The notes beneath the pieces were generated by a model. The model saw only the letters and a list, made by a program, of their open reading frames with translations. It did not search any database and was not told the origin of the DNA. Made by a program: the position numbers and the translations under genes. A DNA stretch of 33,538 bases from Balneolales bacterium (GTDB taxonomy: Bacteria; Bacteroidota; Rhodothermia; Balneolales; Natronogracilivirgulaceae). The stretch lies in NCBI GenBank assembly GCA_007135115.1, contig SLJN01000172.1, positions 1-33,538 of the forward strand. Reading direction: 5' to 3'. This document shows, piece by piece, positions 1 to 33,538 of the stretch (positions within the stretch are counted from its first letter, which is position 1; each line of letters opens with the position of its first letter).

Positions 1-181
1 AATAATATTACTATTAGTAATACACCATTGACAACATAAAGTTGTAAAATTCTATTTTAAATGAGTTGTGCAACAGACACAGCCGGCGGATCCGGACTTA
101 ATTCCAGAACAGGAATTTCATGGGTGCTATACATCACATAATTGCAATGCAGCCAATCTGTTGAGGACATCGAAACCACAA

Positions 182-383
182 CCATAAATCAACAATAAAC
201 AATCATTTTCCGTCGATTTTAATCGACGGTTGAGCTGGGCTCCCCATCAATCAAAAGCGGCTTTAGCCCCGCAAATTCGCGGCTAAAGCCGCAGTGTGTG
301 TAGGTGGGGGAGGCCGGTAAACCGTCGGTTGAAACCGACGGAAATGGATGAGTTGCAAACCATTAGGGGCTATGTGATTTAAA
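182..383. repeat. REP-like multi-hairpin repeat, family A copy 1
   Basis: Contains three hairpins: ccgtcgattttaatcgacgg, gcggctttagccccgcaaattcgcggctaaagccgc and ccgtcggttgaaaccgacgg. The same order and motifs recur near 5211-5280, 5560-5680 and 17300-17876. Confidence 0.85.
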
Positions 384-554
384 GTTGTGCATCAAACTAC
401 AAAATCGATTCATCCCAAAAAATCCGCGCTCAATCCGAGTGCATCCGCGGTTCAATTCCACTAAAAACCATCACCCATTTTTACCTTTTGACCCATACCA
501 CACCCCGTTTATATTACGATAAGGTCAAAAAATATCCACCCAAACGCATTTTAA

Positions 555-1238
555 TTGATTCTGCAACAGATCAGTTCCACACCTTTTGAGATTCAGGCAC
601 AATGGTCATTATTCAAGACTGGTTCCTCAATAGATGCCGTCCCGCTTTACGTGTATCTGCATGGCTACGGCGAAAACATCAAAACCTTCCGCGACAAAAC
701 TCAAAATTTGCACGAATTGGAAGGGTACCACCTGTTTATCCAAGGGCCATATCCGCTACCGAGACCGGGGATGACCAACCGCGGTTATGCCTGGTACATC
801 TACGACGGACCCGATTCTGATTTTGCCTCCGAACTGGCTAAATCAACAAACTTGGTGGAGTCGGTGGTACGAGATGTCAAAGGTGAACATGAAATAGCAG
901 AAGTTGTGGTCATAGGATTTTCCATGGGTGCCTATCTCGGCGGTTATTGGGCGATGTTGGGGGAAGAGCCTCCGGATTATCTGGCGGCCTGTGGCGGGCG
1001 CATCAAAACCGAACTGCTTAACGACCGGCCACCTACTCAGAAAAAGCCGCTTGGCATTGCTGCCATTCACGGTAGGGAAGATGGCTCGGTGAAAGGCGAT
1101 CAACAGGAAGCCTGCATTCAGGATTTACGCAAACACGGCTACAACGCCGAAATGACCTGGGTCGAAGGCGGCCATAATTTCAGCCCCGCAATGTCCAAAG
1201 CCGTTAAAACCTGGGTGGGGAACCGCAGAGAGCGCTGA
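555..1238 (+). CDS. Alpha/beta hydrolase, phospholipase/carboxylesterase-like (TTG start in the supplied ORF)
   Basis: YVYLHGYGENIKTF oxyanion region, nucleophile elbow GFSMGAYLGG, late GREDGSV and GGHNF (Asp/His). Confidence 0.8.
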   Translation: MILQQISSTPFEIQAQWSLFKTGSSIDAVPLYVYLHGYGENIKTFRDKTQNLHELEGYHLFIQGPYPLPRPGMTNRGYAWYIYDGPDSDFASELAKSTNLVESVVRDVKGEHEIAEVVVIGFSMGAYLGGYWAMLGEEPPDYLAACGGRIKTELLNDRPPTQKKPLGIAAIHGREDGSVKGDQQEACIQDLRKHGYNAEMTWVEGGHNFSPAMSKAVKTWVGNRRER

Positions 1239-1422
1239 GGTATGCGCAGAGGAGAGCAGAGTGAATTAATAGGTTAACTACAGGGGACACAGAGCTTCAC
1301 AGAGTTCAAAAAGGTGAAAAATCTCTTCGTAATTGAGTAACAAAATCCAACAGTCAAACAACCAAACCCCAATCCCACACAGCGCCCTCCGCGCAATCCC
1401 CTGCGCACTCTGCGGTTACCCC
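1213..1422. repeat. Dispersed foldback repeat, family C copy 1
   Basis: gggtggggaaccgcag...tatgcgcagaggagagca...caggggacacag...ctgcgcactctgcggttacccc. The ends pair (ggggaaccgcag / ctgcggttacccc). A second copy is at 1895-2136. Confidence 0.8.
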
Positions 1423-1824
1423 TCAGGTCAGGAATTTGCGGTCTACACTCCATTCGTCGGCATCGAGTTTCCAGATCAGAACAAATGCAATGAAGGCAAA
1501 AAGCATGTTATTGGCGACTGTATCCGGACTGGGTTCCATAACGGCGCCGAATGTGAGTATGATCATCAAGGTTGCTGCGAGAACGAGGGAATAGTAGGTG
1601 CGCAAACCGAAAATGATGAAGAATCCGATAATTAATTCAGCAAAAGGGAGCGCATAGGCAAAAGGGGTGACAACCAATGAGGGGAGTTGCTCGGCGAACC
1701 GCTCTTGCAACCCCGCCGCAAAATTCTCAATACCACCTAAAAACTTGGAAAAGCCGTAGGTAAAAAGCATCAAACCAAAAGAAACCCGCAGAAGCAAATA
1801 AGCCGTGAATTGGTGGTCTTTCAT
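1423..1824 (-). CDS. DoxX family membrane protein
   Basis: LLLRVSFGLMLFTYGFSKFLGG and FAYALPFAELIIGFFIIFGL, four hydrophobic helices, ~130 aa. Confidence 0.8.
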   Translation of the reverse strand: MKDHQFTAYLLLRVSFGLMLFTYGFSKFLGGIENFAAGLQERFAEQLPSLVVTPFAYALPFAELIIGFFIIFGLRTYYSLVLAATLMIILTFGAVMEPSPDTVANNMLFAFIAFVLIWKLDADEWSVDRKFLT

Positions 1825-1894
1825 AAGAAATCATTTTAGAGGTGGATAAAATCAAGCCCAAGTAAAATGTACATAAATACAGCCAATCGAAAAC

Positions 1895-2136
1895 GGGTGG
1901 GGAACCGCAGGGGACGCTGAGGTATGCGCAGAGGAGAGCATAGTGAATTTGTGGGTTAACCACAGGGGACACAGGGATTCACAGAGAATGTTTAAGAAAG
2001 AAAATGGTTATCGAGAATATCCAACAGATAAACAGTCAAACACTAAACAGTCAAACACTAAACAGACAAACAACCAAACCCCATCCCACACAGCGTCCCT
2101 CCGCGTAATCCCTCCGCGTCCCCTGCGGTTACCCCC
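1895..2136. repeat. Dispersed foldback repeat, family C copy 2, with internal 15-bp tandem repeat
   Basis: Same borders as copy 1. Internal cagtcaaacactaaa x2 plus a degenerate third unit (2033-2078). Confidence 0.8.
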
Positions 2137-2258
2137 ACTCAAAAAAGCATTTCAATCTTGCGAAACCAATTTATATTTTATATCCGCATATAAACTTGCG
2201 GGAGTTGGTCTTTGATGATGTACCCCTCCGACACCCGTTCCATTTAACAAGATATCTC

Positions 2259-4616
2259 ATGAGTCGTTTTCTACAGTTTTTATCGGGCTATTTATCTCTG
2301 CTATTGATTGTCATGGCATGTGGTCCCACCGAAGAGGTAGCCGCTCCCGAGGAGAATGAAGAGGAACCCCGGGAATTTTCGATTACCGAAGAAGATTATG
2401 ACCGCGCTGCTTCACTGATGGGCTGGAATCTCTCTGATAAAGTCTTTCGCAATTCCATCAGTCCGAATTGGACCGATGATGACCAGTTTTGGTACCAGGT
2501 TTCTGACCGAGAAGGTGAGATTTACTATTGGGTCAATCCTCACGATCAAGTCAGGGAGCGGGCTTTTGACCATGAGCGTCTGGCCGAAGCGATCAAAGAA
2601 GCCACCGAACGCGAGTATGAGCCTTACGACTTACCTCTCGACAACCTTGAGATCGAAGACGACCGCAGCAGCTTAACTTTTACCGGCGATGATGTGATAT
2701 GGCAGTGTGATTTAGATACCTATGCCTGTGAAGAATACGGCGAGCCCAAACGCTCAGTTCCCCATTCTGTCGATTCTCCGGATGGGCGTTATTCCGCTTA
2801 CATTGATGACTGGAATCTGTGGGTCTACGATCACGAAGAAGAGGAAGATGTGCAGCTCACAACCGAGGGCGAGTATCGCCACGGTTTTGCAACCAACTCT
2901 CAGGGCTGGTTTCGTGCGGATTGGCCGATTTTATACTGGTCAGATGACGGCAGTCACATCTCAACTTTTCGACAGGATGAGCGCGATGTGCCCGAAATGC
3001 ACCTGCTGGAAATGGAAGAAGGTCGTCCGGTACTCGATTCCTGGCCGTATGCGCTACCCGGTGATGATGACGATGAAGTGCCCCGGCTCGAACGTGTCAT
3101 CATCGATGTCGAAGATCGCAGCAAAACCTGGCTCGATGTAGAACCTGACCATCAGCGCACCTCCAACTGCTGTGGGTTGCAGCGCGGTCGAGACTGGGCG
3201 GATAACGAATGGAATGAAGACGCCTCCCGACTCGCTTTTGTCTCCACCTCCCGCGATTATCAGACCGTGACCTTACGTATTGCCGATCCGGAAACCGGTG
3301 AGGTTACCGATATCTATGAAGAAACCGCGGAAACCTTTTTCGAATCTAATCTGACTTCCAGAGGTATTCCCAACTGGCGCGTATTGGAGCAGACCGACGA
3401 ATTCATCTGGTTTACCCGTAAAGATGAATACGGCCATCTCTACCTGCATGACCTGGAAACCGGTGACCAGAAAAACCGCATCACCGAAGGGGAGTGGAAT
3501 GTTGTGGATATCCTGAAAGTAGATGAGGATAACCGTGAGATCACCTTTACCGGAGCCGGCAAAAATCCGGATCACGACACCTACCACATTCACTTATATC
3601 GCGTTAGCATGGATGGCGGAGAAGTTGAGACATTGACCGAACAAGAGGGTAATCATAATATCTCCCTGTCACCCTCCGGAGATTACTTCGTCGATACCTG
3701 GTCGGATTTTACAACCCCCCAGACCATTGCACTGCGTGATGATACCGGAAATGAACTTTTAGAGCTGGAACAGGCGGATACAGAATTACTCGAAGAGGAA
3801 ACCATCTGGCATGCCCCTGAATCGTTTACCGTGAAAGACCGCAACGACGAATACGATCTGTACGGGTTGATGTTCAAGCCTTCCGATTTTGATGAAAATG
3901 AGTCTTACCCGATCATCAATCACATCTACCCGGGACCGCAGTCCGGAAGTATTGGTACACGATCGTTTACACCGTCGCGAGGGTTTGCGCAGGCGCTGGC
4001 TGAGCTGGGTTTCATTGTGGTTCAAATCGATGCTTTGGGAAGCAGTCCGCTCAGAACCAAGTCGTTCCACACCGCCTATCAGGGCAATATGGGCGATAAC
4101 GGACTGCCCGATCAAAAATATGCCATGGAGCAACTTGCCGATCGGTACGACTGGATTGATCTTGACCGCGTAGGCATTTATGGTCACTCGGGTGGGGGAT
4201 ATGCTACTGCCGCCGCACTGTTTCGTCATCCTGACTTCTTCCATGTGGGTGTATCCAGCGCCGGCAATCACGATAACACCGGTTACACCTACTACTGGGG
4301 CGAAAAATTCCAGGGCTTGCGGGAAGAAACCGAAGACGGTGATACCTACGACAATCAAGGCAACCCGGCAGTAGCCGAAAACCTGGAAGGCGATCTTCTG
4401 ATTTCCTATGGTACGATGGACAGCAACGTGCATCCGAATATGACCAAGCAGGTTATCAACGAGTTGATCGAACACAACAAAGATTTTGATCTCATTGTGA
4501 TGCCGAACCGCGGCCACGGATACTCCGGCGAGCCGTACCATATCCGGCGAACCTGGGATCACTTTGTGCGATATCTGCATGAGGTAGATCCTCCGGAAGA
4601 ATACGAGCTGCCGTGA
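2259..4616 (+). CDS. S9 family peptidase (DPP-IV/prolyl oligopeptidase-like), lipoprotein
   Basis: Lipobox-like VMACG after MSRFLQFLSGYLSLLLI. Beta-propeller-like N-terminus. GIYGHSGGGYATAAAL nucleophile elbow, GTMDSNVHP and NRGHGY catalytic regions. ATG at 2259 preferred over the ORF-track start at 2196. Confidence 0.9.
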   Translation: MSRFLQFLSGYLSLLLIVMACGPTEEVAAPEENEEEPREFSITEEDYDRAASLMGWNLSDKVFRNSISPNWTDDDQFWYQVSDREGEIYYWVNPHDQVRERAFDHERLAEAIKEATEREYEPYDLPLDNLEIEDDRSSLTFTGDDVIWQCDLDTYACEEYGEPKRSVPHSVDSPDGRYSAYIDDWNLWVYDHEEEEDVQLTTEGEYRHGFATNSQGWFRADWPILYWSDDGSHISTFRQDERDVPEMHLLEMEEGRPVLDSWPYALPGDDDDEVPRLERVIIDVEDRSKTWLDVEPDHQRTSNCCGLQRGRDWADNEWNEDASRLAFVSTSRDYQTVTLRIADPETGEVTDIYEETAETFFESNLTSRGIPNWRVLEQTDEFIWFTRKDEYGHLYLHDLETGDQKNRITEGEWNVVDILKVDEDNREITFTGAGKNPDHDTYHIHLYRVSMDGGEVETLTEQEGNHNISLSPSGDYFVDTWSDFTTPQTIALRDDTGNELLELEQADTELLEEETIWHAPESFTVKDRNDEYDLYGLMFKPSDFDENESYPIINHIYPGPQSGSIGTRSFTPSRGFAQALAELGFIVVQIDALGSSPLRTKSFHTAYQGNMGDNGLPDQKYAMEQLADRYDWIDLDRVGIYGHSGGGYATAAALFRHPDFFHVGVSSAGNHDNTGYTYYWGEKFQGLREETEDGDTYDNQGNPAVAENLEGDLLISYGTMDSNVHPNMTKQVINELIEHNKDFDLIVMPNRGHGYSGEPYHIRRTWDHFVRYLHEVDPPEEYELP

Positions 4617-5125
4617 TTGATACCGGGAGGCTGATCATACCGGTATTCGGATGTATCCTGTTATTGATGCTTTCTGCCGGCTGTGTCCGTACGCTCCATG
4701 TCCAGAATATGGATACTGACCGGCAGACCTACCGGAGTAGTCAGTTTTTCTTTTTTCCCAAACCCTATCGTATTTATCTGTCGGAAGATGAATACGTTCG
4801 CGGCTATGATGTGCAGGTAACAAGCGTTGTCACGATGTATCGTCCCTCACCGGGGGAAGACTTTAATGCCATCAGAAATACCAGAATTTACAGTATCACC
4901 CACACCAGCCGGGAAGCCGGATTGGTCATTGGACTGCTCGCCGGATTTGGCGGAAGTCTGCTGGTGAATAATCTTGTGGAATCCGAGCCATTCTACTCAA
5001 CCACTAATATAATGGAGCCCTCCCATTTCATCATTGGAGGTGTTGGTGCCGCCCTCGGTACCACTTACGGCTTTCCGAATGTAACAATGATGAATACCGA
5101 CACCGAACCGGAGCAGCAGGAGTGA
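4613..5125 (+). CDS. Hypothetical lipoprotein, start overlaps stop of the S9 peptidase
   Basis: GTG start at 4613 inside GTGA overlap. LMLSAGC lipobox. Confidence 0.7.
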   Translation: MIDTGRLIIPVFGCILLLMLSAGCVRTLHVQNMDTDRQTYRSSQFFFFPKPYRIYLSEDEYVRGYDVQVTSVVTMYRPSPGEDFNAIRNTRIYSITHTSREAGLVIGLLAGFGGSLLVNNLVESEPFYSTTNIMEPSHFIIGGVGAALGTTYGFPNVTMMNTDTEPEQQE

Positions 5126-5210
5126 TTTTATAATTCATAGGTGGTATTTAAGAAATTCGGTAGTGTTCGACAGATTTTATTCAAATCAAAAAAATCCAAA
5201 TACACCATTT

Positions 5211-5283
5211 GGCGGCTAAAGCCGCCGATGTGAGAGGGGGGAGAGCAACGACTCCGTCGGTTAAAACCGACGGAAATAGATGA
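5211..5283. repeat. REP-like repeat family A copy 2 (right half)
   Basis: ggcggctaaagccgcc followed by ccgtcggttaaaaccgacggaaat. Confidence 0.75.
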
Positions 5284-5335
5284 GAAGCAATGCTTAAGGG
5301 CTTTGGCACATGAAAAGAGGACATCCACCTAAAAA

Positions 5336-5474
5336 AGTCCGTAGTGAAGCATAGGACAGTCGAATGCCGGAGCGATGGTGCCTTTGGGCAACCTCGATCT
5401 GCCAGCCGGCGGATCGAGCCTTACTGCCGGGAGGTCGCATTTATCCCGGGTTTCACTCCGCTTCGCTCCGGACT
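5336..5474. repeat. Foldback repeat, family E copy 1
   Basis: agtccgtagtgaagcataggac at the left end and ctccgcttcgctccggact at the right end are imperfect inverted repeats. A related left end recurs at about 18021. Confidence 0.6.
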
Positions 5475-5559
5475 AATTTTAATTGTTTTGTGAGCAATAG
5501 CTAAAACTTTTTTGAACTAAAGCCCACCAGTCAGAGCGAATATAATACCCGTTCATAAG

Positions 5560-5680
5560 TATAGTAATAACAATCTATTTCCGTCGATTTTAATCGACGG
5601 TTAGACGGGGCAATCAATTAACTCAAAGGGGCTTTTAGCCCCGAGTGCCTGGCAGCTAAGCCGCCGATATGAGGGAGAGG
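5560..5680. repeat. REP-like repeat family A copy 3 (mainly left half)
   Basis: taacaatctatttccgtcgattttaatcgacggttag, aaaggggcttttagcccc, ctaagccgccgatatgaggg. Confidence 0.75.
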
Positions 5681-5712
5681 GGCTATATACACCAATTTTG
5701 ATCTAAACAGGT

Positions 5713-5817
5713 ATCAAACCCAAATCAAATACAGTACAAAGCCATATCAAAGACGTAAATATTCGAATTTGATACGAACTTGATACGAATTTGAGGTGTA
5801 TTTGAAACGTGTTTGAT
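5713..5817. repeat. 11-bp-phased, dyad-symmetric array of TTTGAT/ATCAAA half-sites
   Basis: ATCAAA at 5713, 5724, 5746 and TACAAA at 5735. TTTGAT 5768, CTTGAT 5779, TTTGAG 5790, TTTGAA 5801, TTTGAT 5812. All spacings are multiples of 11, with one dyad centre at about 5765. Confidence 0.75.
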
Positions 5818-6034
5818 AAAAGCGAGTTCCTCATGAATTATAAGGATCGTTCCTACCCCAATTATCCAGTAATATGCTTTCAACCCTGTTAAAAAATGGT
5901 CGACTTACCAAATCAACATCTTGCTAATTTTAAAGCATTTAAAGAGTTGTAAATTCGGTCATTCGAGGGAAATTACCATTGGTGTAAATGAGTTTCAGTA
6001 ACAGAACTCATAGAACATTCACAAAAAGGAATTA

Positions 6035-6667
6035 ATGATGCTGATTCGCAGTTCATTTAGCGTGTTAACCGCTGTGGTTTTTATCACTTTCGGTTTGTTA
6101 CTGAAAGGATGTGGTGGAGATCAACCGGATCAAACTTCACCGGAAGATATGGAAGAAATGCCTGAAGCCGGTGAGCAAGAAGCTCCGCAGCCTGGTGAAG
6201 AACCAGAGCAGGATCCGATGGGTGAAAGTGAAGATATCGGTGATATGGATTTAGTTGAAACCATGATTATTGAAAATCTAAGCGCCATGGTTTCGGCACT
6301 TGAGGGATCAGGTATGACCGAAGAGCTTCAGCAAGATGGTCCGTATACCGTTTTTGCCCCAAGTGATGAAGCATTTCAGCAGGCACCGGAAGAAGTTCAA
6401 CAGCTTTTGGTAAACCCTGATCCGGAAGCACTTGAAGACCTCATGGCTGGTCACGTTGTCGAAGGTGAATATACAACCGATGAACTTGCCGAGATGGGTG
6501 AAGTTGAAACCGTATCCGGTGATGTTCTAAGTATAGAAGGGGACGGAGATATGCTCGAAGTTGAAGGCGTAAACATTGCATTCAATGATATTGAAGCCGA
6601 AAATGGCGTAATACATACGCTCGAGACCGTCCTTACCGATCTTGGATACGCTTCATTAGAACAATAA
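6035..6667 (+). CDS. Fasciclin (FAS1) domain lipoprotein
   Basis: LLLKGCGG lipobox; DGPYTVFAPSDEAFQQAP; GVIHTLETVL. Confidence 0.9.
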   Translation: MMLIRSSFSVLTAVVFITFGLLLKGCGGDQPDQTSPEDMEEMPEAGEQEAPQPGEEPEQDPMGESEDIGDMDLVETMIIENLSAMVSALEGSGMTEELQQDGPYTVFAPSDEAFQQAPEEVQQLLVNPDPEALEDLMAGHVVEGEYTTDELAEMGEVETVSGDVLSIEGDGDMLEVEGVNIAFNDIEAENGVIHTLETVLTDLGYASLEQ

Positions 6668-6706
6668 TGTGCTGAAATCCTATTAATTAATTCTGATTTC
6701 TAAACG

Positions 6707-6741
6707 AAAGCCGCTTTTCATTTTTTTGGAAAGCGGCTTTT
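6707..6741 (+). terminator. Rho-independent terminator after the fasciclin gene
   Basis: aaagccgctttt...ggaaagcggctttt stem followed by T-rich tract. Confidence 0.75.
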
Positions 6742-6796
6742 GTATTTTAAGGGCTACGGATGTATCATCAGGGGCAAAGTCAAAAATTGATATGCA

Positions 6797-8098
6797 ATGA
6801 GTTACAAGTTTCTGGTTACCGGAGATATTCATCTGGGGCGACGCACGGTTCACCCTTCGGCGGAGATAAACGATCCGCAATTGTCGGTCTCCCACAGCTG
6901 GCAGCGGTTGATTGAGACGGCCATAGAGCATCAGGTTGAAGCGGTGCTCATCACCGGAGATCTGATTGATAAGGAAAATGCCTGGTTTGAGGCTTTGCAC
7001 AGTCTGAAGTCCGGTCTGCAGCAGTTGGATCAAAATGACATCAAAGTTTACGCGGTGGCCGGAAATCACGATGCTCTGGTTTTGTCGCAGTTGGATGAAA
7101 TACTGGCGGAAATCCCGTGTTTTTCGCTGTTGGGCAAAGGCAGACAGTGGGAGCAGGTGCAGCATCAATGCAGGGATGGTAACCGTATTGAAATTGCGGG
7201 ATGGTCATTCGACAAAGAACATTTGCAGGTCAACCCCGTAGCATCCGGGGTGCCGGAGCCGGGTGGCAGTCTGTCGATTACCTTGCTGCACACGGATCTT
7301 AACGGTCCGCCCGATTCCAGATATGCCCCGGTTTCGGAGAGAGAGTTGATCGACTCGGGGAGACCGATCTGGTTGCTCGGACACATCCATAAACTGGAGG
7401 TTGTTCGGGAGGGAAGTCCGTTTATCCTCTATCCGGGATCACCACACTCCCTTCACGCCAATGAGACCGGGATGCACGGTCCCTGGATGATGAACATTGC
7501 ATCTGATGGTCGTGTTCATGCGGAACAAATACCCCTTTCACCCATACGCTATGAAGAAATTGAAATCAGCCTGGATGATCTGCCAGAAGATTGGAAAAGT
7601 GAGTTTCTATCGCGGGTTATGCAGCAATTCAAAGGCGATCAGAGTACGCCGGTACAATGGAATGTGATTGATGTGATTTGCACGGGTGATCCGACACATT
7701 TCGATGCTATCGACCAATATTTTCAACAAGACGAGACAGAGCGCGAAATCGGAGGTTCGCCCTCGATCTACATCCGGAAATTTGTGAATCGTACCAGTCT
7801 GCCGCCGGCCAACCTTGAGAGCATGGCGGAACGCGCCAACCTCGAAGGAATCCTGGCAAGATTACTGATCCAATTAGATCAACCCGAAAATAGTGACGCA
7901 CTAAAAGAGCTGCTGCAAGAAGCCGGGCAGGTTCGGCAAAAAGTGCTGCGGCATGATGTTTTTAAACCTATACATGATGATCAGGATGAAGAGGCATCCG
8001 AGCCGGTAACTGCTGAAGAATCTGAAGAACTGCTCAAGCAGGCGGCGAGGGAGTGGCTCACTGAGTTGCGCAAACAATCCGAGGAGATGCAGCGATGA
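6797..8098 (+). CDS. Metallophosphoesterase, SbcD/Mre11/YhaO-like exonuclease
   Basis: VTGDIHLGRR, LITGDLIDKEN, AVAGNHDALV, LLGHIHKLE. Confidence 0.85.
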   Translation: MSYKFLVTGDIHLGRRTVHPSAEINDPQLSVSHSWQRLIETAIEHQVEAVLITGDLIDKENAWFEALHSLKSGLQQLDQNDIKVYAVAGNHDALVLSQLDEILAEIPCFSLLGKGRQWEQVQHQCRDGNRIEIAGWSFDKEHLQVNPVASGVPEPGGSLSITLLHTDLNGPPDSRYAPVSERELIDSGRPIWLLGHIHKLEVVREGSPFILYPGSPHSLHANETGMHGPWMMNIASDGRVHAEQIPLSPIRYEEIEISLDDLPEDWKSEFLSRVMQQFKGDQSTPVQWNVIDVICTGDPTHFDAIDQYFQQDETEREIGGSPSIYIRKFVNRTSLPPANLESMAERANLEGILARLLIQLDQPENSDALKELLQEAGQVRQKVLRHDVFKPIHDDQDEEASEPVTAEESEELLKQAAREWLTELRKQSEEMQR

Positions 8099-11000
8099 GT
8101 AACTTGCAGATACAGAAACTCAAAATTTCCTCGGCGCCCGGGTTTGCATACGGTCTTGATGAGTTACAATTCGGTCAGGGCCTCAATATCATTTTTGGTC
8201 CGAACGCCTCCGGTAAAACGACCACGGCAAGGGCCATGAAAACGCTGATATGGCTTGATCAATACAAACAAGCCAGGGGTTTCTCGCTGACGGGCAGCTA
8301 TCAGGCACTGGATTCGGACTACCTTATCAACTGGGAACGGGGATACCTCGACGTTCAAAAAGATCGAAGGCCGGTTGATATACCCGGTCTGCCGATTCCT
8401 GAACATCCGACGCTCTATGATTTGTCGATGACCGACCTGTTGTCCAGCGATGACCAGGATTTTGCAGGTGTGATCTGGCAGGAAGTCATGGGCGGGATTG
8501 ATATCAATAAAGCGGTCAAGAAGCTTGTGGCGGGTGATGATCTGCCCAGAAAAAATAATAGCATTTACAGGGAATTTGAAGATGCCCGCAAAGCTCTAAG
8601 AGAGGTAGAGCAAAAACAGAAAAATTTATCGGAGCGCAAGGACGGTCTGGATAAACTGCAAAAAGAGCTGGAGCAGGCACAATCAGCACAGCGTAAATCT
8701 GAGTTGATTGATAAACTGAATCGCATCCGGCAACTGGAGGCGCAAAAAAAGGAGAAACAGACCGAAAGGGAGCAGCTGCCCGAAGTATTGGATCGGTTAA
8801 CCGGTGAGGAAGCCGGGCAGATGAAAAAGTTAGAGGACCAATGCAGGTCTAAACAGAAAGACATTGGTACTCAGCAAGAAAATATTGAAGGATATCGGGA
8901 GCAACTTCGGCAGCTTCATCTTCCCGAAAACGGTGTGCCGGATCATAAACTTTCGGTTTGGCAAGAACAGCTCCGCAGGCTTGAGGCGGTAGATCAAAAA
9001 GTAAAAGAAACTCGGGAAAAGATTGATGATGCCAGTGCTAAACTTCAATCTATAAAAGGTGAGTACAACTGGGAAGTTGACCCTGAGCAAGTGACCTTTA
9101 GCTCCGACCACATTAATAAACTCGCCGAGTGGACGCGTAATTGGTACTCCACCGAGCACAAAATAATTGAAATCAATAACTCTATTGAACAGTATGGAGA
9201 TGTTGATAAGCCGGAGTTTACGCCGGAACAGCTTCAACGCGGGATTGATGAACTGAGTAAATGGCTGAAGGAAGTACCAACGAATCAAGAGATTGGTATC
9301 CCGCCCAAATTGGTATGGACGGCCCTTGCTTTGGTGATCGTTTCTGCCGCCGTAGCTCCGTTTTCGCTAATCGCCGCCGGAGTAGGTCTTGTTGCGGGAG
9401 TTACCGTATTGCTGATCGGTTTGTTTAGAAGGAAAAATAGCGGGATAGATAAAGCAGAGATTTATCGGCAGGAATATCAAAAAACCGGGCTACAGCAACC
9501 GGATAACTGGACTGTAGATGAAGTTAGCGCTTTACTTGATAAGCTTTCCGAAATGCGGACGGATTCCCGTTTAAAGGAGCGGTATCTTCAAGAGCTTGAA
9601 AAGTTGCAGTCCAGAAAGAAGAAACTGGAAAAAGATCTCCAGTCCCTCGAAGATGAGCGGACAAGTCTGATTAAAGAGACCGGTATTGCACCTAATCAGC
9701 ATGCTCAAATCACCCTTCTCACGATGATGGAAGCTGTTCGGGCAATCAAAGAGAGAACGGAGCAGATTGAAGCCGGTAAAAACGAGTTGGAGGAACTGCG
9801 GGAGCAACGGACTTCAATTGCATCTTCTCTGAAACAGGAGTTTGAAAGCTATGTCACGGAATCATTCTCAGAAGATGAGTTAAAACCGGTTTTCGAACAA
9901 ATAAAAGAGCGCAAATCGACTTTCGATTACCTGAACAAAAGCATCAAAGAAGCGGACGGTGCGCTCAAACGACTGAGAGGCGAACTGGAAGAATTGGAGT
10001 CTGATCTTCAAAACATTAAAGAAAAGACCGGCTGCGACAATAGTGAGCAGGTGAACGTATTGCTGCAGGATTTCAACCGGAATCAGGAGCTGCGAAATAA
10101 GATTCGCGAGTTGGATGCACAGATTGAACCCGCTCTGGAGCAGCTTCAGCAATATCCGGAGTTTGAACGGGAGTGGCTTGATCTGGATGATGCCACTCTG
10201 ATCAATCGAAAAGACCAATTTGCCGAAGCCGGCAAGCGCGTAGATGGTCTTCGCAAGGACATCACCCAAATTGAATACGACATACGCACATACGAGCAGG
10301 GTCGTGACCTTGAAACTGCGCGGGCCGCATACGATAAAGCGCGTTTGAATCTTGCCGGGTTGCGTAGCGAATACCTCCGGCAGCACATGAAAATGCTTGT
10401 GAAAGAATTCATGCTGGAACAGCACAAAAGTGAGAGTTATCCGGAAGTTTTTCAGGCTGCTGCCCGGAATTTCAGCCGCTTTACCCACGGCAGTTTTGAG
10501 CTGGAGATATCCGGTGAAGACAAAGGGTTTCGCGCAAAGGATGTCGAAACGCAAAGAGGTCTGGAGCTAAACCAGTTATCCAGCGGTACGCGGATTCAGC
10601 TGTTGCTTGCCGTGCGAATGGCTTTTATTCAAAAAGAAGAGCAAAACCTGCAACTGCCGCTGTTTGCTGATGAACTGTTGGCGGTCAGCGACTCCCGACG
10701 GGCGGATGCCATCGTGGAAAGCCTGCATGAAATGGTAAAAGAGGGTAGACAGGTATTTTACTTCACCGCTCAGGAAGAGGAAGTCAAACGTTGGGAAGAT
10801 GCCGCGGATAAACACGCCGGACTGCAGGATCCGGCGATTCATAGTTTAACCGGCAGCCCGACACCTGTTTCGGTGGAATGGAATCCGGCACCGCCGAAAA
10901 CGGAATTGGTTAAAGGTATTCCCCAACCCCAAAATGCCGACTATGAGGCGTATTTGATGCAGTTGGAGTTGCCCGGTTTCAATCCGCTCACTCAAAATCC

Positions 11001-11547
11001 CGAAGAAATCCCTTTATGGATGATTTTGAATGATCCCGAGGTGCTTTATGAGTGTCTGGCACAGGGTATCACCAAATGGGGGAAGTTGGAAAGCTGGCTA
11101 CGTCAGGGCTTGGAGATACCTTCGGTTTCCGAAGATCAAAAAAAAGAGTTATTGCAAATCGGTAAGCTGCTGAATCAGGCGCTGCAACTATACCGGCGGG
11201 GCAGACCGTACCCGGTTGCATTTTCCGATTTAGAGGAGGGCGGAGTAACATTCGGGAAAAATGCTAACGGGGTTAAAGAGATGATCAATCATGTTGATGG
11301 TCACCCGGAAAAGCTGCTTGAAAATGTAACTTCTATTCAGGGTGTCGGAAATAGTAAAAAAGGTGATATCGAAGAATTCCTGAGAGATAATGGTTATTTA
11401 CCCTCAGAAGATATGCTCTCGGATGATGAATTTGAATTTGAAATTTCAAAGTTGGCAGAGCAGTATCAGTTGGGGGGCAGGAAGCCATTGGAAAATGTGT
11501 TGAATCGGGTGTTGTCGGGGGAAACCAAGAGTGAAACTGAGCATTGA
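8095..11547 (+). CDS. YhaN-like AAA/SMC-type ATPase with C-terminal extension
   Basis: Walker A FGPNASGKTTTARA. Coiled coils interrupted by hydrophobic pair VWTALALVIVSAAVAPFSLIAAGVGLVAGVTVLLIGLF. Signature region LNQLSSGTRIQLLLAVRMA, Walker B-like LPLFADELLAVSD. ATG overlaps TGA of the upstream gene. Confidence 0.85.
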   Translation: MSNLQIQKLKISSAPGFAYGLDELQFGQGLNIIFGPNASGKTTTARAMKTLIWLDQYKQARGFSLTGSYQALDSDYLINWERGYLDVQKDRRPVDIPGLPIPEHPTLYDLSMTDLLSSDDQDFAGVIWQEVMGGIDINKAVKKLVAGDDLPRKNNSIYREFEDARKALREVEQKQKNLSERKDGLDKLQKELEQAQSAQRKSELIDKLNRIRQLEAQKKEKQTEREQLPEVLDRLTGEEAGQMKKLEDQCRSKQKDIGTQQENIEGYREQLRQLHLPENGVPDHKLSVWQEQLRRLEAVDQKVKETREKIDDASAKLQSIKGEYNWEVDPEQVTFSSDHINKLAEWTRNWYSTEHKIIEINNSIEQYGDVDKPEFTPEQLQRGIDELSKWLKEVPTNQEIGIPPKLVWTALALVIVSAAVAPFSLIAAGVGLVAGVTVLLIGLFRRKNSGIDKAEIYRQEYQKTGLQQPDNWTVDEVSALLDKLSEMRTDSRLKERYLQELEKLQSRKKKLEKDLQSLEDERTSLIKETGIAPNQHAQITLLTMMEAVRAIKERTEQIEAGKNELEELREQRTSIASSLKQEFESYVTESFSEDELKPVFEQIKERKSTFDYLNKSIKEADGALKRLRGELEELESDLQNIKEKTGCDNSEQVNVLLQDFNRNQELRNKIRELDAQIEPALEQLQQYPEFEREWLDLDDATLINRKDQFAEAGKRVDGLRKDITQIEYDIRTYEQGRDLETARAAYDKARLNLAGLRSEYLRQHMKMLVKEFMLEQHKSESYPEVFQAAARNFSRFTHGSFELEISGEDKGFRAKDVETQRGLELNQLSSGTRIQLLLAVRMAFIQKEEQNLQLPLFADELLAVSDSRRADAIVESLHEMVKEGRQVFYFTAQEEEVKRWEDAADKHAGLQDPAIHSLTGSPTPVSVEWNPAPPKTELVKGIPQPQNADYEAYLMQLELPGFNPLTQNPEEIPLWMILNDPEVLYECLAQGITKWGKLESWLRQGLEIPSVSEDQKKELLQIGKLLNQALQLYRRGRPYPVAFSDLEEGGVTFGKNANGVKEMINHVDGHPEKLLENVTSIQGVGNSKKGDIEEFLRDNGYLPSEDMLSDDEFEFEISKLAEQYQLGGRKPLENVLNRVLSGETKSETEH

Positions 11548-11666
11548 ATTCGTACAAACACGTAATCTTTAAATTTTTTCAGAATTCTAAGTTTGTTACT
11601 TTTCTAAAGTGCGATAAGCCGGTTTTAAGGCCTTGCAGGACATTTATAACCAAAAAATATTTACAG

Positions 11667-13124
11667 ATGAGTACCCGAAATGTATTAGCCTGGCTGTTAT
11701 TATTGAACCTATTCTTCTTCACCGCCTGCTCAACCGATGATCCCGACCCTCAACCCGAAGAGGAACTCGTAGAAGAAGAGCCGGAATTTCCGGAAATGCA
11801 TCAACCAGAGGGACAGTTCAGCTTAAAAGATCTCAGCCACTATGCTCACGGGATTTATATTGCTTCGGCGATATCCCGTGACTCTGAAATGGGGCACGAA
11901 AACTATCGTCCTGATTTACTGGAAGACCCCATGCGTGAACGCGCCGAGCAATGGCTTGATCTCACCCAATGGCTGGAGCAGCAAATGAGCAATCAGGATG
12001 GCCATTTGTACCATAGCTACGATGTAAATGACGGCGCGGACGAAACCTTCCGTTTTTCCAATTATCCATCTTCCGTTTACCATTACCACATGCATCATCG
12101 TGGGCACTGGTACGAGCATCATGAAGGACTGGATGAGCTGATTTTTCGTCAGCCTGCACGGTTTATTTCGATGATGGGAGTTCATCTTCTGCAAAACCAT
12201 TTTGATGACGGCCGGTTTTATCATGATACCGATCAAACCGATTACGACCATTCCTCGATGAGTTACGGTCTCGATGGTATCCACGGTCACATGTACGCCT
12301 GGATTCGTTGGGATAAGCCCGATGGTGAAGACGATATGGGTCAATTGACCGAAGATCATCTTACCACCTGGCTTCGGTTTGCCCCGGATATGCTTACAAA
12401 TTATTCCCGTCAGATAGCTGAAACTCTCGATCAATACTGGGATGAGGAAAACGGCATCTACGATTTCGGCTCGGGCACTACCTACCGGTTAGATGAGCTG
12501 GGGTCTTTACTTCAGGGAAAAAAAGCCGTCTATGAAATGCTTCACTTCTTTGGGGGTGATCGCGACCGGGAGGCGATAGAAACCATGTTTGAGCGGGGTA
12601 CGACGATCCTTGAATCAACACTGGAAATAGCCGAACCATGGGGACTGCCGGCTGAAATTCATTTTGAAGGTGGTCAGGCCGAACCGGTTTCCGATGAAGT
12701 TAATCTGACGCAGATGTACACGTTTCTCAATTCCATGGGAGGCGGATTCAGCTATGACCGCGAGCGCGAAGGCACGACAAAGCTGCTTACCGAGGAGCGT
12801 CCTGACTTACTGGAACAACTTGGTGCATTGAGCGACGATGTATTTAAGCGCTCTCTTTCCGATTGGCAAATAAATAACATCCTGGTTTCTGCGGTTGATT
12901 TTGAATCCGGTGAAATCTCTGATGAGCGCCACCAGGTCGGACCGATTGGGATGTTTGTCACGGCAGCCGGCAACAATTACAGAGCAGGCGAAGCATTTGA
13001 GCGTGCCTCAGATTGGGATGAGGTAGATCAGGAAGTACAGGAGCGCAGCGAAGAACTCTACGATGCCATCGTTCGCCACGCTGAATTCCTGGAAAGCGAA
13101 TATCAATTGCCCGACTTGGACTGA
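11667..13124 (+). CDS. Hypothetical acidic lipoprotein (possible all-helical toroid fold)
   Basis: MSTRNVLAWLLLLNLFFFTACSTDD signal and lipobox. ATG at 11667 preferred over 11544. Confidence 0.7.
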   Translation: MSTRNVLAWLLLLNLFFFTACSTDDPDPQPEEELVEEEPEFPEMHQPEGQFSLKDLSHYAHGIYIASAISRDSEMGHENYRPDLLEDPMRERAEQWLDLTQWLEQQMSNQDGHLYHSYDVNDGADETFRFSNYPSSVYHYHMHHRGHWYEHHEGLDELIFRQPARFISMMGVHLLQNHFDDGRFYHDTDQTDYDHSSMSYGLDGIHGHMYAWIRWDKPDGEDDMGQLTEDHLTTWLRFAPDMLTNYSRQIAETLDQYWDEENGIYDFGSGTTYRLDELGSLLQGKKAVYEMLHFFGGDRDREAIETMFERGTTILESTLEIAEPWGLPAEIHFEGGQAEPVSDEVNLTQMYTFLNSMGGGFSYDREREGTTKLLTEERPDLLEQLGALSDDVFKRSLSDWQINNILVSAVDFESGEISDERHQVGPIGMFVTAAGNNYRAGEAFERASDWDEVDQEVQERSEELYDAIVRHAEFLESEYQLPDLD

Positions 13125-14341
13125 TTATCCGGCATTGAAATCACCCCGCGTTTTTTCAATTGCTCAAGTCCGGATGAGGTGATTCCGGTAAACTCCTGAA
13201 GAATCTTGGAAGTGGAAGCACCGAGTTCTTCAGGGGCTTCAAGTAGATCCGAGGTGTGCGGATTAGCGGTTGCGATGCCTCGAATATTTCCGAATTCCGG
13301 GTTGTACCCCGAGAGCATTGACTCGTCCCCATAGTTTTCGATAGCCTCTGAGACCGGCAGAATGGCTCCGCATGGTATTTTGGCTGACTTCATATCCTCC
13401 AGAAAATGGCGGCCGTTTTGTACGGATTGAAATAAATCGGCCAGCAACGGGCGCAGTTGATTCCGATTTGCCGAACGATCCGGATTTTGAGTGAAACGGG
13501 AATCTTCACTTATCGAATCATCTCCAAGTAGCTGCGTCAACTTTTTGAACTGATCATCATTTCCGATCGCAAGAAGTATTTTGAGTCCGTCACCGGTTTC
13601 GAAAACCGATCCATACGGATAAATATGAGGATGTTCGGATCCCATAGGCTGCGGATCACTCCCGGCAACCAACCATGCCGAGCCTTGATTGGCCAGCGAT
13701 GCCAGCGCCGCTTCCATCAAAGAAACCGAAACCTGAGTCCCTTCACCGGTTTTCTGTTGATGAAGGAGTGCCAGCAGGAGCTTTTCTTTCAGATGATGGG
13801 CTGCAAGAACATCCATCAATGCTACCGGCATTTTGAGCGGACCGCTCTCGGCAGTGCCGTTCATGTGCATAAAACCGGATTCCGCCTGCACAACGGCATC
13901 AAAAGCGGGGCGAGGGTCGCCGTCTCCAAATCCGGTTATCGATCCGTATATCAACCTTTCGTTATGGGGGATTAAATCTTCGTAGCTGACCTTTAACTTT
14001 TCTGCATCACCCGCTTTGTAGCTGGTTAAAACCATATCGGACTGCGAAGTCAGCTCATAAAAAACTTCACGCCCTTCAACGGATTTCAGGTTGAGTGTCA
14101 CTGAAGATTTGCCCCAATTGGCACAGCAGAAGTAACTGCTCAAAGTCGAGGATTCCGGCTCCCCACTGAGCTTCCAGGTTCGGGTGACATCACCTCGACC
14201 GGTCGGCTCAATTTTGATCACCCTTGCACCGTATTCTGCCAGAAACATTCCCACCAGCGGACCGGCCAGCACGCCCGCCGCTTCGATAACTGTGAGTCCT
14301 TGTAATGGTTGATTCATCAATCCGATAAAGTTGAGGTTCAA
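13103..14341 (-). CDS. CaiB/BaiF family CoA-transferase
   Basis: LQGLTVIEAAGVLAGPLVGMFLAEYGARVIKIEP, GRGDVTR, VALMDVLAAHH. Likely start is MNQPLQG (about 14317). The 3' end overlaps the convergent gene by 22 bp. Confidence 0.9.
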   Translation of the reverse strand: MNLNFIGLMNQPLQGLTVIEAAGVLAGPLVGMFLAEYGARVIKIEPTGRGDVTRTWKLSGEPESSTLSSYFCCANWGKSSVTLNLKSVEGREVFYELTSQSDMVLTSYKAGDAEKLKVSYEDLIPHNERLIYGSITGFGDGDPRPAFDAVVQAESGFMHMNGTAESGPLKMPVALMDVLAAHHLKEKLLLALLHQQKTGEGTQVSVSLMEAALASLANQGSAWLVAGSDPQPMGSEHPHIYPYGSVFETGDGLKILLAIGNDDQFKKLTQLLGDDSISEDSRFTQNPDRSANRNQLRPLLADLFQSVQNGRHFLEDMKSAKIPCGAILPVSEAIENYGDESMLSGYNPEFGNIRGIATANPHTSDLLEAPEELGASTSKILQEFTGITSSGLEQLKKRGVISMPDNQSKSGN

Positions 14342-14417
14342 AGAGAAAAAAGAGTACGAATTGCCGCGGCGAAATGCTATCTTTAGCCCGATTTTTAACT
14401 CGCAATTATACAGGATT

Positions 14418-14789
14418 ATGTCATACGCAGCATATAATTTTATTCATGTTCTTGGGGTCATATTTCTTTTTATGGCTCTCGGAGGAACTATTATTCATGT
14501 TATTAATGGCGGAACCAAGGAGGATAATGCCTGGCGAAAACCCCTGAGTATTATCCATGGTATTGCCATGTTGATTATTCTGGTTGGTGGATTTGGCTTG
14601 ATGGCTCGAATAGGAATAGATCACGCTGCATTTCCGGGATGGATTTGGGGAAAGTTGCTCATCTGGGTTCTTCTTGGCGCGGCTATTGCTGTACCTTACC
14701 GGGTCAGAGAATGGGCTAAACCGCTCGCTTTGATCGTGCCTCTGCTTGGTGCTATCGCGACTTGGCTTGCCATTTACCAACCGTTTTGA
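14418..14789 (+). CDS. Small multi-pass membrane protein, uncharacterised
   Basis: MSYAAYNFIHVLGVIFLFMALGGTIIH and further hydrophobic segments. ATG at 14418 preferred. Confidence 0.7.
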   Translation: MSYAAYNFIHVLGVIFLFMALGGTIIHVINGGTKEDNAWRKPLSIIHGIAMLIILVGGFGLMARIGIDHAAFPGWIWGKLLIWVLLGAAIAVPYRVREWAKPLALIVPLLGAIATWLAIYQPF

Positions 14790-14830
14790 GGCATCATCAC
14801 TAAACCCTAAACTATTTAGACGTTACCGCT

Positions 14831-15694
14831 TTGGCCATTTGGATTGCTATACTGCTCGGGATTATTCAGGGGATCTTCATGTTTTTCCCGGTGAGTTCCA
14901 CCAGCCATCTCGCCTTGATGCAAAACTGGCTGCTGGGAAGGGGAGAGGAGCTGCCCTCGCCTGATTCTGCCGAGATGATTTTATTTGATCTGGTGGTACA
15001 TGTCGGCACACTTATTTCCATTGCGGTAGTCTTCCGGAACAGTCTTGGCGGATACCTGACCAACACGCTGCGTGGGGCTAAAGAGCTGGTTACGGGGGAT
15101 CAAAGTCAGATTGGAAAGTTGTATGTTAAGCTGACCATGCTCGGTCTGCTTTCGGTTCTTGTTACCGGAATGATCGGCTTTCCGCTCAAAGAGCTTTTTG
15201 AATCCGTTTTTGCTCAGCCCTACATCATGAGCTTTACGCTGATCATTACCGGAGTGCTGCTGTGGTGGACTGACATCCTCCCGGACAGGAAAATTGGTTT
15301 ACGCCAAATTGGTATTTTTATAGCAATCGTCATAGGAATCGGGCAGGGGCTGGCACTGCTTCCCGGGTTGAGCCGAAGCGGACTCACAATCGCCTTTGCC
15401 TTGTTTGCCGGACTTCAGCGGCGTTGGGCGGCTGAGTACAGTTTTTTCATAGCGTTTCCGACCATTCTTGGAGCTACGTTGCTCCAGGCCATTGAAGTTA
15501 TCACCGCAACCGAACCCATGACGCTTAGTTTGACAGTCTTGTTTGTTGGATTCTTAGTTGCTGCCATCATTGGAATCATTGCGCTGAAGTTGGTCATTAC
15601 CCTGTTGTATCAGGCAAAGTTTCGCTTCTTTTCCTACTATGTGTGGGCACTTGCGGTCGTGGTAGCTATTAGCTCCTGGCATGGATATTTGTAA
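14831..15694 (+). CDS. uppP: Undecaprenyl-diphosphatase UppP/BacA
   Basis: LGIIQGIFMFFPVSSTSHLALM, LLPGLSRSGLTIAFALFAGLQRRWAAEYSFFIAFPTILGA. TTG start in the ORF track. Confidence 0.92.
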   Translation: MAIWIAILLGIIQGIFMFFPVSSTSHLALMQNWLLGRGEELPSPDSAEMILFDLVVHVGTLISIAVVFRNSLGGYLTNTLRGAKELVTGDQSQIGKLYVKLTMLGLLSVLVTGMIGFPLKELFESVFAQPYIMSFTLIITGVLLWWTDILPDRKIGLRQIGIFIAIVIGIGQGLALLPGLSRSGLTIAFALFAGLQRRWAAEYSFFIAFPTILGATLLQAIEVITATEPMTLSLTVLFVGFLVAAIIGIIALKLVITLLYQAKFRFFSYYVWALAVVVAISSWHGYL

Positions 15695-15900
15695 TCGAGG
15701 TAGGTTAGTTTAGCATAGTGAAATGGTATAAAATATATAAGTATTTAAATACGTTGTAGTGATCAAATGTTAAATAAGTGAAAATGCCGGTGAATGGATT
15801 GAAGCCGAAAATAGTTTGATAACAAAGCTTCAATCACATATTCTGATCACCGACGTTGAACATCAATAATTTCGCAAAAACAAATAAAGTCTTTAGTCTT

Positions 15901-16227
15901 ATGAGCAAAGCAGTAGAACTTACCGATCAAAGTTTTGAAAATGAAGTATTGAACTCCGATAAGCCGGTGCTGGTTGATTTCTGGGCCGAATGGTGCGGAC
16001 CCTGCCGTATGGTTGGTCCCGTTGTGGATGAACTAGCCGGTGAATACGAAGGTAAACTTAAAGTGGGCAAAGTGGACGTGGATACCAATCCTGAGATTTC
16101 CACCAAGTATCAGATTCGAAGCATTCCGGCTCTGTTGATATTCAAAAACGGAGAAGTTGTCGATCAAATCGTAGGTGCTGTGCCGAAAGCTCAACTGAAA
16201 AAGCAGGTAGACGCACAGCTCAATTAA
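15901..16227 (+). CDS. trxA: Thioredoxin
   Basis: [54 protein letters not shown] at 15901 preferred. Confidence 0.95.
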
Positions 16228-16265
16228 TACGTTGTTATTTTAACTGTTTACCAATGTGTATCTAG

Positions 16266-16305
16266 AAAAAAGGCGGTTCTGCTGTTGCGCAGACCGCCTT
16301 TTTTT
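16266..16305 (+). terminator. Rho-independent terminator after trxA
   Basis: aaaaaaggcggttctgc-tgtt-gcgcagaccgccttttttt. Confidence 0.8.
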
Positions 16306-16476
16306 ATGATGACTCTCCGATAGCCCCTATCAAAAAATCAATTACATTGTTGCGATAATCTTTCGGTAAGGCCGGCTACATATTGATCCGCCGATGGATT
16401 CCTGGAATAGGTCGGGTCTTCTTTGGGTGAATCAGCAGTAAATACTTGCTTAACTAGTACTTGTAAGAAAAGTGGT

Positions 16477-16599
16477 AGTGTCGTAAGAAAACGCCAAGAT
16501 CAAGGCGCGCGAAGCTCCCAAAAAGCGCAGTGTACAATGCGTACATGAGCATTTTGGGGACGAGCGGAACGCCGATATTGGCGTTTTCTTACAGACACT
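16477..16599. mobile_element. MITE-like foldback, family D copy 1
   Basis: Ends agtgtc-gtaagaaaacgccaagatc / gatattggcgttttcttacagacact are near-perfect inverted repeats. The interior caaaaagcgcagtgtac / gtacatgagcattttg also pairs. Confidence 0.8.
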
Positions 16600-16805
16600 A
16601 ACTATGACTGCTGGTAAATCAGGTAAAAAAACTACCGGTTTTAGACAGTTTTGAGAAAATGGTTTTTTATGTAAAGCTGATATATTAGAAAAGCAATGTA
16701 ATTTGGTTAAAATCCCACTTAACTTGAGTTTAAAGAAAATTAGCGAATTGAAAGTTTAAATTTCTACTCGGTTGAATAAACTTAACTCTACAATGAAAAC
16801 TCATT

Positions 16806-17213
16806 ATGATTGAATTACTTACAGATGTCAATTGGTGGGCGGTACTTGTTGGAGCGGTCGTATATTTTATATTGGGCGGCTTGTGGTATAGTGTCATCTT
16901 TTCAAGTAAGTGGGTGGAACTTAGGGAAATCAAAGTTGAAGACATTGAGCCGCCTCATCCCATCATTTTTGTGTGGACCTTTTTTTTGCAATTTATAGCA
17001 GTGTCAACGCTTGCCGTATTTTATGCTGCCACGCCTATTGACGGAGCACTGCAGGGCACACTTGCCGGCTTTGGTGCCGGAGCAGGTCTCGTGTTTACAC
17101 TCACCGGCACCAACGGTTTTTTCTACAATACTAAATTAGGCCTTCATCTGATTGATAACGGTTACCATGTGGTTGGATTAATGCTAAGTGGACTGGTGCT
17201 TGGCTGGTGGTGA
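16806..17213 (+). CDS. DUF1761-like membrane protein
   Basis: VNWWAVLVGAVVYFILGGLWYSVIFSSKW. Confidence 0.75.
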   Translation: MIELLTDVNWWAVLVGAVVYFILGGLWYSVIFSSKWVELREIKVEDIEPPHPIIFVWTFFLQFIAVSTLAVFYAATPIDGALQGTLAGFGAGAGLVFTLTGTNGFFYNTKLGLHLIDNGYHVVGLMLSGLVLGWW

Positions 17214-17297
17214 TCCCATCGGACTAACCTGCTAGAAATGTTGAATCAAAAAACAATGAGGCCTTTGAATTTGCCAATCAAGAATTTCTGAAGCCAT

Positions 17298-17880
17298 AAA
17301 TCAAAAATTAACAATCATTTTCCGTCGGTTTTAGTGCGTGTTGCACAACTATTACAAAAAAAGTTTTTTCAAGAAAATGAAACACTAATTATGCGTTATT
17401 TGCGCGGCGAAGCCGCGCCATCTCCCCCCAACAGCCAGTGTCATCCCGACCGGAGGTGAGCTGACTCTGCAAATAATATTTTCGATGTTAGGAACCGTAG
17501 CGGAGGGATCTGCTATCATTAAGCTCCTATATAGACCAACAGAACTGTTTTTTAATTTCATTTGGTACAAATTATTGGCAGGGGGAGTTGCTCGTTTTGA
17601 CAGATTTCTCCGTTACGGCTCGGCACACACCGAGTTTAGGCATATTTCAACCCTCGCCTCCAGTCGAAATGACAGTGCGTGTGGGGGAAACAGCACGACT
17701 TCGTCGCGCGGAAAGATTGAGAGTAATGTAAAAGTTGTGCAACACACACTTCAACCGACGGTTAGAGCGGGGCACAAAATACGCCAAAGGGGCTTTAGCC
17801 CGCAAACGGGCGGCTAAAGCCGCCGATGTGTAGGTGGCGGCCGGCCGGCTAAACCGTCGGTTGAAACCGACGGAAATGGA
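17298..17880. repeat. REP-like repeat family A copy 4, interrupted by a MITE
   Basis: Left part taacaatcattttccgtcggtttt (to 17332). Right part tcaaccgacggttagagcgggg...gcggctaaagccgc...ccgtcggttgaaaccgacggaaat (from 17751). Confidence 0.8.
17333..17750. mobile_element. 418-bp foldback MITE, family B
   Basis: Terminal inverted repeats agtgcgtgttgcacaactattaca / tgtaaaagttgtgcaacacacact. Internal inverted pairs cagtgtcatcccgaccggagg (17436-17456) / cctccagtcgaaatgacagtg (17657-17677). Confidence 0.8.
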
Positions 17881-18020
17881 AGAAATGCAACAGATTAGAC
17901 TATTTTGAATGGATTATGGATTATGAATATCAATCCTAAATGTCTATGGCGAACATGAAAATCGATGAATAAAGGGCCTGAAATTATCCATCTTTATTCT
18001 GATTGAATGACCATCCACCC

Positions 18021-18165
18021 AAAAGTCCGAAGCGAAGCGAAGGACGACCGAACGCAGCCCCGACCGTTGAGCCGTTAGGCGAATAAGGTCGGGGTAAACG
18101 AAACCATCACACCCCACCCAAGTCCGAGCCGCCGAAGGCGGCGCAGGACGGCCGAAATTTGATAT
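18021..18165. repeat. Family E-related repeat, copy 2
   Basis: aagtccgaagcgaagcgaaggacgaccgaacgcagccccgacc...ggtcgggg...aagtccgagccgccgaaggcggcgcaggacggccg; resembles 5336-5400. Confidence 0.5.
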
Positions 18166-18194
18166 TCAACGGGCTCAGATGAAAATTACCCCAC

Positions 18195-19661
18195 TCAATC
18201 CACCTTTTGCAACACTTCCTGCCTTCCGGATGGGCCAATCCGCATTTCCTCTACAGCTCCGCCGGATTCGATAAATTTAATATGATTAAGTTGAATAAAT
18301 GGGGCAAAAAACTCCTCCTCATCTTTGGCAAATAATGGCTGCGGACCGGTTTGGGGATGATTGAGGTATAATTGATCGTTCTGTAATGTGATCTCAATAT
18401 CAATTCCTGGTTGATGGGGCAGCCGGTACGTGCCGGTGAACGATTCGAGTTGCTCGCTGCTCATCGATATATATCCGGTCTGGCGGATATCCGGATAATC
18501 GGGCCAATCATAATAATCGGCGATACGTTGAATGACCTCATTTATCAGCCGGGAACCGGTATCGGAGTTGGTCATTACCACCGCGCCTTTACCTTTGTTG
18601 GCGTAACCAACCATATCAGCCTGATAGCCGTGGTTTGAGCCGGCATGACGAAAACGCAGACTTGTGTCGCTGCCCTGGATCTGCGGCCCAAGCCCGTACC
18701 CGGCAATTTGGCGAGTTATCATATCAGCAACAACTGTAGAGTCCACAGGTGAAACAGGGTTGTTATTCAGTCCATTTTGAAGTGACAAAATCCATTGTGC
18801 AAGATCTTTCGGAGTGGTCCACAAACCGGCAGCCGCTTTTTCGGGGTAGGTGTGATAATTTCCTGTGACCGGCTCCCCCATGATATGAGCCGTCGCGAAG
18901 GAACGGTCCCGCGAATTCGGAAACTGCTGATCATAGGAGCTGTTTTTCATCCCTAAGGGAGATAGCAAATTATCTTCCATAATTTTCGGAAAAGGGTGGC
19001 CGGAGATATCCATCATCATTTGTTGCATGATTGTATATCCGCCACCGGAGTATTGGATCGTCGAACCGGGTTCAAACTGTACTTCAACGCGTTGAGTATT
19101 GGAGTTTCCGCTTCCATCGAGAATTTCAGTCAATTCCGGTAGGTTCGTACCGACCGGGTAGCCCGGAAATCCGTGGACGGTCAGTCCTCCGGTGTGACTA
19201 AGCAGATGTCTCAAAGATACCGGGTTTTTCGAATTATCGTCATTCCAGTCAAGGCGCCAGCTGTCTAAATAGGTGTTTATGTCAGCATCCAAATCTATCA
19301 ATCCCTCATGGACCATTTGTAAGGCAACGGTAGCGGCAACCGGTTTACTGATAGATGCCGCCTGAAAAAGGGTAGAGTCGGTAACCGGATGGTCTCCGGT
19401 GTTATTTAAGTTGCCAAAACCTTCAGCCCAGACGATTTCGCCCTCGTTGATGACAGCAATACTGATACCCGGCACGTTATAAAAAGCCATTCGCTCTTTA
19501 AGTGTAAAAGAGCGATCAAGTTCCTTTTCGTAAGCCAGGGCTGGAGTTATGCTATCAGTTACTGCCCGATAGAGCGTATCTTTTTTCTGGGTTGGCTCAG
19601 TTGCACTGGTTGTACAACCAAGTAAACAGCCGATGACTAATATGAGGATATTCCTGGCCAT
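18195..19661 (-). CDS. Serine hydrolase, class C beta-lactamase fold, lipoprotein
   Basis: LILVIGCLLGCTTS signal; SISKPVAATVALQM (SxxK); IQYSGGGYTIMQQM; FRHAGSNHGYQADMVGYANKG. Confidence 0.88.
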   Translation of the reverse strand: MARNILILVIGCLLGCTTSATEPTQKKDTLYRAVTDSITPALAYEKELDRSFTLKERMAFYNVPGISIAVINEGEIVWAEGFGNLNNTGDHPVTDSTLFQAASISKPVAATVALQMVHEGLIDLDADINTYLDSWRLDWNDDNSKNPVSLRHLLSHTGGLTVHGFPGYPVGTNLPELTEILDGSGNSNTQRVEVQFEPGSTIQYSGGGYTIMQQMMMDISGHPFPKIMEDNLLSPLGMKNSSYDQQFPNSRDRSFATAHIMGEPVTGNYHTYPEKAAAGLWTTPKDLAQWILSLQNGLNNNPVSPVDSTVVADMITRQIAGYGLGPQIQGSDTSLRFRHAGSNHGYQADMVGYANKGKGAVVMTNSDTGSRLINEVIQRIADYYDWPDYPDIRQTGYISMSSEQLESFTGTYRLPHQPGIDIEITLQNDQLYLNHPQTGPQPLFAKDEEEFFAPFIQLNHIKFIESGGAVEEMRIGPSGRQEVLQKVD

Positions 19662-19796
19662 GGCAGCAAACCGGATGTTGTGAGAAGATTTTTAAAAAGC
19701 TGATTAATTTCAGGTCAAATAGCAAGAAAAATCTACTTAAAGCGTGATGTTTTCAGCTATTAAAATTCAAAAAAATAAGGTGTAAAAACTGCTGCC

Positions 19797-20570
19797 ATGC
19801 TTGCAGAAAAATTTAATACGTTCCTGTTTGATCTCGATGGAGTCATCTACCTTGAAGGAAAAGTGCTGCCCGGTGTACTGGAGTCATTGCAACAACTGAG
19901 AGAAGATCAAAAACACATTCGCTTTCTTACGAACGACCCAAGACCAGAACGCTCTGAGATGGCTGAAAAACTGCGATCGATAGGGATTGAAGTAGATCAA
20001 AAGGAAATTGTGACATCAGGATGGGCAAGCGCACAGTTTTTGAAACAGGAGAGCATCGAAAACGTGTTCGTAGTTGGAAGCCAAAGTCTCACAACGGAGC
20101 TTCAAAATGCCGGTTTAATCTGCGTGACCGAAGATCAGGCGGAAGCCGTGGTAGTGGGCAGCGATATCGATGTTGGGTTTCGGGATGTATATATGGCGTG
20201 CATGCAGATTCACGGTGGGGCGCAGTTCATCGCTACCAATGTGGATCCGACCTTTCCCACCAGTAAAGGCCCGGCGCCGGCAACCGGCAGTGTGGTGGCA
20301 GCTATCAAGACGGCGGTTTCCCGTCCGCCCATAGTCATTGGAAAACCTGAAGCTTATATGTTCGACGCTGCTCTTAAAGGGTTGGACAAAACCCGTGCGG
20401 TGATGATCGGTGATACGCCCGAAAGTGATATCCAGGGTGCCATCAATACGGGCATTGCCTCGGTGCTGGTGAAGTCTGATCAGCATAACGGTCACCCCGC
20501 GTCGCTGGAAAACGGTCACAATGCCGACTATACCATTACCTCGCTGAGGGAATTATTCACGCGAATTTGA
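19797..20570 (+). CDS. HAD-IIA (NagD-like) phosphatase
   Basis: FLFDLDGVIYLEG, FLTNDPRP, KPEAYMFDAAL, VMIGDTPESDIQGAINTG. Confidence 0.9.
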   Translation: MLAEKFNTFLFDLDGVIYLEGKVLPGVLESLQQLREDQKHIRFLTNDPRPERSEMAEKLRSIGIEVDQKEIVTSGWASAQFLKQESIENVFVVGSQSLTTELQNAGLICVTEDQAEAVVVGSDIDVGFRDVYMACMQIHGGAQFIATNVDPTFPTSKGPAPATGSVVAAIKTAVSRPPIVIGKPEAYMFDAALKGLDKTRAVMIGDTPESDIQGAINTGIASVLVKSDQHNGHPASLENGHNADYTITSLRELFTRI

Positions 20571-20579
20571 AGGCTTGAA

Positions 20580-21119
20580 ATGGAAATTAAAGCCAGTGTT
20601 TTTATCGCCACCAGTCTCGACGGTTACATCGCAAGAGAAAACGGTGAGTTGGATTGGCTTTCCGGTTTTGAGAACGATGACCCTACCGAAGATTACGGCT
20701 ATCAGCAGTTTATGGACTCCATCGACCTGCTGATCATGGGGCGCCACACCTTTGAAAAAGTTCTGACCTTTTCGCAATGGCCTTATCCGGATAAGCGGGT
20801 GTGGGTAGCCAGCTCGAATTTTCCCGAAATATCAGAAGATCTCAAAGACCGGGTTCAAGTGGTCAATCAAGAACCTCGAAAACTACTGGAAATCGCTGAA
20901 GAGCAGGGGAATAAACATGTCTATATTGATGGCGGGCGAACCATTCAGGATTTTTTAAAAACGGGATTGATTCATGAACTCATCATCACCCGGTTGCCGG
21001 TACTCATCGGCAGTGGCATTCCGCTCTTCGGCAAGCTGAATGAGGATGTGAAATTTGATCACATTGAGACGAAGACGTTTTCTAATGGATTGGTGCAGAG
21101 CAGGTATCGGTTGAAATAA
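20580..21119 (+). CDS. Dihydrofolate reductase/RibD C-terminal-like protein
   Basis: VFIATSLDGYIARENGELDWL, LLIMGRHTFEKVL, HVYIDGGRTIQDFLKTGLIHELIITRLPVLIGSGIPLF. Confidence 0.88.
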   Translation: MEIKASVFIATSLDGYIARENGELDWLSGFENDDPTEDYGYQQFMDSIDLLIMGRHTFEKVLTFSQWPYPDKRVWVASSNFPEISEDLKDRVQVVNQEPRKLLEIAEEQGNKHVYIDGGRTIQDFLKTGLIHELIITRLPVLIGSGIPLFGKLNEDVKFDHIETKTFSNGLVQSRYRLK

Positions 21120-21248
21120 TGAATGTATTTGCATTAGGTCTCTTTTCCGTTGAAACCGGATGACAGGCAGCTTCGTAAATCCGATCATTCATTACATTAA
21201 ATTAAATCGGGTTTAATCATGGTTAATCGATCTATTTAAACCTCGGGT

Positions 21249-21611
21249 TTGCTTTTGTTGCCAATTGGGCTATTCTTGTTTTTGAAGGGATTGTTGCAAT
21301 CCGGTATAGTTGAAGGTTCACCAATACAATGGGGCTTATATTCAGGATTGTTAACACTTCTGCTTTGTATTTTTGCCTTCCTGCTCATCCAAAAAAATTA
21401 CAAAAAGAGAGGATTGAATAAACCACTTAGTGAAGATATAAAGTCAGTTAAATATAGTTCGATAGCCTTCTTGGGGGCTTTACTTATCGGGATGCCAGTC
21501 TTAACGGTGGCAACAAGAGAAGCAGAATTGGCATTTGACCCTGTAGCACTATTCATCGGTTTAACCGTTGTTGCGTTTAGTTTTCGGGCATACGGATTAT
21601 GGGAATGGTAA
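21249..21611 (+). CDS. Small membrane protein, hypothetical (TTG start uncertain)
   Basis: Several hydrophobic segments; no recognised family. Confidence 0.5.
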   Translation: MLLLPIGLFLFLKGLLQSGIVEGSPIQWGLYSGLLTLLLCIFAFLLIQKNYKKRGLNKPLSEDIKSVKYSSIAFLGALLIGMPVLTVATREAELAFDPVALFIGLTVVAFSFRAYGLWEW

Positions 21612-21775
21612 TCTCTTTAATATTTATCCTACCGGCAATTGCACCGTTTTGGGGATTTGATATACAGGGTAATCCAAATAATTCGAATTTGATTCCTGCA
21701 TACGGGTATTACATGTTGGCGGGTGGGGCACTAATTGTGTACAGTGTGGTAGATCATAAAAAGCTGGCAATTTAA
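21605..21775 (+). CDS. Possible 56-aa small membrane protein missed by the ORF track
   Basis: ATG at 21605 overlapping the previous ORF: MVISLIFILPAIAPFWGFDIQGNPNNSNLIPAYGYYMLAGGALIVYSVVDHKKLAI*. Confidence 0.45.
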   Translation: MVISLIFILPAIAPFWGFDIQGNPNNSNLIPAYGYYMLAGGALIVYSVVDHKKLAI

Positions 21776-21903
21776 TTATTGTAAGAGCTATAAAATATAT
21801 TTAGTAATAGGTTATCATATATTGTATATGATGTTATTGTAATTTGAGTAAATAAAATTTAAGTTGAATTTGACCCTACTCGAGTTAGAATTAAATCAAT
21901 CTG

Positions 21904-22773
21904 GTGAAACCAATATTATCTTTTGGCATTTTGCTTTTGAGCTTAACCGGTTGTCAGGTTTTCACCTCTTCTGATGATTCTCCGGACTATCCCGATGAGC
22001 GTTTGTTTGGAATTTGGCATAAAACAGAAACTGTAGACACTCAGTTTCCTGCTCCTGATAAAAGGGTTTACGGTTGGAAGATATCATCCAGGAACGGAGA
22101 GAACCTGAAAACTATGGGGTCGATGCAACCAATTGGAAGGGAGGGAATTACTGCTGAGGTTTCGCTGATTAACACGAAGTATGTTCCGGACATACATAAA
22201 TTGGATAGTGATAAAATGATAGTTGATCACTATATGCATCCAGAAAAAAGAATTGATACGGTGCGATATAGTATTTCATCCGACACTCTTTTCCTTGAAG
22301 GAAAATATTATCAAGGAAAGTTTCGGAGAATTCAGCCGGATACAAAAATTGGCGAACCATTGATTTCCCGGTTTGAGGTAGAAATAGATGGGAGAAAAAT
22401 TAAAAATCTTGAAATTGATGAGATTACCCCAACGGCCTACGTTACCAGAATGTCATCAGATGAGATTCGAATAAAATCCAATTTTAGCAGTGAAAAAATC
22501 ACTATAAAAATCAAGGAGTATGATGGTCCCGGCACGTATATAATTCGTAAAGATCAGGCAATTTATACGCAATTTGGCACTGATTGGATTAGCCCGTCAT
22601 ATAAAACTCAATCTGATTCGTCGGGGTTCATTACCATTGAGAATAAAGATTCAAAAACTAACAGATACACAGGCCATTTTGAGTTTTCTGCTCAAAGAGC
22701 TGATGCCAGTAGTGATCCAGAGAATACTATTCAATTTACAGAGGCGGATTTTGATCTTCCGGTATTGGAGTAA
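21904..22773 (+). CDS. Hypothetical lipoprotein (GTG start)
   Basis: LSFGILLLSLTGCQVF lipobox; no recognised domain. Confidence 0.65.
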   Translation: MKPILSFGILLLSLTGCQVFTSSDDSPDYPDERLFGIWHKTETVDTQFPAPDKRVYGWKISSRNGENLKTMGSMQPIGREGITAEVSLINTKYVPDIHKLDSDKMIVDHYMHPEKRIDTVRYSISSDTLFLEGKYYQGKFRRIQPDTKIGEPLISRFEVEIDGRKIKNLEIDEITPTAYVTRMSSDEIRIKSNFSSEKITIKIKEYDGPGTYIIRKDQAIYTQFGTDWISPSYKTQSDSSGFITIENKDSKTNRYTGHFEFSAQRADASSDPENTIQFTEADFDLPVLE

Positions 22774-22900
22774 ATACAAGCGAATCCAAATTTAGATTCA
22801 TAATCAATTGGATTAGAGGCATACCATCGCATCAATTACCTTGCCCAATATTCGATGGCAATATTAAATGTAGCCAGTTCCAGTATCCATAATAATACCC

Positions 22901-24454
22901 CTACAACTCATCCGGCTCATCTCTATCAATATGATGAGACTTCCCGTCATAAGTATGAATGATAGTCTTCAATTCCTGGGGTTCGCCGGCTTTGTTTCGC
23001 TTGAATTCGACGGTTTCAAGATGAATGGGTTTGCCCCACAGGAAATGCAGATTTTCAAGTGCGCCGGTTTCAAGTGCAGGGTTGAGTTCCTGACCAGTAA
23101 AATGATGTTTCAGGTATAGCTCCTGATTTCCAAGGTGGTTGCCGTCCTCAATCGTAATGACTGGCGTACCATACAGGCTGAAGGAGCTCTTCAGGATGCG
23201 CTTGATTGTATCCGGATCATCCTCGGCAATGACTTGTTTTTTTTCGCCGGTGGCCGGATCGATTTCTTCATTCCACAAATAAACCTGTGCGTCGTGGATG
23301 AATCCGGCATCAAAGAAATCTTCAATAGCCATCCGGTCGGTGTAGTACTTGCGGACTTCAAATAATTTTTCCTTGCCCTTGCCGGCGCCGGTATCGAACG
23401 ATCGCCACTTGGTAGGATCTTTGCTTTCCCGGAACTCATCTCCATGCATCCCGCGATCCCAGCGGTATTCCAGGTCATGATAAAGCTTTAATCCTAGATT
23501 GTACCAGTTCAACTGCTTTTTGGAGGGTTGGGTAACCTGTGAGTGAAACCGCGCATATTTTTGATGTTCTTCCGGCGTGATTAAACCTTCTTCATACAAC
23601 TGCCGCATGATGCGCTCGTGCACGTACGTCGCCCATCCTTCATTCAACAGTTTGCACCGCTTTTGAAACTCAAAAAACTTGCTCTGATCCCGAATCGTAG
23701 AAATAATATCTTTTTGCCATTCCGCGAGCGGTTTGGGTGATTTATTCAGGATGTAGCGCAGGATATCGTAATCCGGGATGGGAGGCGTTTTGCGTTCAAG
23801 CATCCGGATTTCTTTTTTCAGGTTCTCCACTTCGGTTTTATCCTCATGAAACTCCCTGCGCTGGATGCTGCGGATGCGCTGACGCTTCATTTCAATTAAC
23901 CTTTGGCGCAATGTATCTTCATCCTCCTGCTCTTCCAGGATGTCAGCCGGTAAATGCCAACAAACCGAGTAGGCGCTGTCGATGGTTTGTTCATAAAGCG
24001 ACAGACCGTATGTTCGCTCATATTGTTTAAAGCGTTGCTCGGCACTACGTGCTTCCCGTGCAAGATCCATATAATCCGAAGCGCTGCGCATATAGACATT
24101 TTCCAGGTTGAAATCCACGTGGCCGTAAACATGAGCCATCACCAGGATATTTAAAATATCCGGGTTGGTTTCAACCAGAAATGCTTTCGGGGGGATGGAG
24201 TTCCACACGGTTTCGTAGGGGATGCCCGCTCCGTGGTGATCGTAAATGGTTTTCTGCTTGTCGTAATCGCGGCCATGGCTCCAGTGCGAAAAATTCGTTG
24301 TGAATTTGTAGGCCATGGACTCAATCATTTTCCGGGAGGATACAATTTCGAATTCCACTTCAGTCGTAGAAAGCCCCATATCTTCGGCAATCCGCTTGAT
24401 GTGATCTTCGATTTCATTCAGCCTGCGAAGTCGTTCCGGTTTCATGCCTGCCAC
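22901..24454 (-). CDS. spoVR: SpoVR family protein
   Basis: LLNEGWATYVHERIMRQL, SYGHV-like AHVYGHVDFNLEN, YNLGLKLYHDLEYRWDRG. Downstream of DUF444/PrkA. Confidence 0.93.
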   Translation of the reverse strand: MAGMKPERLRRLNEIEDHIKRIAEDMGLSTTEVEFEIVSSRKMIESMAYKFTTNFSHWSHGRDYDKQKTIYDHHGAGIPYETVWNSIPPKAFLVETNPDILNILVMAHVYGHVDFNLENVYMRSASDYMDLAREARSAEQRFKQYERTYGLSLYEQTIDSAYSVCWHLPADILEEQEDEDTLRQRLIEMKRQRIRSIQRREFHEDKTEVENLKKEIRMLERKTPPIPDYDILRYILNKSPKPLAEWQKDIISTIRDQSKFFEFQKRCKLLNEGWATYVHERIMRQLYEEGLITPEEHQKYARFHSQVTQPSKKQLNWYNLGLKLYHDLEYRWDRGMHGDEFRESKDPTKWRSFDTGAGKGKEKLFEVRKYYTDRMAIEDFFDAGFIHDAQVYLWNEEIDPATGEKKQVIAEDDPDTIKRILKSSFSLYGTPVITIEDGNHLGNQELYLKHHFTGQELNPALETGALENLHFLWGKPIHLETVEFKRNKAGEPQELKTIIHTYDGKSHHIDRDEPDEL

Positions 24455-25767
24455 CTCTCTTTCTTTAAAAATTCTTTAACTGCCGGCAGGATGTGATCTT
24501 TATCTTTGATGACCAGCCCCAAAAACGGATGGCTTTTTTCTCCGGCAATCACATTGAGACCATCCACATCCGAAGAGCTGACGGGAAAGGTTTTTTCAAA
24601 TGCATTTTTCAGTCCGGAAGAAAACGGCCGCCCATCAAGGCGGATTTCACCGTAGCCAAGCATGTTTATTTTATTGTCCTCTATGAGCTTGCGGGACTCC
24701 TGCATGGTAGCATCAACTTCCCAATCTTCCCCGTCGGAAAAGTGAAAAACATACACGTTCCACAAGTTGGTAGGGTAGTGGGAGTCGATTAAACTTCGTG
24801 CGAGTTTATAGGCCTCGGCACAGCGAGTTCCCCCGGTTTCGCCGGTTTTGAAAAATGAGTCTTCATCAACCAGTTTGGCCTGTGCATGATGCACGATAAA
24901 CCGGACTTCAACGGTCTCATAGATTTTTTTGAGAAATTCATGAATCCAGAAAAGCATCGACCGGGCCAGGTATTTTTTGTCGGTGGTCATGGACGCCGAA
25001 ACGTCCATCATTGCAAAAATCACGGCATTGGAATGATGGGTGAACTCCTCGCGGACATCCCTGTACCGGAGGTCTTTGTTGGTAAAAATGGGGAAGGGGT
25101 CAACGTCATCATACTTAGCCCGGATGCCATCCTCCAGAAGACTCATGGCATGACCCAGGTCTCCGTCGGATTCTTTCAAAGCCGTGTAGCAGGTGAGTTC
25201 ATCTTTGCTGGTTTCATCTTTCAGCGTCTCCAGGTAGGCGTAAAAACGGCCGATCCCCTGACGGCTGGTTTGCTTTTTCTCCAACAATACACTTGGACCG
25301 GATTTACGGATTCCCGAAATCCGGTAGCCGGAAACCGCCTCAAGGTGTGCCATCGTCTCTTTTTTGCGGAGATTGGGCAAGCCCAGGTCCTCCAGCATGA
25401 TTTCAATGACTTCCTCAAGGTCAACTTCGCTTTCGATATAATCGACGCCGGGTTCGTTTCCCGGTTTGCCGGGCTCATGACCGGAGGCCGGGCGACGACC
25501 GATTTCATCACCTTTTTTGCCGTCACCCTGACCGAATCCGGCCTGGGCGTCCTCACCGTCGTCTTTGCGATTACCCGGCTTGAAATCCGGTATCACAATC
25601 TCGCGGATGGGGATTTTTACGGTTTTCCCTTTTTTCCGGGTGATGATCGAACTCTCGGAAACAATCTGCTTGATCTTCTTTTTGACGACATCTTTTTGCT
25701 TTTCGCGATGTCGCCGGGCATCCCGTTTCCCTTTTTCTTTGTATTCGCTGCCTACTCGTACGGCCAT
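24442..25767 (-). CDS. DUF444 (YeaH/YhbH) family protein, VWA-like
   Basis: AVIFAMMDVSASMTTDKKYLARSMLFWIHEFLKKIY, VHHAQAKLVDEDSFF, GGTRCAEAYKLA. Overlaps the SpoVR gene by 13 bp. Confidence 0.93.
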   Translation of the reverse strand: MAVRVGSEYKEKGKRDARRHREKQKDVVKKKIKQIVSESSIITRKKGKTVKIPIREIVIPDFKPGNRKDDGEDAQAGFGQGDGKKGDEIGRRPASGHEPGKPGNEPGVDYIESEVDLEEVIEIMLEDLGLPNLRKKETMAHLEAVSGYRISGIRKSGPSVLLEKKQTSRQGIGRFYAYLETLKDETSKDELTCYTALKESDGDLGHAMSLLEDGIRAKYDDVDPFPIFTNKDLRYRDVREEFTHHSNAVIFAMMDVSASMTTDKKYLARSMLFWIHEFLKKIYETVEVRFIVHHAQAKLVDEDSFFKTGETGGTRCAEAYKLARSLIDSHYPTNLWNVYVFHFSDGEDWEVDATMQESRKLIEDNKINMLGYGEIRLDGRPFSSGLKNAFEKTFPVSSSDVDGLNVIAGEKSHPFLGLVIKDKDHILPAVKEFLKKERWQA

Positions 25768-25815
25768 AGTGAAAATTCCCTGGTATGATTAATGAGTACC
25801 TGTGAGAAAAGAGGT

Positions 25816-26010
25816 CGTGTCTTAAGAAAACGTCAAGATCAAGGCGTGCGAAGCTCCCAAAATCTTAAAGGCTGTCAAAAAATAACTTAAATAATTTAGG
25901 CGTGATGACCATTTAGTTTTTAGGTTGCCATTTCTAATATTTACTATTTGGACAGACTATAAGATTTCGGGACGAACGGCACTCAGATATTGCGCCTTCT
26001 TACAGACACT
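25816..26010. mobile_element. MITE-like foldback, family D copy 2, carrying a nested ~100-bp insertion
   Basis: cgtgtcttaagaaaacgtcaagatcaaggcgtgcgaagctcccaaaat ... atttcgggacgaacggcactcagatattgcgccttcttacagacact, aligned to 16477-16599. Interior 25864-25963 has its own inverted ends cttaaaggctgtc / gacagactataag. Confidence 0.75.
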
Positions 26011-26012
26011 TA

Positions 26013-28112
26013 TTATCTGCTCAGGATTTCAGTGACCTTTTCTATGGCCTCTTTAGCGCACACTTCACAGAAACCACGCTTTTGTATGAGATTCTCATAG
26101 ATCTGCTCACCTTTTTTCTTTTCGGATTCTTCCTTGGCTTTATCGGTTGATAGCACCAGATGAAGATTGCTCTTGGCATCTTCCAGAACCTTATCCTCAA
26201 TGGCTTTCCGAAGCGGGCGATAATCCTGCGGTCCGAACTTTTCACGGGAATTCTTCAACTCGAGAATTTCTCCCCGGAAAATGTCGGCTTCTTTTTCCGA
26301 AACCTGCATGAATTTCTCCACAGCGTGCAGGAACTTGTAATCCGGTTCGATGACTTCACCGGTTACCTGATCTCGTTTGTAGCTGCTGCCGGAGCTTCGG
26401 ACATATTTACGCTTCAGTTTTCGGGCGTATTCGGCTTCCCGCAGATATTTTTCAAACAGGTCGTCAATCAGGTCGCCGTAAGTTTCCAGATACGCTTTGG
26501 AAACCTCTTCCATGATGATCTGCTCGAATTTTTCCATCACGCTGGAGCCGTCGCCGGAGGTCAGGCTTTCCATGAAGGAATCAACCTGTTCGGCTTCGTA
26601 ACCCATGCGGTGCCTGAAAACCCCTTTCAGCGCTTTTATGGCATTCAGATGGGTGAGGCATCCCTGGTTATCATCGATCTTGGCCAACGCCTGATTTAAG
26701 GCCACCAGGATATCTCGGGAAGAAACTCCGAACATGCCCTCGCGCTCCTCAATATCATCGGAAGCCTGGCCTTCATTGATCAACTCGCGCAGGTCAACCG
26801 GTTGCTGGTCTTTGTCCGTGAGTTCGGTGAGCTCCCCGTTGTACGCTTCCAATTTGGTCATCTTGTCAATGCCCATGTCGGATTGCTTCAGACGCGTGAG
26901 TACCGAAAAGATAGACGCCAGCCGGAAGACTTCCGGGGCTATATGGATTTTACCAAAATCAAATTCGGATTCCTGTTCAATTAATTTTTGATATACCTTT
27001 ATTTCATCTTCAACTCGTAGAGGGTAGGGGAACGGGACGGTATAAATCCTGTCATGAAGGGCTTCATGAGCCCGGTCAGACGTAAAGTCTTTATATCCTG
27101 TAAGGTTGCAATGACCGATCACAACAGTATCTACCGATATATGGGGAAAGTTACTTCCGTAAACTTTGATTTCCTGCTCTTCCGCAACATTGATGAAAAC
27201 CCAGAGAAGTCGCTCATCAATGCCTTTTTTCAGAAACTCCCGGCCTTCGGTGATGCCTCTGTTACCCCGCTGGAGGGCCCCGTCAAGCCAGAAAGCGTTG
27301 GGGTGATTGCGTCCGTATTTCGGATTGTTGGTTATACCGATATTCTCATGTCCAACCAAGTCTCCGACATCCTGAGTTTTTTCATCAGAAGGTTCGAATG
27401 AACCGATGCCATCCTGGGTTTGCGTTGAGAACTGGAAAGGCTCCACTTCAACGTTCCACCACATCTGCTTACCTGTTTCCTGATCGTAATATTTGCCGAA
27501 CTCTTCGGAAAACAGACTTAACCGGCAATGCGGGCATAATTCGCCTTCAATGGGTGGAATGCCGAGCTCCTTCTCAATCGGCTCTTCAACGCCAAGTTGC
27601 TTCGCACGCTCGGGATCCCAATGATGATGGCGCAGAAATCTTGGGATAACGTGGAGCGGATCTTCATTCATCGGACAGCCTTTGATTCGATAAACCGGAC
27701 GGTGGTTGTATCTTTCCATGGCTTTAATCAACGTACGAACAAATGTGGATTTACCACTTGCCGGCGGGCCAACTAATAGTAGTACTTGTTTTGCGGTTGA
27801 TGCTCGTTTCGCACCGGCTTTCAGGTAATCAGCAATTTCTTCAACTGCCCGCTCTGTGCCATAAAGTTCATCACTGATGAGATGATAGCGATAACCGGCT
27901 TGTACCGTTTCCTTTTCATGATCAGTAATTTCTGAGCGGCCGGCCAGTTCAAACATTTCCCACAATCGCGCCGGTGCCGACTGGGCAATAGCCGGGTCTT
28001 TTCTGACTATATCCAGATAGTCTTTTATAGTTATAGCCGAAGTTTCCTGTCCTTCGGTTTTCTTGCTTTTCTCTACAACTTTGTCGAAGTCTAATTTCTG
28101 CTTCTTAGCCAT
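26013..28112 (-). CDS. prkA: PrkA serine protein kinase / AAA (YeaG-like)
   Basis: LLLVGPPASGKSTFVRTLIKAMERY, YRIKGCPMNEDPLHVIP, FINVAEEQEIKVYGS, PFPYPLRVEDEIKVYQKL. ATG MAKKQKLDFDK at 28112 preferred. Confidence 0.95.
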   Translation of the reverse strand: MAKKQKLDFDKVVEKSKKTEGQETSAITIKDYLDIVRKDPAIAQSAPARLWEMFELAGRSEITDHEKETVQAGYRYHLISDELYGTERAVEEIADYLKAGAKRASTAKQVLLLVGPPASGKSTFVRTLIKAMERYNHRPVYRIKGCPMNEDPLHVIPRFLRHHHWDPERAKQLGVEEPIEKELGIPPIEGELCPHCRLSLFSEEFGKYYDQETGKQMWWNVEVEPFQFSTQTQDGIGSFEPSDEKTQDVGDLVGHENIGITNNPKYGRNHPNAFWLDGALQRGNRGITEGREFLKKGIDERLLWVFINVAEEQEIKVYGSNFPHISVDTVVIGHCNLTGYKDFTSDRAHEALHDRIYTVPFPYPLRVEDEIKVYQKLIEQESEFDFGKIHIAPEVFRLASIFSVLTRLKQSDMGIDKMTKLEAYNGELTELTDKDQQPVDLRELINEGQASDDIEEREGMFGVSSRDILVALNQALAKIDDNQGCLTHLNAIKALKGVFRHRMGYEAEQVDSFMESLTSGDGSSVMEKFEQIIMEEVSKAYLETYGDLIDDLFEKYLREAEYARKLKRKYVRSSGSSYKRDQVTGEVIEPDYKFLHAVEKFMQVSEKEADIFRGEILELKNSREKFGPQDYRPLRKAIEDKVLEDAKSNLHLVLSTDKAKEESEKKKGEQIYENLIQKRGFCEVCAKEAIEKVTEILSR

Positions 28113-28487
28113 AATGTTTAAGGTAGGTTTGAGAGGGTAATCTTCATGCCGGACAGTTAGCTCCGGATACCATTCACATTGGAGTTTTCTGATTAACAAA
28201 CTTCATTACGGTCTTGCTAACCAGAAAACCCAATTCATTCCTTGACTTTTCAGCCTCACAATTAATCAGCTTTAAGCTCTCTATGCTAAAGCATTCGGGG
28301 TCGGGCTTTTGCTGCCTTCCCTTGTTCACACTATTACTAACGCAATTTTTAACCGCATGATTTCATGATTTGACCAACAAACTTGAGATTCATTAAAATA
28401 ACTTTAGTGGTGTGTTAGGCATGAAGAAATTGTATATCAAAGTTAATGCGGCAGCACGTTACATAATGATAGGTAAGACCAGAATTG

Positions 28488-29267
28488 CTACTGAGACGGC
28501 CGAAATCTCCAACGGCACCTGTGATGTAATAGGGATGGGGTGAAAAGCATTTCGTCTACCTGGTTTAATATCTGTGTCATCGTTTTAATCCCGCCACAAA
28601 AAAAGGGCTCAGTGGCGATGGTAAGCCCGATAAGATGAGGTAGTAAAACGGATGGCAATTCTGCATGAGGACCAACGATGCGGGCGATTTCAGCATCAGA
28701 AATACGGTTGACATTATCGCCGCCTCCAATGAATTCCGGGCTGTTGGTGAAGTAATCAAGATCTATATCCCAGATCACTCCTCGATTTTGGCTATGTTGC
28801 TTGTAGTGCTTTATGGCTTCTGCAAGAGAACGAAATTTGTAGATGTAATGGCGATTGCCAAGCCGGTCGATGATGGAATCCAATGCACGCATGCGTTGCT
28901 TGTAAACCAACCAAACGTTTCCGATTATACCCAACCAGGCGGCTGTGAGCAAATGGCTGTCATTGTAGGGACTCATGTATCGCCAGATATAGTAGGTGCG
29001 ATCGTCTTTTTTCAGGTTTTCAAAATCTTGAAATGCTTGTTGGGTTTCTTTCTCGGGTTCAGCGAGATCCAAATGCCAATCGAGACTGAAGACATCAGGG
29101 GAAGATGAGTTAGCCCAGTTTGCCCAAAACCAAAGAGCGTAACGGTGTTCGTGTGTCAATGCTACGCTCGCATGGCGATTGCTATCAACAGGATGATACA
29201 AGCTTACCTCATAGCTGTTCGGCGGACGGTCGGGCTCCGGATGTGGATGCCAGTACTCTTCTTCCAT
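28488..29267 (-). CDS. UPF0489-like protein
   Basis: RGVIWDIDLDYFTNSPEF; TIATEPFFCGGIKTMTQIL; HP-rich N-terminus. Confidence 0.65.
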   Translation of the reverse strand: MEEEYWHPHPEPDRPPNSYEVSLYHPVDSNRHASVALTHEHRYALWFWANWANSSSPDVFSLDWHLDLAEPEKETQQAFQDFENLKKDDRTYYIWRYMSPYNDSHLLTAAWLGIIGNVWLVYKQRMRALDSIIDRLGNRHYIYKFRSLAEAIKHYKQHSQNRGVIWDIDLDYFTNSPEFIGGGDNVNRISDAEIARIVGPHAELPSVLLPHLIGLTIATEPFFCGGIKTMTQILNQVDEMLFTPSLLHHRCRWRFRPSQ

Positions 29268-29461
29268 ATCTCATTTTATTTGTTGATTAGCGTAGATGCA
29301 CAGTTCCTAATGTAAACGGAGAGACAGGAAGCATGATATCACATAATTCCATTGCATGCGCAGAATTAGCTATGTATTAGCGTTATGCTTTTATCTGAAG
29401 GAAAAAGCATAAGTGCGTTGGAATTTAACCCCTGAACATTTTTTACTAACCGGAGGGAAAA

Positions 29462-30001
29462 ATGGTTGTTAAAGGTGATGTTTTTGATATGACCCCTTTG
29501 GGTATGCGCTTTACAGTCCTGGAAACAGGTGCTGATACCGATGGAAAGTCTCTTAATTTACATTGGGAATTGTATCCGGGTTGTAATATGAAAGCTCCGC
29601 TTGTTCATACCCACCCGAATGCTATAGAGACTTACGAAGTGTTAGAAGGTGAGATGGAGTTCTATGTGAAGGATAAATGGATACCCGCAAAAGAAGGGGA
29701 TAAGCTATCGGTTCCCAAAAATGTGGCGCATTCATTCAGAAATCCCGGCAATACCGTTGTGAAGGTATATAATACCCATCAACCTGCATTGCGGATGGAA
29801 GAATATTTTAACGATGTCTGCAAAGTTCTGGATAAGGTTACCGATAACAGAACCAGAGAATTCAAGATGAATTTCAATACGATGGTGTATTTGAGCTTGC
29901 TGATGAATAGTTATCGGGAAGAAATCATCGCAAAAAGCCCGCCTGATTTCATCATAAGATTAATCGGAATGTATGCCGGATTGAGGAGATTGCAATATTA
30001 A
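29462..30001 (+). CDS. Cupin domain protein
   Basis: LVHTHPNAIETYEVLEGEMEFYVKDKWIPAKEGDKLSVPKNVAHSFRNPG. ggagg SD upstream. Confidence 0.88.
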   Translation: MVVKGDVFDMTPLGMRFTVLETGADTDGKSLNLHWELYPGCNMKAPLVHTHPNAIETYEVLEGEMEFYVKDKWIPAKEGDKLSVPKNVAHSFRNPGNTVVKVYNTHQPALRMEEYFNDVCKVLDKVTDNRTREFKMNFNTMVYLSLLMNSYREEIIAKSPPDFIIRLIGMYAGLRRLQY

Positions 30002-30054
30002 GCCTGCAATTAACCTGTACACTTAAGTACATCCTGAAAACACATCAGTAGATA

Positions 30055-30099
30055 GAGTAAAAGAAAGGCCTAATGAAGAGATTTACCTTTCTTTTACTC
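30055..30099. terminator. Bidirectional terminator-like hairpin between convergent genes
   Basis: gagtaaaagaaagg / cctttcttttactc, a 14-bp perfect inverted repeat. Confidence 0.55.
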
Positions 30100-30129
30100 A
30101 TACTCATACTCTTACTCTTAATCTAATTT

Positions 30130-32748
30130 TTACCAAGCAATCGGATCACGCTCATCATCGTCAGGATCCTCTTCCTCAACCTCCATGATCATTCCTTGTG
30201 GCTGCTGAAAGGCCTCGGTTGACCAGTCCACATCATTGTCGTTTTTAACGCCATTGACAAACTGCGCCACCACCGGCAGGGCGGATCGTGAACCCTGACC
30301 GACCTGACTTCCTTGCGGAAATCGGATTCTGCGATCTTCACCGCCTACCCATGCGCCCATGACGATCTGCGGAGTCATTCCAACAAACCAGGCATCGGCA
30401 CTGGCTTCGGTTGTTCCGGTTTTGCCGGCCATATCCTGATCAAATCCGTCTACCCGCCATCTCATACTGATGCCGGTACCGCTTCGGATAACATCGCGCA
30501 TCATATCTAATACATAATAAGAGGTTTCGGGGTTCATAACCTCTTCTTGATGCTGACTTTGAAATTCCGCCAACACGTTACCGTCCTGATCTTCAATTCG
30601 CTGAATAGCGAGAGGTTCAATGTAGACGCCCTGATTGGCAAAAGTAGCATAGGCGCTGGTCATTTCAAGCAGGCTTGCCTCGGCGGTTCCAAGTACGATA
30701 GAAGGATAGCGTTCAATATTTCCACGGAATCCCATTTGTTGTGCTAAATCTGCAATCCGGTTAACGGCTGAAGATAACTCCTCAAGCCGGTTGGTGTCCG
30801 GGTTACCGGCAAGTTCGGGAAGCAGGCGGACCGTTACGTTGTTACTCGATCGGGCCAGAGCTTCCCGCAGCGTCATCTGTTCATCGAACGTTGCAGATCC
30901 GGGATCACGCGGGCTCCAGCGTGTACCGCTGGCATCATAAAAACTCACCGGATAACTGGAGAACCGGTGGTGGGGCCGGTAACCGTTATCAATCGCGACG
31001 GCGTAAACAAACGGCTTAAACGTCGATCCGGTTTGCCTGCGTGACTGGTAGACATTATCCCGCTGAATTTGTCCGTAGTCAGCTCCGCCAACCCAGGTGA
31101 GGATATTTCCTGTAGCAGGATCAATTCCTACGAATCCACCTTCAACGCGGTAGCGCCGGTCCATTAGAGAATCGGCAAAAGCTTCATTGTTGATGAGTTC
31201 ATCCAGAGCATCATCAGTTGAGTAACCGTCGGCCACTTTGTTGCGGTATTCGTCGGTTTCCTGAACGAAGCTTTCAAGAATGCGTGGAAACCGTTCATTC
31301 AGCTCATCAAACTTTTTTTCATTGGTCCACACCCGTTCAAACTCCCGCTGGACCTGCTGCACCTGATTTTCCAAGGCACGCTGAGCATGCTGCTGCATCC
31401 GCGAGTCGATGGTGGTGTGGATGACAAGACCATCCCGCTCCAGGTCGTACCCGTTTGCTTCTGCCCATTCACTCACTTGCTGACGAACATATTCACCAAA
31501 ATATCGAGTTTGTTGTCCCTGGCGGAAGGGTGGGTTATAATCGAGCTCAATTTCCTGCTCCCGCATAGACTGGAAATTCTCGGCGCTGATGAAACCGTGT
31601 TGAGCCATCAGTGCGAGCACTACGTTGCGTCGCATTTGAGAAGCTTCCGGCCGGGTACGCGGGTTAAACATGGAAACCGCTTTGAGAGAACCTATAAGCG
31701 TGGCCGACTCAAGTATGTTCAGGTCACTTGCCGGTTTATTAAAATGCGTTAAAGAGGCCGTTTCAATACCGTAGGCACTGTTGCTGAATTCTACGGTATT
31801 GAGGTACATCTCAATAATTTCTTTCTTGGTGTAATTCCGCTCAATCTGGATAGCGGTAATCATCTCGCGAAGTTTACGCTGCACACTTACATCGCGGCCA
31901 ATCTGGCGGTACAGGTTACGGGCGAGCTGTTGAGAGATGGTTGAACCTCCCTGCGGGTCGCCCCGGAGAATATGGTACGGGATGGATAACGTCCGGTACA
32001 TATCCATACCCCAGTGGCCGTAGTATCGATGGTCTTCGGTGGCAATCAGGGCGTTTATAACGTGTGGTGAGACTTCATCATAGCGTACGGCTGTTCGATT
32101 TTCCGTGAAATATTGATCCAGAACCTCGCCGTCGCTGCTCATCACAAATGAAGCAATATCAGTGCGTGGATTTTCCAACTCTTCCAGTGAAGGCAAGCCC
32201 TGTACCAGGTAAAAGAAAAATATAGTACCAGCAATCAGGCCGGCAAGAACGAGAACACCAAATCCCCGGAATATCTGCCCCCATGTTAAACCTTTGCGCT
32301 TTCCACCGAAATTGCCGAACCCGGCTCCATCACCACCAGAATTGTCCGGTGGTGGAGGGGTTCCTGTAGCATCAAATGATCCGCCTGTCGGCTCATCATC
32401 TCCGGTGTTGCCATAGGCAGATGATCCGGTTTCGGAGGGTTCAGATGGTGTTGATGCACTTGCAGAAGTATCGACCGGTTCTTTGGGTTCGAATGTTTCT
32501 GCGGGTTGATAGTCTTCGGGATCACCTTTTTCAGCATCCGAATCAGCATCTGAGCTGGTTTTCTTACCCAGGTTGAAAGCGCCCGATTGGGACTTTGATT
32601 CCTGGGTGTTCCGGTTTTTCAGATTAAAAGTACCGGATGAAGCAGAGTCATCAGAAGATTGTTTTTTCCGTTTTTCCAGCTGTTGGCGACGGTATTCGGG
32701 GTCATTAAAATACCGTTCGAGATCTTCGTTGTTATTTTCCTGGCTCAT
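30130..32748 (-). CDS. Class A penicillin-binding protein (PBP1A)
   Basis: GT51: ATEDHRYYGHWGMD, GGSTISQQLARNLY. Transpeptidase: RQTGSTFKPFVYA, SSNNVTVR, GKTGTTEASADAWFVG. Long Ser/Gly/Pro-rich cytoplasmic N-terminus then one TM helix. Confidence 0.95.
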   Translation of the reverse strand: MSQENNNEDLERYFNDPEYRRQQLEKRKKQSSDDSASSGTFNLKNRNTQESKSQSGAFNLGKKTSSDADSDAEKGDPEDYQPAETFEPKEPVDTSASASTPSEPSETGSSAYGNTGDDEPTGGSFDATGTPPPPDNSGGDGAGFGNFGGKRKGLTWGQIFRGFGVLVLAGLIAGTIFFFYLVQGLPSLEELENPRTDIASFVMSSDGEVLDQYFTENRTAVRYDEVSPHVINALIATEDHRYYGHWGMDMYRTLSIPYHILRGDPQGGSTISQQLARNLYRQIGRDVSVQRKLREMITAIQIERNYTKKEIIEMYLNTVEFSNSAYGIETASLTHFNKPASDLNILESATLIGSLKAVSMFNPRTRPEASQMRRNVVLALMAQHGFISAENFQSMREQEIELDYNPPFRQGQQTRYFGEYVRQQVSEWAEANGYDLERDGLVIHTTIDSRMQQHAQRALENQVQQVQREFERVWTNEKKFDELNERFPRILESFVQETDEYRNKVADGYSTDDALDELINNEAFADSLMDRRYRVEGGFVGIDPATGNILTWVGGADYGQIQRDNVYQSRRQTGSTFKPFVYAVAIDNGYRPHHRFSSYPVSFYDASGTRWSPRDPGSATFDEQMTLREALARSSNNVTVRLLPELAGNPDTNRLEELSSAVNRIADLAQQMGFRGNIERYPSIVLGTAEASLLEMTSAYATFANQGVYIEPLAIQRIEDQDGNVLAEFQSQHQEEVMNPETSYYVLDMMRDVIRSGTGISMRWRVDGFDQDMAGKTGTTEASADAWFVGMTPQIVMGAWVGGEDRRIRFPQGSQVGQGSRSALPVVAQFVNGVKNDNDVDWSTEAFQQPQGMIMEVEEEDPDDDERDPIAW

Positions 32749-33538
32749 GATTTACTTGCTTCAAATGAAGGTGACGCTTCAATTAATTCTTCTGTTCCAT
32801 TCCATTTAACGGGATGAAACGATTTATTGGCATATAATATCAATGTGCGATCATTGAAAAAGTTACCGGTATTAAGATAACGTTTGCCGGAGGAATTTAT
32901 ATCCCTGGTATAGTGGTGATGTCCGCAAACGACAACATCGGTTTTATCCTGATCCAGAATCCGGAGACACCATTCATCCAGGCGAATTCTGGATGACCGG
33001 GACGGTTTTATACTACTGATTTTGGAAAACCATTTCATCAGCCACAACCCCATAAGTTCCGGCAGAAGTTTTTGATACATATCTATAAAATATGGATTTC
33101 TCAGAAAACGATGAAGCTTTGGACGCATCCGGCCCCAGTCCGGGTCCGCTAAGCCATCACCATGTAATAGTAATACCCGTTGATTATCCCAGGTGACCAG
33201 CCGGTATTCATGTTCGATTTCGATGCCGTTTTTGCTGAAGAAATCGCGCATCCAGTTGTCGTGGTTGCCGGTTATGTACAGTACGGGAAAGCCATCCTGA
33301 GCAAGTTCTTTTAATTTATTGACCGTCGCTTCGGCAAAAACCGGACGGGAGTTCGGGTATTCCATCCAATAATCAAAAAGATCCCCGAGGATGATCAGCT
33401 GAGTACAGTAGGTCCGGCAATAATCCAATAGCTGTATGAAGTCAGCCTCTATCTCACGATTTTTGGATTTGGAGAACCCTCCGAGGTGGATATCAGCTAC
33501 CAGCATTACCCGCCGATCCGGTTCAGGAGTTTGTACTG
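32745..33538 (-). CDS. UDP-2,3-diacylglucosamine pyrophosphatase LpxH-like metallophosphoesterase (5' end probably beyond window)
   Basis: LVADIHLGGFSKSK, ILGDLFDYWMEYP, YITGNHDNWMRDFF, LLHGDGLA, VVCGHHHYTR. The frame stays open upstream of the 33506 ATG to the window edge. ATGA overlap with the PBP1A gene. Confidence 0.85.
   Translation of the reverse strand, partial: VQTPEPDRRVMLVADIHLGGFSKSKNREIEADFIQLLDYCRTYCTQLIILGDLFDYWMEYPNSRPVFAEATVNKLKELAQDGFPVLYITGNHDNWMRDFFSKNGIEIEHEYRLVTWDNQRVLLLHGDGLADPDWGRMRPKLHRFLRNPYFIDMYQKLLPELMGLWLMKWFSKISSIKPSRSSRIRLDEWCLRILDQDKTDVVVCGHHHYTRDINSSGKRYLNTGNFFNDRTLILYANKSFHPVKWNGTEELIEASPSFEASKS

Follow-up and report, generated by a model that had tools for sequence, protein, structure and literature searches.

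Dispersed arrays of 11-bp repeats in a Balneolales genome and their association with DUF6266 genes: a putative self-dispersing unit

A mirrored array of 11-bp repeats lies upstream of a fasciclin gene in the 33,538-nt stretch of Balneolales DNA analysed here (assembly GCA_007135115.1, contig SLJN01000172.1; hereafter the window), and about 14 scattered copies of it (11 close ones and three of a related subfamily) are carried by the same genome. Arrays of the same period also stand just upstream of genes of the DUF6266 family (PF19781) in many other Bacteroidota, and array plus gene look like a unit of gene and binding array, so far undescribed, that can spread in a genome. The window array is probably, if only just, the 5' part of such a self-dispersing unit, dispersed without its gene, the array itself being a protein-binding platform. 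Among the papers searched, none described the array or the DUF6266-linked unit or mentioned DUF6266. Both the dispersed family and the link to DUF6266 were missed by the original prediction.

The array (5702-5822, plus strand) consists of ten 11-bp units, five on either side of a 6-bp centre, AAATAT (5757-5762, no strand assigned). In the left arm (5702-5756, minus strand), ATCAAA-type hexamers, each followed by 5 bp, begin at 5713, 5724, 5735 (TACAAA) and 5746, and a tenth, degenerate unit, TCTAAA, begins at 5702; the right arm (5763-5817, plus strand) comprises five units of 5 bp plus TTTGAN, with hexamers at 5768, 5779 (CTTGAT), 5790 (TTTGAG), 5801 (TTTGAA) and 5812 (TTTGAT). All ten half-sites share one 11-bp register, with a hexamer step of 22 bp across the centre, while a further TTTGAT at 5697 is off-register and lies outside the array. 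The nine half-sites, 11-bp spacing and 22-bp central jump of the original prediction were thus all found where it had placed them, whereas its mirror centre at about 5765 has to be moved to 5759.5, within AAATAT. The asymmetric core GACGT-AAATAT-TCGAA is common to most copies in this genome; C23 and C24 carry TTATAT as their centre.

A repeat-finding program reported arms at 5712-5757 and 5773-5818 with a complementarity of 72%, together with a family of 11-bp direct repeats. When the periodicity was checked against shuffled sequences, as had been proposed, self-identity over 107 bp at lag 11 was 0.60, a value that no shuffle out of 5000 attained at any of the lags between 5 and 20. The array is the top lag-11 stretch of the 33.5 kb, with no other place coming near, and its four-unit scores of 21-22 out of 24 compare with a maximum of 18 in 60 Markov-simulated windows. 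Its right neighbour is the gene for a fasciclin-domain lipoprotein (6035-6667, plus strand; PF02469, E=8e-30) and its left neighbour a gene of unknown function with no Pfam match (4613-5125, plus strand). A special tie to the fasciclin gene, the context given in the original prediction, is not supported, and regulation specific to this gene was rejected, because other copies adjoin unrelated genes, some of them lying between convergent genes; the gene is a neighbour. Two REP-like palindromic blocks to the left of the array (5210-5290 and 5580-5680; CCGTCGGTTAAAACCGACGG and CCGTCGATTTTAATCGACGG, each near GCCGCCGAT...GAGGG) look like a separate repeat family.

In the whole genome, a 3.78-Mb metagenome-assembled genome (MAG) that is 89% complete, a search for the 50-bp dyad with up to three mismatches returned 12 matches, against none for the reversed control. 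The original prediction had called for such a search and had made itself dependent on further arrays being found; the array recurs both in its own genome and elsewhere, and the prediction therefore survives. A sequence-only model built from ten copies in this genome gave strong matches at 11 copies and weaker matches on C280, C227 and C206, a subfamily of three that uses the related unit CTGGYGTTGAT; the window array, itself among the ten model-building copies, was matched at 5712-5826 with E=1.1e-25. Between copies, units resemble each other more when they occupy the same rung than when they do not, to a degree that 0 of 500 permutations matched in either arm. This likeness speaks for common descent rather than independent assembly, and therefore indicates that the copies in this genome descend from one another.

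The likeness between copies ends at the array edges, after about 110 bp, where copies differ in unit number. Flanks are unrelated except for C24 (L046:1-440) and C23 (L052:5440-5860), which sit between unrelated genes and have a further 340 bp of non-coding sequence in common at 83% identity. A full-length mobile element around the array was considered and set aside, further shared sequence being confined to the 340 bp of this pair. The genes next to the arrays are unrelated (flagellin, PdxJ, HIUase, RND efflux, phosphodiesterase, aminotransferase and others), and no shared function was found among those flanking the copies in this genome. Divergent, tandem and convergent intergenic gaps are all occupied, in every orientation, and one array (C29) lies between convergent genes. 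Among the individual settings, C119 (L048:5580-5899) follows a tRNA gene at a distance of about 115 bp and precedes at least five clustered flagellin genes, and the second-subfamily array C227 (L261:1018-1590) precedes a 71-aa HTH_3 gene by about 260 bp.

Beyond this genome, the distribution is sporadic. Among 245 genomes of the class, real copies were found only in the own genome and in one other of the same order (G022), and none in the species of the same genus; a 396-genome phylum sample gave only isolated single matches in addition, which are read as chance. When one genome per species was scanned, arrays of this geometry turned up in one Cloacimonadota MAG as well as in Saccharicrinis aurantiacus and other Bacteroidota. 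They share TTTGAT, its recurrence every 11 bp and a step of 22 bp across the centre, and the 5-bp spacers are genome-specific (ATACA in G246, GTGAG in Saccharicrinis, ACGTC in G248 and WCGWA in the own genome). Two Saccharicrinis arrays (L221 and L224) lie between convergent genes.

Two further placements were examined. Three Saccharicrinis arrays (L218:483-677, L219:3708-3930 and L220:3620-3700) stand about 500 bp short of contig ends with a likeness to rRNA operon leaders, and two of the arrays have a Flavo-1 RNA (RF01705) about 100 bp away; an rrn-linked role was dismissed, this setting being seen in these Saccharicrinis duplicates only. The window array (5712-5826) and an array in G022 (C96, L059:5878-5927) are both solo arrays that precede an sbcD/sbcC-like operon by about 1 kb, the intervening genes being different in these two families of the order. 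Conserved placement near this operon was likewise rejected: the array is absent at the sbcD loci of 11 further relatives, and the shared position may therefore be due to chance.

The connection with DUF6266 emerges at C280 in the own genome and at C65 in G022, where arrays stand directly upstream of DUF6266 genes. With loci picked by HMM alone and arrays sought in the 500 bp upstream, lag-11 arrays were present at 14 of 28 usable loci from array-bearing and related genomes, and at 7 of 22 in an independent sample of the phylum, in whose selection arrays played no part. The background rate is 2.1% (binomial p about 3e-7 for the independent set), none of the 50 loci (28 + 22) has an array downstream of the gene, and no lag from 7 to 16 other than 11 is enriched upstream. 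At the genome level, DUF6266 occurs in 7 of 8 array-bearing genomes versus 19 of 295 others (p about 1e-7), and in 21 of 297 phylum genomes. The independent sample has markedly dissimilar units, TAACTATATGC in G344 and TTGTATATCCA in G464 being examples; what goes with DUF6266 is therefore the period and the location of the repeats rather than TTTGAT. By eye, a YAA core, as in ATCAAA, is kept in many units; likeness between units shows no clear specific tracking of the N-terminal domain of DUF6266.

Array and gene also travel together. In G250, three paralogous DUF6266 loci share 90-95% identity over the whole span between the array's outer edge and the stop codon, while their flanks are unrelated, which shows that array plus gene disperses as a unit of about 1 kb. 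In G022, such a unit (C65, L293:79-2929), whose full-length DUF6266 protein has 203 aa, lies between cas3b and cas6b, all on one strand, and broken DUF6266 copies retain their arrays in the own genome (C280) and in G028. Scanning of 1.6 of the 2.66 Mb of the complete G464 chromosome uncovered just three lag-11 arrays; one precedes DUF6266 and another is related to it but has no gene, the two sharing 74% identity over 239 bp. No DUF6266 gene lies near the window copy, and it is classed as solo because related arrays adjoin DUF6266 genes at C280 and in G022. The only DUF6266 gene of this 89%-complete MAG is a truncated 82-aa copy next to an array of the other subfamily; the cognate of the TTTGAT subfamily may therefore be missing from the assembly, or another protein may take its place. 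Half of the DUF6266 genes have no clear array. The Cloacimonadota MAG has 12 arrays and no detectable DUF6266, and at the G246 arrays, for which none is detectable, another protein may bind.

The arrangement suggests a model in which each 11-bp unit (N5-TTTGAT in the window) would seat one protein protomer on the same helical face, so that two head-to-tail rows of protomers would face each other about the 6-bp centre. Suitability of a helically phased dyad for cooperative protein binding, the core of the original prediction, is supported, the binding itself being predicted. The first candidate for the binder is DUF6266 itself, or else a protein working alongside it, which would occupy both the array upstream of the DUF6266 gene and the solo copies. 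Solo arrays may owe their movement or upkeep to complete units acting in trans, in the way that RAYT genes serve REPINs, and a putative mobilising enzyme would move the unit. Cooperatively bound arrays of repeats of about 11 bp upstream of a gene also characterise ParR/parC-type iteron centromeres. Those, however, form a single plasmid locus with an NTPase gene, whereas the present family consists of dispersed chromosomal copies.

The closest functional parallel may be a REPIN-RAYT or MITE population, in which dispersed copies, some of them gene-linked, would behave much as these arrays appear to do. REP/REPIN elements are likewise short, intergenic and palindromic, occur in many copies of which one or a few are flanked by a gene, and are genome-specific in sequence and sporadic in distribution; dispersed intergenic and gene-linked copies are both found in the array family. 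The family nevertheless falls outside REPIN-RAYT systems because its linked gene is DUF6266 only and not a Y1/HUH transposase. RAYT is an IS200-like TnpA_REP, and the present elements are built of direct 11-bp units about a dyad.

Among the alternatives, the one that fares best, although we regard it as unlikely, is that the arrays are operators of a genome-wide regulator or of a nucleoid or silencer protein that also controls DUF6266 genes, the dispersed copies being other regulatory sites with no mobility involved. Strict phasing, the position of many arrays upstream of genes (including all DUF6266-linked ones) and the YAA-type core conserved in many units are what such a regulator would lead one to expect. 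Against it, copies also lie between convergent genes (C29, and L221 and L224 in Saccharicrinis), their neighbours have no common function, the copies descend from one another within unrelated flanks, and array plus gene disperses as a unit.

It is still less probable that the arrays are purely a non-autonomous MITE of an unrelated transposon, with DUF6266 as a passenger or coincidental neighbour. The family is indeed non-coding, dispersed, of common descent and set in unrelated flanks, as a MITE would be, its arrays are sporadically distributed, and MITEs with internal minisatellites exist in Bacteroidota (BrickBuilt, PMC4596501); the independent DUF6266 sample, however, keeps its link to arrays despite entirely different unit sequences. 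Among described Bacteroidota elements with an internal minisatellite, the nearest is BrickBuilt of Porphyromonas gingivalis, which is intergenic and multi-copy and comprises a 23-nt unit repeated in one direction with a leader and a tail (PMC4596501). The window array does not share this make-up, and the family differs in its 11-bp phasing and dyad; no DUF6266 link is reported for BrickBuilt.

A long RNA or DNA hairpin (terminator, regulatory RNA or cruciform), also raised in the original prediction, is very improbable. The window copy folds better than shuffles (z=-3.3), as any dyad would, and the arms in Saccharicrinis and G246 are near-perfect palindromes. However, complementarity between left and right arms is no higher within a copy than between copies (17.64 vs 17.60 of 25), and paired cells in the alignment amount to 70.2% versus 69.9% when shuffled, with 191 of 500 shuffles as high. 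Extra pairing within copies is absent in the own genome, G246 and G249; the five Saccharicrinis copies, three of them duplicates, are alone in leaning towards it. The hairpin is unsupported because the arms pair with no compensatory changes or covariation between them. In addition, no Rfam match was found in the window region or in the searched DUF6266-linked loci, no terminator-like T run was found at the window array, and DUF6266-linked arrays, such as those of G344 and G464, are mainly unidirectional. It is the direct 11-bp units that are conserved and not the base pairs, as is expected for protein recognition.

A CarH/LitR-type light-regulated operator, in which a MerR photoreceptor dependent on B12 binds tandem 11-bp direct repeats head-to-tail along a single face of the DNA (PMC9304148), shares the period and can be set aside as extremely improbable, since its unit, nnnnTnnACAn every 11 bp (PMC9304148), differs from N5-TTTGAT, the arrays form a dyad of 8-10 units at sites not restricted to promoters, and a photoreceptor combining MerR and B12-binding domains was not found in the 89%-complete MAG, whose only MerR_1 match is a 106-aa protein and whose one non-MetH B12 protein has only B12-binding domains in Pfam. 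The latter (L033:1087-2118) has 343 aa, with PF02607 and PF02310 as the domains recognised, and is unlinked to the arrays.

Returning to the self-dispersing array-DUF6266 unit, a bolder version of this reading holds that DUF6266 is a sequence-specific DNA-binding protein forming a filament of one protomer per turn on its own 11-bp arrays, and that array and gene together define a novel type of self-dispersing bacterial unit, one that lacks a known recombinase, undergoes rapid diversification of its recognition sequence across Bacteroidota and fills the chromosome with gene-less arrays; we consider this unlikely. Pfam and remote-homology searches detected no recognised DNA-binding, recombinase or Y1/HUH transposase domain in DUF6266, and an HU-like relationship was rejected (hhalign probability 0.2%). 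No relatives were found in plasmid and phage collections or in two viral-contig scans, and a third such scan gave one weak match (63 residues, 30% identity). DUF6266 is a family of unknown function that occurs in about 7% of sampled Bacteroidota genomes, with as many as 19 copies in a single examined genome, and its link to the arrays provides it with a defined, testable candidate DNA partner. The arrays also add a dispersed-repeat family whose linked gene is no recognisable transposase.
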